Assembly (NCBI RefSeq): GCF_007754155.1
Contig: NZ_CP037423.1
Span: forward strand, 62,001 to 126,000
Length of the DNA: 64,000 bases
Direction: 5' to 3'
Source of the DNA: Stieleria neptunia
GTDB lineage: Bacteria > Planctomycetota > Planctomycetia > Pirellulales > Pirellulaceae
Below the pieces are notes generated by a model. The model did no database searches. It saw nothing but the letters and a program-made list of their open reading frames with translations, and had not been told where the DNA came from. The position numbers were made by a program, and so were the translations under genes. This document shows, in pieces, positions 1 to 64,000 of the stretch; position 1 is the first letter of the stretch; every line of letters starts with the position of its first letter.

Positions 1-954
1 CTGATCGCGAATCATCTGATCAAAGGGTCGATCGTTGGCATAGGACCAGATCAGGTAGTCACGGTACCGCCACGCTTCGGGCAGAATGAACCCGCGCAGC
101 GTGATCGATTCGGCATATCGCACCACGTCCATCCAGCGTCGTGCAAAGTGTTCGGCGAAGTGTGGGGATGCCAGCAATCGATCCACCAGCCGCTCATAGG
201 CCCGTGGTGACGGGTCGGCCAAGAAGGCATCGAGGGTCTGCGGCGACGGCGGCAACCCGTGCAGGTCGAACGTCAATCGTCGCACCAGCGCCCGTGGCTC
301 GGCCGGAGGCGCCGCGGTCAGTCCGTGCCGTGCCAGGTCTCGGTCGATCCAGGCATCGATCGACGCATCAGAAGGCGCGATTCTCCGATACGCCCAGTGT
401 TCGTGGGCACGTTCGACGGGAAGCCCGGTTTGCCGCGTCGGCTCCCCGCTCGATCGGCTCGGTTGTCGAGGATCCACGGCACCGTCCTGGACCCACCGCC
501 GAAACGCCGCGATCGTCACGTCGTCCAGTTTCCCGTCCGGGGGCATTTCCAGTGCCGGATCGTCGTACGCGATCGCTTCGATCAAGCGACTTGCCGCGGC
601 GTCACCGGGGACAATCGCGGGGCCGAGATCGCCGCCGCTCTGCCAGCCGTCGCGTGAATCCAGCACCAGCCCACCGCTCGCTTCGGTCTCCGTTGAATGG
701 CACTCCAGGCAGTGCTCGATCAACGCCGGGCGGATCTTCGTTTCGAACCACTGGACCTTTTCAGCGTCCGTTTCGATCGGCAAGGATTCGTCTTGTCCCT
801 CGGCGGCGGTCGAAACGCCCGAGCCGGCTGCCAACCACGCGACCGAGATGAAGCACGCGATCAGGGCGCACCACGGGTTCGGCATCGGAGCGAGAAACTG
901 GGCAGTGAAAAACAGGGCCAGGGGGTGGCCAATGCTTCGCGATCGATCTGGCAT
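1..954 (-). CDS. DUF1549-family planctomycete cytochrome-like protein (3' end beyond window)
   Basis: Only the N-terminal 318 codons are present; the gene runs off the left edge of the window on the minus strand. A hydrophobic signal segment is followed by the planctomycete cytochrome C-like domain: WFETKIRPAL, then a CLECH heme-type CxxCH motif about 75 residues in, and a GPAIVPGD segment. Next comes the start of DUF1549 (FDLHGLPPSP, then FAEHFARRWMDVVRY). Family members are exported, usually sit beside a DUF1501 gene, and have no proven biochemical role. The start is uncertain: ATG at 954 is the longest, while ATG at 885 would place the signal peptide right at the N-terminus. The second member of the family in this window is at 13949-16642. 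Confidence 0.85.
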   Translation of the reverse strand, partial: MPDRSRSIGHPLALFFTAQFLAPMPNPWCALIACFISVAWLAAGSGVSTAAEGQDESLPIETDAEKVQWFETKIRPALIEHCLECHSTETEASGGLVLDSRDGWQSGGDLGPAIVPGDAAASRLIEAIAYDDPALEMPPDGKLDDVTIAAFRRWVQDGAVDPRQPSRSSGEPTRQTGLPVERAHEHWAYRRIAPSDASIDAWIDRDLARHGLTAAPPAEPRALVRRLTFDLHGLPPSPQTLDAFLADPSPRAYERLVDRLLASPHFAEHFARRWMDVVRYAESITLRGFILPEAWRYRDYLIWSYANDRPFDQMIRDQ

Positions 955-1147
955 AGGTGGGAGGGTGCCAAGACTTGGAAGTGGGCGGACGTGTGACAAA
1001 GGACCGCGGGGGGAAGTCCAGTCTACTCTGGATTCACCCGGGGTGGCAAATCCGAACGCCACGGCGGGCAACGCTGCGAAGCATTTTTTCCCTGTGTTCC
1101 TTTAGGTGACTTCCGCTTCGACCCTCAGGTCGTTTCTGGACAGAACG

Positions 1148-4100
1148 CTAAAATGGCAATCGTTTTAGCATTCGAAGCCCGAAACGCCCGTAGTCTTGGG
1201 CGTCCACGTCGCCGTCTCCGTCGCTGTCGAATTGTATGTCATAGCCGGGTTCGCCGACCGACTTCATAAACGTCTGTCCGAAACGTTGATAGTCTTGTCC
1301 ATCAACGTCACGGTCACCATCTCGATCCCCGAACAGCCGAAAGAACCGGTCGGCCTCTTCATCACCGAACGTCAATGGACTTTCCATGAACAAGTCAAAC
1401 TCTTGCGATTTGATCAAGGCAGGATCGATTTCCAGCAGGTAATTCCCGTCGGCAAGGGAGTTCTGACTGTTGAGCATGGTGTCGACCGACACGCCGGGGT
1501 CAAACAACAGGCTGACGGTCGAGACGTTGCCGTTGGGGCCCGGTTGCGTGTGTACCGAGTAGCGTACCGAATCGAGAATCTGGTGGGTGTCGCGATTGGT
1601 GATTTTGAATGCCGAGGGCGAGGTCACATCAATGGGTGAGTCAAAGAAGATCGCAACGTAGCTGAGGACCGATCGGGAGCCGATGGTGATGTGTTCAACC
1701 TGCGGCGCTCGAGCTTGGAAACCTTCGAAGGCGCCGATGTCGATCCGTCCGTCGTCCACCCGGGTGTATCCGTTACCGCGTTGATCGTGCAAGGGCACCG
1801 CTGCGATGCCCGCGGAGGCAGCCGGGTCGCCCTGATTGAGTGCCGGGCTGTTGTTATAGGGCGCGTGCGTCTTGGTCGGCCCGCCATTGTCCTGCAACGG
1901 CGCCAAGCCGGGATCTTGAACCCAGATTTGGTCGCCCGGTTGGTCGAACACGGCATCGGTTTGGCTGATGCCGATCAAGTTGTATCCGCCGCTGAGAATC
2001 ATGCCACTACCGGATTGGTTGTGGAGATCGACCTGCTGATTTCCCGCCACGATGCTGGATGCAAGCGTCACAACGGGAGCCGTCGGACTCCCCAAGATCG
2101 TCACGATTCCGCCGACAAATCCGCTGGAATTGTTCGTGATCGTGCTGTGGCTCACATTCATCGGACCACCAAATGCCGTGATGGCGCCCCCGATGCCGTT
2201 GGTCACGTTGTTGCCGGAGATCGTTGAATTGACGATTTCGGCAGTTTCCGTTGGGGATCCCCAGGCGAATCCACCGCCATCGAGCACGGCTGTATTGTTC
2301 GAGATCGTGCTGCCCGCCATCTGAAGGGAACTGTCGGCGATGAAGCCTCCGCCGGAGCCGTTGGCTTGATTGCCATCGAGCGTCGAATCGGTAATCGTCA
2401 AATCGCCGGACCGCATCGCAATGCCGCCGCCATACGCGCGATATCCCGTGATGCTTGTCGTCGCAACGTTGTCCGAAACGTCGCTGCGTTCGATCACGAC
2501 CACCGCATCGTCAGCTCGGATCCCGCCACCATCACCTGATTGTGACGTGTTTTGGCTGATCGTCGAATCCGAGACAACAAGCGTTCCGTTGACTTGATAG
2601 ATCCCGCCGCCGCTGTCGGAGACGCTGTTGCGGACCACGCTTCGTTGCAGCCGCAGATTGCCGAGCGAACGAATGCCACCTCCGGTTCTGCCTGATCCGA
2701 TCACACGTCCGTCGGCGATCGTCACGTCACTGATGGTGACGTCGGCATTCGATGAAAGATCAAAGACCCTCACTTGATTGTTTCCGCTGAGTGTCAATTG
2801 GTCGGCCCCCAAGCCGACGATGCTGACGTCATCGGTGACCGTGAATCCGTTTTCAATGGCAACGATGGTGCCCCCGGCCAGCGCGGGCGAAAACGTGATC
2901 AGATCATATCCGAACTGTTGATTGGACATCCGAATCGCTTCGCGTAGCGAAACGTTGCCGGGGCTGACGTTGCCGTCGTCCAGACGGTCCAGCGTGTCCA
3001 CCTGAAGGACCTGGATCGCCGTGGCAAGGGCGTAGTCCTCCACCTCGCCATCGTCCGCGGCTCCGTCAAACGAAAGATTCGCTTGCGTGCTGACTCGGAA
3101 TCGAAGCTGCGTTGTCGCGGAACCGGTGGCGTGGTGCGGCACGAAAAAACTGAGTTGGTTTGGGCCCGCGTTGAGGATACGGTCGCTAAAGATCTGTTCC
3201 CCCGTATCCGACCAATCTCCGTCGTCGTTGAAGTCGACCCAGGCATTCAGACGGCCTCCCGCGACCGAGGCGATCACGGTCACATCGGCGGTCTGTCCGG
3301 GGCGTAAGTAGGGCGGCAACAGGACTCCGTCGTCATCATCGCTGCCGCTCTGATCATCGCCCATCGCAGCCGGATCGGGTTGACCGTCAAGTTCCGCATC
3401 CACCGCGCTGCCCAAGTACAGTGGACCGCCGACCACATGAGACGCGCCGTTGCTGGACTGCAAGGTCGGATAGCTCGGATCCGGTGCATCGCCGTAATCC
3501 ATCGAGGCTTGGGGAGCGCAAAGAGAGATCGTGTCGACCCGCCAGCCCCCGTTAAAAAAATCACCGTTGGTGGCCATCCGCCATCGCAGTTGGATCGGCT
3601 GGCCCACCGCGACCGACGGCAGATCAACCACCGTGTCCTTGTAATCCCGGAATTGTCCCGTCCACGTTTGGCGGCCAGACAACGGATTGTTGGCCGCTGC
3701 GAGTGTCGCATCGTATCCGCCGGTCACGAATCGGCCGCCGGCATCCAAAACATCGACAAACGGTGATCCATCGATTGAAATCTCCAAGACACCGCCGTGG
3801 GACGTCGGCTGCATCTCGTACGCCGTGCGAAATGACAACTGGGTGCTGGAAGGACTCAGTGTGAACACCGGTGAGGTCAGCGTGTTGTCACTGGGAAACG
3901 GAGGCGTGGGCACGACCGCGTGATTCGGCAGAGAATCGCTGAATAAATCAAACGTTTGCCAGGCGTTGCCGCCAGAGAAACTGGTGGTCCATCCGATCGG
4001 CAAATTGTATAGGAAGGCGGTGTCGAAATTTTCAAAAGACGAACAGGCAGTCACTGCCGCTGGTGGGATCGTTGCGTCGGGCTGTAACGCGGCGGCTTCG

Positions 4101-4675
4101 GCGGCGACAGATTCAATGCTCGGTGGCGGCATCACACCAGCCGGTTGGTCCGTCCACGCCAAGCGAACTTGCGAAAGACCGTCGGACGATGCCGAAAGGG
4201 TCGGCAGGATTTGGAACCGAGTGGACGAATCATCGATCGACTGTCCGTGTGCCAGCAAGGTTGACGGGCCGACGACAAGCTCGACGCGGAACCCTCCACC
4301 CTCGCCGCTGAACGTCCCGACCTCTGAAAACCCGCCGGCATCGTGATCCGCCTGGACCAAATGACGCACCCATCGAAACTCTTGCAACACGTCACCGGCG
4401 ATCGGCAACCTGGCACGTCCCGGCACGCGATCGGGTCGCAAGGATGGCGGTTCTACCGGGCCGAGGCTGCCTGCGATCGGAGCACTCTCCACCGCTCGAA
4501 GCAGCCCCGCATGGTCGACGTGATAGAACGCGCTGTCCGCCGATGCATTGCCATCCTGGGAATCGCTGCCGACACGCGCCCACAGGTCGCCCGAAAGCAA
4601 ATGGCGGTTCTCCAGCGGCTCAACTGCAACGGTGCGCCGTCCGTGGAAGCCTGTCGATCGGTGTTTTCGCCGCAT
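1148..4675 (-). CDS. giant secreted repeat protein with LEPR-XLL-like, GEVED, CSLREA, beta-helix and dockerin-like regions
   Basis: 1175 residues. The N-terminus has the motif VEPLENRHLLSG (residues 18-29), which resembles the LEPR-XLL segment seen on giant planctomycete exoproteins. Residues about 210-385 look like a beta-sandwich adhesion module ending in GGWRVDTISL. A GEVED domain spans about 393-550 (starts DYGDAPDPSYP, ends DDGEVEDYAL). A CSLREA-type motif (NVSLREAIRMSN) lies near 575-585. It is followed by a long Asn/Thr/Ser-rich parallel beta-helix (about 590-960) and a choice-of-anchor-Q-like end (DIGAFEGF). The C-terminus carries two dockerin/EF-hand-like calcium loops (DRDGDRDVDGQDY and DSDGDGDVDAQDY). 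It is probably a surface or matrix adhesin. The substrate is unknown and there is no linked operon partner. Confidence 0.85.
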   Translation of the reverse strand: MRRKHRSTGFHGRRTVAVEPLENRHLLSGDLWARVGSDSQDGNASADSAFYHVDHAGLLRAVESAPIAGSLGPVEPPSLRPDRVPGRARLPIAGDVLQEFRWVRHLVQADHDAGGFSEVGTFSGEGGGFRVELVVGPSTLLAHGQSIDDSSTRFQILPTLSASSDGLSQVRLAWTDQPAGVMPPPSIESVAAEAAALQPDATIPPAAVTACSSFENFDTAFLYNLPIGWTTSFSGGNAWQTFDLFSDSLPNHAVVPTPPFPSDNTLTSPVFTLSPSSTQLSFRTAYEMQPTSHGGVLEISIDGSPFVDVLDAGGRFVTGGYDATLAAANNPLSGRQTWTGQFRDYKDTVVDLPSVAVGQPIQLRWRMATNGDFFNGGWRVDTISLCAPQASMDYGDAPDPSYPTLQSSNGASHVVGGPLYLGSAVDAELDGQPDPAAMGDDQSGSDDDDGVLLPPYLRPGQTADVTVIASVAGGRLNAWVDFNDDGDWSDTGEQIFSDRILNAGPNQLSFFVPHHATGSATTQLRFRVSTQANLSFDGAADDGEVEDYALATAIQVLQVDTLDRLDDGNVSPGNVSLREAIRMSNQQFGYDLITFSPALAGGTIVAIENGFTVTDDVSIVGLGADQLTLSGNNQVRVFDLSSNADVTISDVTIADGRVIGSGRTGGGIRSLGNLRLQRSVVRNSVSDSGGGIYQVNGTLVVSDSTISQNTSQSGDGGGIRADDAVVVIERSDVSDNVATTSITGYRAYGGGIAMRSGDLTITDSTLDGNQANGSGGGFIADSSLQMAGSTISNNTAVLDGGGFAWGSPTETAEIVNSTISGNNVTNGIGGAITAFGGPMNVSHSTITNNSSGFVGGIVTILGSPTAPVVTLASSIVAGNQQVDLHNQSGSGMILSGGYNLIGISQTDAVFDQPGDQIWVQDPGLAPLQDNGGPTKTHAPYNNSPALNQGDPAASAGIAAVPLHDQRGNGYTRVDDGRIDIGAFEGFQARAPQVEHITIGSRSVLSYVAIFFDSPIDVTSPSAFKITNRDTHQILDSVRYSVHTQPGPNGNVSTVSLLFDPGVSVDTMLNSQNSLADGNYLLEIDPALIKSQEFDLFMESPLTFGDEEADRFFRLFGDRDGDRDVDGQDYQRFGQTFMKSVGEPGYDIQFDSDGDGDVDAQDYGRFGLRMLKRLPF

Positions 4676-5005
4676 GTTCCGCCTTATCGTTGAGGTGCTG
4701 TGAAGATCTCACTGCCTGATCGGACGCACAGTATGAATCAAGGAATCCCCAGGTTCCACCGTCTGGCGGTTTTCACGGTTCGGCGGAATCTGTGAAGTTC
4801 GTTGTTGCAGAGTCTCGCTGGCCCAAAACTTGCGAACAAACCAAGGCGCGCCACAAACGGACAAGTCCGAGTCCCAAATCGATTGCGATTGCGATCGGAG
4901 TCCTGTTTGCTTCGGTGGAAATCACCGTCGCACGGTCTGTCTTGTGACGCAGCCGCGCATCGGCTGTGCAATACCGCCCAACTTTTTTGAAATGGATGAT
5001 CCGTG
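4676..5005. other. intergenic region between divergent exoprotein and aldolase genes
   Basis: 330 bases between two divergent genes, so promoters for both should lie here. I see no RNA gene and no clear terminator. A sequence at about 4819-4834 (TGGCCCAAAACTTGCG) has GG and GC dinucleotides at sigma-54 spacing on the plus strand, but it departs from the consensus at three positions and no enhancer-like palindromes stand out upstream. I treat it as unproven. Confidence 0.4.
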
Positions 5006-6085
5006 ATGACAACCAAAACCAAGACCAATGTGCTCGATCTGCTCGGTAGCGATGGCGAAGCCCTGTTGAGCCATCAATGCGAAACCATTCCCGCGGCGCA
5101 GTTGCATCTGCCGGGTCCCGATTTCGTCGATGAGGTCTGGGCCCACTCCGATCGCAGCCCACGTGTCATGTGTGCGATGCAGTCGTTGTTCAATCACGGT
5201 CGGTTGGCGCGAACGGGCTATCTGTCGATCTTGCCCGTCGATCAAGGCGTGGAACACTCCGGTGGTGCCTCGTTTGCGCCCAATCCGATTTACTTTGACC
5301 CGGCCAACATCGCGCAATTGGCAGTCGAAGCGGGCTGCAACGGAGTCGCATCGACTTTCGGTGTGCTCGGCGGGATCGCGCGAAAGTACGCGCACCGCAT
5401 TCCGATGATTTTGAAACTCAATCACAACGAATTGATGAGCTATCCGGCCACCTATGACCAGGTTCCTTTTGCCCGCGTCCGCGACGCTTGGAACATGGGA
5501 TGCGTGGGCGTCGGTGCGACGGTGTATTTCGGTTCGGCCGAGTCGACGCGACAAATCCGAGAGATCTCCGATGCCTTTGCCCAAGCCCACGAGCTGGGCA
5601 TGTTCACGATGCTGTGGTGCTACCTGCGGAACTCTGCCTTCACCGTCGATGGCGTGAACTATGAAGCCTCGGCCGACTTGACCGGGCAAGCGAATCATTT
5701 GGGATCGACGATCAACGCCGATTTCATCAAACAGAAACAACCCACCAACAACGGCGGCTACCGGGCGCTCAACCAAGGCGGCAACAAATACGGCAAGTAC
5801 GACGATCGGATCTACGACGGACTTTCCAGCGACAACCCGATCGACCTGACACGCTACCAAGTGCTCAATTGCTACATGGGACGTTGTGGTCTGATCAACT
5901 CGGGCGGCGGATCCGGCGCGAATGATTTTCAACAAGCCGTCCGCACCGCCGTGATCAACAAACGAGCCGGCGGGATGGGATTGATCAGCGGCCGCAAGAC
6001 GTTCCAACGTCCGATGGGCGAAGGCATCGAATTGTTCAACGCCATCCAAGATGTCTACCTGGATCCCGACATCACGGTTGCGTGA
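5006..6085 (+). CDS. fbaB: class I fructose-bisphosphate aldolase (FbaB/DhnA type)
   Basis: 359 residues. It cleaves fructose-1,6-bisphosphate to dihydroxyacetone phosphate and glyceraldehyde-3-phosphate in cytosolic glycolysis/gluconeogenesis. The (beta/alpha)8 barrel signatures of the prokaryotic class I family are present: [10 protein letters not shown] near residue 77, LKLNHNEL near 137, and ADFIKQKQP near 238, where Lys242 is the likely Schiff-base residue. The C-terminal phosphate-binding segment reads [15 protein letters not shown]. Two in-frame starts are adjacent, GTG at 5003 and ATG at 5006; I take the ATG. The gene stands alone and is followed by three short perfect hairpins. Confidence 0.95.
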
Positions 6086-6091
6086 GCGTAG

Positions 6092-6209
6092 GGCATGCTG
6101 TGCATGCCATCCACCCGAAACCCTCATGAGAATCATGAGGGGGTGGGGGCAAAAGATTGAGTGGTCATAAAATGGAGGGTTCCATTGAATGTGTCATGCA
6201 TAGCATGAC
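6092..6209. repeat. three perfect 3-nt-loop hairpins with CATG cores
   Basis: Three separate perfect inverted repeats follow the aldolase stop codon. They are GGCATGC-TGT-GCATGCC (6092-6108), CCCTCATGA-GAA-TCATGAGGG (6121-6141) and GTCATGC-ATA-GCATGAC (6193-6209). All have 7-9 bp stems, exactly 3-nt loops and a CATG inside the arm. None is followed by a T-run, so they do not look like classical intrinsic terminators. Confidence 0.8.
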
Positions 6210-6229
6210 CTACTTGCTAAACTATTTGT

Positions 6230-6844
6230 ATGGATAACGCACTTCCATCAAATTCGAGTGAGCCCCTGCCCACGCGGTCGGCACCGGTGACGTTGCCGAT
6301 CACGATCGGGCAATACGAAACATTGGTCGCGTCGGAGGCGTTTGAGGACACCGTCGGGCAAACCGAGCTGATTCGCGGGAGGATGGTGCACATGAATCCG
6401 CAGGGGCCGGAACACGCCGATCCGATCGATTTTCTCAGCGAATGGAGTTTCGAGCGGGTCGACCGTCGGTTCACCGTACGTATCGAGAAACCGATTTTGC
6501 TGGCCGAGCAGAACAGTTGCCCCGAACCGGACATCGTTTGGGCGACGCGTCGACGCTATCAGGAGCGACACCCCAATCCCAACGAAATCCACTTATTAAT
6601 CGAGGTCAGCAAGAGCAGCGTTCGATTTGATCGGACCGAAAAGATGGAGCTTTATGCGGAAGCAGCCATCCCCGAGTACTGGCAGATCGACATCACCGGC
6701 CGCACCGTGACGGTGCATCGAGATCCGCAGGACAATCGATATCGGTCGATTCAAACCTACGAAATGTCAGCCGCGATCGAACCGCTCTGCCTCCCGGACG
6801 CCAAGCTCCAGATCGCCAGCTTGTTCGTCCCGGATGAGGCTTGA
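6230..6844 (+). CDS. Uma2 family protein (DUF820, PD-(D/E)XK fold)
   Basis: 204 residues, about the usual length of the family. The restriction-endonuclease-like core is visible: PEPDIVWATRR near residue 100, then HLLIEVSKSSVRFDRTEKM near 120. These supply the D, E-x-S/K and K positions of the PD-(D/E)XK nuclease fold. The following YAEAAIPEYWQIDI is also typical. Uma2 genes are multicopy in planctomycetes and cyanobacteria and are often near mobile or repetitive DNA, but their real substrate is unknown. A decayed copy lies at 25365-25541. Confidence 0.85.
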   Translation: MDNALPSNSSEPLPTRSAPVTLPITIGQYETLVASEAFEDTVGQTELIRGRMVHMNPQGPEHADPIDFLSEWSFERVDRRFTVRIEKPILLAEQNSCPEPDIVWATRRRYQERHPNPNEIHLLIEVSKSSVRFDRTEKMELYAEAAIPEYWQIDITGRTVTVHRDPQDNRYRSIQTYEMSAAIEPLCLPDAKLQIASLFVPDEA

Positions 6845-6993
6845 AGAAGCGGGGGTTGGTCAAAAATGGGAACCGTCGCAACGACGTCGTCGCGAATCCG
6901 CTGCTCGTGGTTCGTTTACTTTTAAACTGAGGGTGCCGCGGCTGGCACGGGCACAAGTAACACGGGATGCATCAACCGTTGGGGTTTAGCCTT

Positions 6994-7081
6994 TAGGCGA
7001 TTCCCATTCGCTGCGACGCAGCGACAGTGGGCAGCTAAAGTCTGCACACCAACACGTATGCCCGTGCCCTTTGTACCTGAC
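6994..7081. repeat. dispersed intergenic repeat, copy A
   Basis: About 88 bases starting at AGGCGATTCCC and ending at TACCTGA, with the small palindrome CTGCGACGCAG inside. A closely similar copy lies at 22440-22527, and the segment ACACCAACACGT(C/A)TGCCCGTGCC recurs alone at 40244-40270. No coding potential is evident. The copy sits 3' to both flanking genes, which converge here. Confidence 0.75.
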
Positions 7082-7123
7082 CCCTTTTTGCGCGACACCC
7101 TCGCGTAAAAAGTTGACAAAGCA

Positions 7124-8968
7124 CTAATCTTCGCTGGACTGCTTCAGCTCCATCAGCCGTTGGTTGTAGGCGGCGATGGTTTCTTTGCGGCGCAACATGC
7201 CCAGAAAGACGCCCGGCCGTTCGGGGTCCAGGACCGGCAATTCGTCCAGGTTGTGCGACGTGAAGCGGCGCAGCGCGGTGTTGAGATCGTCCTCGGGCGT
7301 GAGGAACAAAAAGTTGTCCACCATGATGTCGCGGGCGACCGCCAGGTTCCACAGCGTGTCGTCGTACAAGTAGGCACGCACGTCGTCGTCACTGAAGATG
7401 CCGACCATTTTTTGATTCGCATCGACGACGGGAAAGTAGTCTTGATTGGTGTACGCCAAACGATGCACGATGCTATCGAGCGTCATGCCTTCGGGAATCA
7501 GAATCAGCTTGCGTTCTTTTTGATACAGGTCGCCGACGATCAATCCTTCCAGCACGTCGACGATGAAGTCGCCGCGGTGTGCCATCGATTCCATGCGGGT
7601 CGCGGGCTGGTTGTGATAGAGCCGGAAGTGCTGGCTGAACATGAACGTCAGCGTGGAAACCAACATCGTCGGCAGCAGCAGGCCGTAATCGCCGGTCAGC
7701 GCGCGGACCATGATGATGGTCGAGATGGGCGCCCGTGCGATGCCGGAGAAAAAACCGGCCATGCCGACCACGGCGAAGGCTTCGGGTTCGGTAAACAAGT
7801 TTGGCCAAACCTGCTGCAGGGACAATCCGACGGCCGCCCCGGTGCAACCGCCGATCACCATCGAGGGTCCGAAGACCCCGCCGGAGCCACCCGAACCGAT
7901 CGTCAGCGCGGTGGTGCAAATCTTGGCCATCGCGACCAGCAGCACGCAGGCGATGCCCAACTGGTCGGCCGCCGTCAGCGCGATCTGCAGCACGCCATAG
8001 CCGGTGCCCAGCGAACCGAGCAGGTTGGGGTCACGACCAAACCAGAGGTACAGGCCGACGCCGAGGGTTCCGGCCAGGGCGGCGCCGATGGCCGGACGCA
8101 CGTGCGGGATGATCGGCAAACGCCCGAACGCCGCTTGGCTGGCGAACAGTGTTTTGACGTAGATTGCCCCGACCACAAACAACACCACGGCCAGGGCCAC
8201 GTAGGCCGGCAACTGCAGTGGCGAGACGAAGGTGTGTTCCAAATCGGCGCCGAACAAGGGAATGAAACGCGACTCGACCGGCAGGGATTGGACATACACG
8301 CTGTAGGCGATCACCGAAGCGGTTGCCGCCGGGACGATCACGTCGGCTTCCAGATCGGCGTCGCTGTAGAGGATTTCGCCGGCGAACACGGCGCCGGCCA
8401 GCGGCGCGCGAAAGATCGCTCCGATGCCCGCGCCCATCCCGGCGGCCAACAAGACGCGTCGTTCGCGGTTGGAAAGTTTTAACCGCGTCGCCAACCAGGA
8501 ACCGAACCCGGCCCCGATCAACGCGATCGGTCCCTCACGACCGCCCGAACCACCGGTGCCCAAGGTGATCGCCGAGGCGAGCGTTTTGATGAACGGAATC
8601 CGCGCGCGGATCTTGCCGCGTTTGTTGTGGAACGCATCGATGGCGGCATCCGTCCCGGCACCCTCGGCTTCGGGGGCAAACGCATAAACCAACGTCCCCG
8701 ACAGCAAGCCGCCGACCGCCATCACGGCGACGATCATCCAGGGCGAAAAAAAATCCGACCGGTGTTCAAAACGATTGTGCTCGCCCGCCGCATCGAGCGG
8801 TTGATAGCCGGCAAACTCGGTCACCGAGTAGCGGACGACGAACTGACCGAGCACATCAAACGCGATCGCACCGAGCCCGGCGACGACGCCGATCAACGAG
8901 GCGAGCAAGATCCATTTTCCCAGCGAATGCAGCTCAAAACGCTTTAGCAGTTTCTGCAGACGTTTCAC
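7124..8968 (-). CDS. CLC-type chloride channel/anion-proton antiporter with C-terminal CBS pair
   Basis: 614 residues from the GTG at 8968. About ten membrane helices carry CLC signatures: GSGGREGP (the Glu is the external gate in CLC exchangers), GAIFRAPLAGAVFAGEILY and GSGGVFGPS. The usual central-serine motif GSGIP is replaced by GAGTD, as in some bacterial CLC-CBS proteins. Two CBS motifs at the C-terminus (ending FLGMLRRKETIAAYN) probably sense nucleotides. The reading frame stays open back to 9136, but that part overlaps the 3' end of the SulP gene and looks non-conserved. The 52-nt gap to SulP and the shared strand suggest one transcript. Confidence 0.88.
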   Translation of the reverse strand: MKRLQKLLKRFELHSLGKWILLASLIGVVAGLGAIAFDVLGQFVVRYSVTEFAGYQPLDAAGEHNRFEHRSDFFSPWMIVAVMAVGGLLSGTLVYAFAPEAEGAGTDAAIDAFHNKRGKIRARIPFIKTLASAITLGTGGSGGREGPIALIGAGFGSWLATRLKLSNRERRVLLAAGMGAGIGAIFRAPLAGAVFAGEILYSDADLEADVIVPAATASVIAYSVYVQSLPVESRFIPLFGADLEHTFVSPLQLPAYVALAVVLFVVGAIYVKTLFASQAAFGRLPIIPHVRPAIGAALAGTLGVGLYLWFGRDPNLLGSLGTGYGVLQIALTAADQLGIACVLLVAMAKICTTALTIGSGGSGGVFGPSMVIGGCTGAAVGLSLQQVWPNLFTEPEAFAVVGMAGFFSGIARAPISTIIMVRALTGDYGLLLPTMLVSTLTFMFSQHFRLYHNQPATRMESMAHRGDFIVDVLEGLIVGDLYQKERKLILIPEGMTLDSIVHRLAYTNQDYFPVVDANQKMVGIFSDDDVRAYLYDDTLWNLAVARDIMVDNFLFLTPEDDLNTALRRFTSHNLDELPVLDPERPGVFLGMLRRKETIAAYNQRLMELKQSSED

Positions 8969-9020
8969 TTGAAAGCGGTTTCCCTGAGCGAATGGCGAGT
9001 CGGTGGCGATCCGAGCCGAT

Positions 9021-11018
9021 TCAATCGAGGGCGACCGCCTCGGCTGGAGCCCTATCGTCGGGCAAAAAATCGTCTGCGCGAAGGACCTCGACGTTCTCGA
9101 CGCAAATCGTGATCGAATGTCGGTCCACGAATTCACGCCGCAACATGTCCAGCATCGACTCGCAAACGGCGGCGGAGACCACCAATTCCAATCGCACCTG
9201 GTCCTGCTTGGTCAATCCCGACCCCAGCCCCTGGCGCCCCGCTCCCCGGCAGGGGATCGAGGTGTAGCCACAGGCCCCGCAGGCGGTGAAGTGTTCGATC
9301 AGCGTGTCTTCGAGCGACTCCGACGCCGTCACGGTGACCCGCCGCATTCGCGGCAGACTGCGTTTTCGTGCCGCGTGTGGATTGTCCGCGAGCGGTTTCA
9401 AAAAATCTAAACCGCGGACCTGGAAACTCAAGCCTTCCTGCTCGAAATCCCGTTCCAGCTCGACCAATTTCTCCATCACGCTGTGGTCGACCAATTTGGC
9501 GTCCGACAGATCCACGATCAGGTTGCGGCGTTGGACCAATCCGATGTCTTCGATCTGCCGCTTGAAGGGAATCCAGTTGCTGAACACTGCCGATTGGCGG
9601 GCGATGATCTGGCTCGTTTGCTCATCGACCTCCTCGACCTCCAGATAGGGTTTAAAGAGCGACCCCAGCGGGACGCCGTTGGAGACGTGGATGATCATTT
9701 TGAGCAGGATGCCGGCGGCCACGCCGATCAACAGGTCCGTCGCCAACACCATGAACATCGTCGTGACAAAAATCGCCAGTTGCTCTTTGCCGATCCGCCA
9801 CACATGCACGAACTCCGCCGGGTGGGCCAAGCGATACCCGGTGTAGACGAGCATCGCCGCCAGCGCCGCCAACGGGATCCGGTGCAGCACGGTGGGGATC
9901 AACGCGACGCAGCAGAGCAGAAAGATGCCGTGCCAGAAATCGGCAAATCGCGTCCGTGCACCGTTGTCGATGTTGGCTTTGGAACGCACGATTTCGGAGA
10001 TCATCGGCAATCCTCCGATGCTCGCCGCACACAGATTGGCCACGCCGACGGCGACGATGTCACGATCCATGTTGGTCTTGCGTTTCCACGGATCCAACAG
10101 ATCGATCGCCTTGGCGCTGAGCAACGATTCCAAACTGCCGATGATGAAGAACATCATCGCCCACTTCCAGGCTTTGAATTGTGACAGCGCCGAAAAGTCC
10201 GGCAGCGTGATGTCGTCGAACATGCCGAACGCCCGGTCGGGCATCTTGACCAAGTATTGCTCGCCGAGCTGGTATTCGTGGTTGGCCAACGAGTAGGCGT
10301 GCTCGTGCAACAAATCAAACCCCATGCCCATCGGAATCGCGACCAACAGGACGACCATCGGTGAGGGGACTTTTTTCAGGATCGCAACACGCCGCCCCGC
10401 CAACGGCCAACAGAACATGATCAGCAAACTGACCACACCGATCGTCGCGATCGCCGGATTGGCTTGGATCACATAGTCGGGAAACTGCCGCAGCATCTCC
10501 AACGGTCCCCCGCTGGCTCCGGTCACACCCAGGGCGACGGGAAATTGTTTGATCACGATGATGATCCCGATCGCGGCGAGCATGCCGTGGACGGCCGAGA
10601 TCGGAAAGAACTCGCCCAGAATCCCGGCCCGAAAGATCCCGAACAGGATCTGCAGGATCGCGGCGGCCACGCCGACGGCCAGTGCCGCCTTGTAGGCACT
10701 CAAGTCGGCGTCGGTCCAACCGCCGATCAGTCCGTCGCCGCCGAAGTCTTCGATGCATCCGATGGCGATCACGATCAGCCCCGCCGCGGGACCCTTGATC
10801 GTCAGCTCACTATTGCTGATGAAGGTCGTCACGATCGCCCCGATGATCGCCGTGAAGATTCCCGCGATCGGCGGGTAACCGCAGGCCAACGAGATCCCCA
10901 AGCACAACGGCAGGGCGATCAGAAAGACCAGCAGCCCGGAGACAATGTCTTGTTTGAAATAACGTCGAAATCCCGCCAGATTGCCGCGGGGTGGTTCGTC
11001 GATCAGAGGGGCGGACAT
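9021..11018 (-). CDS. SulP family anion transporter with STAS and C-terminal SbtB/PII-like domain
   Basis: 665 residues from ATG 11018. The frame is open further upstream, but that part overlaps the divergent regulator. Residues about 20-440 form the SulP transporter ([18 protein letters not shown] near 35, [33 protein letters not shown]). A STAS domain follows (about 467-555; [16 protein letters not shown]). The last ~108 residues resemble the cyanobacterial PII-like protein Sbt[20 protein letters not shown], a [11 protein letters not shown]-loop-like stretch, a LELVVSA strand and a closing [17 protein letters not shown]. SulP proteins move sulfate, bicarbonate or other anions. The SbtB-like tail and nearby carbonic anhydrase favour bicarbonate, but this is inference. 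It is likely co-transcribed with the CLC gene. Confidence 0.85.
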
Positions 11019-11227
11019 CAGCGTCTTGGGGTGGGGGGATTGCAGGAAACAGGACCAGGACGACGCGGCTCGGGGCTTGTGCCGGCATGGCGTGCCGCGC
11101 ATATTCCAAGTCGCCAACGATGCCGGGTGCCGGATCCCCGGGCGTGGGGTGTCGTGGTCGGTGAAACCGAACGTCCTCGAGCGTCCAGAGCGGGCCGGTT
11201 TCGGCGGGTGATCGGCATCGCAAATGC

Positions 11228-11246
11228 AAAGCAGGGTTCGTGCCAA
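11228..11246 (-). promoter_or_regulatory. sigma-54 (-24/-12) promoter upstream of SulP
   Basis: Read on the minus strand the sequence is TTGGCACGAACCCTGCTTT. Against the consensus YTGGCACGNNNNTTGCW it differs only at the first T of TTGC. The GG and GC dinucleotides are ten bases apart as required. It faces the SulP-CLC genes and would start transcription near 11219, giving a leader of about 200 nt. The divergently encoded neighbour is a sigma-54 activator. Confidence 0.72.
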
Positions 11247-11309
11247 CCACGACGGTTGGCCTGATTCGCCGTGTTTTGGCGCCTTGCCGTCTCGTGCTCG
11301 CCCGATAAA

Positions 11310-11346
11310 CGTGCAAGCGGTTGCACGCGGCATGCAATCCGTTGCA
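11310..11346. promoter_or_regulatory. two tandem palindromes, probable enhancer (UAS) for the sigma-54 activator
   Basis: Two inverted repeats share the core TGCAA-N4-TTGCA. The first, CGTGCAA-GCGG-TTGCACG (11310-11327), is perfect over 7 bp arms; the second is TGCAA-TCCG-TTGCA (11333-11346). Their centres are 21 bp apart, two helical turns. They lie about 100 and 120 bases upstream of the predicted SulP transcription start, the usual place for NtrC-family enhancers. They are also only 35-71 bases upstream of the activator's own start, so they could mediate autoregulation. Confidence 0.65.
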
Positions 11347-11381
11347 GTCTCCGATCGGTTTGAATTCCCCAACAACGTCCC

Positions 11382-12740
11382 ATGACAGAACCCGTCCGAA
11401 TCCTGATCGTTGACGATGAGCCGCACATCCGTAGCGGTTTGGCGAAAGGTCTTGCCAAATCGGGAGACGTCATCGACACGGCCGGCGACGTCAATCAAGC
11501 GCTGGACAAATTGGAGCGATCGGAATACCAGGTGGTGATCGCCGATGTCCGCTTGCCCGGCGACCGCGACGGGTTGGATTTGGTGTCGTGGATTCAACAG
11601 CGCTGTCCGGAAACCAACACGTTGGTGATCACGGCGCACGGCACGGTCGAGACGGCCGTCGATGCGATGCGGCGCGGCGCGTTTGACTTCATCACCAAAC
11701 CCGTCGATTTGAATCTGATTCGCCAGCAAGTCGGCCGGGCCTTGGACCATGGCCGTTTGCAGAGCGAAAACAGGGTCCTTCGCGACCGGCTGGCCGACGC
11801 GGGGGCGATCTCCGAAATCATCGGCAATTGCACGATCATGCAGGAGTTGTTTCAGCAACTGCGGCAGGTCGCCGACACCGACGCGACCGTCTTCATCCAA
11901 GGCGAAAGCGGCACCGGCAAGGAACTGGTCGCCCGCGCCTTGCATGATCTGAGCAGTCGATCCGGCGGAGAATTTGTCGCCGTGAACCTGGGGGCGCTCC
12001 CGGAGTCGCTGCTGGAAAGCGAACTGTTCGGCCACGAGAAGGGATCGTTCACCGGTGCCTCACGGCAAAAACCGGGCTGCTTTGAACAGGCCCGCGGCGG
12101 CACCCTGTTTTTGGACGAAATCACCGAGATTCCGACCAAGAGCCAAGTCGATTTGCTCCGCGTCCTGGAAACCGGACAATTCCAGCGGGTGGGCGGCGAA
12201 GCGCTGTTGAGCTCCGATGCCCGCATCGTCTCGGCGACCAACAAGGACCCGCTGTCGCTGATCGACGAGGGGGTCTTTCGCGACGACCTGTATTACCGTC
12301 TGAACATCGTCCCGTTGGTGATCCCGCCGCTGCGGAAGCGTCGCGACGACATTCCGTTGTTGGTCGAGCACTTCGTCCAGCATTTTTGCCAGCGGCACAA
12401 ACGGCCGGCCAAACAGTTCACCGACGACGCGTTGGAAGCATTGGTGGCGGCCAGCTGGCCGGGCAACGTCCGCCAGTTGCGCAACGTCGTCGAGCGGTTG
12501 GTGGTCACCCACGTCGGCGACCGCATCGACGCGGACAGTCTGCCGTCGGAATTGACCGTCGTCCCAGCCGTCGGATCATCGCAGGTCCAGACCTTGGCCG
12601 AAGCGACCGAGTCGGCCGAGAAGGAGGCCATCAAGGTGGCGCTGGTCGCGTGCGGCTTCCATCGCGAACAAACCGCCCGCACACTCGGCGTCAGCGTCCG
12701 CACGCTGCACTACAAAATGAGTCGCTACGGGCTGCACTGA
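11382..12740 (+). CDS. NtrC-family sigma-54-dependent response regulator
   Basis: 452 residues. Receiver domain 1-120: acidic pocket D11/D12, phospho-acceptor D55 ([10 protein letters not shown]), T84 and K106. AAA+ sigma-54 interaction domain about 143-375: Walker A GESGTGKE (174-181), L1 loop GSFTGA (221-226, a Ser variant of GAFTGA) and Walker [10 protein letters not shown] (239-247). The C-terminal Fis-type helix-turn-helix contains [16 protein letters not shown]. It should activate sigma-54 promoters when phosphorylated. No histidine kinase is adjacent, so the partner is unknown. The divergent SulP promoter and the tandem palindromes between the genes make the SulP-CLC genes its most likely target. 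Confidence 0.93.
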
Positions 12741-12769
12741 GTGGCCAATGTCAGTGGCACAACGCAACC

Positions 12770-12888
12770 GGCCTGTCGATTAAGTGAGCCGCGACGCGTA
12801 AGCGGCCGGGCATTCAGGCGCCCGCCCGAGGCCTTACGGCCAGCGGCTCACCATTGCTTCAACAAATCCCATCAAACCGACAGGCCGC
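12770..12888. repeat. 119-bp MITE/REP-like palindromic element, copy 1
   Basis: An imperfect palindrome. The outer ends GGCCTGTCGAT and ACCGACAGGCC pair, and the inner arms GTGAGCCGC and GCGGCTCAC pair. A near-identical copy in the opposite orientation is at 47284-47398, matching through GAGCCGCGACGCGTAAGCGG and beyond. There is no ORF. It lies between the convergent regulator and carbonic anhydrase genes. Confidence 0.8.
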
Positions 12889-12975
12889 AAGCCCTCCGAT
12901 GACCGCCAAGACCGGAGAGTTTGCGCCCGTCCGCTACCATCGACGTGTGCCGTCCGATGTCCCTCGGACGTCATG

Positions 12976-13641
12976 CTAGATCGGCGGAAGCGTGCGGACT
13001 TGTGCGTCGACCGGCAGCGTGATGTCTTGCAGCGGTTTGAACTGAGCCTCGTCGGGGTCATACGCAAACACTTCACCGGTTTCGAACTTGTACACCCAAC
13101 CGTGCAGCTTCAACTGCCCGCGTCCGATCGCGGCGGCGACCGAAGGATGCGTCCGCAGACTTTCCAGTTGAACCAAGACGTTTTCTTCGACGGTCAACGT
13201 CAGCCGCTTTTCCGGGTCGGTCAGATGGTTGTAGTTCTCTTCGACGATCCGTCGCGTCGCTTCGGCGTGCTCCAGGTAGGCTTTGACCGCGGGCAGTTTT
13301 TCGATCGATTCGGGGTCCAACAATCCCGCCATCGCTCCGCAATGGGAGTGTCCGCAGATCACGATGTCGCGGACTTTCAAAACGCTGACCGCGTACTCGA
13401 TCGTCGCCGCTTCACCACCGTGAACGCTGCCGTAGGGAGGCACGATGTTGCCCGCGGTCCGCTGAATGAACAGCTCGCCGGGTCGGGTTTGGGTCAGCCG
13501 GCTCGGATCGATCCGCGAATCCGAACAGGTCACGAACAACGCCAGCGGGCTCTGTCCTTCGACCAACGTTTCGAATAACTGTTGGTCTTGGCTGAACAGT
13601 TCACGCTGAAATCGGTGAATTCCATCGACTAATTTTTGCAT
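12976..13641 (-). CDS. beta-class carbonic anhydrase
   Basis: 221 residues from the ATG at 13641, which has AGGA eight bases upstream. It interconverts CO2 and bicarbonate. The zinc and catalytic residues of the beta class are present: C39, D41 and R43 in CSDSR, and H98 and C101 in [17 protein letters not shown] (61-69) and the [12 protein letters not shown] segment are also typical. It converges with the sigma-54 regulator, separated by a palindromic element, and belongs by function with the SulP transporter on the other side. I found no sigma-54 promoter or TGCAA-N4-TTGCA site in its own upstream region. Confidence 0.95.
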
Positions 13642-13948
13642 CGTCAAAATCCTGGTGCGGAAGTGGATAGACCGCCTGAAAAGGTGCCGGAGAAGCGGGT
13701 GACCGAGTTTATCAAAGAAGCATCGGTCCTGTCGTCTGTAATCCTATCGGAAACAATTCGCTTGCCGGCTGTAAGATTTTCGTGCTTGCGGTGCACTAGG
13801 TTCGTAGGAAACCCCTGGTGATCTGCGATCGATTCGATCCGCCAACCGATCCGCCAGCAACGAAACGCGAAACTTTGCGGCCCGTCGCGTGTTGGAACAC
13901 TACCGTCGCTCGTCACTCTTCACGCTCGCTTGTCCCGGGAGAAATCCG
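13642..13948. other. intergenic region upstream of carbonic anhydrase and DUF1549 genes
   Basis: About 300 bases between divergent genes. It should contain both promoters. No palindrome, RNA gene or recognised operator stands out. The reading frame of the plus-strand gene is open from GTG 13889, but the ribosome-binding site supports a start at 13949. Confidence 0.4.
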
Positions 13949-16642
13949 GTGTTTTTCCAGCGAATTTCACGATCTGTCGTTTTTTTCGTCAGCGCCGCCT
14001 CGCTGGTGGGGGTGGCCGGTTTTGCCGCCGCCGCCGACGACGTTGCCGCGGCGCCGTTGACGCCCGAGCAAGCGAAGTTTTTTGAAACCAAGATCCGACC
14101 CGTGCTGGTCCGCGAGTGCTATGGCTGTCACAGCAAACAAGCCGGACAGAGCAAGGGGGGGCTACGCTTAGACACCCAGGCGGCGATGATCGACGGCGGC
14201 GACAGCGGCCCGGCGATCGTACCCGGCGATCTGGACGCGAGTCTGTTTTTCGGCGCGATCACGCACACCGATTTCGTGATGCCGCCCAAGCGAAAACTGA
14301 CCGATGCCGAGATCGCCGATTTTCGAACCTGGATCCTGGACGGGGCGCCGGACCCGCGTGTCGTCACACCGGTCCAAGCCCCGACGCAGACGATCGATGA
14401 CGAGATGATCGCCCAAGCCAAACGCACCTTTTGGGCCTATCAAACACCGCGACGCAGCCAACCGCCCGAACCCGACGCACAGCACGCGGCCTGGTCCAAG
14501 GCGACGATCGATCGTTTCCTCTGGAAAGCACTCGACGACGCCGGATTGCAGCCCGCCGGCGACGCGCCGGCCCCGATCGTGTTGCGACGACTGTGTTTTG
14601 ATCTGATCGGATTGCCGCCCACCCCCGAACAACTGCAGTGGTTCACCGCCGCCTACGACAAAAACCCCGACGCCGCCGTCGCCCGCGTCGTGGATCGATT
14701 GTTGGATTCGGACCAGTTCGGCGAGCATTGGGGGCGTCACTGGTTGGACGTCGTCCGTTACGGCGAATCGACCGGACGCGAAGTGAATATGACCTACCCG
14801 AACGCCTGGCGCTACCGCGACTATGTCATCGATTCGGTCAACGCAGACAAACCGTACGACGAGTTCGTCCAAGAACAAATCGCCGGTGATCTGTTGCCGG
14901 CGGCCGACGACGACGAATGGTCCGAACACCTGGTGGCCACCGGCTTCCTGGCGATCGGCACCAAGAACGTCAACGAGCAGAGCGGCGCCCAGTTTGCCGC
15001 CGATGTGGCCGACGAACAGATCGATGCCACCACGCGGGTGTTCCTCGGAACCTCGGTCGCCTGTGCCCGCTGTCACGATCACAAATTCGATCCGATTCGC
15101 CAAACCGATTATTACGCGATGGCCGGAATCTTTCGCAGCACCAAAACATTCTTCGGCACACCGCCGTCGCAATACGGCAGCTTCGGCGGTCCGCAGCAAC
15201 GCCGCATGAGCAGCCTGATCTTGTTGCCGACCGATGAACCCGATCCGGTCGGTCGGTCTTACTCCCCCGAAGAACTGCAACAGTTGCATCAAGACATCCG
15301 TGATCGACAAGCCGATCTGGTCGGGCTTCGTCGCGGGGAGAGTGCGACGAGCACCCGCCCGGGCGCCTCGGCCCAACAGATGCGGATTCGGCTGACCAAC
15401 GAACTCGGCACGCTGTCGGCCAAGCTGGGAGTCGTCGACGAAAACGGGCAACCGCGAAGCTATTGCATGGGCGTTCAAGACGCCGACACCGTGGGGGATG
15501 CCCCGTTGTTGGTGCGCGGCGAAATCGATCAGCCGGCCGGACGCATCCAACGCGACTTGCCCGCCGCCCTCAGCGACGTGTCGTTTTCACCCAAGCCCGG
15601 CACCAGCGGACGACTGGAATTGGCGCGCTGGATCGGCAGCGACGACAACACACTGGCCGCACGCGTGATGGTCAACCGGATTTGGCAACACGTCTTCGGC
15701 CAGGGAATCGTGCCGACGACCGAAGATTTTGGCATGACCGGGACGGCCCCTTCGCACCCCGAACTGCTCGATCACCTGGCGATCGAATTCGTCCAATCGG
15801 GCTGGTCCGTCAAAACCATGATTCGTCAAATGATGCAGACGCGGGCCTACCGAATGCAGAGCAGCTTTGACGTCGCCAGCCACGAAGCGGACCCGGACAA
15901 TCGGTTGCTGTGGCGGGCCAACGTGAAACGGCTGAACGCCGAATCGCTGCGCGACGCGATGCTCGTGATCGCGAATCAACTGGAAACCGAGCGGCCGACG
16001 GGATCCAAGGTTGCCCAAGCCGGTTACAGCCGTGTCCGAGACGGACAACTGGGCGATCCCCGCGATGCCATCCGCCGCAGCATGCAAACCACGTTGACCA
16101 GCCGGCGCGGCCGATTGGGCCCGATCTTCGACCGGATGCGAAGCGGCAATCCACGCGAGCAAGCGTTGGCCCGAAACCAGTTGCGATCGGCGATCGGCAA
16201 CCAACAGATGGCGGAACTCGCCGCCAAGGCCTATGAGGAAGGTTCACTGGATGACGTCGCGGACAATCACCGCAGTGTTTATTTGCCCGTGGTGCGTGAC
16301 TTCGTGCCGCGATCGTTGGAAGTGTTTGACTTTGCCGATCCGAGCATGGTGATCGGCACCCGCGAAACATCCAACACGCCCAATCAGGCACTCTACATGT
16401 TGAACAATCCGCTCACCATGCGGCTCAGCGAAGCGTTTGCCGAGCGGCTGATCGATGAAGGGCGATCGACGAAAGAACGTGTCGAAATGGCGTTCGTGTT
16501 GGCGTACGGACGTCCGCCGTCGGCCGCCGAACGCAGCGCCTCGCATCGTTTTCTCCGTTCGTCGGGCCTGTTGCCCAAATCATCGCTGGCCGCGTTTTGT
16601 CAGTCGCTCTTCGCGGCCGCCGAATTTCGATATTTGAATTAG
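13949..16642 (+). CDS. DUF1549/DUF1553 protein with planctomycete cytochrome C-like domain
   Basis: 897 residues from GTG 13949, chosen because GGAG lies seven bases upstream and a signal peptide begins immediately (VFFVSAASLVGVAGFAAAAD). The N-terminal cytochrome-like domain has FFETKIRPVLVRECYGCHS, a CxxCH heme motif. DUF1549 follows (LCFDLIGLPPTPEQ; FGEHWGRHWLDVVRY) with a second CARCHDHKFDPI motif, also CxxCH. DUF1553 makes up the C-terminal third (RVMVNRIWQHVFGQGIVPT; TSNTPNQALYMLNNP). The product is exported and probably binds heme. The DUF1501 gene starts 45 bases downstream, the standard planctomycete pair. The role is unproven; polysaccharide-related functions are often proposed. Confidence 0.9.
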   Translation: MFFQRISRSVVFFVSAASLVGVAGFAAAADDVAAAPLTPEQAKFFETKIRPVLVRECYGCHSKQAGQSKGGLRLDTQAAMIDGGDSGPAIVPGDLDASLFFGAITHTDFVMPPKRKLTDAEIADFRTWILDGAPDPRVVTPVQAPTQTIDDEMIAQAKRTFWAYQTPRRSQPPEPDAQHAAWSKATIDRFLWKALDDAGLQPAGDAPAPIVLRRLCFDLIGLPPTPEQLQWFTAAYDKNPDAAVARVVDRLLDSDQFGEHWGRHWLDVVRYGESTGREVNMTYPNAWRYRDYVIDSVNADKPYDEFVQEQIAGDLLPAADDDEWSEHLVATGFLAIGTKNVNEQSGAQFAADVADEQIDATTRVFLGTSVACARCHDHKFDPIRQTDYYAMAGIFRSTKTFFGTPPSQYGSFGGPQQRRMSSLILLPTDEPDPVGRSYSPEELQQLHQDIRDRQADLVGLRRGESATSTRPGASAQQMRIRLTNELGTLSAKLGVVDENGQPRSYCMGVQDADTVGDAPLLVRGEIDQPAGRIQRDLPAALSDVSFSPKPGTSGRLELARWIGSDDNTLAARVMVNRIWQHVFGQGIVPTTEDFGMTGTAPSHPELLDHLAIEFVQSGWSVKTMIRQMMQTRAYRMQSSFDVASHEADPDNRLLWRANVKRLNAESLRDAMLVIANQLETERPTGSKVAQAGYSRVRDGQLGDPRDAIRRSMQTTLTSRRGRLGPIFDRMRSGNPREQALARNQLRSAIGNQQMAELAAKAYEEGSLDDVADNHRSVYLPVVRDFVPRSLEVFDFADPSMVIGTRETSNTPNQALYMLNNPLTMRLSEAFAERLIDEGRSTKERVEMAFVLAYGRPPSAAERSASHRFLRSSGLLPKSSLAAFCQSLFAAAEFRYLN

Positions 16643-16687
16643 GACCCGTGAAAGCCTGTCCCACTTGTCAATCACCTCGGAAATCCA

Positions 16688-18082
16688 ATGTACACACGTC
16701 GCGATCTGCTCAAACACACTTCGGCCGGGTTTGGTTACTTGGCGCTTGCCGGGCTGACATCCCTGTCCCGCACGTCCGCCCTGGGGGCAGGGGCGGATAT
16801 CGCGGCCAACCCGCTGTCGCCCAAGCCATCGCACTTCCCGGCGAAAGCGAAGCGGGTGATTTTTCTGTGCATGCAAGGCGGTCCCTCGCACGTCGATACC
16901 TTCGACTACAAACCGGCCTTGGCGTCCGACGATGGAAAACGTGGCAAGTACGGCGGCGCGTTGCTCAAGTCACCGTGGCAATTCCGTCAACGCGGCGAAA
17001 GCGGATTGTGGATCTCGGATCTGTTCCCCGAGGTCGCCAAGCACGCCGATGAAATGTGTTTGATTCGGTCGATGCATTGTGATCAACCGGTGCACCCGGG
17101 CGCGATGACGCAGATGCACACCGGGACGGCGCAGTTCGTGCGGCCCTCGTTGGGTGCCTGGACGCTATACGGTCTGGGCACCGAAAACGAAAGTCTGCCC
17201 GGATTCGTCTCGCTCAGTCCCCCCGCGGGCAGTTCGCGCAACTACAGCAGCGCGTTCTTGCCGGCGATCTACGGCGGCACCAAAGTCGGCGGGTCGGGCA
17301 ATCGCTTTGCCCAAGCGGCGCGGTTTGCTTCCGGCGGCGGCCAGGCGGTGCCGGACATCAGCAACCCGAAACGAACGACCGATCAACAGCGGCGACAACT
17401 CGACTTCATCCAATCACTCAATCGCAGCCAAATGCCGGCCGGAGACGGGGCGAACGTCGAAGGGGTGATCCAGTCCTATGAGTTGGCGTTTCGAATGCAA
17501 GACGCGATGCCGGAGCTGATGGATCTGTCGGGCGAAGACCAACGCACGATTGCGATGTACGGCGCGGATTCCGGACCGACCCAGACGTTCGGGCGACAGT
17601 GCTTGCTGGCCCGTCGGTTTGCCGAAGCCGGCGTGCGGTTCATCGAAGTCACGCACGGCAATTGGGACCAGCACAACCGTTTGACCGAAGACCACGCCGC
17701 CCGGGCCGAGGCCTGTGATCAACCGATCGCGGCGCTGCTGGCCGATCTGAAACAACGCGACATGCTCAAAGACACGTTGGTGATGTGGGGCGGCGAGTTC
17801 GGACGGACGCCGTCGGCCCAAAACGGAAACGGCCGCAACCACAACAACAAGGGATACACGTTGTGGATGGCCGGCGGAGGAACCAAGGGCGGTTTCAGCT
17901 ACGGGGCGACCGACGAACACGGATTCGAAGCGGTGGAAAACAAGTGCCATGTCCATGACTGGCACGCCACCGTGTTGCACCTGTTGGGTCTGGACCACAC
18001 GCGGCTGACCTATCGTTATGCCGGACGCGATTTCCGCCTGACCGACGTCTACGGGAACGTGGCGACGGACATCGTCGCGTAG
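16688..18082 (+). CDS. DUF1501 protein with Tat signal
   Basis: 464 residues. The twin-arginine signal TRRDLLKHTSAGFGYLALAG is at the extreme N-terminus, so the folded protein should be exported by Tat. The DUF1501 body shows VIFLCMQGGPSHVDTFDYKP near residue 57 and WGGEFGRTPSAQNGNGRNHN near 363, which place it in the alkaline-phosphatase/sulfatase-like fold superfamily. An HDWHATVLHLLGLDH motif lies near the C-terminus. It forms a two-gene unit with the preceding DUF1549/1553 gene. The enzymatic activity is not established for the family. Confidence 0.92.
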   Translation: MYTRRDLLKHTSAGFGYLALAGLTSLSRTSALGAGADIAANPLSPKPSHFPAKAKRVIFLCMQGGPSHVDTFDYKPALASDDGKRGKYGGALLKSPWQFRQRGESGLWISDLFPEVAKHADEMCLIRSMHCDQPVHPGAMTQMHTGTAQFVRPSLGAWTLYGLGTENESLPGFVSLSPPAGSSRNYSSAFLPAIYGGTKVGGSGNRFAQAARFASGGGQAVPDISNPKRTTDQQRRQLDFIQSLNRSQMPAGDGANVEGVIQSYELAFRMQDAMPELMDLSGEDQRTIAMYGADSGPTQTFGRQCLLARRFAEAGVRFIEVTHGNWDQHNRLTEDHAARAEACDQPIAALLADLKQRDMLKDTLVMWGGEFGRTPSAQNGNGRNHNNKGYTLWMAGGGTKGGFSYGATDEHGFEAVENKCHVHDWHATVLHLLGLDHTRLTYRYAGRDFRLTDVYGNVATDIVA

Positions 18083-18111
18083 CGGCTTTGTCAAGGTTTA
18101 GAATTGGGGTA

Positions 18112-18161
18112 AGCTTCCAGCTTGCCGCCTCGTTTCACTCGTGAAACGCAAGCTGGAAGCT
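18112..18161 (+). terminator. long hairpin, probable transcription end of the DUF1549-DUF1501 unit
   Basis: A perfect 14-bp inverted repeat, AGCTTCCAGCTTGC (18112-18125) and GCAAGCTGGAAGCT (18148-18161). Its loop contains a second small hairpin GTTTCAC-TC-GTGAAAC. There is no T-run directly after it, so it may instead be a dispersed palindromic element. It lies 30 bases after the DUF1501 stop. Confidence 0.5.
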
Positions 18162-18309
18162 GACGCCACTTTGTCCGGACACCTGCCCACTCGGTGGGGG
18201 TAGCGGAGTGGGCAGGCACCCCGACTTGTCAAGTCGCATGCCTGCCGGTCAGACTACAGACCGCGTCGATCACACCCGCATCCACCCTTCTCGCGAATCC
18301 GCCTGCGTC

Positions 18310-19029
18310 ATGGACGGCATCACCGAGCCCGTCGTTTTGGTCCTCGGGCATCCCATTGCCGGAAACCCGGCCCAGTTTGCGCTCGAGCGCGCCTTCGCCT
18401 CGATGGACCTCGGCTGGCGGGTCTTCTCCTGTGACGTGCCGGCCCAGCGGATCGACGAAGCGATCGCGGGGGCCGAGGTGCTCGGCTTTCGCGGACTGCT
18501 GTTGGACCAGAACCTGGTGACGCGTTTGGACGAGGGTGCCGAGCGGTCGGATCTTTATTGGCGGGGGAACGCTTCGGAGAGCCGGTGGCACACCGAAAAC
18601 GTTCTCTCGACATGGCTGGAGCGCGAAATCCGCAAGCACTTCGAAACGCTCGATTCGGAAAACTCGGAAATCGGACCGCTGCTTTGGATCGGGACGCCCG
18701 ATCCGAGTTTTCCCTCCCAGATCGCTTCGGAACAAGCGCATTCTCCGATCGCTTGGGCGTCGACCGAGGCGATCGAGCACGCCAGATTGATCGCGATCGC
18801 CGAAACGGTCGACGTTGCTCAGTGGCCTCGCTGCCAGGACGCGACGCTGGTGGTCGATTTTGCCAACCCGGAAAACGACCTCGATCAGATCCGCTCGCTC
18901 GGATACAACGTCCTCGGCCGCGAAGAAGTACGGATCGGCATCCTGCTCGAATCCATCCAGCGATGGACGGGAAAGCAACCGGTGGTCGACGTGTTGACCG
19001 AAGCGATCGAAGAGTACTTGGCGGTCTGA
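18310..19029 (+). CDS. shikimate dehydrogenase-like (AroE N-domain) protein, degenerate active site
   Basis: 239 residues from ATG 18310. The frame is open from 18208, but that part looks non-coding. The N-terminal ~80 residues resemble the substrate-binding domain of shikimate dehydrogenase: VLVLGHPIAGNPAQFALERA, then GWRVFSCDVPAQ, then AEVLGFRGLLLDQNLV. AroE has NVTIPHK with a catalytic lysine at the last position; here it reads LLLDQN, so normal catalysis is unlikely. The C-terminal half keeps Rossmann-like strands (ATLVVDFANPENDLDQI) but no clear glycine-rich loop. It ends 4 bases before the SMUG1 gene, so the two are probably co-translated. The function is unknown. Confidence 0.65.
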   Translation: MDGITEPVVLVLGHPIAGNPAQFALERAFASMDLGWRVFSCDVPAQRIDEAIAGAEVLGFRGLLLDQNLVTRLDEGAERSDLYWRGNASESRWHTENVLSTWLEREIRKHFETLDSENSEIGPLLWIGTPDPSFPSQIASEQAHSPIAWASTEAIEHARLIAIAETVDVAQWPRCQDATLVVDFANPENDLDQIRSLGYNVLGREEVRIGILLESIQRWTGKQPVVDVLTEAIEEYLAV

Positions 19030-19033
19030 TGCC

Positions 19034-19777
19034 ATGACCAACAGCAACGTGACCAACAGCAACGTCAAGACGCTCATCCGGGCCGCACGGGAACTCTCCG
19101 ATTCGGTCGACCTGCTTTCCTTCGCCGAGCCGGTCACCCACGTCTACAATCCGCTCGCCTACGCCCGGAAATCGCACGAGGCCTACCTGGGACGGGTCAG
19201 CGGCGACGTCAAGGTTGTCCTGTTGGGGATGAACCCGGGCCCCTGGGGAATGGCCCAAACGGGAGTCCCGTTCGGTGAAGTCGCCGCGGTCCGCGACTGG
19301 ATGCAGATTCACGAGCCCGTCGGCAAACCCCCGATCGAACACGAAAAACGTCCGGTCGAAGGATTCGATTGCCAGCGAAGCGAAGTCAGCGGGCGCCGTT
19401 TGTGGGGCCTGTTCCAAGAGCGATTCGAAACCCCGGAAGCCTTCTTTGAAGACCACTTTGTGCTCAATTATTGTCCGCTGGTTTTCATGGAAGAATCGGC
19501 GCGCAACCGCACACCCGACAAATTGCTGCCGGAGGAACGGGAACGGCTCAGTGCGATCTGCGATGCCCACTTGCTGACCGTGATCCGCGCGCTCGATCCG
19601 GATCACCTGGTCGGTGTCGGTGTCTATGCCGAAGCCTGTCTCAAGCGGGTCGTCCAGATCGAAGACTGCCGCGGGAAAGTGACTCGCATTCTTCACCCCA
19701 GCCCCGCGTCACCGGCCTCGAACAACGATTGGGCGGGCAAGGTGACCAAGCAATTGCAAAAAGCCGGGGTCTGGTAG
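19034..19777 (+). CDS. SMUG1-type uracil-DNA glycosylase
   Basis: 247 residues. It removes uracil (and in characterised homologues oxidised pyrimidines) from DNA at the start of base-excision repair. Motif 1, GMNPGPWGMAQTGVPFGEV (about 65-83), and motif 2, HPSPASPASN (about 221-230), match the animal SMUG1 catalytic segments very closely. So do the KRPVEGF and SEVSGRRLWGLF regions between them. SMUG1 is uncommon in bacteria; planctomycetes are among the groups that have it. The N-terminus contains a short repeated TNSNV. It follows the AroE-like gene by 4 bases. Confidence 0.93.
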   Translation: MTNSNVTNSNVKTLIRAARELSDSVDLLSFAEPVTHVYNPLAYARKSHEAYLGRVSGDVKVVLLGMNPGPWGMAQTGVPFGEVAAVRDWMQIHEPVGKPPIEHEKRPVEGFDCQRSEVSGRRLWGLFQERFETPEAFFEDHFVLNYCPLVFMEESARNRTPDKLLPEERERLSAICDAHLLTVIRALDPDHLVGVGVYAEACLKRVVQIEDCRGKVTRILHPSPASPASNNDWAGKVTKQLQKAGVW

Positions 19778-20809
19778 CCGCCGGCAGCGTCCACTCTGTA
19801 AGTCACCCTCGCTGGCAGCGAGGGTCGAGCGCAGCGAGGGGAGGGTCGACGTGACGAGAGACTCTGTCACCTGAGTCACCGATCCTCGTCGATGCAGAAC
19901 GCCTTGACGGACCGTCCCGCTGTAGAAAACGATCGGGTGGATTGAGTGTGATGCGGTCAGCGGACGGTTGTACGACATCCTTTCTAGGTCGTCGCGGAGA
20001 GTCCAGCGGACGACGGCCCGGAAGGGCCGTCGTACTCGAAAAGCGGATCGTTGTACGACGTCCTTTCTAGGTCGTCGTCGGGAGTCCAGCGGACGACGGC
20101 CCGGAAGAGCCGTCGTACTCGAAAAGCGGATCGTTGTACGACGTCCTTTTTAGGTCGTCGTCGGGAGTCCAGCGGACGACGGCCCGGAAGGGCCGTCGTA
20201 CTCGAAAAGCGGATCGTTGTACGACGTCCTTTTTAGGTCGTCGTCGGGAGTCCAGCGGACGACGGCCCGGAAGGGCTGTCGTACTCGAAAAGCGGATCGT
20301 TGTACGACGTCCTTTTTAGGTCGTCGTCGGGAGTCCAGCGGACGACGGCCCGGAAGGGCCGTCGTACTCGAAAAGCGGACGGTTGTACGACGTCCTTTTT
20401 AGGTCGTCGCGGAGAGTCCAGCGGACGTCGGCCCGGAAGGGCCGTCGTACTCGAAAAGCGGATCGTTGTACGACGTCCTTTTTAGGTCGTCGTCGGGAGT
20501 CCAGCGGACGACGGCCCGGAAGAGCCGTCGTACTCGAAAAGCGGACGGTTGTACGACGTCCTTTTTAGGTCGTCGTCGGGAGTCCAGCGGACGACGGCCC
20601 GGAAGGGCCATCGTACCCGGAAAAGCGGTCGCTTTCACTTGGACAGCCACCTCAGGCTGGACACCCACGATTGCTCGTCTGCCCGCACCTTGTGCCGATT
20701 CACCGCAGCGATCGACCCGCGCCTGAACCTGTCGGCCGGCTTTGGTTACATTACTGCCAACGTGCCTTGCTAACATCTTCCGCCGACAACCATTGCCGAG
20801 CTGACCCTC
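19778..20809. other. non-coding region holding the 83-bp array
   Basis: 1032 bases between the SMUG1 gene and the aminotransferase. The first part contains the palindromic motif ACCCTCGCTGGCAGCGAGGGT near 19804-19824 and the phrase CGAGCGCAGCGAGGGGAGGG, which recurs at about 23458. The 83-bp array fills the middle. From 20626 to 20809 there is unique sequence that must include the aminotransferase promoter. No RNA gene is recognised. Confidence 0.6.
19961..20625. repeat. tandem array of eight 83-bp palindromic units
   Basis: Eight direct copies begin at 19961, 20044, 20127, 20210, 20293, 20376, 20459 and 20542, exactly 83 bp apart (the last is 84). Each runs from CGGATCGTTGTACGACG to GTACTCGAAAAG. 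Within a unit GTACGACG pairs with CGTCGTAC, and GGCCCGGAAGGGCC forms an inner hairpin. Units differ at only a few bases (for example TTTCTAGG or TTTTTAGG). Reading frames appear in register because 83 is not a multiple of 3, but none is convincing. Single diverged copies lie at 22286-22351 (inverted) and 47735-47800. Confidence 0.95.
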
Positions 20810-22213
20810 GTGAGCCAAACCGCCAACGAATCGACCGAAACGGTCGCAGACGCCCTTCGAAACGACCCCCGTCTCGCCCAGGCCAAACGCTTGGTCGCCG
20901 AAGCGATCGGTGATCATGCGAGTCGATTGTCGGTGCGGCCCTCGGCCGAGTCCTTGAAATCCACGTTCGCCGACCTGATCGATCGCTTGTCGGCCGTGCG
21001 CGGCGGACCACCGATCTGGCCCTACCTGTCCTCCGGTCTCGGCCGCGGTCCCTACGTGGAACTCGCCGACGGCAGCGTCAAGTTGGATTTTATTTGCGGC
21101 ATCGGTGTCCATGGCGCCGGCCACAGTGACCCCGGAATGGTTGCCGCGGCGATCGATGCGGCGATCGAAGACACGGTGATGCAAGGCAACTTGCAACAAA
21201 ACCCCGCCAGCGTCGTGATGATGGAAAAGCTGACCGCGTTGGCCCAGGCCTCCGGCGCGGCGCTGCCGCATTGTCTGCTTTCGACCAGCGGTGCGATGGC
21301 CAATGAGAACGCGCTCAAGATCGCGATGCATCACAAGACGCCCGCCGATCGTGTCCTCGCCTTCGACAACGCCTTCGCCGGACGCACCTTCGCGATGGCG
21401 ACCCTGACCGACCGACCGAACTATCGCATGGGATTACCGCTCACCTTCCCGGTCGATTACCTGCCCTTTCGCGATCCCGCCAATCCCGAACGAAGCACGC
21501 GTTGGGCCGTCGATGAACTGCATCGATTGTTGAAACGTCATCCCGGACGTTATGCCGCATTTTGGGCCGAACCGATCGCGGGCGAAGGCGGCTATTATCC
21601 CGGCAGCCACGAGTTCTTTACCGCGCTCTGTCAGCCGCTCAAAGACGCCGGCGTGCCGATCATCTTTGATGAAGTCCAAAGCTTCTCCAGGACCAGTCGC
21701 CCCTTCGCGTTCCAGCACTACGGACTCGACGAGTTCGCCGACATCGTGACCGTCGGAAAGATCACGCAGGTCTGCGCGACGTTGTACAGCAGCGAAATGA
21801 AACCGACCGGCCCGATCCTCAGCCAGACCTTCACCGGCGCCACCGCGTCGATCGCCACCGGGATCGAAATGCTCGACCGTTTGGAAAGCAACCACTGTTT
21901 CGGCCCCTCGGGCCAGAACGTCCAGCTGGCGACTTATTTTCAAGACGCGCTCGCCGCCCTGGCGACAAAGTATCCCGATCGGGTCAGCGGCCCGTATGGC
22001 GAAGGCATGATGGTGGCATTCACTCCCGGTGACGGCAGTTTCGACTTTGCCAAGAAGTTGATGATGCACTTGTTTGACATCGGTTTGCTGGGCTTCGTTT
22101 GCGGCGGTGATCCGACCCGCATCCGGTTTCTGCCGCCGCCGGCGACCACGACGAAAGCACACATCGATCACGCGATCGAACTGCTCGACCGGGGACTCGC
22201 GACGTTGCCGTAA
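20810..22213 (+). CDS. class III pyridoxal-phosphate aminotransferase
   Basis: 467 residues starting at GTG. This is a fold-type I, class III enzyme. GIGVHGAGHSDPGMV lies near residue 97, a STSGAMANENALKIA cofactor phosphate-binding segment near 160, IIFDEVQSFSRTSRPFAF near 285 (the Asp that contacts the PLP ring nitrogen), and TVGKITQV near 316, whose Lys should form the internal aldimine. Relatives include acetylornithine, ornithine, lysine 6- and 4-aminobutyrate aminotransferases; the substrate cannot be assigned here. The gene has no partner: it is flanked by repeat-rich DNA on both sides. Confidence 0.88.
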   Translation: MSQTANESTETVADALRNDPRLAQAKRLVAEAIGDHASRLSVRPSAESLKSTFADLIDRLSAVRGGPPIWPYLSSGLGRGPYVELADGSVKLDFICGIGVHGAGHSDPGMVAAAIDAAIEDTVMQGNLQQNPASVVMMEKLTALAQASGAALPHCLLSTSGAMANENALKIAMHHKTPADRVLAFDNAFAGRTFAMATLTDRPNYRMGLPLTFPVDYLPFRDPANPERSTRWAVDELHRLLKRHPGRYAAFWAEPIAGEGGYYPGSHEFFTALCQPLKDAGVPIIFDEVQSFSRTSRPFAFQHYGLDEFADIVTVGKITQVCATLYSSEMKPTGPILSQTFTGATASIATGIEMLDRLESNHCFGPSGQNVQLATYFQDALAALATKYPDRVSGPYGEGMMVAFTPGDGSFDFAKKLMMHLFDIGLLGFVCGGDPTRIRFLPPPATTTKAHIDHAIELLDRGLATLP

Positions 22214-22285
22214 CGCTTCACTACAGGGATTCGTTGGTGTCTCGCCTTGAGAGACCGTCCAGCTTAAGGCGATCGCATTTCTGAT

Positions 22286-22351
22286 GTACGATGGCCCTTC
22301 CGGGCCGTCGCCCGTGGGGCTCTGCGCGACGACCTAGAAAGGACGTCGTAC
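22286..22351. repeat. inverted single copy of the 83-bp-type palindrome
   Basis: GTACGATGGCCCTTCCGGGC at the start and GGACGTCGTAC at the end, the reverse complement of a diverged array unit. It sits just after the aminotransferase gene, on the far side of that gene from the array. Confidence 0.75.
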
Positions 22352-22439
22352 ACCCTTCCGCCGACCACCTCTTACCCATTCGGTCAGATCGTTCGGATTT
22401 GTCGCGTTTCGCGCTAGCCCTAAGCTGGACGGTCTCTTG

Positions 22440-22527
22440 AGGCGATTCCCGGTCGCTGCGACGCAGCGAAAGTGGACGGCTGAAGCCTGTACACCAACAC
22501 GTCTACCCGTGCCATGGGTACCTGACT
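22440..22527. repeat. dispersed intergenic repeat, copy B
   Basis: Matches 6994-7081 over nearly the full length (AGGCGATTCCC to TACCTGA), including the palindrome CTGCGACGCAG. The two copies differ mainly in the middle (GACAGTGGGCAGCTAAAG or GAAAGTGGACGGCTGAAG). Confidence 0.75.
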
Positions 22528-22624
22528 GCCCGCCCTGGCCGACCCGAAAGATTGACACGCCAGGACCAAAGGTTGTTAAACTTTCGTTCTCCTCGCATCT
22601 GTTTCCTCTTGGCGGTGAAGTGGC

Positions 22625-23416
22625 TTGAACGACAAGACGAAAGCCCGGCCGATGACGGTCGACGATCTGCAAGACCTGTACGGTGAATTGCGCGGCAGCC
22701 GCTCGGCGCCGGCGATCATGGACGCGCGGGCTTTTTTTCTCGAGCGACAGTGGGCCGATTCGCACGCAAAACTGAACGAAGCCTACGAAAAATACCGCGA
22801 AAGCCGGCAGCGGATCCTGCGTCAGGATCCCGAAAAGGAAGTCGACGCCAAAGCCAAAGATCGCGATCGACAGGTCAGGCGTTTGCAGCGAAAGCAGGAC
22901 AAGGCGCGCGAGATTATCGGGAAATTCGAAACCTATCTGCCGCAATTGGAACGGCTGGCGGAAAAAGAGAAGGCCAAGGAAGAGAGCAAGGCTGCGACCC
23001 AAACGGTCTCCCCGCCCGCGGAACCCGACGTCGCGTCAGAGATTCAGGACGTACCGCCGGTGGCGCAGGATCGCCAAATCGTCACCAAGGATTCCATCGA
23101 CGAGGCGTTCCTGAAACAGTTCTCCGTTTTGATCGGAGACCGACAGCTCGAGTTGGTCAGCGAACGGTTTGATTTTCAACCGCTGGCCGACCCCCAGGAT
23201 GTCATTTCGGAGGCCATCTACCTGCTTCGCAAGGGTGATCGCTGCATGATGGTTCATGCCGCGCCCCTGTCCGATAACCAGGATTCTCAAGACGCCGGGA
23301 AATTGTTGTGCGTTGACCTTGCCAAAGCCAAGAACCGCGTCGAACTTTCGCCCAATGCCATGGTCCGGCTCAGCCAAAAACGAAAACTCGTCCTGCTTCT
23401 GACCAAAGTGGGCTGA
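22625..23416 (+). CDS. hypothetical coiled-coil protein
   Basis: 263 residues from a TTG; ATG 22652 (start MTVDDLQDLYGEL) is an equally good alternative. I do not recognise a family. Residues about 45-125 are Lys/Arg/Glu-rich and strongly helical (EKEVDAKAKDRDRQVRRLQR, then RLAEKEKAKEESKAA), predicting a coiled coil. A Pro/Ala linker (TVSPPAEPDVASEIQDV) follows, then a compact C-terminal part with alternating strands ending KRKLVLLLTKVG. There is no signal peptide or membrane segment. It is flanked by repeats, with no operon partner. Confidence 0.65.
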   Translation: MNDKTKARPMTVDDLQDLYGELRGSRSAPAIMDARAFFLERQWADSHAKLNEAYEKYRESRQRILRQDPEKEVDAKAKDRDRQVRRLQRKQDKAREIIGKFETYLPQLERLAEKEKAKEESKAATQTVSPPAEPDVASEIQDVPPVAQDRQIVTKDSIDEAFLKQFSVLIGDRQLELVSERFDFQPLADPQDVISEAIYLLRKGDRCMMVHAAPLSDNQDSQDAGKLLCVDLAKAKNRVELSPNAMVRLSQKRKLVLLLTKVG

Positions 23417-23752
23417 GGCCCCAAAATAAGAAATAACCCTCCCTGGCAGGGAGGGTCGAGCGCAGCGAGGGGAGGGTCGAACGGTGACTCGCGGGGTTCA
23501 CCGACTGTGATGCACCGTCGAAACAAATTGTTTCAGGACACTTCTCGCTAATCGCCACGAACACCGGCTGCGGATATTCAGTTCCGCTCGACCGATTCAT
23601 TGACGTCCCTGCAATCGATCGGCGTCGTTCGGCGCGATGAGATGGGCAAGAAGGTCGGTCAAAAAATTGGTCGGTCAAAAAATCAGAAACGAGAAACAGC
23701 ACATGAATCAATCTGCCTTCCCCTGGCGGAACGCTTCATTTTCAATGGACAC
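23417..23752. other. intergenic region with small palindrome
   Basis: About 335 bases between convergent genes. Near 23436-23456 the palindrome ACCCTCCCTGGCAGGGAGGGT is followed by CGAGCGCAGCGAGGGGAGGG, the same arrangement as near 19804. Related sequence lies near 43332. The hairpin could terminate either flanking gene. Nothing else is recognised. Confidence 0.5.
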
Positions 23753-25345
23753 CTAATCCGTAAACGGCGATCGTTCAAACACGACGTCGTCGCTAACCCG
23801 CGGGTCACCGGTCTGTGTTAACTCCGACATCAGACGCTCATGCAACGTTGTGCGAGTGGCATCGTGTGTCGCATCCGCCGCCAGGTTCACCATGCAATGC
23901 GGGTCGGCATGGATGTCGTACAGTTCGAACCGGGGACGCTTGCCCATTGCGAAGTCAAATGCGGCGGGATCCTGTTCACGATGCAGGACCACCCAGGCTT
24001 TGGTGGGGCTCGCATCGAGATCGCCGAAGGCGCTGAACGTGTTCTCGCGAAGCAATTCCAGCGACGGCATCGGGCCGTCTGCTCTGCCGAAGCCCGCGGC
24101 GTCCCCCATCGGCCAACGGTCGGGCGCGAAATTGATGATGTACAAGTACCGGTCCGTGCGAATCGCGCGTTGCGGATACGGTTTGTTACCCGCGCGTGCT
24201 TTGGCGACGTGCCGTTCGCGACCGGTGAAGACGGCATCACGAGTCGGGTCGACCTGTCCGTCTTGTTCACTCGCAAAAATCTTCAACAGTGATTTCGCCG
24301 TCATCGCATCCGGAACCGTCTGGCCGGCGGCTTCCAAGAACGTCGGTGCCAAGTCGGGCAGCGAGACGAAGTCGTCGACCACACGGCCGGGATGCCGGAT
24401 GCCCTTGGGCCAGCGGATCGCCAGCGGAACGCTGGTCCCCAAGTCGTACAGATTGCATTTGCCGCGGGTGACGCCGGGGATGCCGTGGTCGCCGCTGACC
24501 ACCAAAATCGTATTGTCCAGCTGTCCGACCCGCCGCAGTTCCTCCAGGATCACGCCTAACGATGCGTCAAACGCTTGGGCTTCTCCCAGGTAATCGGAAA
24601 AGTCTTCGCGGACGACATCGACGTCCGGCAGATACGGCGGCAGCTTTCCCTTCAAGTCATCCGGGTCGATTCCCCACAGTGTTTTGCCGCTGCCGGCGAT
24701 CCACTTGCGGTGGCAGTTTGTCGGACCGAACCAATAGCAAAAAGGCGCGTCTCCATCGATCGCCCCGTCACCGTCGGCATCCAGGAAGGAACGAACGTTG
24801 TTGCGAACTTCATCCAGCAAAGCCGCCTTGCCCGCTTCATGGTCCTTGGCCTTCATCGCGTTTTGAGAGAACCCGTTGAATTTGCGGCCGTGTTCGTTGA
24901 ATGACGTACGTTTGGCACCATGAGGCGCATCGGCGGGCGATCCCGGCGACCAGACTTTGTAGGTGTGACCGATGCGATAGCCGGATCGTTCCAGGATCAG
25001 CGGGTAGGCGGGGTTCGAAAAATCCCAGATCGCGCCCTGCAAGATCGACGCCCGACCGCAGCGCCAAAAGTGCTGGCCGGACAGCAGCGAGCTGCGACAG
25101 GGGGTGCACGACGGCGCACTCACATAGGCCCTGGTGAACAGGATGCCGTCGGCGGCGATGGCGTCAAAGTTGGGCGTCGAGATCACATCGGACGGGCCGC
25201 CGGGCTGGAGCGTCGCGTAGGCGCTGGCGTATTTCCCCCAGTCATCGGCAAACGCCATCACAATGTTCGGCCGCTCGGCGGCGCTACACGATAGCGCGAC
25301 GCAGCCGATGGCCGTCGCCAAAGCGAAGCGGACGATTCGATACAT
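23753..25345 (-). CDS. secreted sulfatase (N-sulfoglucosamine sulfohydrolase-like)
   Basis: 530 residues. A signal peptide (MYRIVRFALATAIGCVALSC) ends near Ala22. The alkaline-phosphatase-fold sulfatase core starts with RPNIVMAFADDWG, whose two Asp residues bind calcium. The formylglycine site is C80 in SAPSCTPCRSSLLSG, a CxPxR motif. VVSGDHGIPGVTRGKCNLYD near 305-325 supplies the second metal-binding pair. The domain order and the C-terminal FELYDIHADPHCMVNLA segment fit heparan-type N-sulfatases. Planctomycetes carry many such enzymes for sulfated marine polysaccharides. An anaerobic or FGE-type maturase is needed but is not in this window. Confidence 0.92.
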   Translation of the reverse strand: MYRIVRFALATAIGCVALSCSAAERPNIVMAFADDWGKYASAYATLQPGGPSDVISTPNFDAIAADGILFTRAYVSAPSCTPCRSSLLSGQHFWRCGRASILQGAIWDFSNPAYPLILERSGYRIGHTYKVWSPGSPADAPHGAKRTSFNEHGRKFNGFSQNAMKAKDHEAGKAALLDEVRNNVRSFLDADGDGAIDGDAPFCYWFGPTNCHRKWIAGSGKTLWGIDPDDLKGKLPPYLPDVDVVREDFSDYLGEAQAFDASLGVILEELRRVGQLDNTILVVSGDHGIPGVTRGKCNLYDLGTSVPLAIRWPKGIRHPGRVVDDFVSLPDLAPTFLEAAGQTVPDAMTAKSLLKIFASEQDGQVDPTRDAVFTGRERHVAKARAGNKPYPQRAIRTDRYLYIINFAPDRWPMGDAAGFGRADGPMPSLELLRENTFSAFGDLDASPTKAWVVLHREQDPAAFDFAMGKRPRFELYDIHADPHCMVNLAADATHDATRTTLHERLMSELTQTGDPRVSDDVVFERSPFTD

Positions 25346-25364
25346 GTTGCAGGTTCCTTGATCC

Positions 25365-25541
25365 TTAGTCTTTCAGAAACAGATCCGAAAGCGAAAGTTG
25401 TAGAGACGGATGAACGGCTGGGCTCACGGTCGAATGTTGGTCATGAAGTATGAATTCGATCTTGCGATCGAGATCAGCAAATGCACCTCGAGCAATCATT
25501 TGCTCGTACTCGGGTACAGACAGTTTCAACGTCGCGCTCAT
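25365..25541 (-). pseudogene. internally deleted Uma2 family remnant
   Basis: 58 codons from ATG 25541. The first ~32 residues (MSATLKLSVPEYEQMIARGA onward to RKIEFI) match the start of a Uma2 protein. The last ~15 (HPSLQLSLSDLFLKD) match the usual Uma2 C-terminus. The nuclease core between them, about 130 residues in an intact copy such as 6230-6844, is missing. The frame stays open across the join, so a short peptide could still be made. It is best read as decay of a multicopy family. Confidence 0.6.
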
Positions 25542-25711
25542 TTTGAATTCCTTGATGACGCCCTCCATTGTAACATCGGTCGGGTGCAGCTTTTCAAACC
25601 GACTTGGGATTTCGCAATCGGCAAGCGGTGCGATGATCCGCGCGGGGAAAGCGGCTAAAATCGAATCCGACATGACCCGTTGCACTTTGTCAGCAGAGCG
25701 AATCATCCGAC

Positions 25712-26362
25712 ATGCCTTGGCCGACGACAAACGGACTGCGAACTCTGCGGGGTGCCGAAGCGGATCTGGTACGGGGGGCGATCGGGATGATGGTCGATCA
25801 TCATGTCGCGGAGTTGCGAGACGGCGAGCAAGCGTGGGCCTACGGCGTGCAGTGGTTCGACCAGTGGGATGCCGGTCAGCGACTGTGGTTGCTCGAGCGG
25901 GTCACATCGGCGCTGCTGGGCCGTGAAACCATCGAGTCGTCCGCGGCGATGTTTGACGCCGCGGCGGATGCCATCTTCTATGAAATCAATGACTTGGTCC
26001 AAATCGAAATCGAACAGGGTTCGGCCGGCGATACGGACCGTTCGTGGCGGCAAAGTGTGATCGATGCTTTGGAATTCCAAACCGATCGGCCGACCGAGAG
26101 CGTCGCTGACAATGTCGATCAAGTTGACCGTGTCGATCAAGAACACTGGCAAACCGTGATCACGCGAATCGCCGATACGATTTTAGGAGTCCGACTGTAT
26201 CAGCGGGCCGAACGATTTCGCGATGCCGACTACAAGCGGACCGAGGCATTCCTGCGTGATCGGGGTTTACCCGAAGACTATCTGACCCAGATCCCACCGC
26301 TCCGAACGGTCGATCAAACCCAATGGTCGATCGATCGCATTCAAGCCTACGTATTTGCCTAG
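25712..26362 (+). CDS. hypothetical protein, Trp-rich helical
   Basis: 216 residues. I do not recognise the family with confidence. It is mostly helical, soluble, acidic and tryptophan-rich, with no signal peptide. Segments such as MMVDHHVAELRDGEQAWAYG and WFDQWDAGQRLWLLERVTSA resemble conserved hypothetical proteins of planctomycetes. A short Asp/Val/Gln-rich stretch (VADNVDQVDRVDQEHW) separates two halves. The start ATG lies about 170 bases from the divergent Uma2 remnant, so the two share an upstream region. Confidence 0.65.
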   Translation: MPWPTTNGLRTLRGAEADLVRGAIGMMVDHHVAELRDGEQAWAYGVQWFDQWDAGQRLWLLERVTSALLGRETIESSAAMFDAAADAIFYEINDLVQIEIEQGSAGDTDRSWRQSVIDALEFQTDRPTESVADNVDQVDRVDQEHWQTVITRIADTILGVRLYQRAERFRDADYKRTEAFLRDRGLPEDYLTQIPPLRTVDQTQWSIDRIQAYVFA

Positions 26363-27071
26363 ATCGAGCACGATGCTTGATCACTCCGCCCGCTACCCGT
26401 ACGATTGGCTGATAGGAGATGTCCCTCGGATCGACCGAGGAGTAGGACCCTTTTACCCCGGCCGAACCGGCAATCATTAGTCGTTCATGCTGCTGAATCG
26501 TACTCGTACTCAGTGAAACGGTACTCGTACTCGATTGGATGGCAAACAGACCAATGCCGGTCGCCCACGCTGCTGAACGTCATCGTTCGATAGGTGCGCG
26601 ATCGACTCGGCCGAGGAAGACAAACCGACGCCTGTCGATGCCAACTGTTGATCGTGACATCGCTGACTCCGATGGTTGGATTCAGGTTTGCCGGGAGAGC
26701 GAAGTGTCTTAGGCCCGGAGGGCCGACACAATGCCCGGGCTTGGAGTGGACCGGGAAACCCATTGTGCCGGCCTTCCAGGCCTCAGCAAATCCGTTCTTT
26801 CGATACCGGTGGCTGACACCACCGGCAAGCATTGTGCCAGCCCTCCGGGCTTCATCGCGACTCCACAAAGACATCGGTACAGCAAGGGGCGTGAAATTTC
26901 CACGGCGATTCCGATGGAGTACATTGGCACAGAGCGACGCTGGCACGCGCTGTCGTCGTGGCCGGACGCGCGAACCATCCGCCCGCACACGCAGGCACGG
27001 AGTCGGCGTCAATCGAAAATACAATGTCGTTCGCCGTGCCGCGGTGAACGGTGGACGTTCACCAACAAACA
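26363..27071. other. non-coding region containing repeat R1 copy A
   Basis: About 700 bases without a convincing gene. From about 26585 to 27060 it matches 29060-29572 (repeat R1). The first 220 bases are unique and include a doubled GTACTCGTACTC motif near 26503-26533. Confidence 0.65.
26585..27060. repeat. repeat R1, copy A
   Basis: It aligns over about 475 bases with 29060-29572. Shared landmarks are GGTGCGCGATCGA near the start, TTAGGCCCGGAGGGCC, CCGATACCGGTGGCTGACAC (here with CGATACC), CAAGCATTGTGCCAGCCCTC, and ACAATGTCGTTCGCCG at the end. It contains several small GC-rich palindromes. It ends 12 bases before the start of the small ORF at 27072. Confidence 0.75.
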
Positions 27072-27458
27072 ATGCGTTGTGATACGGAGACAATCCTCGA
27101 ACGCGCCGTACGTATTTGGGAGGCTTCGGACTTTGCATACCTCGACCCGGTGCTCTCGGATCAACAACCTGAGGCGTTTGAACTTGGCTACCGAATCGCG
27201 ACAGACTATGCAACTGAATTTCGCGACGAACTGATTTCACTTCTTGATTCAAGCAATGCGAATGTAGTGGCACATTCGTTAGACATTATCGGCCGATCCG
27301 GGATCGTCACACATGACGCCATCCCCACGCAGCTCATGACGGACTCGCGGGCAGTGACCATTCCGGGTTGCATCTTTCGTGAACACTCAATTGGAGAATT
27401 GGCAGGACTTTGTGCGGCAAATCTGAAATCGTTGGCTGGAGATCCTGACCGTCGTTGA
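27072..27458 (+). CDS. small hypothetical protein in R1-R2 cassette A
   Basis: 128 residues from ATG 27072; an in-frame GTG at 27051 lies inside repeat R1 and is less likely. I do not recognise the family. It is acidic and helical (ETILERAVRIWEASDFAYLD; ELISLLDSSNANVVAHSLD), with a HEAT/ARM-like flavour that could suit an immunity or helper role, but this is a guess. The N-terminal half is AT-richer than neighbouring genes. It sits between repeat R1 and repeat R2, exactly where a different ORF sits in the second repeat pair. Confidence 0.55.
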   Translation: MRCDTETILERAVRIWEASDFAYLDPVLSDQQPEAFELGYRIATDYATEFRDELISLLDSSNANVVAHSLDIIGRSGIVTHDAIPTQLMTDSRAVTIPGCIFREHSIGELAGLCAANLKSLAGDPDRR

Positions 27459-28651
27459 CGGATGGAGAGCGTATTGAGAGACTTCGATGCAACGGCGAAC
27501 CAGCGGGTGACCATAAGTCGCCGTGTTGAGTCAATTGAAGTGGAGAGTCGTTCGCGGCGACCACGTGATCGTTGCCGTGGAACTGAATCGAATTGTTATC
27601 CGCTTCGACGGTTGACGTGCGGTCACGGTGGGCTGAGGCTGCCTGGGACTCCACAGCCGTAAGGCTAACGCCAGTTTCTTGAATCCTCTGGCCGTAGGTC
27701 GTCAGCGTTTTGGTGCGACAAGCGTCTTGATCTCTCGTGGCCCATTGAGTAATCCACGGGCGCATGACTCCCCCGTCACTTGCGTCGTGTGGTCGAAGGT
27801 GGTTTTCTTTGATTGAAAGACGAATCCGACCGAACACACGCTCACGCCGATCCTTGGGAGTCGAGCGCCTTTGGATGTCTGAAGTGCACCACTGAGATCA
27901 AAACGCGGCTTGCACCGCGACGCCGAGGAACCGCGTGCAAGTGACTCCAGAAGCGGACGGTTTGCGGAGGGGCAGGTCGTTCGACGTGGCCGGGCGCCGC
28001 GTGGTGCATCCTTGCCAACTTCCTCCACGCGAAGAGGAGCACCGTTCTGATGGTGACCCGCGGGTGATGCATCGGTTGGAGATGGAGGTAGGAAAATTCG
28101 GGGTAGGAAAAGAGAGCACGGTCGTCGCTCGAGTTTCTCTTCTTTCAGTCAGCTATTTTCCTACCTACTTTCTGCATTCGGCTGGTTGGGAAAACGAGTT
28201 GCTCCCAGTGATCGCTTCCGAGTTCCCGGTTGGTCTCGGGGGCATCTAGCCGGAGGCTGCGCTCGGCGGCGTGCCGGAATTCGCTGCGACCCTGTCGGGG
28301 GCGAGGGGGTGATTGGGGGCGTGTTCCGGAGGTGGCGCTGCGCTGACCTCCGGCTACTCGTTTTGATCCCTTCGGGATCGCTTGGACGCCGCGTCGGTGG
28401 CCAGGTTTGGTGGTGCGTGCCGGTGGGCAAACGAGGCGGGTCGGAGAACGATTCCGCGACTCAGCTTGAATTCGCCTGGGTCTGAGAAACGGGCACCGTC
28501 TGGCAGGATCCGCTCTAATCAGCTTTTCTGGCCGGCCCACCGAAGGCCGACATAATTCAGACGCCCGATCGATCCCCGTTCCTCCGCATGCGCGGATCGA
28601 TCGCAATTCGTTCGCGCGAATAGTCGGCTCACCATTAACTCCCCGGAAGAC
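27459..28651. other. non-coding stretch with R2 copy A and REP-like DNA
   Basis: About 1.2 kb. It holds repeat R2 copy A (27560-28222). After it, 28250-28420 is a GC-rich palindromic stretch (GGAGGTGGCGCTGCGCTGACCTCC near 28337), typical of dispersed planctomycete repeats. The last 200 bases are unique and may contain the promoter of the small membrane protein. Confidence 0.6.
27560..28222. repeat. repeat R2, copy A
   Basis: It aligns with 30205-30905. Shared landmarks are AATCGAATTG, CGCTTCGACGGTTGA, GTCAGCGTTTTGGTGCGACA, GATCAAAACGCGGCTTGCAC, GAGGAGCACCGTTCTGATGG and TTGGGAAAACGAGTTGC. No reading frame is conserved as protein. Compared with copy B, the long GGTAGGAAAA inverted repeat has lost part of its right arm. 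Confidence 0.8.
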
Positions 28652-28915
28652 GTGTTGCCGCAACGCAAGTTCAGCCTGTTCGAATTGACGAGCTATACGA
28701 TTCTTTGGGCCATCGTCATCGCGATCATCGGAATGGACTTGGAGAATCCGCCTGCTGTAATCGCTCTTCCAACATTGCTTCTGCCCGGCCCATTGATTGG
28801 TGGGCCAATTGGGCTACTGATTTGGGGGCGGCAAGCATTCTTGGGAGGTGCACTGGTTGGACTTCTGGTTTGGATTCCGTTGCTGGTTTATCCAGCGATG
28901 GATGCCGTTAGATAG
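28652..28915 (+). CDS. small membrane protein, two predicted helices
   Basis: 87 residues starting at GTG. The N-terminal RKFSLFELTSYTILWAIVIA resembles the common planctomycete pattern of a short basic start followed by a membrane helix. Helix 1 covers about 12-32. A second hydrophobic region covers about 38-80, with GPLIGGPIGLLIWG and FLGGALVGLLVWIPLL, probably two closely spaced helices. The function is unknown. It stands alone between the two R1/R2 repeat pairs. Confidence 0.5.
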   Translation: MLPQRKFSLFELTSYTILWAIVIAIIGMDLENPPAVIALPTLLLPGPLIGGPIGLLIWGRQAFLGGALVGLLVWIPLLVYPAMDAVR

Positions 28916-29593
28916 CTAGTGTCGCAAGCGGTGTGCCCTCATCCAAGGGAACAGACCCTGCGAGGATTGCATCCGTGAACAGACGCGATAACAATGCGAT
29001 CAACGACGCTCAACGAATTTCATCAGCCCTCTATTTCCTATTGATCGCTCGTGATGTCACGGTTCGATCGGTGCGCGGTCGATTCGGCTGAAGGAGGCAA
29101 ACCGGCGTCTGTCGATCGAGTACGAGTACCGCGGTGCTGAGTACGACTTTTAGGCCCGGAGGGCCGGTAGAGTGTCTGCCGGTGGCGTCAGCCACCGGAG
29201 GTGGATTCAAAGGAATACCCAAGGCCCAGCGGGTCGACACAATATCCGGGCGTCGAGTGGAATGGGAGACCGATTGTGCCGGCCTTTCAGGCCTCAACAA
29301 ATCCGTTCTTCCGATACCGGTGGCTGACACCACCGGCAAGCATTGTGCCAGCCCTCCGGGCTTCATCCCGACTCCACAATGACATCGGTACAGCAAGGAG
29401 GGATAAAATTCCAGAACGCGATTCCAATCGATTACATTGGCAAACAGCTGCGATGGATCGGCCTGTTTTTGCGAACGGGCGTGCGAACCATCCGTTCCAC
29501 ACGTCGGCACGGAGTCGACGTCAACCCGAAAGCACAATGTCGTTCGCCGACGCGGTGACCACCGGACGTCGTCGATTTGAAATCTGAACTCGC
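28916..29593. other. non-coding stretch with R1 copy B
   Basis: About 680 bases. The first 140 are unique. The rest is repeat R1 copy B (29060-29572), which has an extra palindromic segment near 29175-29205 (TGCCGGTGGCGTCAGCCACC) that copy A lacks. Confidence 0.6.
29060..29572. repeat. repeat R1, copy B
   Basis: Second copy of R1, matching 26585-27060. An insertion of about 45 bases after the GGCCCGGAGGGCC motif makes it longer. It ends 22 bases before the start codon of the next small ORF, the same geometry as copy A. Confidence 0.75.
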
Positions 29594-30091
29594 ATGCCAG
29601 ACAGCCCCTCACCGACTGACCCGATGCTCGATGCTTCGTTGATCATCGGCCTTCGTGTCGCCTCCGTGACGTTTGTGGCTCTATTTGCTGGTTGTTCAAC
29701 ATCACAACAGACTGAGTCGACGATGCCTCCGCCGATACACTGGACGCCATTCACATGGGTCGAGATGGAACAACAGGTCAGTGACGAAAACGTCGTGTTG
29801 CTTTACTGTCATCCGACATACGCTGTTCCGGATGACTACTTGCTGGAGGAATTTCACGATCTGCGACTTCTGAGACTACATGCGGATGGCAGTTTCGTTG
29901 CTCGCACGCTGAAATACGATGACTGGGAGGGCGACGACATCCGCAAAGTGTTTCAGCACGTCGGTCACACAAAATACCCGATGGCAATCCTCTTCCGTCC
30001 CGGTGTTCCACCGATTCGCATCGACACGCTTCCTATAGAACAATGGCTAGACTTGATACGCACTACCCATCGTTTCGGTCGAGGCGAATGA
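29594..30091 (+). CDS. putative lipoprotein with thioredoxin-like fold, in R1-R2 cassette B
   Basis: 165 residues; ATG 29624 is an alternative start that would place the signal at the N-terminus. A lipobox-like LFAGC puts the lipidated Cys at residue 34, followed by a polar STSQQTES tether. The body (ENVVLLYCHPTYAVPDDYLL; then a KYPMAILFRPG strand-turn) looks like a thioredoxin-like fold with a cis-Pro-type YPM, but the CxxC redox pair is absent; only YCHPT remains. The fold assignment is tentative. It is unrelated in sequence to the ORF in cassette A although the flanking repeats are the same. Confidence 0.6.
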   Translation: MPDSPSPTDPMLDASLIIGLRVASVTFVALFAGCSTSQQTESTMPPPIHWTPFTWVEMEQQVSDENVVLLYCHPTYAVPDDYLLEEFHDLRLLRLHADGSFVARTLKYDDWEGDDIRKVFQHVGHTKYPMAILFRPGVPPIRIDTLPIEQWLDLIRTTHRFGRGE

Positions 30092-31250
30092 GCCTTGGTC
30101 ATGTCGGCCTCTTCACGATTGAACCCACCCACGGTCGCATCACCATCGAAGGTACGACACGCGGCGGTGTTGGGTTTGTCTGAGATTAGTGTCGACCTTG
30201 CGCCACCGCGTGATCCGTACCGTTGAACGTAATCGAATTGCTTTCCGCTTCGACGGTTGATGCGCGGTTACGGTGGACTGAGGCCAGCGTGGGACTCAGG
30301 GCCGTAAGGCTGACGCCAGCTTCTTTGATCTTCTGGCCGCAGGTTGTCAGCGTTTTGGTGCGACAGCCGTCTTGATCTCTTGTGGCCCTTCGATTGATTT
30401 ACCGGCGCACGACTCCAACGTCACTCGCGTCGTGTGGTCGAGGGTGTTTTTCTTTGACTGAAAGACGACTCCGACCGAACGCACGTCGCGCCGATCCTTG
30501 GGCGTCGAACGCCTTTGGATGTCTGAAGTGCACCCGTGAGATCAAAACGCGGCTTGCACCGCGACGCCGATGAACTGCGTGCAAGTGAGTTGTGAAGCGG
30601 ACGGTTGGCGAATGGGCAGGTCGTTCGGCGTGGCCCGGCGCTCTGAAGTGCGACCCTGCGAGAGATTGCGTTGGCATCCTTGGCAACTTTCTCAATGCAA
30701 AGAGGAGCACCGTTCTGATGGTGACCCGCGGGTGATGCATCGGTTGGAGATGGAGGTAGGAAAATTTGGGGTAGGAAAAGCGAGCACGGTGTTTGCCGGT
30801 TGTCTCGTCTTTCAGGCATCCGTTTTCCTACCCGAAATTTTCCTACCTTCTTTCTGCGTTCGGCTGATTGGGAAAACGAGTTGCCCCGAGCGATCGCCCC
30901 CGGCTTTTCGTGCCCTCCGCCGGCCCCCGTGTCGGCGGCGGGTCGTTTGAACCGAGCGTTTGTCCTCGCTCTCCCCATTCGGACATCGCAGCAATGCCTC
31001 GAAAAACCTGGGTCCTGAGCGATTAGCCACTAAAATCCACGCAGAACCCCCAGAGGGAGAGAAGCTAAATGGGTTGCCAAAATCCGCAGCAAAAGAATCG
31101 ACGTCCTTCGGGATGGAAAGCGGGGACGTGCCGAGTCCGCCGAACACTTCGTCTGGCCGCCAACCGACGACTCGCCGCCGATAGGTGGCGCTGCGAGGCC
31201 GCATCCGTGCGGCTTGACAGGCGGGAAGCTTCAGCCCCGTCTGCGTGTTG
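30092..31250. other. non-coding stretch with R2 copy B and a second repeat family
   Basis: About 1.16 kb. R2 copy B covers 30205-30905. At 31047-31107 a segment (CCCAGAGGGAGAGAAGC to GAATCGACGTCC) matches, inverted, 47493-47551. The final 140 bases contain further GC-rich repeat-like sequence (GGTGGCGCTGCGAGGC). No gene is supported. Confidence 0.6.
30205..30905. repeat. repeat R2, copy B, with 25-bp inverted repeat
   Basis: Second copy of R2. It contains an inverted repeat whose arms are 30755-30779 (GGTAGGAAAATTTGGGG then TAGGAAAA) and 30823-30847. The arms match at 24 of 25 positions. Each arm itself has two GGTAGGAAAA-like halves. In copy A the right arm is shortened, so the hairpin there is incomplete. 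Confidence 0.8.
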
Positions 31251-32225
31251 TTAGACTTCCAGCGGTGTGGTGTCGGCGCCGGCGTGTTGGTCGGCGTTGA
31301 TCCGTGTGATCAACTCTTGCAAGACGCGCTCGGCCGCTTCGTGTTCGACCTGGCAGGTTCCAGCGGCTTCGTGGCCGCCGCCGCCGTATTGGTAACAGAG
31401 TTCACCGACGTCGGTGCGACAGGATCGGTCCAGGATCGATTTTCCGATCGTGAACACCGTGTTCTGTTGCTGTTTGCCCCACAGCACGTGGATCGAAATG
31501 TTGCATTGTGGGAAGACCGAATAGATCACGAATCGGTTGGTCGCATAGATCGTTTCTTCGTCGCGCAAATCCAACACGACCAAGTTGTCATGGACGGTGG
31601 CGCAGCGCCCAAGCTGTTCTTGGGCAAGCTCGCGATGTTCCTCGTACAGTTCGACACGCTCGCGGACATCGGGCAACAGCAGGATGTCTTCGATATCCAG
31701 ATCGCGGCAACAATCGATCAGATCCATCATCAGTTGGTAGTTGGACACGCGGAAGCTGCGGAATCGTCCCAGTCCGGTGCGTGCATCCATCAGGAACGAA
31801 AGCAGTGCCCAGCCTTGAGGGTTTAGAATTTCGTCGGCCGAGAACTTTGCGGCATCGGCTTTGTCGACCGCGTCCATCATCGCTGCGCTGATTTTCGGGA
31901 ATCGCTCGGGGCCGCCGAAATAGTCATAGACGACGCGTGCGGCGGAGTCGGCGCTGGTGGACAGCACGTAGTTGTCGGATTGTTCGCCTTCGTTACGAAT
32001 CTCTTCACTGCTGTGGTGATCGAAGCAGAGGTGACAACCCGGCACGTAAGGCAGGTTGGTCAAGATGTCATTTTCGGTCACCTCGATCTCGCCGTCTTGC
32101 ATGTCCTTCGGGTGAACGAATTTGATCTCGCCGAGGATGTCGAGTTCTTTCAGCAGCAGCGCGCAGACGAGTCCGTCAAAGTCACTTCGAGTCAGCAAGC
32201 GGTAGCGTTGTGTTGTGTTGGTCAT
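31251..32225 (-). CDS. DHH family phosphoesterase
   Basis: 324 residues from ATG 32225. The DHH domain shows LLTRSDFDGLVCALLL near residue 10 (metal-binding Asp residues), then CFDHHSSEEI near 67, the name-giving DHH motif. DKADAAKF near 120 supplies a further metal ligand. The C-terminal DHHA1-like part ends with YGGGGHEAAGTCQVEHE, the substrate-binding GGGH loop. The family includes oligoribonucleases, cyclic-dinucleotide phosphodiesterases and exopolyphosphatase-like enzymes; the substrate here cannot be read from sequence. It is cytosolic, and no operon partner is seen. Confidence 0.88.
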   Translation of the reverse strand: MTNTTQRYRLLTRSDFDGLVCALLLKELDILGEIKFVHPKDMQDGEIEVTENDILTNLPYVPGCHLCFDHHSSEEIRNEGEQSDNYVLSTSADSAARVVYDYFGGPERFPKISAAMMDAVDKADAAKFSADEILNPQGWALLSFLMDARTGLGRFRSFRVSNYQLMMDLIDCCRDLDIEDILLLPDVRERVELYEEHRELAQEQLGRCATVHDNLVVLDLRDEETIYATNRFVIYSVFPQCNISIHVLWGKQQQNTVFTIGKSILDRSCRTDVGELCYQYGGGGHEAAGTCQVEHEAAERVLQELITRINADQHAGADTTPLEV

Positions 32226-32402
32226 GTGCCCAAGTCCGAGACAGGTGTTGTGAGAGAATTTCCCGCTGCGCGACAATCTTTGCACCTGGATCGGTGGCAC
32301 AGCGACGGGAAAGTCTAGAACGTGAAACGGCTGGGCAACGATGAATTTAGGCAGGAAGGAATTGCAGCGATTGCCTGGATCAATGCAGCGGGTTTCCCCT
32401 CA

Positions 32403-32490
32403 CCGCGACGCGCTGGTCAGTGCCGCGACGCGCTGGTCAGTGCCGTGCCGCGCTGGTCAGTGCCGTGCCGCGCTGGTCAGTGCCGCGACG
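32403..32490. repeat. 20-bp tandem repeat at the 3' end of the hybrid kinase gene
   Basis: About four direct copies of a 20-bp unit built on CGCTGGTCAGTGCCG(C/T)G(A/C)CG. CGCTGGTCAG begins at 32411, 32431, 32451 and 32471. On the minus strand the unit encodes the last codons and TGA stop of the kinase (ALTSAARH*), so the extra copies extend from the stop codon into the 3' non-coding DNA. Two variants (CGACG and TGCCG) alternate. Confidence 0.9.
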
Positions 32491-35400
32491 CGGTTGATCA
32501 GGCCGCCGGCGTCGACGGGTTTGGCCATGAATTCGCTGCATCCGGCCGCGAGGGCATCATTGATTTCATCGTTGGTCGCTCCGGCGGTCAGCGCGATCAC
32601 GGGCACGGTGTAGCCTTGGTCACGAATCTGTTGCGTCGCTTCGCGGCCGTCCAGTTCGGGCATCTGCATGTCCATCAGCACGCAGGCGAACGGCTTGTTT
32701 TCCGCTTCGGCCTGGCGGACGGCTTTGACCGCTTCGGCGCCGTTGACGACTTCCACGACATCCGCGCCGGCGCGAGACAGCAAACGGGTCGTCACCAGTC
32801 GGACGTCTCGGGCATCGTCGGCGACCAGGACGCGTGCGTTGATTCGCGGTAAATCGTTGATGTCGGTCCGACGTGGCTTTAAATCGTCAGCCGTCGGTTC
32901 GATCATCTCGGTCGACTCCTCGACCGGCAACCGCAATGCGAACTCGCTGCCCTCCCCTTCGACGCTGGTCGCCGTGATGTCGCCACCGAGCAAGTTCGCC
33001 AGACGTTTGCTGATCACCAACCCCAACCCGGTGCCTTCGACGCCGACGATCTTGCGATCATGGACTTGGCTAAAGGTCTGAAACAACCGCTCGAAATTGC
33101 TTTCGGAAATGCCGATGCCGGTGTCGATCACTCGGAACTGGATAAAGTGTTGCTCATCCATGGAAATCACGATCCGCACGCTGCCTTCGGGTGTAAATTT
33201 CAGCGCGTTGCCGATCAAGTTGACGAGGATCTGTTCCACCCGCGAGCGATCACTTCGCAACCGACTGGGGATGGCACCGTCAAACTCGATCGTCAGCGGG
33301 ACGCCCGATGATTCGCTGCGGTGACGCATCAACTCATTGATATCGGCGAGCATGGGGAGCAGTTTGAATCGCGACCGGCGGACTTCCAACTTGCCGGCTT
33401 CGACTTTGGAAAGATCCAGGATGTCGTTGATGATCCGTAGCAGGAAGCGGCCGTTGCGGATCACGGTTTCCAGGTTGTCCGGATCGACATCGTTGCCCTC
33501 TCGGATGTCACGCAGCGACAGATCGGCAAAGCCCAGGATCGCGGACATCGGCGAGCGGATTTCGTGACTCATGTTGGTCAAGAACTGGCTTTTGGCCTGA
33601 CTCGCTTCTTCGGCCGCGATGCGGGCGGCTTCCAGATACGATTCGGTTTCTTTTCGGCCGGTCACATCGGTCATGTAGACCGCCGCGCCGCTTTCGACCG
33701 GAAACACCCGGGCGTCATACCAGCGATTCAGCCGCCGCGAATAGTACTCGGTCGTCTCGGCCCGCTGCGATTGACGGACACGCTCCACGGCAGCCAACAG
33801 CGGCGGCTCGGCTTGGTCGCCGAACAGGGTGGTGAAGCTGCGATCGAGCAAGCCCGATTCCTGGCCGGAAAAGTTCAACGCCGCCTGGTTGGCGACCTGG
33901 ATCACACCGTGTTCGTCGAAACTGATGAACGGGTCTTGGCTCTTCTCGATCACTTCGGTGATGATCGCCCGCGATGCAGCGAGTTTCTGTTCGGTCAGCT
34001 TTCGATCGGTGATATCTTCGATCAACGAGATACAACATTCGGCGGTGTTGTCGACATCGCGACGAATCGAGGTGGTCAAGTTCGCCCAGATCGTGTGGCC
34101 GTCTTTGTGAATGTAGCGTTTCTCCATCGAGTATCCGGGGATCTCGCCACGTTTCATTTGCATGAACAGCAACAGGTCTTTGTCCAGATCCTCGGGATGC
34201 GTCAGATCCTGAAACGACATCGTTTTCAGTTCATCCCAGCTGTAGCCGAGAATCTGGGAGATCTTTTCGTTGGCCCGCAACCATTCACCCTCCAGCCCGA
34301 CGTGCGCGATTCCGATGGCGGCGTTCTCGAACGTGCTGCGATACTCCAGCTCGCTCCGTTTCAAGGACTGACTCGCTTCGACCATGTCGGTCACATCACT
34401 TTGCACCCCGACGTAATGTGTCAATTGTCCATCGGCATCAAAAATCGGCGTGATCACCAACTCGTTGTAGAACTGCGTGTTATCGCGGCGATAATTCAAC
34501 AGTGTGATGCGGCAACTTTCCTGGTTCTTGATCGCGTCGCGGATCTGTTGAATGTCGGCCGGATCGGTTTCGGGGCCTTGCAGGAACCGGCAATTGCGTC
34601 CCTTGACATCTGTGGGATCGAATCCGGTCAGTTGTTGGAACCCCTGATTGGCATACACGATCGGCATGTCGTCTTTTTGTGCGTCGACGATCAGAATGCC
34701 GTTGCTGGCCGCATCGATCGCGCGGGTCCGCAACCGCAACTGTTGTTCGGCCCGTCGCATGGTTGTGATGTCGGACAGCGTGATCGCGGCCGAGGAGACA
34801 CGTTCGAATTCATCCAGGACGGGCGTGACGCGAATCTGCAGCGTCCGTCGTTTGTCCATGATGTCCGTCGCAATCTCTTTCGCGGCGACTTCACCCTTGC
34901 GAACCAACTGGCGAATCAGCGTCTGGCAAACGTCACAGATCTCCGACGGCAAGACGTCGCACAATTCGCTGTTGCGCGACACATCGAATTCGTGACCGAA
35001 CAGACGTGTGGCGCCGCGGTTCCAACTGGTGACCCGTAGATCGAGTTCGACGCCGATGATCGCATCGGTGCTGTCCTGGACGATCGACGTCAGTTTGCGG
35101 AGCTTGTCCGACGTTTCTTTGACGGTTCGCAAATTCGTCATCGTCAACACCACGCCGCTGCGTTCGCGGTAGGGCGAAGCCCGCAACAGAATCGGATCGT
35201 CGCGGCGGTCGATCGTTTCTCGTTCGATCGTTTGGTGTTCTCGGCTGACCTGACTGACCAATTCCACCAAATCGACCCCCTCGAGCGCATGGGCATAATC
35301 GACCAGCCGTTCGCCTTCGGCATCCTTGCGGCGGATCAGCAAGATATCGGCGGCCGCCGGGGTGACGCGACGGATGTTCAATTCATTGTCCACCAAGACA

Positions 35401-37691
35401 ATGCCCACGTCGCTTTCCAACATGACCGTTTCCAGGTCACGGGTGGTTTCGGTCAGCAATTGCAAGCGTCGGCTGCTTTCGGCGTTGCTGGTATGCAGTT
35501 CTTCGTTGACGCTGTGCAATTCCTCATTCGTGCTCTGCAACTCCTCGTTGCTGCTGGTCAGCTCTTCGTTGCTGGACTGCAGTTCTTCATTCGTCGTTTC
35601 GACTTCTTCGATCGTCGCTTGCAGGTTCTCGCGGGTGAATTCCAGTTCCATCTCCAGCATGCGAATGCGTTCGGCGTTGAACGCCAGGTTCGACGCGTCC
35701 GCAGGCGTCGAATCCGTGGTTGCCGAGGGATCCGCTGGTTGCGATGGTGCCGCAGCGGCAATCGGCCCGCGAGTCGGCTCGCCGGTGGAGGTTGGTCCGG
35801 TGGGTGCGTCGCTGCTGCCAAAGCTGATCAGATAATGGGTTTCCGCTTGCGTGGCGTGGAGATAGGCACTGATTCGGATCTCGATGGGATCGCGGTCGAG
35901 CACCGCACGCTCGGAGATCACCTGCAATTGATCGGCCTTCATCCGTTCGATGGCCAGGGCGATGGGCAGCCGCAGCGGTTCGACCAGGATGTCGTCGACG
36001 GTACCGGTCAAGCGTCCCGGTCGCGGGGTGGTGAATCGCGACAGATCGCCGAAGATTTGCAGCGGTCGCAGGTCGTCGTCGACCAAAATGCCCGGCGGTG
36101 CGTATTGTTCCAGGATGCGATCGTAGGACGCCACCAAAGCGGGCGAAGGCGCACGGGACGAACGCGGCCGATACGACAACTTGGCGTTGTGGAGCGGTCG
36201 TTTGCGTAATTTCAGGTCGAGCGGTAACCGTGAGTCACGGTCCTTTTGAAAGATCCGCCAATGTTTGTCGAGGATCGCAAAGTCTTCGACCAGGTCGCCG
36301 GGGGTTTCGCTGGGGCCCAGCCACAATACGCCCCGCGCTTTGAGCGCGTGGGCGAACATGTTCAGCACGCGTCGCTGCGCGTCATCGACCAGATAGATCA
36401 ACAGGTTGCGACAGGTGACCAGGTCCATGCCGGTGAAGGGCGCATCCTGCAGCACATCGTGCCGGGCGAAGACGATGGAGTTGCGAACGTCTTTGCAGAT
36501 TTCAAAACCATCGGCTTTCCGCACCAGGTACTTGTCGCGAAACTCCGACGGGATCTCCGGCAGCGATTCCGCGGGAAACTGTCCTCGCTGGGCGAAGCGG
36601 ATCGCTTCGGGGTGCAGATCGGTGGCAAAAATTTTGATCCCCAGCTCGACACCTGACTTTTCGCATTCGTGATGGATCAACATCGCGACGCTGTAGGCTT
36701 CTTGGCCGGTCGCGCAACCGGCGATCCAGGCTCGAAATTCGTCTCCGGAGGACTTCGCCGCGACGGCCGGTCGAATGCAACGATTGGCCAACCGCTGATA
36801 ACCGTCGGGATCGCGAAAGAACCGCGTGACGCCGATCATCAGGTCATCGGCCAACCGCGACAGTTCGGCCGGATCGCGGTCGAGCCGTTGGATGTACTGA
36901 TCGAGCTGGTCGATTTTGGACAGCAGCATCCGTCGCGACAAACGCCGGGTGAACGTGCCGAGCTTGTATTGTTCAAAATCCACGCCGCATGCTTGTTCCA
37001 ACCGCTGGTAGACCGATTCCAGGTCATTGCGTTCGATGAACGGTGAGCAATGTGAGATGACGTCTTCGATCGAGACGCCGGCCAGGAAGGAGACCAGGGC
37101 TTCGGCCAGTTCCACGACCGGGGCGACCACGTGCACCGCTTGGGTCTTGATCGCGTTGAGCGGCATGCTATTGAATTGAGCGCTGTCCTCGTCTTGTGAC
37201 AGTACCAATCCGCCGACGCGATTGACCCCCACAATTCCCTCGCTGCCGTCGCTGCCGGTGCCCGAAAGAATCATCGCGGCGAGTTGGCGATCGTTCTGTT
37301 CGGCCAAGGAGTGAAAGAACTTGTCGATCGGCAGATTCAGCTCGCCGTCGTCTTCCCGGTCGCGAAGTTGAAGTTGCCCGTCTTGCAGGACGACGTGTTT
37401 CGCCGGGGGCAGCAGGTACACGGTGTTCGGTGCGGGCTCGATCGCCTCGGACAATTGAACCGTGGCCATCTTGGTGCGGCGGCCGAGCAATTCGCTCATG
37501 TGGCTTTCGTGGTCCGGCGACAAATGCTGGACGACCACAAAGGCAGCGCCGGTGTCGATCGGCAATTGCTCGAATAGTGTCTCCAGGGCGGTCAAGCCCC
37601 CCGCCGATGCTCCCAGACCCACGATCGGGACCGCGCAACCGGTCAGGTCGCTTTGGAGTTCCAATTCTTGGGGCGCTTCGCTGGAATCCAT
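32457..37691 (-). CDS. CheB-CheR-PAS/LOV-histidine kinase-receiver hybrid protein
   Basis: 1744 residues. CheB methylesterase 20-205: S29 in GASAGG, H56, D148 in SGTGSDGSEG. CheR methyltransferase about 225-485 (LMIGVTRFFRDPDGYQRL; AGCATGQEAYS). A coiled coil of NEEL(Q/T/H)S repeats covers 680-740. About five PAS domains follow (755-1350); the third (about 985-1100) has GRNCRFLQG with Cys1034 plus NYRRDN and THYVGVQSDVT, the flavin-adduct signature of LOV blue-light sensors. Histidine kinase: H1376 in MSHEIRSPM, then an ATPase with NALKFT and GTGLGL. Receiver about 1620-1735 with D1674. No signal peptide or membrane helix, so it should be soluble. It has no che-gene neighbours. It may link light or redox sensing to a two-component output. 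Confidence 0.92.
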   Translation of the reverse strand: MDSSEAPQELELQSDLTGCAVPIVGLGASAGGLTALETLFEQLPIDTGAAFVVVQHLSPDHESHMSELLGRRTKMATVQLSEAIEPAPNTVYLLPPAKHVVLQDGQLQLRDREDDGELNLPIDKFFHSLAEQNDRQLAAMILSGTGSDGSEGIVGVNRVGGLVLSQDEDSAQFNSMPLNAIKTQAVHVVAPVVELAEALVSFLAGVSIEDVISHCSPFIERNDLESVYQRLEQACGVDFEQYKLGTFTRRLSRRMLLSKIDQLDQYIQRLDRDPAELSRLADDLMIGVTRFFRDPDGYQRLANRCIRPAVAAKSSGDEFRAWIAGCATGQEAYSVAMLIHHECEKSGVELGIKIFATDLHPEAIRFAQRGQFPAESLPEIPSEFRDKYLVRKADGFEICKDVRNSIVFARHDVLQDAPFTGMDLVTCRNLLIYLVDDAQRRVLNMFAHALKARGVLWLGPSETPGDLVEDFAILDKHWRIFQKDRDSRLPLDLKLRKRPLHNAKLSYRPRSSRAPSPALVASYDRILEQYAPPGILVDDDLRPLQIFGDLSRFTTPRPGRLTGTVDDILVEPLRLPIALAIERMKADQLQVISERAVLDRDPIEIRISAYLHATQAETHYLISFGSSDAPTGPTSTGEPTRGPIAAAAPSQPADPSATTDSTPADASNLAFNAERIRMLEMELEFTRENLQATIEEVETTNEELQSSNEELTSSNEELQSTNEELHSVNEELHTSNAESSRRLQLLTETTRDLETVMLESDVGIVLVDNELNIRRVTPAAADILLIRRKDAEGERLVDYAHALEGVDLVELVSQVSREHQTIERETIDRRDDPILLRASPYRERSGVVLTMTNLRTVKETSDKLRKLTSIVQDSTDAIIGVELDLRVTSWNRGATRLFGHEFDVSRNSELCDVLPSEICDVCQTLIRQLVRKGEVAAKEIATDIMDKRRTLQIRVTPVLDEFERVSSAAITLSDITTMRRAEQQLRLRTRAIDAASNGILIVDAQKDDMPIVYANQGFQQLTGFDPTDVKGRNCRFLQGPETDPADIQQIRDAIKNQESCRITLLNYRRDNTQFYNELVITPIFDADGQLTHYVGVQSDVTDMVEASQSLKRSELEYRSTFENAAIGIAHVGLEGEWLRANEKISQILGYSWDELKTMSFQDLTHPEDLDKDLLLFMQMKRGEIPGYSMEKRYIHKDGHTIWANLTTSIRRDVDNTAECCISLIEDITDRKLTEQKLAASRAIITEVIEKSQDPFISFDEHGVIQVANQAALNFSGQESGLLDRSFTTLFGDQAEPPLLAAVERVRQSQRAETTEYYSRRLNRWYDARVFPVESGAAVYMTDVTGRKETESYLEAARIAAEEASQAKSQFLTNMSHEIRSPMSAILGFADLSLRDIREGNDVDPDNLETVIRNGRFLLRIINDILDLSKVEAGKLEVRRSRFKLLPMLADINELMRHRSESSGVPLTIEFDGAIPSRLRSDRSRVEQILVNLIGNALKFTPEGSVRIVISMDEQHFIQFRVIDTGIGISESNFERLFQTFSQVHDRKIVGVEGTGLGLVISKRLANLLGGDITATSVEGEGSEFALRLPVEESTEMIEPTADDLKPRRTDINDLPRINARVLVADDARDVRLVTTRLLSRAGADVVEVVNGAEAVKAVRQAEAENKPFACVLMDMQMPELDGREATQQIRDQGYTVPVIALTAGATNDEINDALAAGCSEFMAKPVDAGGLINRVAALTSAARH

Positions 37692-37947
37692 TTGGAGACT
37701 TGATTGAGGTCGCGACCGACCATCGTGTTTTCCATGGAAACCGACGGGCGTTGATTCACCGACACCCTGTCCGATCGGTCGGACGCGGACACGATATCGT
37801 CGGCACGGGTAGGGGGACCGAACCCCGACAAGGGACTCGCGGAGGTTGGCTGGTCAAGTTTATGGAGGCGGCCAACCCCTGTCAATTTACGCATCGCGCG
37901 TGTGAATCGACAACCGATCGCATCCGACCCGCCGGCGGGATCGGATC

Positions 37948-39846
37948 TCAGTGCTCGCTCTCGGACGGTTCAAAATCGATCATCGACTTGGGCGGCAGCG
38001 CGACGCGCAGCGCGTTGAGCACGGCGGCGACGTCGATGACTTCCTGGCAAATCGCGCCGGCGACCGGCGACAGGTATCCGGCGGCCGCCAACATCATCCC
38101 CACGATGCTCAGCGCCATGCCCCCGATCGCGCTCTGCAGTGCGATTCGCCGCATCCGCCGACTGATGTGCAGGAATTCGTCGATCTTTTGCAGCGAGCTA
38201 TCCAGGACCACGACGTCGGCCGCTTCGGTCGTGACGTCGCTGTTTTGACCGAAGGCGATGCCCACCGTTGCGGCCATCAAGGCGGGCGCATCGTTGATCC
38301 CGTCGCCGACAAAAATGGAATTCGCCTTGGCCGTCTCGGCATTGACGATGTCCAGTTTCTGTTCCGGACTTTGGCTGAAAGAAACGTCTTCAATGCCGAC
38401 TTGTTCGGCCAAGTATCGGACCTCCGATTCGCGGTCCCCGGACACCATCATCGTCCGCCGGATGGAATGTCGCGGTCCCAAGTGTTTGATGAAGGAAGCG
38501 CCGTCGCGTCGCGGGGTGTCGCGAAATTGATAGGTCGCGGCATAAACATCATCCACCAGAATCACGCATTCCAGTCCGCCCGCCTGCGGTGGCAGCTGAT
38601 TCAGCAGCTCGGGTTGCTGGGCCAGTAACTTTTTGCGGCTGGTGACTTCAATGTTTCGACCGGACACGATGCCGCGCAACCCCTGACCCGGCGGCTCGTT
38701 GATTTCCGACACGCTGTGCGGCGCGAGCTTGGCCTCGCTGGCGGCGGCGACAATGGCTTGTGCCAGCGGATGCTTCGAAAACCGTTCCAGGCTGCCGACG
38801 ATGCCCAAAATCTCTTGATCGCGACTTTGATCGGCGCAAATCCGTTGGACCAACTTCGGTTCGCCGTAGGTCAGCGTGCCGGTCTTGTCAAAGATTAACG
38901 TTCGGCAGGTATCCGCCATCTCCAGTGACGAGGGGTCGCGCACGATGATCGCGCGGCGTGCGGCCAGGGAGATCGAGCCGATGATCGCAACCGGAATCCC
39001 GATCAACAGCGGGCAAGGTGTGGCGACCACCATCACCGCCAAAAACCGCACCGGGTTGCCCGTTGCGATCCAGGCCGCCACACCGATGGCCACGGCCAAG
39101 GGCGTGTACCAGGCGCCCAGCTTGTCGGCCAACCGTCGCATCTTGGGTTTCTGCGTTTCGGACGCCTCCATCACCTCCATGATCTTGGCGTAGCGCGAAT
39201 CGACCGCCAACTTTTCGGCTCGGATGATCAGCGCCGATTCGCCGTTGATCGCCCCGGACAGTACCGCCGAACCCGGTGTCTTGGACATCATGTAAGGTTC
39301 ACCGGTCAGGTACGATTCGTCCATCACCCCGTGCCCTTCGATCACCGTCCCGTCGATCGGGCAGATTTCGTGCGGAAAGACGGCGACGATGTCATCGATC
39401 GCCAACTCGTCCAACGCGATGTCCTCGACCTCCGCGCCCCGTTTCCGGTGCGCCACCGAGGGCATCCGTTGGCTGAGGGCACGCAGCACCGACGAGGCGC
39501 TCCGCACCGCATAGGCTTCCAACGCTTCGCCACCGGAGAGCATCAGCACGACAAGCGATCCCGCCAGATACTCTTCCAACAGCGCCGAGGTCACGATCGA
39601 GATCCCGGCCAACAGGTCCGAACCGAACTCCCGCCGAAACATCTTCAACAACAAATCCCAGACCAGCGGGATGCCCCCCAACACCAGCACACCCCACAGC
39701 GGGAGTGCGACGATCGTTGGCGCGCTGCTGGTGCCAAAACGCAGGACCAAATGCAGCGTGATCATCGCGATCGCAAACCCCGCGATCAGCGTTTCCAGCG
39801 ACTTCCAGGTCGGTGTGGCCTGCTTGGCTTCGGTCTTGGATGCCAC
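37948..39846 (-). CDS. P1B-type heavy-metal/cation ATPase
   Basis: 632 residues from GTG 39846, selected because AGGA lies six bases upstream; the frame remains open to 39918. It pumps a metal ion across the membrane using [12 protein letters not shown] (actuator), TPCPLLIG in the central membrane helix (the CPx metal site), DKTGTLTYG (phosphorylated Asp), SKHPLAQA (HP motif of the P1B class) and VGDGINDAP are all present. There is no N-terminal HMA metal-binding domain. C-terminal helices end with a short [15 protein letters not shown] tail. The transported metal is uncertain; zinc/cadmium/cobalt-type members share this layout. No regulator is adjacent. Confidence 0.9.
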
Positions 39847-40308
39847 CGGAAATCCTAGGGAGCGAGGTGAAGGTTCGAAACCGGCCAAAAAGTGCAACTG
39901 GCATACCAAGTCAGCCAATTGTCAGTCGAACATGCGAAACAGTTATTGGCGCCGCGCGCGATACTTTCCAGCGGTGCAGTTCTGCTGAATGTGGGACGCC
40001 TGCTCAATCTGGACTCAACCGACGTTCTCCAGGCTCGGGCGACGGATGAACCCACCGATGGCAGCGCGAACCCACGGATCGCTGACTGTGTTACATCCGT
40101 GGGTACGCGCTGCTATCGGTGGGCCGTTTCAAATCGGGTGTGGGGTCTGTCCCCATGAGCTTTTCTACCTCCGACCCGCGCTGATCAACTTTTTCATCGA
40201 ATTCGTGGTAAAGTGCTTCGCATTGAACCACCACTGAAACGTTGACACCAACACGTCTGCCCGTGCCATTGGTCGTTGTATGTATTTCGTTTGAACAGGG
40301 ACCCATCG
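39847..40308. other. intergenic region between ATPase and sulfatase
   Basis: About 460 bases between divergent genes. The fragment ACACCAACACGTCTGCCCGTGCC at 40244-40266 is a third, truncated copy of the dispersed repeat at 6994 and 22440. The rest looks unique and should hold both promoters. No RNA gene is evident. Confidence 0.5.
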
Positions 40309-41715
40309 ATGATCAAGCATTCCGGGATTGTTCTCGCCTTGATATTCATGTTTGCTTCGCTCTCGGCGGCGGATCGGCCGAACGTGTTATTCATCGCGAT
40401 CGATGACCTGCGGCCGCAGCTGGCCTGTTACGGCAAGACGATGATGCACACTCCCAACATCGACGCCTTGGCGAGCCGCGGTGTGTTGTTCGAGCGCGCG
40501 TATTGTATGGTGCCGACCTGTGGTGCGTCACGCGCGTCGTTGTTCACCAGCATTCGCCCGGCGCCCCAACGCTTCGTCACGCACTTGGCCTGGGCGGAAA
40601 AAGACGCGCCGGGCATGCTGCCGCTGCACACCCACTTCAAAAACAACGGCTACACCACGATCAGCCTGGGCAAGATCCTGCACCAGATCAAGGACCACGC
40701 CGACGGCTGGAGCGGTCCGGCGTGGCGCTCGAAGAAGTCGGGTTACCAGAACGTCGAAGCGATGCGGGAGGCGATCGCGGAAAACAAACGCAATTGGCCA
40801 AACAAGAATAAACATCGCGGACCGGCATTCGAAGCATCCGATTCCAACGATGCCGATCATCCCGACGGCGACTGCATCAATCAGGCGATCCAACACCTGG
40901 AAGGATTCGCGCGGTCGCCCGACCAGCCGTTCTTCCTGGCCGTCGGTTTGCTGAAACCTCACTTGCCGTTCAATGCGCCGCAGAAGTATTTCGACTTGTA
41001 TGACTTCGACAAGATCGACGTCCCCGACAACTACGCGTTGCCGACTGATTTGCCACCCCGCGCGGTCCACAATTCCGGTGAGCTGCGAGCTTACGCGGGA
41101 ATCCATCCGTCGAAACCCGTCGATCGCCAGACGGCCCGAAAGCTGATCCACGGCTATTATGCCTGCGTCAGTTTCGCCGATGCCAATGTCGGCAAGCTGC
41201 TGCGCAGTCTTGATCGATTGCAACTGGCCGACAACACCATCATCGTGCTCTGGGGAGATCACGGCTGGCAACTCGGCGAACACGGCATGTGGAACAAACA
41301 TTCCTGTTTCGAAACCTCGATGCATGCACCGCTGATCGTCGCAGCGCCCCAGCAAAAGGAGGTGCAACCCGGCACGCGGACCGCCGCACTGACGGAATTC
41401 ATCGACATCTATCCTTCGCTTTGCGATTTGACCGGCCTGCCAATTCCCGATCACGTGCAAGGCACCAGTTTCGCTCCGCTGATGACAGACCCCAGCCGAC
41501 CCGGCAAACCGTTCGCCATCGGACGTTTCGGGACCGGTGACACGATCCGCACGGATCAACTGCGCTACAGTGAGTACACTGACAAGAATAAATTCGTCGG
41601 CAGCATGCTCTACGATCACACCAGCGACCCCAGCGAAAACCACGACATCCGATCGCTGCGCCCAAAGGTGTCGGAGCAGTTGGCCGAAACGCTCAACGAA
41701 CACAAGGGCAAGTGA
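40309..41715 (+). CDS. secreted sulfatase (iduronate-2-sulfatase-like)
   Basis: 468 residues from ATG 40309. A signal peptide (MIKHSGIVLALIFMFASLSA) precedes RPNVLFIAIDDLRPQLACYG, the calcium-binding start of a type I sulfatase. The formylglycine motif is CGASR in VPTCGASRASLF, a CxAxR variant near residue 75. WGDHGWQLGEHGMWNKHSCF near 325 is strongly characteristic of iduronate-2-sulfatase relatives. A CxxC-like pair is absent. The C-terminal part has SEYTDKN and a DHTSDPSENHDIRS end typical of planctomycete sulfatases. It probably desulfates a marine glycan. Confidence 0.93.
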   Translation: MIKHSGIVLALIFMFASLSAADRPNVLFIAIDDLRPQLACYGKTMMHTPNIDALASRGVLFERAYCMVPTCGASRASLFTSIRPAPQRFVTHLAWAEKDAPGMLPLHTHFKNNGYTTISLGKILHQIKDHADGWSGPAWRSKKSGYQNVEAMREAIAENKRNWPNKNKHRGPAFEASDSNDADHPDGDCINQAIQHLEGFARSPDQPFFLAVGLLKPHLPFNAPQKYFDLYDFDKIDVPDNYALPTDLPPRAVHNSGELRAYAGIHPSKPVDRQTARKLIHGYYACVSFADANVGKLLRSLDRLQLADNTIIVLWGDHGWQLGEHGMWNKHSCFETSMHAPLIVAAPQQKEVQPGTRTAALTEFIDIYPSLCDLTGLPIPDHVQGTSFAPLMTDPSRPGKPFAIGRFGTGDTIRTDQLRYSEYTDKNKFVGSMLYDHTSDPSENHDIRSLRPKVSEQLAETLNEHKGK

Positions 41716-41843
41716 TTGCCTGACGTGAAACCCGTTTGGGGGCAATGATCCGCGGGCAATGCGGTGTCCAACACTGCCGCGCTGTGCCGAAATCGTTTCG
41801 AGGCGTCGGTTGTTCCTACCGCTGCGTCGAAGGGGCCCGCTCG

Positions 41844-41899
41844 ATAGGACACATAGGACCAATAGGACATGTAGGCCCCATAAGTCCTATGTGTCTTAT
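41844..41899. terminator. 16-bp hairpin between convergent genes
   Basis: Arms ATAGGACACATAGGAC (41844-41859) and GTCCTATGTGTCTTAT (41884-41899) pair with one mismatch. The loop also contains an ATAGGACATGTAGG half-copy. It sits between two convergent genes and could terminate both. The ATAGGAC phrase repeated three times suggests slippage-derived DNA. Confidence 0.5.
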
Positions 41900-41976
41900 G
41901 GGTCCCATTGCACGGTTGTTGCCCCGGCGAGCAACGTACGTCAGAGCTTTCAATTGACGCTCGATCGGATTGGGGT

Positions 41977-43218
41977 TCATGGATTCGGGGAGACTTCGAA
42001 CGTTTCGGTGACCGGCACGTCTCCCCGCAACAGCTTGCCGCCGCGGCCGACCAATTTCAGATAGTGGTCGCTCGGCAGCCCTTCGTAGGTCAGAAACTGA
42101 GCATCGTTCCCATGCGGTGGATCGTTCGTGCACTTGAAGATCGCCGTGCCTTCATCGACTTCGTCGAACATCGCGACGTAAATCATCTCGCACCCGGCGC
42201 GTTTGGCCGCGGTCATTTGCGACCACAAAAATTGCCCCTTCAATCGCGGAATCGCATCGAGTTTGTCACCGGTCAAGTTGTGCCAACTGAAGCCCGGAAA
42301 CACGACCGGCAGAAAATCAATCTGTCGTGCATCGCACCATTGGCGGTCGCCGCTCCAAACCGTTGTCGCATGACGTGTCGCTTCCGACGGTGTTCGATAC
42401 CGTCCGATACTCCAGGGACTGACAATATCCGCCGATTCCAGAATCTCATGCAACAATGGGTCGTCGACGGCATCGCGTTTTTTCTCGCGCCAGAACGACG
42501 GTACCCCGAGCATGACGGTGCAACCGTCGGATTTGAGCCATTGTACCAGCTCCAGGCATTCGGCCAACGAGTAGTCGCGATCGTCGCTGAAACCGATTCC
42601 CCAAACCGCGACCACCGGATGATGTTCATGGTGCAGGTAGGCGGGGTCGTCGGCGATTTTCATTTCCGATTGCAACCTCGTCCAGTCATCGCGGACGCGG
42701 GAGACTTCGCCCGCGCGGAGACCCGACAAGTCGTACATCACGGCAAAGGCACGACCGGCGCGGTTGGCCCCCTCGCGACTGTGCGAGAGCACACTGTTTT
42801 TGTGCCGCAGTAAAGTGGGGCTCGCCAGTCCGTTGGCAAATCGCTGCACAAATGCGCCATCGATTCCGTAGTCTTGCATCCATTGAAAGTGACGCATCAC
42901 GGTGTCGCGGTTGGCACTGCTGAAGACCTCCGCCACGCGACCGTCGGCATGCCGGAAACCGGTGGCGAAACGTTCCTCGGCTGCGTACTCCGACAGGTCC
43001 GGCCACAGGTCCACCGTCACATTGCCCGGTCCAAAGGGCTGGTTGCGTCGCTTCGCCCAGTGCGTCCAGCCGAGGTTGGCACCGTCGCCCTCGCAGTTGA
43101 ACCAGCCCTGGTAGCCACACATCACCTTGCCGGTCAACGTGGTTCGGTCGACGACGTTCTGCGCCGGCACCTGGGTGGCGAGAGACAAACAAACAATCAA
43201 ATAAGTTAGCATTCGCAT
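41977..43218 (-). CDS. secreted glycoside hydrolase family 71/99-like protein
   Basis: 413 residues from ATG 43218. A signal peptide (MRMLTYLIVCLSLATQVPAQ) is followed by KVMCGYQGWFNCEGDGANLG, an N-terminal signature of GH71/99-like proteins. The body fits a TIM barrel: DGAFVQRFANGL, then HHPVVAVWGIGFSD, then VFPGFSWHNLTGDKLD, then EMIYVAMFDEVDEGTAIFK. Related proteins are annotated as xylosidase/arabinosidase or endo-mannosidase-like, but substrates are not proven. The protein should be periplasmic or secreted. It converges with the preceding sulfatase, and both may act on complex polysaccharides. Confidence 0.75.
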   Translation of the reverse strand: MRMLTYLIVCLSLATQVPAQNVVDRTTLTGKVMCGYQGWFNCEGDGANLGWTHWAKRRNQPFGPGNVTVDLWPDLSEYAAEERFATGFRHADGRVAEVFSSANRDTVMRHFQWMQDYGIDGAFVQRFANGLASPTLLRHKNSVLSHSREGANRAGRAFAVMYDLSGLRAGEVSRVRDDWTRLQSEMKIADDPAYLHHEHHPVVAVWGIGFSDDRDYSLAECLELVQWLKSDGCTVMLGVPSFWREKKRDAVDDPLLHEILESADIVSPWSIGRYRTPSEATRHATTVWSGDRQWCDARQIDFLPVVFPGFSWHNLTGDKLDAIPRLKGQFLWSQMTAAKRAGCEMIYVAMFDEVDEGTAIFKCTNDPPHGNDAQFLTYEGLPSDHYLKLVGRGGKLLRGDVPVTETFEVSPNP

Positions 43219-43598
43219 CAGAAGTTTCTCGGGGTTCAACCAGATAAGACCGGCTTCCAGGCTCATCGATGGTGCAGACATGATCTTGCATCAACCCTTT
43301 TGGCAAGCATTGGTGTTTCAGCAACTTCACGGACCCTCCCCTCGCTGGCAAGGAGGGTGACTTTTAAAGTCTTGTGATTTCTGGCGACAGTCCTGTCCGT
43401 CGCAAGACGGTTGCAGCCAAGCCAATTCCATGCCGCCGATGGACCTGATTCCGTCATCCACTCACGGTTGCATGATAGCCGCCGGCGCGGGGCGCGGTTA
43501 AAGTGTTGCTCCCTCGTTGTTCACTGAACTTGGCCTGTCCGCGATTCCAACGCGGATTCAGGCACGAACCGACTGTTTTACACTTTTGGGATCCCACC
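43219..43598. other. intergenic region between GH-like and DUF1080 genes
   Basis: About 380 bases. Near 43332-43360 lies an ACCCTCCCCTCGCTGGCAAGGAGGGTGA palindrome-like sequence related to those near 19804 and 23436. The remainder is unremarkable and should include the DUF1080 promoter. Confidence 0.45.
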
Positions 43599-44222
43599 AT
43601 GATGATTGCTCGTCGTTTGTTCTGCGGCTTCGCCGCGTTGTCGCTTTGTTTGATCGGATCGACTGCCCCGGCCGAAGACGGCAAATGGGTGTCTTTGTTC
43701 GATGGCGAGACGCTCGACGGCTGGGAAAAGGTCGGCAATGAAAAGAGTGTTTGGCAGGTCGAAGACGGCGCGATCGCCGGTTCGGGACCGCCGTCGATGC
43801 TGGTCAACACGACCGGTCCCTACAAGAACTTTCGCTATCGCGCCGAAATCAAAATCAACGACGGCGGCAATTCCGGTCTGTACTTCCGCACCACGCGGAA
43901 GCCGGGATTCACCGATGGTTACGAAGCCCAAATCGACAGCACCCACACCGATCCGATTCGCACCGGATCGATCTACGGGATGTGCCACGTCTACCAGCAG
44001 CACGTCCAACCGGGAACCTGGTTCACCTATGACTTGGAAGTCCGCGACGATGTCTGGCGGGGCCGCAACATGACGCGGATCAAGGTCACCGTCGATGGAA
44101 ACGAATTGTACGAGTTCCTGGATTTTGATCTGACCTTCAAACAAGGCCACTTCGCGTTCCAACAACACGATCCGGGCAGCAAGGTTCACATTCGCAAAGT
44201 CGAAGTGATGGAACTGCCGTAG
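43599..44222 (+). CDS. DUF1080 family protein (3-keto-disaccharide hydrolase-like)
   Basis: 207 residues from ATG 43599. A signal peptide (MMIARRLFCGFAALSLCLIG) precedes a single concanavalin-like jelly-roll domain. WVSLFDGETLDGWEKVG is the family start and GGNSGLYFRTTRKPGFTDGY the conserved core. HFAFQQHDPGSKVHIRKVEV is the conserved C-terminal end. Characterised relatives cleave 3-keto-glycosides, and many planctomycete members have unknown substrates. Downstream, after a repeat-rich gap, is a sugar-related operon on the same strand, which may be functionally related. Confidence 0.88.
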   Translation: MMIARRLFCGFAALSLCLIGSTAPAEDGKWVSLFDGETLDGWEKVGNEKSVWQVEDGAIAGSGPPSMLVNTTGPYKNFRYRAEIKINDGGNSGLYFRTTRKPGFTDGYEAQIDSTHTDPIRTGSIYGMCHVYQQHVQPGTWFTYDLEVRDDVWRGRNMTRIKVTVDGNELYEFLDFDLTFKQGHFAFQQHDPGSKVHIRKVEVMELP

Positions 44223-44227
44223 GACAA

Positions 44228-44416
44228 CCCTTGTTCCCAGGCTCCGCCTGGGGACACACTGTCTCGGAGGCTCCGCCTCCCGAATCAACCAGCCGGCCGG
44301 CAGAGCCGGCGGTGCGTTGCGTTCCCAGGCAGAGCCAGGGAACGAGTTGAACACCGGAGGGCTCGCGCCCTGCCGCTAACAAACCTCACTTGTTCCCAGG
44401 CAGAGCCTGGGAACGA
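44228..44416. repeat. cluster of GTTCCCAGGC-type palindromes
   Basis: Several copies of a short palindrome, for example GTTCCCAGGCAGAGCCTGGG at about 44393, with variants near 44230 and 44318. Between them is AGGGCTCGCGCCCTGCCGCTAAC near 44359, half of a second palindromic family whose full form is at 54133-54212. Related copies are near 47458, 47691, 55494 and 55582. Confidence 0.8.
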
Positions 44417-44474
44417 GTTGACAGGCTGGAAGCCTATCCCACTTCATCCCCTCCACTCTCCCCTCCCCCCTCCC

Positions 44475-45167
44475 ATGCGATCCATCGTCCAAATCTCTCT
44501 CGACCTGACCAACATCGACGAAGCGCTCGAAACGGCTCATCTGGCCATGCGGGCCGGGGTCGATTGGTTGGAAGCCGGCACGCCGCTGATCTTGGCCGAA
44601 GGGTTGCACGGGGTGCGAGCGTTGCGGGAGGCGTTTCCCGAGACGCCGATCGTGGCGGACCTGAAGACGATGGACGGCGGCTACCTGGAAGCCGAGATGA
44701 TGGCCAAGGCCGGCGCGACCCATGTCGTCGTGATGGCTCGCGCCCACGAAGAAACCATTCGTTGCGTCGTCAAAGCCGGGGCGGACTTTGGCTGCAAGGT
44801 GATGGGCGACAACATGGTTTGCGAAGACATGGTGGCCGGCGCGAAGTGGCTCGAAGACCTGGGCTGTGACTTCGTCATCCACCACATCGGCTACGACGAG
44901 CGACGCGGCATCGCGGCACGCGGGATGCGGATGCCCAGCCCACTCGATCAGCTTCGTGAGGTGGTCGGCGCGGTCAAGATTCCCGTCCAGGCCGTCGGCG
45001 GACTGTCACTCGAACAAGCCATCGAGTGCCCCAAGTACGGGGCCCCGCTGGTCGTCTTGGGTGCCCCGTTGACGATCGACGCCGACGCCTTCAAAACGGC
45101 CGACGGGGATCTAGAAGCTTCGCTCAAATTGATTTGCGATGCGGTCCATGCACAAACCGTGGGATAG
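44475..45167 (+). CDS. HUMPS-family sugar-phosphate decarboxylase/aldolase (3-hexulose-6-phosphate synthase-like)
   Basis: 230 residues from ATG 44475. It is a TIM barrel of the orotidine-5'-phosphate decarboxylase suprafamily. VADLKTMDGGYLEAEMMAKA (about 60-80) carries the D-x-K-x-x-D active-site pattern of hexulose-6-phosphate synthase and 3-keto-gulonate-6-phosphate decarboxylase. QISLDLTN near the start and VQAVGGLSLEQA near the end are the other family marks. No isomerase (HxlB-type) partner is adjacent. A zinc dehydrogenase and a xylose-isomerase-like TIM barrel follow on the same strand, which suggests sugar or sugar-acid catabolism rather than formaldehyde fixation. The exact reaction is not assignable. 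Confidence 0.75.
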   Translation: MRSIVQISLDLTNIDEALETAHLAMRAGVDWLEAGTPLILAEGLHGVRALREAFPETPIVADLKTMDGGYLEAEMMAKAGATHVVVMARAHEETIRCVVKAGADFGCKVMGDNMVCEDMVAGAKWLEDLGCDFVIHHIGYDERRGIAARGMRMPSPLDQLREVVGAVKIPVQAVGGLSLEQAIECPKYGAPLVVLGAPLTIDADAFKTADGDLEASLKLICDAVHAQTVG

Positions 45168-45233
45168 GTTTCCCGGCTCGTCCTCTCGGTCCCAATCGCC
45201 TGGAAGCGACTCCCACTTCAGAAAAGACAAACC

Positions 45234-46262
45234 ATGAAATCAGCCGCCGTCGTCAACTTTGCCCCCGAACCGGAATCGGTCGAGCTGAGGGAGATCGATC
45301 GACCGTCGATCGGCCCCGAAGATGTCTTGTTGGAAGTCGCCAACGTCGGCGTCTGCGGCAGCGATCTGCACCAATGGACCGCCAATCATTCCTGGCCGGT
45401 CAACTATCCGGTCGTGCTGGGACATGAATTCGGCGGGCACATTGCCGAAATCGGATCGGCGGTCCAGGGATGGAAAGAAGGGGATCGCGTCGTCAGCGAA
45501 ACCGCGGCGATCATCGACCAGCAAAACCCGATGACCCGTCGCGGTTTGTACAATCTGGATCCGTCCCGCAAAGGGTTTGGGTACGGTGTCGATGGCGCGA
45601 TGACGAAGTATGTTCGCGTCCCCGCCCGGATCCTGCACAACGTGCCGGATCGCTTGGCGTTTGAACACGCTTGTTTGACCGAACCCTGCTGTGTGGCCTA
45701 CAACGCCGTCGTTCGAAACGCTCGGATCGAACCGGGCGATCGGGTCATCGTGCTGGGGCCGGGAACGATCGGTATCCTGTGCGCCGCGATGGCTCGCCTG
45801 TGCGGTGCAGAAGTCGCCCTGGTCGGTTTGGAATCGGATCGACGGCGGCTGGAGATCGCCCAACAGCATTACGGGTGCGAAGGCATCGTCGGCGATGCGA
45901 GCGGTTGGGCACGCCAGCGCGACGGCCTGGGTTGCGACGGAGTGATCGATGCGGCCGGCGCCAGTGCGACGTTGAAGATTGCGATCGATGTGGTTCGACC
46001 GGCCGGTTGGATCAGCAAGGTCGGCTGGGGGCCGCAGCCGCTCGGCTTTAATCTGGATCCGTTGGTTCAAAAAAACGTCACGCTGCAAGGCAGCTTCAGT
46101 CACAACTGGCCGATTTGGGAACGGGTGCTGGCGTTGCTGACCAGCGGTCAATTGGACGTCCAACCGATCATCGGCGGCGTCTGGCCGATCGATCAGTGGC
46201 ACGAAGCGTTTGAAAAGATGCACCGAGGCGAAGTCGTCAAATCTGTTTTGAAACCCGTTTGA
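45234..46262 (+). CDS. zinc-dependent alcohol/polyol dehydrogenase (MDR family)
   Basis: 342 residues. The catalytic zinc site is readable: Cys40 region in VGVCGSDLHQW, His/Glu in VLGHEFGGHIAEIG near 63, and LTEPCCVAYNAV near 147. The four-cysteine structural-zinc loop is missing; the corresponding stretch is SETAAIIDQQNPMTRRGLYN. The NAD(P)-binding turn GPGTIGILCAAMARLCGAEV lies near 175. Threonine, sorbitol and L-idonate dehydrogenases are relatives. It follows the HUMPS gene by 66 bases and is followed 8 bases later by the isomerase-like gene, so it belongs to one operon. Confidence 0.88.
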   Translation: MKSAAVVNFAPEPESVELREIDRPSIGPEDVLLEVANVGVCGSDLHQWTANHSWPVNYPVVLGHEFGGHIAEIGSAVQGWKEGDRVVSETAAIIDQQNPMTRRGLYNLDPSRKGFGYGVDGAMTKYVRVPARILHNVPDRLAFEHACLTEPCCVAYNAVVRNARIEPGDRVIVLGPGTIGILCAAMARLCGAEVALVGLESDRRRLEIAQQHYGCEGIVGDASGWARQRDGLGCDGVIDAAGASATLKIAIDVVRPAGWISKVGWGPQPLGFNLDPLVQKNVTLQGSFSHNWPIWERVLALLTSGQLDVQPIIGGVWPIDQWHEAFEKMHRGEVVKSVLKPV

Positions 46263-46270
46263 GAATCATC

Positions 46271-47161
46271 ATGCCGAAACTTGCTGCGTTCCCCAAAGCC
46301 TACATGCAGGCGCTTTGCAAAGACGGCTCGATGAAGCTGGTCGAGTGGTTCGAGCTGGCGACCACGTTGGACATCGACGGCCTGGAGTTTTACGCCGGTT
46401 TTCTGGAGATGGCCGACCCCGCGAATTGGCCCGTGCTGCGCAAACAGGTTGAAGACCTGGGCATGACCATTCCCATGCTTTGCTGTTCACCCGACTTCAC
46501 GCACCCCGACGCCGCCTTTCGTGACGCCGAGATCGCGAAACAAAAACGCTGGATCGAGATGACGCATGCGCTCGGCGGAAATTACTGTCGCGTGCTCAGC
46601 GGCCAGCGCCGGCCGGAGCTGACCGTGGACCAGGGCGTTCGGCTGGCCGCGGACAGCATCGGTGCCTGTCTGCCGCTCGCCCAAGAGCGTGGCATCACGT
46701 TGATTCTGGAAAACCACTACAAGGACGACTTTTGGGAATACCCCGAGTTCGCCCAGGCGATGAACGTCTTTTGTGATCTGGTCGCCGCGATCGACCATCC
46801 CAATTTCGGGGTCAACTACGATCCCAGCAACGCGTTTCTGGCCGGCGACGATCCGATCGAATTGCTCAAGCGCGTTTCCGATCGCGTCGTCACGATGCAC
46901 GCCAGCGACCGCTACTTGTTGGAGGGAACGCTGGAGGATTTGCGCCGTGAAGAAGGCGGGGCGGTCGGCTACGCCAAACGCCTCAGCCATGGCGAAATCG
47001 GCAAGGGATTGAACGACTACGATGCGATCTTCAGCGAACTAGCCGGCAAGGGATTCGACAGCTGGATCAGCATCGAAGACGGCGTCGATGGGATCGATCA
47101 ATTGCGTCGCAGCGCTGATTTTCTGCGCAAGAAGATTGCCCGGTATTGGCCCAGCGGCTGA
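46271..47161 (+). CDS. sugar phosphate isomerase/epimerase (xylose-isomerase-like TIM barrel)
   Basis: 296 residues from ATG 46271, 8 bases after the dehydrogenase stop. The AP-endonuclease-2/xylose-isomerase-like barrel is visible: ITLILENHYKDDFWEYPEF near 143 with a metal-binding Glu, FGVNYDPSNAFLAGDDPIEL near 180 with Asp, RVVTMHASDRY near 206 with His, and SWISIEDGVDGIDQLRRSAD at the C-terminal end with Glu. These four positions normally bind a divalent metal. It probably isomerises or epimerises a sugar or keto-acid made by the upstream dehydrogenase. Confidence 0.85.
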   Translation: MPKLAAFPKAYMQALCKDGSMKLVEWFELATTLDIDGLEFYAGFLEMADPANWPVLRKQVEDLGMTIPMLCCSPDFTHPDAAFRDAEIAKQKRWIEMTHALGGNYCRVLSGQRRPELTVDQGVRLAADSIGACLPLAQERGITLILENHYKDDFWEYPEFAQAMNVFCDLVAAIDHPNFGVNYDPSNAFLAGDDPIELLKRVSDRVVTMHASDRYLLEGTLEDLRREEGGAVGYAKRLSHGEIGKGLNDYDAIFSELAGKGFDSWISIEDGVDGIDQLRRSADFLRKKIARYWPSG

Positions 47162-47283
47162 TCATCCAACAGTCGGTCACGTGTTCTCGTGTTCCTGGGC
47201 TCCGCCTACGCCGTGAACGATTTGTTAGCGGCAGGGCCGAGCCCTCCGGTGTGTTGGTAATAACAAGGAACTGGAGAGCTCGC

Positions 47284-47398
47284 GGCTGTCGATTGAGTGG
47301 AATTGGTCGAGGCAATGGTGAGCCGCTGGCCGTAAGGCCTCGGGCGGGCGCCAGGATGCCCGGCCGCTTACGCGTCGCGGCTCATGAAACAGACAGCC
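47284..47398. repeat. MITE/REP-like palindromic element, copy 2
   Basis: Inverted, near-identical partner of 12770-12888 (arms GGTGAGCCGC and GCGGCTCATG, ends GGCTGTCGATT and AGACAGCC). It lies inside an older palindromic element whose 14-bp arms flank it perfectly. That nesting implies it inserted there. Confidence 0.8.
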
Positions 47399-47734
47399 CG
47401 CTTGCGCCCTGCCGCTAACACCTCCTAAAACACAGGAAACAAATCGTTCGCGCCGTAGGGCTCCGCCTGGGAACGCAATTGAACGCCAGCTCGGGACGTC
47501 GGTTCTTTGACTCCAGGATTTGGCAAGCGATTTAGATTCTCTCCCTCTGGGAGAGACGGCGTTTGCGCAGCAAGCAAACGCCAGAGAGGGCCGGCGCTGC
47601 GAAAATCTTGGCGACTTCTGCTACGATCAACTCCGCCACTTAGACAGTCGACGTCCCCCGCCGGCGGACCGGCAAGGCAGAGCCTTCTCGACACTGCGTT
47701 CCAAGGCAGAGCCTTGGAACGAGGTGGGGACGTT

Positions 47735-47800
47735 GTACGACGTCCTTTCTAGGCCATCGTACTGAATCCCGCGGACGACGGCCCGGAAGGGCCATCGTAC
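47735..47800. repeat. single copy of the 83-bp-type palindrome
   Basis: Starts GTACGACGTCCTTTCTAGG and ends CCATCGTAC, matching the units of the 19961-20625 array. It lies between two convergent transcription units and 12 bases from the pyrophosphatase stop. Confidence 0.8.
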
Positions 47801-47812
47801 CCGGAGAAACGC

Positions 47813-50368
<2,556 letters not shown>

Positions 50369-50791
50369 GGTGTGTGTTCCTTTTTGACAAGCTCGGATCC
50401 CGAACGTGCGCGTACGACGTCGAGTGATGGACTGAAAGCAGGAGAATGCTCAGCGCCAAGATTAAGGGAGAATCTAACACAAACGGAAGATCGACTCGGG
50501 CGTTGAACGGCCCTTGGTGATAAAAAGACCGCGTCCTTTTGATCGAACATCGAATCCCCGTTTGATTGCGCTTGCGTCATCGCTGAAGAAGGTTGCAACA
50601 ACGAATCCCTGGCATTGGCGGGCACCCCGTCCGCTGATGCGGCAGCGCGGGTCGCCGATCAAGACGGCAGGGTGAACCGGGGTGGGGCGATGCAAGAACT
50701 GTGCCACACGATCACCGGCGACAGACGCCACTCGGGCTCGAACATGCAAGCGGATGCGGTCCGTTGGATCGCATTCGGATCAGACGACGCT
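50369..50791. other. intergenic region upstream of the pyrophosphatase
   Basis: About 420 bases. It should contain the pyrophosphatase promoter. I see no repeat family, terminator or RNA gene here. Confidence 0.4.
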
Positions 50792-51259
50792 TCACCCAAG
50801 GTGCTTCCACAAGCTGGCTAGAAAGCCGCGTTGCAGAGGTGATTGCTTCACCCGAGTTTCGGCTTCCAACGCGTCCTTTTCTTCGGCAGCGGCTTGTTCA
50901 AAGAACTGTTCCAATGCCGCCAGTTCGCCCTCGTCAAGCCATACCCCGCCGCACCCGGAGCAACGATCGATCAGAATTTGCGAACAGTACGCGTATTCGC
51001 GCGGTTCCAGGGCGCCCTGGCACTTCGGACAGCGAATCTCCGGCCGAGACTTTTGTCGAGCCAGCTCGTAGGCACGCGCGACCACATTGATCTGTCTTAG
51101 CTGATTCGAGTAATCTCGCTCGATCGTCTCTTGAATCGTCTTGAGTTCGCCCGCGTCAAGCCAAATTCCCCGGCACGTCGGGCAGCGATCCACGACGACA
51201 TCGCCTTCATAGGTTTCGCTCGCCAAGCTTGATCCATCGCGCGGACATGTCATTGCCAT
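50792..51259 (-). CDS. double zinc-ribbon (TFIIB-like) protein
   Basis: 155 residues from ATG 51259, which has AGG about seven bases upstream; the open frame extends to 51343 without a better start. Two tandem zf-TFIIB units are present. The first has CPRDGS and CPTCRGIWLDAGEL, the second CPKCQG and CSGCGGVWLDEGEL, each giving four zinc-binding Cys. An acidic helical linker (TIQETIERDYSNQL) joins them and the C-terminus is basic. Such proteins are widespread in bacteria but uncharacterised. It is divergent from nothing and converges with nothing; the APP1-like gene lies just upstream on the same strand. Confidence 0.85.
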   Translation of the reverse strand: MAMTCPRDGSSLASETYEGDVVVDRCPTCRGIWLDAGELKTIQETIERDYSNQLRQINVVARAYELARQKSRPEIRCPKCQGALEPREYAYCSQILIDRCSGCGGVWLDEGELAALEQFFEQAAAEEKDALEAETRVKQSPLQRGFLASLWKHLG

Positions 51260-51370
51260 TGATCTGCCTCTGTCGTCGATTACTCGGTTGCGGTCCGGCC
51301 CATCGGAACAGGGCCCGTTGAAGTATATCACGACCGAGGTCAACGTGGCGGGACGCGTGATCGAGAGACG

Positions 51371-52507
51371 TTACCGTGCCAGGTCAGCGACGCGCTGCTT
51401 GATCTGCGCCACGTCCTGAAACAAGATCCAGCGATCGCTCGGTACACCCGTCAATGCGGTCTGAAATCGCCCGTCGGTCGGATCGGCCGACGTCACATTG
51501 CGGATGAAGATGCCGGCGATCTGGTCGGGGTAATCACGCGCCAGTTGACCGTAAATTTCCGGGTCGTGTTCTCCGCTGTCGCCGAGCAGAATGAATCGGC
51601 GATCGGGAAACGAAGTCAACAGCGGCACGATTGCGGCGAGTTTCGTTTCCCGCTGGGAGGAGAGCAATCCGAGTCCACTGGAATCGGTCAATCGAAAGTG
51701 CTTCAGGTGAAAGGTGCCGCTTGGAAATCCCTGTTCAGAAAAGAACGCCGCCAACGGCTGATACAGTTGCCAAGGGCTGCCCGAGACATAGTGAAACGCA
51801 ACGCCCGTGTCAGCCAAATCCGCGTACAGTTCGGGCATGCCCTCCACCGCTCGAAAGGCTCGCGTGAACGTGTTTTTCAGCAATTCAGACTTGCTGGTCA
51901 CCTGTGAGTGCTTGATCGTATCGTCGATGTCGGAGATCACCGAAACACCGCGCGGGGCGATCAAATGAATGCGTCCGTCAAAGGACCTGGAATCACGGGC
52001 GGGCAGAACCGCTTTGACGGTCAAGACGCGATTTCGCTGTCCGCCGATCGGTTCCCCGCCGAGGCCCAAGGCGGCGGCGTCGGACGTCAAGGAACGATGA
52101 AAATGGCCATTCGGCCCTGAGACGCCCGCGGCGAATTGCGTACCGATGACGTCGATGGTGACCGATTTGCCGCGTTCATTGTCCACCAAGAATGGTCGGA
52201 TTCGATCTTCCCGAAACGCGTCCTTGTCGATCTCGACCTTGCCACGCACCGAGCGTTTTAACGCCGCAATCAGCAACCTCCGTTTGAACGAGCCGTCTTC
52301 GGGTTCGAACACCTTGCCGTGCACCTCAAACCGCCACACCTGATCCTGTTCGTCAAATCGCCCGTAGCTCGGATAAAACAAAATCTCCTCGTCGGATTTG
52401 AGGCTCGAAGGCGGCAGCGCGTCGGGTTCCGGTTCGCGACCGATCACCCATGTCATCGTCACCGCCAGCGGGACGACCCACGCAAGGCTTTTGGCAGGAT
52501 TTAGCAT
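51371..52507 (-). CDS. APP1-like phosphatidate phosphatase (DUF2183), exported
   Basis: 378 residues from ATG 52507, chosen for the GGAG six bases upstream. The N-terminus is a signal or anchor (LNPAKSLAWVVPLAVTMTWV). The C-terminal catalytic domain has HAD-type motifs: ISDIDDTIKHSQV (DxDxT), FHYVSGSPWQLYQPLAAFF and LLGDSGEHDPEIYG. Yeast App1p, the best-known relative, dephosphorylates phosphatidate and diacylglycerol pyrophosphate. The bacterial substrate is unknown. It is 110 bases upstream of the zinc-ribbon gene on the same strand. Confidence 0.85.
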   Translation of the reverse strand: MLNPAKSLAWVVPLAVTMTWVIGREPEPDALPPSSLKSDEEILFYPSYGRFDEQDQVWRFEVHGKVFEPEDGSFKRRLLIAALKRSVRGKVEIDKDAFREDRIRPFLVDNERGKSVTIDVIGTQFAAGVSGPNGHFHRSLTSDAAALGLGGEPIGGQRNRVLTVKAVLPARDSRSFDGRIHLIAPRGVSVISDIDDTIKHSQVTSKSELLKNTFTRAFRAVEGMPELYADLADTGVAFHYVSGSPWQLYQPLAAFFSEQGFPSGTFHLKHFRLTDSSGLGLLSSQRETKLAAIVPLLTSFPDRRFILLGDSGEHDPEIYGQLARDYPDQIAGIFIRNVTSADPTDGRFQTALTGVPSDRWILFQDVAQIKQRVADLAR

Positions 52508-52751
52508 GGGGGGCTCCGTCGAAAATATTGAGACCATGGCGACGCGAATCAGTGAGCCGTTTGGCGCGAGCCTACGGGCCCTCACCATACCGAAAGAGCC
52601 CCTCAAACGAGATGGAGCATGCACATTTTAAAGTTTGCATGCACCTTTTAGAATTGGACACCACAGGGGACCATGGCCTGGACGATGCTCTACACTTGCA
52701 GGTGCTTGCACCAAAACCGTAGTCGGAATGGAAAGTGGAATGGGCTCAAAC

Positions 52752-54110
52752 ATGATACCTGCGACGAAACTCGTAATCGGCTGCCTGACGATCTTGACGG
52801 CGGCCACCCTTGGCAACCACGCGGCGGCCGACCGGTGGTCGCAGTTTCGGGGGGACCAGATGGACGGGATCGCCCGCACGCAGCACCCCCAACGCTGGAG
52901 CGAAACGGACAACGTCCGCTGGTCGGTTGAAGTCCCCGGCGAGGGCTGGTCCTGTCCGGTGGTGTGGGGGAATCAAGTTTTCTTGACCGCCGCCGTTCCC
53001 GTGACCGAATCCGCATCCACCGGACCGGAGAAATACAGCGGTGGCGGGGGCAGTCGCCGTGACGACTTGACCGGCGTGACGTATCGCTGGCAGGTGATCT
53101 GTCTTGACGCCACAACCGGGAAAGAGATTTGGCGACAAACCGCCCGCGAGGGCCGACCGACGATGGGGCGGCACAGCTCGAACACCTATGCCACCGAAAC
53201 ACCCGCGACCGATGGCCGGCACGTCTACGCCTACTTCGGCATGACCGGGCTGTACTGTTTTGACATGGCAGGCAACAAGGTTTGGGAGAAGGACCTGGGC
53301 AGCTACCCGATGCGCGCCGGTTGGGGAACGTCCAGCTCGCCGGTCTTGTTCGACGACAAACTGTTTCTGCAGGTGGACAACGAACAGCAATCGTTTCTGG
53401 TCGCGATCGACGCCCAAACCGGTGACGAAGTCTGGCGCGTCGATCGCCAGGAAAAATCACAATACAGCTCCCCGATCCTCTGGAGCAACAGCCGTCGCGA
53501 CGAGCTGATCGTCGGCGGCATGCACTACCGATCATATGATCCCCAAACGGGAACACTGTTGTGGGAACTGGACATGGAGAAAGGCCGCAGCTCGGCGACC
53601 CCTTTGGCGGTCGGCGATCGGCTGTACGTCGGAACGGAATACCGCAACCGGGGTGGTGCCGACGACGGCGGCGGATTCCTGTTCGCGATCAAGCCGGGCG
53701 GCAGCGGCGACATCACCCCGCCCGCCGGCCGGTCACAAACCGAGCATGTGGCCTGGAAGATCGAGCGATCGGGCATTCAAATGGCGTCGCCGGCCTACTG
53801 CAACGGAAACCTGTACCTGCTGGAACGACGCAGCGGAGTGATCCACTGTGTCGATACCGAGACGGGCAGCACCGTGTATCGCTCCCGCGTGCCCCGAGCC
53901 CGAGCGTTTTGGTCTTCCCCTTGGACCGATTCAGATCGAGTGTACTGCGTTGACACCAGTGGAGCGACCTATGTGTTGGCGTCGGGCGATGAGTTGAACG
54001 TGCTCGGCACCAACGAGATCGACGAAATGACTTGGTCGACACCGGCGATCGCCGACGCCGCCGTCTACTTCCGCACCGCCTCGAAACTTTACTGCATCGC
54101 CACGCCATAA
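52752..54110 (+). CDS. secreted PQQ-like beta-propeller protein
   Basis: 452 residues from ATG 52752; ATGs at 52740 and 52728 are alternatives. A signal peptide (MIPATKLVIGCLTILTAATL) precedes WSQFRGDQMDGIARTQHPQ, the usual start of planctomycete PQQ-like proteins. Propeller blades with the DA-x-TGKE-x-W pattern follow: CLDATTGKEIWRQTAREG, AIDAQTGDEVWRVDR, PQTGTLLWELDMEKG and CVDTETGSTVYRS. Residues typical of true PQQ dehydrogenase active sites are not seen, so it is probably a structural or BamB-like propeller. It stands alone. Confidence 0.85.
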   Translation: MIPATKLVIGCLTILTAATLGNHAAADRWSQFRGDQMDGIARTQHPQRWSETDNVRWSVEVPGEGWSCPVVWGNQVFLTAAVPVTESASTGPEKYSGGGGSRRDDLTGVTYRWQVICLDATTGKEIWRQTAREGRPTMGRHSSNTYATETPATDGRHVYAYFGMTGLYCFDMAGNKVWEKDLGSYPMRAGWGTSSSPVLFDDKLFLQVDNEQQSFLVAIDAQTGDEVWRVDRQEKSQYSSPILWSNSRRDELIVGGMHYRSYDPQTGTLLWELDMEKGRSSATPLAVGDRLYVGTEYRNRGGADDGGGFLFAIKPGGSGDITPPAGRSQTEHVAWKIERSGIQMASPAYCNGNLYLLERRSGVIHCVDTETGSTVYRSRVPRARAFWSSPWTDSDRVYCVDTSGATYVLASGDELNVLGTNEIDEMTWSTPAIADAAVYFRTASKLYCIATP

Positions 54111-54132
54111 CGCGACCGCGTTCCGCGTTGAT

Positions 54133-54212
54133 GTTAGCGGCAGGGCGCAAGCCCTCCGGTCTTTCACGGTGTTTTTGAAGCGCGACCGGACGGCTCGCGC
54201 CGTTCCGCTAAC
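54133..54212. repeat. GTTAGCGGCAGGGC palindromic element
   Basis: An 80-bp imperfect palindrome from GTTAGCGGCAGGGCGCAAGC to CGTTCCGCTAAC, with inner arms CCCTCCGG and CCGGACGG. Half-copies occur at 44359 and flank the nested element at 47224-47419. It lies between convergent genes. Confidence 0.75.
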
Positions 54213-54230
54213 AAGTTGGATTCGTGTTGG

Positions 54231-54716
54231 TCAATTCAAATACGGACTGAGATGACGCAGAACGCGTTTCGGGCTGACGATTCCCAGCACCGACCCGTCG
54301 ACCTTCAAGACGGGGACGTGGCGGTGTCCGGCAACGGCGATCCCCGCCAACGCCATCCCCACCGGGTCGGTTTCATAAACCACCGTCGGATCCGCTGACA
54401 TCACTTCACCGACTGGTTGATCGGCCAGTTCAGCATAATTCTCCGCGACCTTTTCCAAGACGTCACGCGCGGTGAAGATCCCGACCAACGTCTCGCCTTT
54501 GACGACGAGCAAACTGGATACCTTCAATTCGCTCAGCATCTTCGTCGCCCCGCGAATCGAGGTGTCGACCGTTACCTGAGCACTGGGCGTCGATTGCATG
54601 TCATCGATCGCCTCTTCGGCCAACACGCGATGCAACTCGCTGCGGTATTGCGTCGGTTCGTAATTGCTGAGGGGATCTTCAAAATCGTTGGGATCGGATG
54701 GGGGCGTACCGTTCAC
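54231..54716 (-). CDS. CBS-domain pair protein 1
   Basis: 161 residues from GTG 54716, which has GGAG about eight bases upstream; a longer frame would overlap the upstream gene. Two CBS motifs: ATKMLSELKVSSLLVVKGET with VGIFTARDVLEKVAENY, then MSADPTVVYETDP with ALAGIAVAGHRHVPVLKVDG and GIVSPKRVLRHLSPYLN. The domain usually binds adenosyl compounds and reports energy state. The start codon lies 4 bases after the stop of the upstream CBS gene, so the two are translated together. Confidence 0.85.
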   Translation of the reverse strand: MNGTPPSDPNDFEDPLSNYEPTQYRSELHRVLAEEAIDDMQSTPSAQVTVDTSIRGATKMLSELKVSSLLVVKGETLVGIFTARDVLEKVAENYAELADQPVGEVMSADPTVVYETDPVGMALAGIAVAGHRHVPVLKVDGSVLGIVSPKRVLRHLSPYLN

Positions 54717-54720
54717 GGTG

Positions 54721-55191
54721 TTAGGCTCCTTCGCGTTGCTGCATCCAGGGTGTATTGCCGAGTCGTTGCACCAAGACCTGTTGCGGGAATCGCTCGGCGA
54801 GGTACTCCGCGATTCCACGTTGTCCGGTCACGCCGATCAATCGGCCCTCGTCGTCGGTCACAAAAACAAATCGCAGACCCTCTCGCTCCACCGCGTCCCA
54901 AACACGCGACAACGGATCGCTCGATCGGACCACCATTAAACCGGCGTCGGTAAAATCGCTCACCGGATGATCGGCAAGCGAGAGGTCGCGCGCAAGCATG
55001 TCGACGAGCGACTGCTCGCTGAACAGCCCCGTCGGGGTGCCGCCCGGGTCGACAATGACCGCGCATCCGAGTGACTTTTCGCGCATCAATTTGACCGCGT
55101 CCAGGGCCGTCGTGTCATGCTGCACGACGATTGCGTCCCGCAGGGGAAGGTTCCCAACGGTGTCCTGGTCCAATTCGTCACGAAATCCCAT
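54721..55191 (-). CDS. CBS-domain pair protein 2
   Basis: 156 residues from ATG 55191, which has a strong AAGGAG ribosome-binding site. Two CBS motifs are visible: AVKLMREKSLGCAVIVDPGG with GLFSEQSLVDMLARDL, then SDFTDAGLMVVRSSDPLS with FVFVTDDEGRLIGVTGQRG. It is a standalone regulatory module with no effector domain. It is first in a two-gene unit with the neighbouring CBS protein, which may form a heteromer with it. Confidence 0.87.
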   Translation of the reverse strand: MGFRDELDQDTVGNLPLRDAIVVQHDTTALDAVKLMREKSLGCAVIVDPGGTPTGLFSEQSLVDMLARDLSLADHPVSDFTDAGLMVVRSSDPLSRVWDAVEREGLRFVFVTDDEGRLIGVTGQRGIAEYLAERFPQQVLVQRLGNTPWMQQREGA

Positions 55192-55624
55192 TCGCTTCTC
55201 CTTGTTTCGTAATGTTTCGCCCAATCTGGCAACTGTTTGACGCCCGCCGAACAGGGACCGCGGGCGCTCGTGGTGTGCGACGGTGTCACGGTCGTTGCGG
55301 AAGTGTGCACCAACCGAGTGACCAGGACGACCGCCTGCTCCGGCGACGTGGGTAAAGTCATCCGCTACGGTAGCGCGCCGAACCAGCGGGCGCAGGTGCA
55401 AGATCGATGCCCGAATCGCGAAATCCTGAAACGATCCGCCGAATCGAGAGCGGAAAAGAGGTCCGCAATCGTCGGTGTATAGGCTTCTCCCTTGTACCCG
55501 GGCTCCGCCTGGGAACACACTGCCTCGGAGGCTCCCGCCTCCCGAGCGTGAACCGCGTGTGGCAGAGCCACACCGTCCACTCGTTCCAAGGCGGAGCCTT
55601 GGAACGAGTGGGCGAAGCAGCGAC
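55192..55624. other. intergenic region with palindromic repeats
   Basis: About 430 bases. The first 290 are unique and should include the CBS promoter. From about 55488 to 55612 lie GTTCCCAGGC-type repeats, including CGTTCCAAGGCGGAGCCTTG at 55581-55600, a near-perfect hairpin. Confidence 0.6.
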
Positions 55625-56938
55625 CTATGCCCGTGTCTTTGCCGGGTCGGAGGTTTTCGTGAGCCGCCAGTTTTTTGGCACGATCAGGCGTGCCCCGCGA
55701 GCGAACGTCAGGTACGACCACGCCCAGGAAAGGAACACGAAGGTCCGATTGCGAAATCCATTCAAGTAGGCGATGTGGATCAACAGCCAAGCCATCCAAG
55801 CCAACCGTCCGGTCAGTTTGAATCGACCACTCTGTGCGACCGCGCGGCGTCGGCCGATCGTCGCCATCTGTCCTTTATCGAGGTAATGGAATCGAGAGCG
55901 CTCGGGGGCGGGACGGTCGATCATGTAGCATTGGGCCTGGCGGCTGATCAATTCGCCAAGGTAGCGGCCTTGTTGAATCGCAACGGGCGCCAATCCGGGC
56001 AATCCCTTGCCGTCTTCGTCCTTGGCCGATGCCATGTCGCCGGCGACGAAGACGTTCGGATGGCCCGGGATCGATAAATCGGGTTCGACCATGACGCGGC
56101 CGCTGCGATCGGTCGGCACGCCGAGAGATTCTCCCAGCGGACTCGCCTGAACGCCGGCCGCCCAAATCACGGTCCTGGCCTGCAAAAAATGATCAGCGAT
56201 TTGAACACCGCGATCGGTCACCTCCGTGACCTGGTCTCCCAGGCGTACTTCCACACCAATGCTTTCCAGCGCCTGCTTGCTGTACTCGGACAGATCGTCG
56301 GGGAACTGTTCCAAGATTCGCTCGCCTGCCTGGACCAGAATGACACGCGCCGAACTTGAGTCGATCGATCGAAAGTCACGCTTGAGGGTGTAACGAGCCA
56401 TCTCGGCGATCGCCCCGGCCAATTCAACACCCGTCGGACCGCCGCCGACGATCACGAACGTCATCCAGTGGTCCCGTTCCGCCGGATCATCGGTCCGCTC
56501 GGCCTGTTCAAAGGCCAGCAACACACGACGGCGAATTTCGGTCGCTTGGGGCAGCGATTTCAAACCCGGTGCGTGCGGTTCCCACTGGTCATTGCCGAAA
56601 TAGCTGTGCACGGCGCCACAAGCGACGAGCAGATAATCAAACTCGAACGTTCCCGCGTCGCTGTAGACCAACCGCTGCTGGACGTCCACTCCGGTCACCT
56701 TTGCCAGCAAGGTGCGCACGTTGCGATAGGACGACAAGATCGAACGAATCGGTGACGCGATGTCCGAGGGATCCAGACCTGCCATTGCGACCTGGTACAG
56801 CAGGGGTTGAAAGACATGATGATTGCTTTTGTCGACGATGGTGACATCCACGCAATCACACCTGCCCAATCGCTTGGCGGCCTCAATTCCGGCAAACCCA
56901 CCCCCGACGATCACGACTCTTTGATTGGGACGACTCAT
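55625..56938 (-). CDS. ndh: type II NADH dehydrogenase (NDH-2)
   Basis: 437 residues. It is a single-subunit, non-proton-pumping flavoprotein passing electrons from NADH to quinone at the membrane surface. The FAD site RVVIVGGGFAGIEAAKRLG is at the N-terminus, the NADH site FVIVGGGPTGVELAGAIAEM near 162, and the second FAD segment VFVAGDMASAKDEDG near 297. AVAIQQG is replaced by PVAIQQGRYLGELI, as in other family members. The C-terminus has amphipathic and hydrophobic helices (LAWMAWLLIHIAYLNGFRNR) for membrane attachment. The gene stands alone. Confidence 0.93.
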   Translation of the reverse strand: MSRPNQRVVIVGGGFAGIEAAKRLGRCDCVDVTIVDKSNHHVFQPLLYQVAMAGLDPSDIASPIRSILSSYRNVRTLLAKVTGVDVQQRLVYSDAGTFEFDYLLVACGAVHSYFGNDQWEPHAPGLKSLPQATEIRRRVLLAFEQAERTDDPAERDHWMTFVIVGGGPTGVELAGAIAEMARYTLKRDFRSIDSSSARVILVQAGERILEQFPDDLSEYSKQALESIGVEVRLGDQVTEVTDRGVQIADHFLQARTVIWAAGVQASPLGESLGVPTDRSGRVMVEPDLSIPGHPNVFVAGDMASAKDEDGKGLPGLAPVAIQQGRYLGELISRQAQCYMIDRPAPERSRFHYLDKGQMATIGRRRAVAQSGRFKLTGRLAWMAWLLIHIAYLNGFRNRTFVFLSWAWSYLTFARGARLIVPKNWRLTKTSDPAKTRA

Positions 56939-57185
56939 TGCGGTTTGCCGGTAGGTGGATCAGCGAGAGGTAATGGCCTGACCAGGGGATTGTTGATTCC
57001 GGTCAACGTCCCGGTCCAGGGGGCAAAAAACCTCGTGTCGCACGGGGCGACGCACGTGGGAACGGAAAAATTTTGAATTCGGCCAAATAAATCCGCCGCC
57101 CATGCGTCTCTCCTCTTGTGGTGCGATCAAACGCGATGCGATCGAGTGCATTTCGGTGACGGTGTGTTCCGCGGGGAGTCAGGTG

Positions 57186-57398
57186 ATGGACGGGAAAAAA
57201 GAACGAATGCTGTGCCAATGCCCAAACGGGCACCGGTTGCGGGGCGACGCCGCATTGATCGGGAAAACAATTCGCTGTCCGCGTTGCCGGGAAACGTTTG
57301 TGTTCGGATACGCCATCTGGGAAACCCTCTCCGACGCCGCCATCCTAAAAATCTTGGCAGAAGCGCCAACCCGAGTGGGTGAGAGGGCAACCGTTTGA
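57186..57398 (+). CDS. small zinc-ribbon protein
   Basis: 70 residues from ATG 57186, with GGAG seven bases upstream. One zinc ribbon is formed by CQCPNGHRLRG and CPRCRETFVFG. The tail LSDAAILKILAEAPTRV resembles the C-terminal end of a widespread planctomycete family in which a similar ribbon precedes longer domains. Here it is the whole protein. The function is unknown. It precedes the S9 peptidase on the same strand by about 140 bases. Confidence 0.65.
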   Translation: MDGKKERMLCQCPNGHRLRGDAALIGKTIRCPRCRETFVFGYAIWETLSDAAILKILAEAPTRVGERATV

Positions 57399-57537
57399 TC
57401 TTGGTTGCCAACGCGAGTGAACGATTTTTGCTGTGATCGGCTGGCTTTCTCGGCCGCCGCGCACCGTGACGCCCGGTCTCCGATTAGGCTGATTGCGATG
57501 GTATTAAATACTGCCCGATCCACAGCCTTGACCGACC

Positions 57538-60500
57538 ATGAATCTTGCCAAGCCGGCTTTGTCTGCCACGCTCTCAACACCAAGTCAGATCTTTCTCTGC
57601 TGCCTGTTTGCTTGTCTAGGGTTGGCCACCGCGACCAGCCCGATCGCCGCCGAGCGACCGGCCATCGCGCGGCGTCCCTTAGAGCATCGTGACTACGACG
57701 TCTGGAACACGCTGACGTCATCGCAAATCTCCCGCGATGGAACGTGGGCGATGTACCAAATTGACAGTGGAAAAATGGACGGCGAATCGACGTTGTGTGT
57801 TCGCAGCACGACGACAGCCAAGGAGTATCGGATTCCACGCGGCCGCGGTGAAAGATTCAGCCATGACAGTCGATTCGCGGTTTTTCTGATTTCGCCAGAG
57901 AAACAGTTGGTCAAGGAACTGACAAAAAAGAAAACCGAACCCGATGCGATGCCGAAAGCCAAACTTCAGATCCTGGAATTGGCCAGTGGCGATGTCGTCA
58001 CGATCGACCGAGTCGCATCGTTTCAGTTGCCCGAAGAAAACGGGGACTGGATCGGCTATCAGATGGACAAGCCGATCGAGAGCAATCTCGTCACAGAGAA
58101 ACAATCCGAGGTTCGGGAAACGTATCGGGTCACACCCACCGGATTAGCACGCCCCGAAAAGAAGCTGAAGCTCAAGAAACGAGAGTCGCTGCAACCGACC
58201 GCCGAAGAACAGGCAATCGCGACAAAAAATCCTCCGACGAAAAGCAAGGAGAAGACCGAGGCAAAGGAAACACCGCGCGGCGCCGAATCGGACGAAGACG
58301 ACGACAAAAACAAAGCGGAAGGAACCACTCTGGTGCTTCGAAAACTGGATTCCGGATTCCAGCAAACGTATCCCCACGTGACCCGTTTTGTTTTTTCGAA
58401 AGATGGCACCAACATGGCAATGGTGACGTCGGTCAAAGTGGTGGAGCCCGATTCCAAGCCTGATGCAACGCCCACCCAAGTCGATGGAAACGCAGCGCCA
58501 GATCTGTCCGTCGACGGAGTGCATCGGGTCGATCTGAAATCACTCAAGCGGACGCAGATCATCGCCGGTGTTGGCCAGTACAAAAACCTCGCTTTCAACG
58601 AAGACGGGACACGACTGGCGTTTCTAACCAATAAAGACGACTACGATGCCCCATCGCCTCGCTGGTCGGTCTTTCTGTGGAGCCGAGGCCAAAAAACAGC
58701 CGCCGAGATTGCCGTTGAAGGCTCAGACGGTATTCCGGCCGGATGGTGGGTGGCGACAAATTCTGGCCAACGCTTTTCCGAAGATGATCGCCGGTTGTAT
58801 TTTGACACCGCTCCGATTCCCGACTCGGTGATCGAAGAACGAGAACGCGCCAAAGCGGAACAAGAGGGCAAGCATGTTGCCGAGCAGGATGACGCCGACG
58901 ACGCGGATGAACAGGTGAAACTGGACGTCTGGCACTGGCAAGATCCTTACTTGCAGCCCCAGCAATTGCTGCAGGCCGAAGCCGAGCGCAAACGTGATTA
59001 CCGGGCGGCCTATCACCTGAAATCCAAACGAATCGTCCAACTGGCCACACGTCAAATCCCGATCGTCGACATCGACGTCCGATCAAAATCTAACCGGGCC
59101 ATTGCGGTGACCGATGTGGGATATCGCAAGGTCTTGTCCTGGGAATCACCGGGTTATCACGACACCTATCTGGTCAACCTCGATTCGGGAAAACGCGACC
59201 TGGTGCAGCAACGTGTTCGCTGGAATGCCAGGCTGTCGCCGTCGGCCAAGTTCATTTACTGGTTTGATGCCGAGCGGCGGAAATGGGTGACCCAATCCAC
59301 CGCCAAGGACAGTCAACCGGTCAACGTGACGTCGACGATCAAGCAACGGCTGGACGACGAACTGCATGATCGGCCCAGTTTGCCGGGCGCCTACGGGACC
59401 GCGGGCTGGACCCAAGACGACAAAGCCTTGTTGGTCTACGATCGATTTGACATTTGGCAAGTCGATCCGACGGCTCAACATCCCGCGGTTCGTTTGACAC
59501 GTGGCCGCGAGAACAAGATCCGTTTTCGCTACCTGCGGCTGGACGCCAAAGAGCGTTTTATCGCGACCGATGACGCGATCGTGCTCAGTGCATTCAACGA
59601 AGCAACTAAATCCAGCGGGTTCTACAGCCTGACGCTCAACCGCGACGGGTGGCAAAAGCCGGCGCAGAACGGCCGAGGTCGGAGGGAAATTCCACCGCCG
59701 CGTCAACTGATCATGCTGGATGAGCAACTTGCGTCACTGAAGAAAGCCGAGTCATCCGATGCTGTGATCTTTACCCGCAGCACCTTCGAAATGTGCCCGG
59801 ACCTGTGGGCCAGCACCCTGGACTTTGAAACGATCGATCGCATCAGCGACATCAATCCACAGCAACACGATTATGTTTGGGGCAAGGCGGAACTGGTCCG
59901 GTGGAAAGCGACCGATGGCGGACCGCTTGACGGCATTTTGTATCGTCCCGATGGCTTTGACCCTCAGAAAAAGTATCCGATGCTGGTGTATTTTTACGAA
60001 CGCAGTTCCGATCGACTGCATCGCTATCACACACCCGCCGCGGGGCGATCAAGCATCAACATCAGCTTTTACGTCAGCCGTGGTTACGTCGTCTTCGTCC
60101 CCGATATCCCCTACAAAATCGGCCGGCCCGGCCAGAGCGCGGCCGACGCGATCCTGTCGGGCGTCAGCCACGTCGTCGCCCAGGGGTTCATCGACGAAGA
60201 ACGAATCGGCATGCAGGGACACAGTTGGGGCGGCTATCAAACGGCTTATCTGGTGACCCAAACCGATCGGTTCGCGTGCGCCGAATCGGGTGCGCCGGTC
60301 AGCAACATGACCAGCGCCTACGGGGGAATCCGCTGGAGTAGCGGGCGCAGTCGCATGTTCCAGTACGAACGGACACAAAGCCGGATCGGCAAGGACTTGT
60401 GGGCCGCCCGCGACCACTACATCGCCAACTCCCCGCTATTCTTTGCCGACAAAATCAACACGCCGCTGCTGATCTTGCACAACGACAACGACGGAGCGGT

Positions 60501-60753
60501 ACCGTGGTATCAGGGAATCGAGTTGTTTGTTGCGTTGCGTCGCTTGGAGAAACCTGCCTGGATGCTCAATTACAACGGCAACTCACACGGCGTTGACGGC
60601 CAGCCGAACCGTCGTGATTTTGCGATTCGGATGCAACAATTCTTTGACCACTATTTGAAACAGGCTGCCGAACCCGAATGGATGGCCGTCGGCGTTCCAG
60701 CCGTCAAGAAAGGCGAGGAACTGGGACTCGAATTGTTGGAGCCCGCTGAATAG
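57538..60753 (+). CDS. secreted prolyl-oligopeptidase-family (S9) serine peptidase
   Basis: 1071 residues, longer than the usual 700-900. A signal peptide covers about 1-38 (FLCCLFACLGLATATSP). A WD/propeller-like region follows, interrupted by a highly charged Lys/Glu insert about 218-262 (KSKEKTEAKETPRGAESDED). The C-terminal alpha/beta-hydrolase domain holds the triad: Ser896 in QGHSWGGYQ, Asp985 in HNDNDGAVPW and His1017 in GNSHGVDG. It should cleave peptides in the periplasm. The cupin gene begins directly after its stop codon. Confidence 0.92.
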   Translation: MNLAKPALSATLSTPSQIFLCCLFACLGLATATSPIAAERPAIARRPLEHRDYDVWNTLTSSQISRDGTWAMYQIDSGKMDGESTLCVRSTTTAKEYRIPRGRGERFSHDSRFAVFLISPEKQLVKELTKKKTEPDAMPKAKLQILELASGDVVTIDRVASFQLPEENGDWIGYQMDKPIESNLVTEKQSEVRETYRVTPTGLARPEKKLKLKKRESLQPTAEEQAIATKNPPTKSKEKTEAKETPRGAESDEDDDKNKAEGTTLVLRKLDSGFQQTYPHVTRFVFSKDGTNMAMVTSVKVVEPDSKPDATPTQVDGNAAPDLSVDGVHRVDLKSLKRTQIIAGVGQYKNLAFNEDGTRLAFLTNKDDYDAPSPRWSVFLWSRGQKTAAEIAVEGSDGIPAGWWVATNSGQRFSEDDRRLYFDTAPIPDSVIEERERAKAEQEGKHVAEQDDADDADEQVKLDVWHWQDPYLQPQQLLQAEAERKRDYRAAYHLKSKRIVQLATRQIPIVDIDVRSKSNRAIAVTDVGYRKVLSWESPGYHDTYLVNLDSGKRDLVQQRVRWNARLSPSAKFIYWFDAERRKWVTQSTAKDSQPVNVTSTIKQRLDDELHDRPSLPGAYGTAGWTQDDKALLVYDRFDIWQVDPTAQHPAVRLTRGRENKIRFRYLRLDAKERFIATDDAIVLSAFNEATKSSGFYSLTLNRDGWQKPAQNGRGRREIPPPRQLIMLDEQLASLKKAESSDAVIFTRSTFEMCPDLWASTLDFETIDRISDINPQQHDYVWGKAELVRWKATDGGPLDGILYRPDGFDPQKKYPMLVYFYERSSDRLHRYHTPAAGRSSINISFYVSRGYVVFVPDIPYKIGRPGQSAADAILSGVSHVVAQGFIDEERIGMQGHSWGGYQTAYLVTQTDRFACAESGAPVSNMTSAYGGIRWSSGRSRMFQYERTQSRIGKDLWAARDHYIANSPLFFADKINTPLLILHNDNDGAVPWYQGIELFVALRRLEKPAWMLNYNGNSHGVDGQPNRRDFAIRMQQFFDHYLKQAAEPEWMAVGVPAVKKGEELGLELLEPAE

Positions 60754-61110
60754 ATGAACGATGGTGTGATGCATGACGGTGGTCCCAAGAACCTGTTCAC
60801 CGACCTGCCGGCTTCGACCGCAAAGGAGTACGTCGACGTGCTCGCGTCGTCGTCGAACGTGCGGATCGAGCGGATCGTTTCCACCGGACAATCCAGCGCC
60901 GATGGCTTTTGGTACGACCAAGACGAACACGAATGGGTCGCGGTGCTGGCCGGAGAAGCCAGGCTGTCGTTTGATGACGATCCCGAACCGTTGACGCTTA
61001 AGCCCGGCGACCATCTGTTGATCCCGGCCCATCGAAAACATCGGGTCGAATGGACATCCGATCAAGAACCGACGGTTTGGTTGGCCGTGTTCTTTGGCCG
61101 CGACGATTGA
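60754..61110 (+). CDS. small cupin-domain protein
   Basis: 118 residues. Its ATG immediately follows the stop codon of the S9 peptidase, so translation is probably coupled. Cupin motif 1 is DEHEWVAVLAGEARLSFDDD and motif 2 is LKPGDHLLIPAHRKHRVEW; the His/Glu/His set suggests a metal site. Cupins of this size have many roles and the substrate is not predictable. No signal peptide is seen, unlike the peptidase. Confidence 0.85.
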   Translation: MNDGVMHDGGPKNLFTDLPASTAKEYVDVLASSSNVRIERIVSTGQSSADGFWYDQDEHEWVAVLAGEARLSFDDDPEPLTLKPGDHLLIPAHRKHRVEWTSDQEPTVWLAVFFGRDD

Positions 61111-61315
61111 GGGCGGTGAAGCGGTCACGCTGGAAATCGACGCTCGTCGCTCGGGCGAGTGACCGAGAGGAATGGCAGAATGATCCGGGGCGATCATGAT
61201 TCGCCAGGACTGCGGAATGCGAACGGAGTTCGCCGCGTTTTTGGTCAAAAGATTCAGTGGTCAAAAAATGACGTTGCCCGATGGGAAACTCACCAGTCCG
61301 TCCAATGACTCCGTG

Positions 61316-62338
61316 TCAGTCCTGTTCAACCGCCGGTTGATTGCAGCTGGCGCAGTGCAGGGCGCCGAGGCCCCAGATCAGATCGTGGCAGTCCACGCCG
61401 ATCACTTCGATGCCTGGCGATTGCTGTCGGGCCAGCCGGCCGAGTAACGCGATGGCGTGTGCATCGTGTTGTTCGGCGCGGAACGTAGGTACCAGCAATC
61501 GGTTCGGCCCCAACCGCAGAAAGTTGCAATAGCTTTCCGGGACGCGTTGGCCGTCGATGAATCGGGCCGGGGGAATCGGCAAGCGGTCAACGGTCACCGT
61601 GGGCGACGTCTGTTGTGCCCAATCGCGCAACAGCTGCTCGTTGCGCTCCAGTCCGTCGTGATTCGGATCGTCGGGATCGTCACTGACTGCGACGACGACG
61701 GTTTCGGGATCGATGAAGCGAGCCAGCTGGTCGATGTGACCGTCGGTGTCGTCGCCGATCAATCCGCCGCCATCGACCCACACGATTTCACGTGCCCCGG
61801 CCAAGTCCTGCAGCTGTTCTTCGACCGCTTGCTTGGACCAACCGGGATTGCGTGTCTCGGTGACCAAACACTCCGTGGTCGTTAACAGTCGCCCGCCGCC
61901 GTCCCACTCCAGCGCCCCGCCTTCGAGGGTCAAGCGACCGGCGATTCGTTCCCAGCCGGCGTGCTGGATGATTTGCGCGGTCGCGGCGTTGTCGGCATCC
62001 CAGGGCGGATACTTGCCGCCCCAGGCGTTGTAGCCCCAATCGATCGCCTGGCCACAGCGGGAGCCGTCGACGACGAAGGTCGGGCCGTAGTCGCGGATCC
62101 AGCTGTCATTGGTCTGGATGTCAAACCACGTGACGTTGTCCATGCCTGCCAGGTCCGCAGTCTCACGCAGCGCTGCCGGGCCGATCACATGGACGGGGAC
62201 GGCCGCGGCGATCAAACCGATGATTCGGCGAAAACAATCCGGGATCGGAGCGAACCGGTCCGGCCAAGTGTCGCCGTTGTGTGGCCAGGCAATCCAAACG
62301 GCAGCTTGCCGTTCCCACTCGGCGGGAACCCGTTTCAT
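61316..62338 (-). CDS. aguA: agmatine deiminase / peptidylarginine deiminase-like
   Basis: 340 residues from ATG 62338. It hydrolyses agmatine to N-carbamoylputrescine and ammonia, a step of polyamine synthesis. Substrate and catalytic segments of the family are present: AAVWIAWPHN near the start, DIQTNDSWIRDYGPTFVVDG near 85, DDTDGHIDQLARFI near 203 with catalytic Asp and His, and GLGALHCASCNQP at the C-terminus with the nucleophilic Cys. It is cytosolic. It follows the small basic protein gene by 29 bases on the same strand. No other polyamine gene is in the window. Confidence 0.92.
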   Translation of the reverse strand: MKRVPAEWERQAAVWIAWPHNGDTWPDRFAPIPDCFRRIIGLIAAAVPVHVIGPAALRETADLAGMDNVTWFDIQTNDSWIRDYGPTFVVDGSRCGQAIDWGYNAWGGKYPPWDADNAATAQIIQHAGWERIAGRLTLEGGALEWDGGGRLLTTTECLVTETRNPGWSKQAVEEQLQDLAGAREIVWVDGGGLIGDDTDGHIDQLARFIDPETVVVAVSDDPDDPNHDGLERNEQLLRDWAQQTSPTVTVDRLPIPPARFIDGQRVPESYCNFLRLGPNRLLVPTFRAEQHDAHAIALLGRLARQQSPGIEVIGVDCHDLIWGLGALHCASCNQPAVEQD

Positions 62339-62367
62339 CGCGCTATCATCCGTCTCGCCGAGTCGGG

Positions 62368-62649
62368 TCACTCGACTTTGATTTCTTCTTTGACCTTTTG
62401 GACAAAGTGGGGCGACTTGCCGCCCTTGCTCAGCTCTTTGGCGCGTTTGTCGGCTTCGCCTTTTTTATCGAAATCGAAGACGGCGACACGTTTGAGGTTT
62501 TGGCTGAAGACGCCCCAGTAAAGACGCATCCTGACGTTTTCAGCCGCCTTGGTTCGCTTGCTGGATTTCTTCTTTTTCGAAGCGAGTGCCTTTTCGGCAG
62601 CTTCCGCTTCGGCAGCTTTTTCGGCTCGGCTGACGACCTTACGGGCCAT
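62368..62649 (-). CDS. small basic protein, conserved in planctomycetes (hypothetical)
   Basis: 93 residues. The N-terminal ~35 are Lys/Ala/Glu-rich (KALASKKKKSSKRTKAAE) and probably disordered. The C-terminal half is compact: RLYWGVFSQNLKRVAVFDFD, then KKGEADKRAKELSKGGKSPH and FVQKVKEEI. The pattern resembles a small conserved planctomycete family without known function; a nucleic-acid role is only a guess from its charge. It is upstream of the agmatine deiminase gene. Confidence 0.65.
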   Translation of the reverse strand: MARKVVSRAEKAAEAEAAEKALASKKKKSSKRTKAAENVRMRLYWGVFSQNLKRVAVFDFDKKGEADKRAKELSKGGKSPHFVQKVKEEIKVE

Positions 62650-63268
62650 GGATGGTCAGGGGCTAAAGGGGGAGATGGAAAATCGGCAACCGCCGACGTG
62701 GATTTTGGCCTGGTAAGTTAGCAATATCGGCACAGGATCGCCACTCCCGTCCCGCGGGCATCGGACGGTTTTCCGCTCAGACCCTTCCCTGAGGCGGCCC
62801 CCGATTGGCCGGGAAAGGCGAATTTAAATTGTCCGGACGGGAGAAAATTCGTTCTATTGCCGGGTGAACGCTTGGCAAGACACGCTCTAGCCGCCGCCCC
62901 TCACCGGGGCCTTCGGGCGGAGAGGGGGACAGTCTGGATGCTGCGGTGGAGCCCGGACGAATGAGAGGAACAAATGGATAGTATTGCAGAGGCAGGGGGG
63001 TCAGGCTGGGGGCCGGATGGCCTGCCGGAACCCACCCTGGGTTACCACCCAAACGGACTATCTGCAAAAATGATCGCTACCCGTGGACGGTTCTGTCGCG
63101 TATGCTTGCGTTTTAACAGGAGCACTCTGTCGTCACGACGTGCCGGATTTCTGACGATCCGGCGGCCGCGCATTGCTTTGTCTGCAGGAGAAAACAGGAC
63201 CTGGGCATCGTGCCGCGTCCAGTCGGGCAGCGACGGAGTCGGATTACATCGATCGGAGAGAAGCAACG
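62650..63268. other. intergenic region upstream of hpf
   Basis: About 620 bases. Near 62893-62936 there is a palindrome-rich CCTCACCGGGGCCTTCGGGC segment typical of dispersed repeats in these genomes. The last 100 bases should contain the hpf promoter, and GGAG lies about ten bases before its ATG. No RNA gene is recognised. Confidence 0.45.
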
Positions 63269-63607
63269 ATGCAGGTAAGTGTTTCAGCTCGCCACGGCAG
63301 TCTTCAGCCAGGTGACCAGGAGTTGATCCAAGAGAAGGCCGTCAAATTAAGGCGTCTCTATGACCGAATCAACGCGATTGAAGTCACCGTTGACCTGGAA
63401 AACACCGATAAGCCTGCGGTCGAAATCCAAGTTTCCATTGAGCATGCCGGAGAATGCGTCGCCACGGCGGAAGCCACGACGGTGATCGCAGCCTTGGACA
63501 TGGCGATTCCGAAGGTGGAGCAGCAGCTTCGCCGGATCAAGGAAAAAAAGACTGGCCACCGCGCCACCGGACACAAACACATTGAAACCCCGGCAAATGA
63601 CGAGTAA
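63269..63607 (+). CDS. hpf: ribosome hibernation-promoting factor (HPF/YfiA family)
   Basis: 112 residues from ATG 63269, a short-form member without the C-terminal dimerisation domain of long HPF. It binds the small ribosomal subunit and stores or inactivates ribosomes in slow growth. MQVSVSARHGSLQPGDQELI starts the family beta-alpha-beta fold, KLRRLYDRINAIEVTVDLE and VATAEATTVIAALDMAIPKV follow, and RRIKEKKTGHRATGHKH is the basic tail. It lies 60 bases upstream of the PtsN-like gene, as in the rpoN-hpf-ptsN clusters of proteobacteria. Confidence 0.9.
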   Translation: MQVSVSARHGSLQPGDQELIQEKAVKLRRLYDRINAIEVTVDLENTDKPAVEIQVSIEHAGECVATAEATTVIAALDMAIPKVEQQLRRIKEKKTGHRATGHKHIETPANDE

Positions 63608-63667
63608 TCGGCTTCGACAGTCGTGACCCTCGTGTTTGCCGATACACTCATTGAAAATTCACACCCC

Positions 63668-64000
63668 ATGAAGTTTGCAGATTTCATCAGTACGGCGTCG
63701 ATCAAGGCCGAACTCAAGGCCAAGACAAAAGAGCAAGCCATCGAAGAGCTCGTTCAATGTTTGCTTGAGTCGGGCGAGATTGACGCCGAACAGCGCGACG
63801 ACATCGTCGCGGCGATTATGAAGCGTGAGGAACTCGGTTCGACCGGCATCGGTCGAGGCGTCGCGGTTCCGCACACCAAACACCCCAGCGTGCAAAAGCT
63901 GGTCGGTACCGTCGGAGTCAGCGAAGAAGGCGTTGACTTTGACTCGCTCGATGGAGAACGCGTTCAGCTGTTTTTTCTGTTGATCAGCCCTCCGGAACGC
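63668..64000 (+). CDS. ptsN: PTS IIA-type nitrogen regulatory protein (PtsN-like), partial
   Basis: The first 111 codons are present; the gene continues past the window. IIA domain of the mannitol/fructose class: MKFADFISTASIKAELKAKT at the start, KREELGSTGIGRGVAVPHTK with the phospho-accepting His69, then GVDFDSLDGERVQLFFLLIS. In many bacteria such IIA proteins act in the nitrogen-PTS regulatory chain. The adjacency to hpf matches that arrangement. Whether it is regulatory or part of a sugar PTS needs the missing 3' part. Confidence 0.88.
   Translation, partial: MKFADFISTASIKAELKAKTKEQAIEELVQCLLESGEIDAEQRDDIVAAIMKREELGSTGIGRGVAVPHTKHPSVQKLVGTVGVSEEGVDFDSLDGERVQLFFLLISPPER

Follow-up and report, generated by a model that had tools for sequence, protein, structure and literature searches.

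Inorganic-carbon transporters have mostly been studied in autotrophs, RuBisCO being the CO2-fixing enzyme. Among the genes concerned, dabA encodes a component of a CO2-to-bicarbonate pump. A SulP-family carrier adjacent to or fused with a carbonic anhydrase (CA), the Felce-Saier type, has been described for can2-sulP of A. ferrooxidans (PMC6458275). Among the matches listed in our literature search, which covered titles and abstract openings, none described a SulP-PII fusion and none described sigma-54 control of bicarbonate uptake. Here we report a probable inorganic-carbon locus in the marine planctomycete Stieleria neptunia, whose genome (G000) gave no match to RuBisCO. The window analysed is a stretch of 64,000 nucleotides, in which the locus comprises the following features:

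7124..8953, minus strand: CLC-family anion channel/transporter with a C-terminal CBS pair (Pfam, ClcA alignment)
9021..11018, minus strand: SulP-family carrier of 665 aa, with a STAS-like region and a fused C-terminal PII-like domain (Pfam, homologues, tree)
9024..9353, minus strand: PII-like domain of SulP (predicted beta-alpha-beta-beta-alpha-beta fold, mean pLDDT 88)
9354..9683, minus strand: STAS-like region of SulP, limits approximate (alignment with the solved SulP chain 5da0)
11230..11245, minus strand: putative sigma-54 -24/-12 promoter TGGCACGAACCCTGCT, facing SulP-CLC (sequence scan; conserved in four genomes)
11312..11325, no strand: predicted operator palindrome 1, TGCAAGCGGTTGCA (sequence)
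11333..11346, no strand: predicted operator palindrome 2, TGCAATCCGTTGCA, 21 bp from palindrome 1 (sequence)
11382..12740, plus strand: NtrC-type response regulator, RR (receiver, sigma-54 AAA+ with GSFTGA, Fis-type HTH)
12976..13641, minus strand: beta-carbonic anhydrase, CA (Pro_CA; CSDSR and GHSHC zinc-site motifs)

The four genes named in the initial annotation (CLC, SulP-PII, an NtrC-type regulator and a beta-carbonic anhydrase) were all recovered at these positions, and no match to DabA (PF10070) was found inside the window. We consider it likely that the locus forms one branch of a regulon supplying inorganic carbon, run by an NtrB/NtrC-type two-component system and sigma-54; SulP would transport bicarbonate and be controlled in cis by its CPII/SbtB-like domain.

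The carrier matches Sulfate_transp (PF00916) with E=6e-57 (193.6 bits vs. a gathering score of 23.2), and its residues 287-539 can be aligned with a SulP protein of solved structure (chain 5da0); no separate STAS match was found in it with Pfam. A P-II match at its C-terminus (Pfam, E=4e-9) confirms the earlier proposal of a carrier with its own PII-like domain. The predicted structure of this domain matches the folds of CPII, which was solved with bicarbonate, and of SbtB, and on this model it is a PII-like fold nearest the CPII/SbtB class. Unlike these small free-standing proteins, it is fused to the carrier. With the model used, no stand-alone PII gene was found in the fetched loci beside SulP copies without PII, the apparent standalone rows being SulP-PII frames in loci without a gene table. 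SulP is not a SulP-CA fusion, as the fused domain is PII and the CA is separate. A second SulP of the same genome (L077) may be such a fusion.

The family scores of SulP are generic. It lies below the equivalog cut-offs of BicA (NF050096; 107.7 vs. 880) and of DauA (NF008660; 146.9 vs. 614), and also below that of the curated sulP model. The Na+/HCO3- site of BicA, which we take by position to consist of an Asp and an Ala-Thr, is not kept, these residues being replaced by Glu and Glu-Ile, respectively, in a pairwise alignment. Several homologues are named DauA, sulfate transporter or sulfate permease-like at source. Moreover, one of the two SulPs of T. pelophila is reported not to have rescued CA-less E. 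coli (PMC12628692). The generic scores, the names and this failure would agree with a SulP-PII whose substrate is sulfate, a C4-dicarboxylate or some other anion, RR then being a DctD-like activator responsive to the substrate. This is in our view unlikely, given the carbon-regulatory class of the PII domain and the neighbourhood of the gene: dabA is located within 9.5 kb of 56 of the 77 SulP copies (picked among the best matches and lying in 76 loci), a CA match is found near 13 of them, and SulP and dabA have promoter signals in common. Judged from these features, SulP probably carries bicarbonate and has, in its PII-like domain, a putative sensor of its own.

RR is divergent from SulP, without a kinase gene beside it, and combines a receiver, a sigma-54 AAA+ domain with a GAFTGA-like loop (GSFTGA) and a Fis-type HTH, i.e. 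the domains of NtrC-type regulators. In the gap between SulP and RR, TGCAA-N4-TTGCA occurs twice as a perfect palindrome, at a spacing of 21 bp, and is accompanied by a sigma-54 promoter close to consensus; neither feature was named in the initial annotation. The palindromes lie 66-101 bp upstream of this promoter, which reads SulP-PII then CLC; at SulP, the sequence alone thus offers both the -24/-12 element and the upstream tandem sites of a sigma-54 enhancer-dependent promoter. In the 241 bp upstream of CA, neither a palindrome (≤2 mismatches) nor a strong sigma-54 site was found, so that an operator for CA was rejected and CA is placed outside the controlled set. The claim that sigma-54 controls the whole set is thus retained for SulP and, by position, for CLC, and abandoned for CA.

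With thresholds set after the window had been seen (1 mismatch per palindrome, spacing 19-24, sigma-54 score 13), we found 48 tandem pairs of palindromes (≤1 mismatch each) in 2.17 Mb from 117 loci, 47 of them distinct and distributed in 39 loci. All but two (46/48) have dabA, SulP, or a match to a regulator or kinase at most 800 bp downstream, while no pair was found in any of three Markov controls or in the reversed sequence. Read both ways, they make 96 oriented pairs, 36 of which have a sigma-54 score >=13 downstream. The single palindrome is not enriched in G000 (10 vs. 18 for the backwards pattern); two of the 10 are in the SulP/RR gap and one precedes dabA. When the 21-bp spacing is required (≤3 mismatches), 20 hits are obtained in 8 genomes vs. 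1 for the backwards pattern, and the only perfect pair with this spacing in G000 is that of the SulP/RR gap. In addition, the operator tracks RR: it is present at 32 out of 35 distinct dabA loci with RR and at 0 out of 11 without (Fisher 2.7e-8, kinship ignored), scoring for RR being limited to the 8 regulator candidates that ranked highest at first look in each genome. On the tree, this link amounts to 4 independent pairs, of which 3.8 on average are as expected and none is against (median p=0.125). A sigma-54 score of 13 is missing from 8 of the 36 rows of dabA loci in RR genomes (35 distinct loci, one G272 locus having been entered twice), and 1 of the 11 loci without RR has it. A paralogous regulator in relatives also has such tandem sites.

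Around SulP copies, the usual gene order is DabA-DabB-DabB-SulP-PII, often with a divergent kinase, regulator or CA. In G000, one dabA-dabB-dabB operon was found, at 2.62 Mb, i.e. 2.5 Mb from the window; its DabA matches PF10070 with E=6.9e-235. A palindrome of the window type is also present upstream of this operon. The sigma-54 match before dabA is weaker (12.2), and another reaches 13 of 15.4 but lies upstream of the palindromes. Beside the operon is a PAS-type kinase gene without an adjacent regulator gene, related at 44% to the dab-linked kinase of G137. Through its predicted operator, RR appears to switch this separate dab CO2-trapping pump as well.

In two sister genomes, G391 and G415, DabA-DabB are in place at the same locus with CLC, RR and CA, without SulP, and the outer genes of the locus are conserved; no palindrome was found for their CLC-DabAB unit despite the adjacent RR. 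The link to inorganic carbon put forward in the initial annotation is thus supported by this synteny, by the proximity of dabA to most SulP copies and by the CPII/SbtB-like fold of the PII domain. In quick trees, DabA of G000 groups with G391 and G415 while SulP falls in another clade. SulP is therefore not an old dab partner, and its vertical inheritance with the G000 dab operon was rejected.

The CLC gene product matches Voltage_CLC (E=3.7e-84) and CBS (E=4.1e-15). The SulP gene ends at 9021, and CLC is read here from its first ATG, at 8953, an in-frame GTG at 8968 being a possible earlier start; the two genes are therefore closely spaced on the same strand. The gating glutamate is kept (GREGP), as in all 41 distinct copies (61 rows). 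At the position of the proton glutamate (E203 of ClcA), the ClcA alignment shows Ile (VFAGEILY), and the distinct copies have Ile in 40 cases out of 41 and Val in one; GAGTD stands at the position of GSGIP in ClcA. Because of this replacement, the anion/proton exchange initially attributed to CLC is unsupported, and a plain H+/Cl- exchanger was rejected.

CLC directly follows SulP in G000 and G384. Among 67 genomes having CLC, it adjoins SulP or Dab genes in 9 (coordinates compared by eye), and its presence at a Dab or SulP locus extends over three genera (g1, g225, g210). Exchange of chloride and bicarbonate occurs in some SLC26/SulP proteins. The order SulP-CLC and an NhaD-like antiporter match near 3 of the 77 SulP copies could then point to a locus for pH, chloride or osmotic balance, where SulP would be an anion exchanger, CLC would recycle chloride and carbon would be secondary. 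We find this quite improbable, as no CLC match lies within 9.5 kb of 72 of the 77 SulP copies whereas dabA is common there, and as palindromes precede dabA.

CA matches Pro_CA (PF00484, E=9.3e-48), with 5swc as the nearest solved chain, and the zinc-site motifs CSDSR and GH[ST]HC are present in 13 out of 13 distinct copies (16 rows). It is indeed a separate gene, with its own ORF convergent with the regulator, and stands apart, outside the SulP unit. Conservation of the four genes across Planctomycetes, the check suggested by the initial annotation, was not observed: the exact set occurs in 4 of the 14 genomes of the genus, a fifth (G434) being undecidable because SulP, CLC and the best RR are on different contigs, and among the fetched loci only G000, G440, G428 and G422 have all four genes. 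A conserved Planctomycetes module was rejected, G391 and G415 having no SulP. The four-gene set is rare, but its parts appear to belong to a wider inorganic-carbon system. A local accident, in which RR controls its own gene and SulP only and CLC and CA are bystanders, would suit this rarity, the CA without operator and the SulP tree, but is very doubtful given the palindrome before dabA in G000 and the three genera that have CLC at a Dab or SulP locus.

In the regulon that we favour, the PAS-type kinase by the dab operon would phosphorylate RR in response to a drop in inorganic carbon or in a signal linked to it. RR would then bind the tandem sites, loop to the sigma-54 polymerase and raise the SulP-CLC and dab systems. 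Vectorial hydration of CO2 at the membrane would fall to DabA/DabB, and bicarbonate import to SulP, gated in cis by the fused PII-like domain sensing adenylates and/or bicarbonate, by analogy with SbtB acting in trans on SbtA. CLC may balance charge by letting chloride through, a classical 2Cl-/H+ exchange being improbable here, and CA, expressed separately, would equilibrate cytoplasmic CO2 and bicarbonate. This supply would serve carboxylases other than RuBisCO. More tentatively, RuBisCO-less Planctomycetes may have a dedicated sigma-54/NtrC low-carbon regulon that turns DAB and SulP on together, with the PII domain gating SulP in cis according to the energy or bicarbonate state that it senses and, in the present lineage, a non-proton-coupled CLC captured as a counter-ion path. 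If true, such a regulon would give a testable account of bicarbonate supply in these bacteria and a better name for the many SulP-PII genes that currently go under DauA or sulfate transporter. SulP-PII offers a one-chain carrier-sensor for the study of PII gating, and the operator an immediate genetic handle.

Compared with the SulP-CA type, the locus similarly gathers SulP and a beta-CA in one neighbourhood with predicted bicarbonate transport, but here CA is separate and convergent, SulP has a PII domain, and the locus also includes CLC and a sigma-54 regulator. SulP shares its family with the cyanobacterial BicA (6ki1), to which it adds the PII domain, and differs from it in the site residues. 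With CPII (Thiomonas) and SbtB (cyanobacteria), it has in common the modelled fold and the tie to a probable bicarbonate carrier, the domain being fused here. The DAB/DAC pumps (DabA, DabB; PMC13144422) are related to the locus by synteny in the SulP-less loci of two sister genomes and by the co-regulation predicted from the operator, but lie here outside the window, in a dab operon 2.5 Mb away with two DabB-like genes. Finally, RR resembles known NtrC-type activators in its domains, GSFTGA loop, enhancer position, -24/-12 promoter and tandem upstream sites, whereas its apparent targets are inorganic-carbon genes and not nitrogen, acetoacetate or dicarboxylate genes.

The predicted unit at this locus is a regulon and not the four-gene cassette proposed in the initial annotation. 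The theme of that annotation, a regulated inorganic-carbon module, is retained, while its unit and one of its parts were wrong. The four genes are present in the window as described (Pfam, coordinates), with a predicted operator and a predicted sigma-54 promoter between two of them:

7124-8953, minus strand, chloride-channel relative (CLC)
9021-11018, minus strand, SulP carrier with a P-II domain at its C-terminus (Pfam, E=4e-9)
11245-11230, SulP strand, predicted promoter TGGCACGAACCCTGCT
starts 11312 and 11333, two perfect palindromes TGCAA-N4-TTGCA, between SulP and regulator
11382-12740, plus strand, NtrC-type response regulator
12976-13641, minus strand, beta-carbonic anhydrase (CA)

The genome (G000) is 10.98 Mb in one contig, of which the window is 62001-126000. 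No NCBIfam model named a function, and the SulP score was far under the cut-offs of sulP, DauA and BicA. Within the genus, 4 of 14 genomes have all four genes together, and a fifth (G434) is undecidable. The window CLC retains the gating Glu and carries Ile at the proton-Glu position of exchangers, as do 40 of 41 distinct CLC copies, which speaks against the anion/proton exchange attributed to it. This gene adjoins SulP or Dab genes in at least 9 of the 67 genomes having it (compared by eye). The nearest chain to the CA is 5swc (E=2.3e-67), the cyanobacterial carboxysomal CcaA; an operator was looked for at the CA gene and none was found, which does not support the place given to the CA in the controlled set.

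We then investigated the neighbours of the SulP carrier. Of the 199 family genomes sampled, 99 have a SulP match at E<=1e-100; in a phylum-wide sample of 246 genomes, 115 have a SulP-family match of any kind (E<=0.001). Regions were fetched for the best matches (15 from the phylum, 60 from the family and one paralog from G000 itself), giving a set of 77 copies from 76 loci and 74 genomes, window included and paralog locus left out, picked by similarity and not at random. For 56 of the 77 copies a dabA gene is no more than 9.5 kb away, and for 57 dabA or dabB; a CA match is near 13 and a window-type CLC near 5. As some contigs end early, absences of neighbours are not firm. The usual order in the fetched loci (Pfam) is DabA, two NuoL-like DabB proteins and SulP-PII; the opposite strand often carries a histidine kinase, regulator or CA. 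A length of at least 635 residues, enough for the PII domain, was observed in 57 of 77 copies. A 10-residue motif conserved in 71 of 77 copies argues for a SulP subfamily of its own. In contigs titled Candidatus Kuenenia stuttgartiensis (anammox), SulP is 56-58% identical to the window SulP (L253-L256); the match stops at residues 555-560, so the PII region is absent. In three loci (L115, L118, L119), NhaD-like antiporter matches are found close to SulP copies that lack PII. A second SulP of G000 (L077, G000:C1:210000-229000) may be a classical SulP-CA fusion: within an 806-residue open frame, a CA-like stretch follows it downstream on its own strand.

The operator recurs with the dab genes. 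Tandem sites are also found upstream of dabA in many relatives, commonly spaced by 21 bp (some 20 or 23), and are followed after about 65-200 bp by promoters resembling TGGCAC-N5-TTGC. Across 117 loci (2.17 Mb), we identified 48 tandem pairs, of which 47 are distinct and which come from 39 loci; 46 of the 48 are situated at most 800 bp ahead of dabA, SulP, or a regulator/kinase match. Neither three Markov-1 sequences nor the reversed sequence contained any. In four aligned orthologous intergenic regions, the palindrome halves and promoter core are kept; the promoter shows a single A/G substitution. G000 has 10 palindromes vs. 18 for the backwards control: two at the window locus, one ahead of the single dabA found (248 bp from where its match begins), and seven others, five of which are within open reading frames (mechanical call).

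A close regulator match (>=55% identity) is present in 21 of 76 SulP loci and weaker ones in 9; by genome, a regulator match at E<=1e-160 occurs in at least 70 of 199 in the family (best 8 candidates scored per genome). Among 46 distinct family dabA loci, the operator was found at 32 of 35 with the regulator in the genome vs. 0 of 11 without. The three exceptions each have a single one-mismatch palindrome, and at one of them the upstream sequence is just 415 bp long. Mapped on the tree, the link comes down to 4 independent contrasts, with none in the opposite direction (median p=0.125), the statistic thus being weakened by kinship. In relatives (L225, L226; G417, G440), tandem TGCAA-N4-TTGCA sites also accompany a paralogous NtrC-type regulator located among efflux-like genes, hence cross-talk is possible.

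The kinase adjoining the G000 dab operon shares 44% identity with the dab-linked kinase in G137. It has PAS, HisKA and HATPase domains, two membrane stretches as judged from the sequence, and no regulator beside it. As this kinase and the window regulator are both partnerless in G000 and adjacent in other genomes, we infer that they are partners. A transposase-like gene (IS110-like by eye; L166:7127-8524) lies between kinase and dabA, at the place of a second CA match in G440 and G428. The window also encodes a large CheB/CheR-like, PAS, histidine-kinase hybrid protein (32457-37691, by eye from sequence).

Finally, we compared the locus between sister genomes. Within conserved outer genes, G391 and G415 have DabA-DabB-CLC, regulator and CA, with no SulP; G428 and G422 have DabA-DabB-CLC-SulP, regulator and CA; in G000 and G440, which have no DabA-DabB there, CLC-SulP, regulator and CA are left. 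SulP-PII therefore occupies a locus where close relatives have the CO2-hydrating pump. In quick trees, G000 DabA clusters with G391 and G415 (SH-aLRT 100), and the window SulP belongs to a 25-row clade (99) that includes other genera and is separate from the G391/G415 SulP. The window SulP would derive from a second dab-locus type, with CA and this regulator, or from transfer.

In an alignment with BicA (6ki1), the window SulP differs at what we take to be the sodium and anion sites, with Glu for the sodium-site Asp and Glu-Ile for the anion-site Ala-Thr. A RuBisCO large-chain search of G000 gave no match. Bicarbonate is probably the cargo of the window SulP. PMC6458275 predicts bicarbonate transport for a SulP next to CA, and PMC12628692 describes one SulP that rescues CA-less E. 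coli and another that does not. In the part of a DIC-toolkit review (PMC10880623) that was covered, planctomycet, PII and sigma gave no hits. DAB-type complexes occur in heterotrophs too, according to PMC13144422. G000 DabA has CxDxR and H-x14-C, the same spacing of zinc and Asp-Arg residues as reported for DAB2 (PMC13144422).
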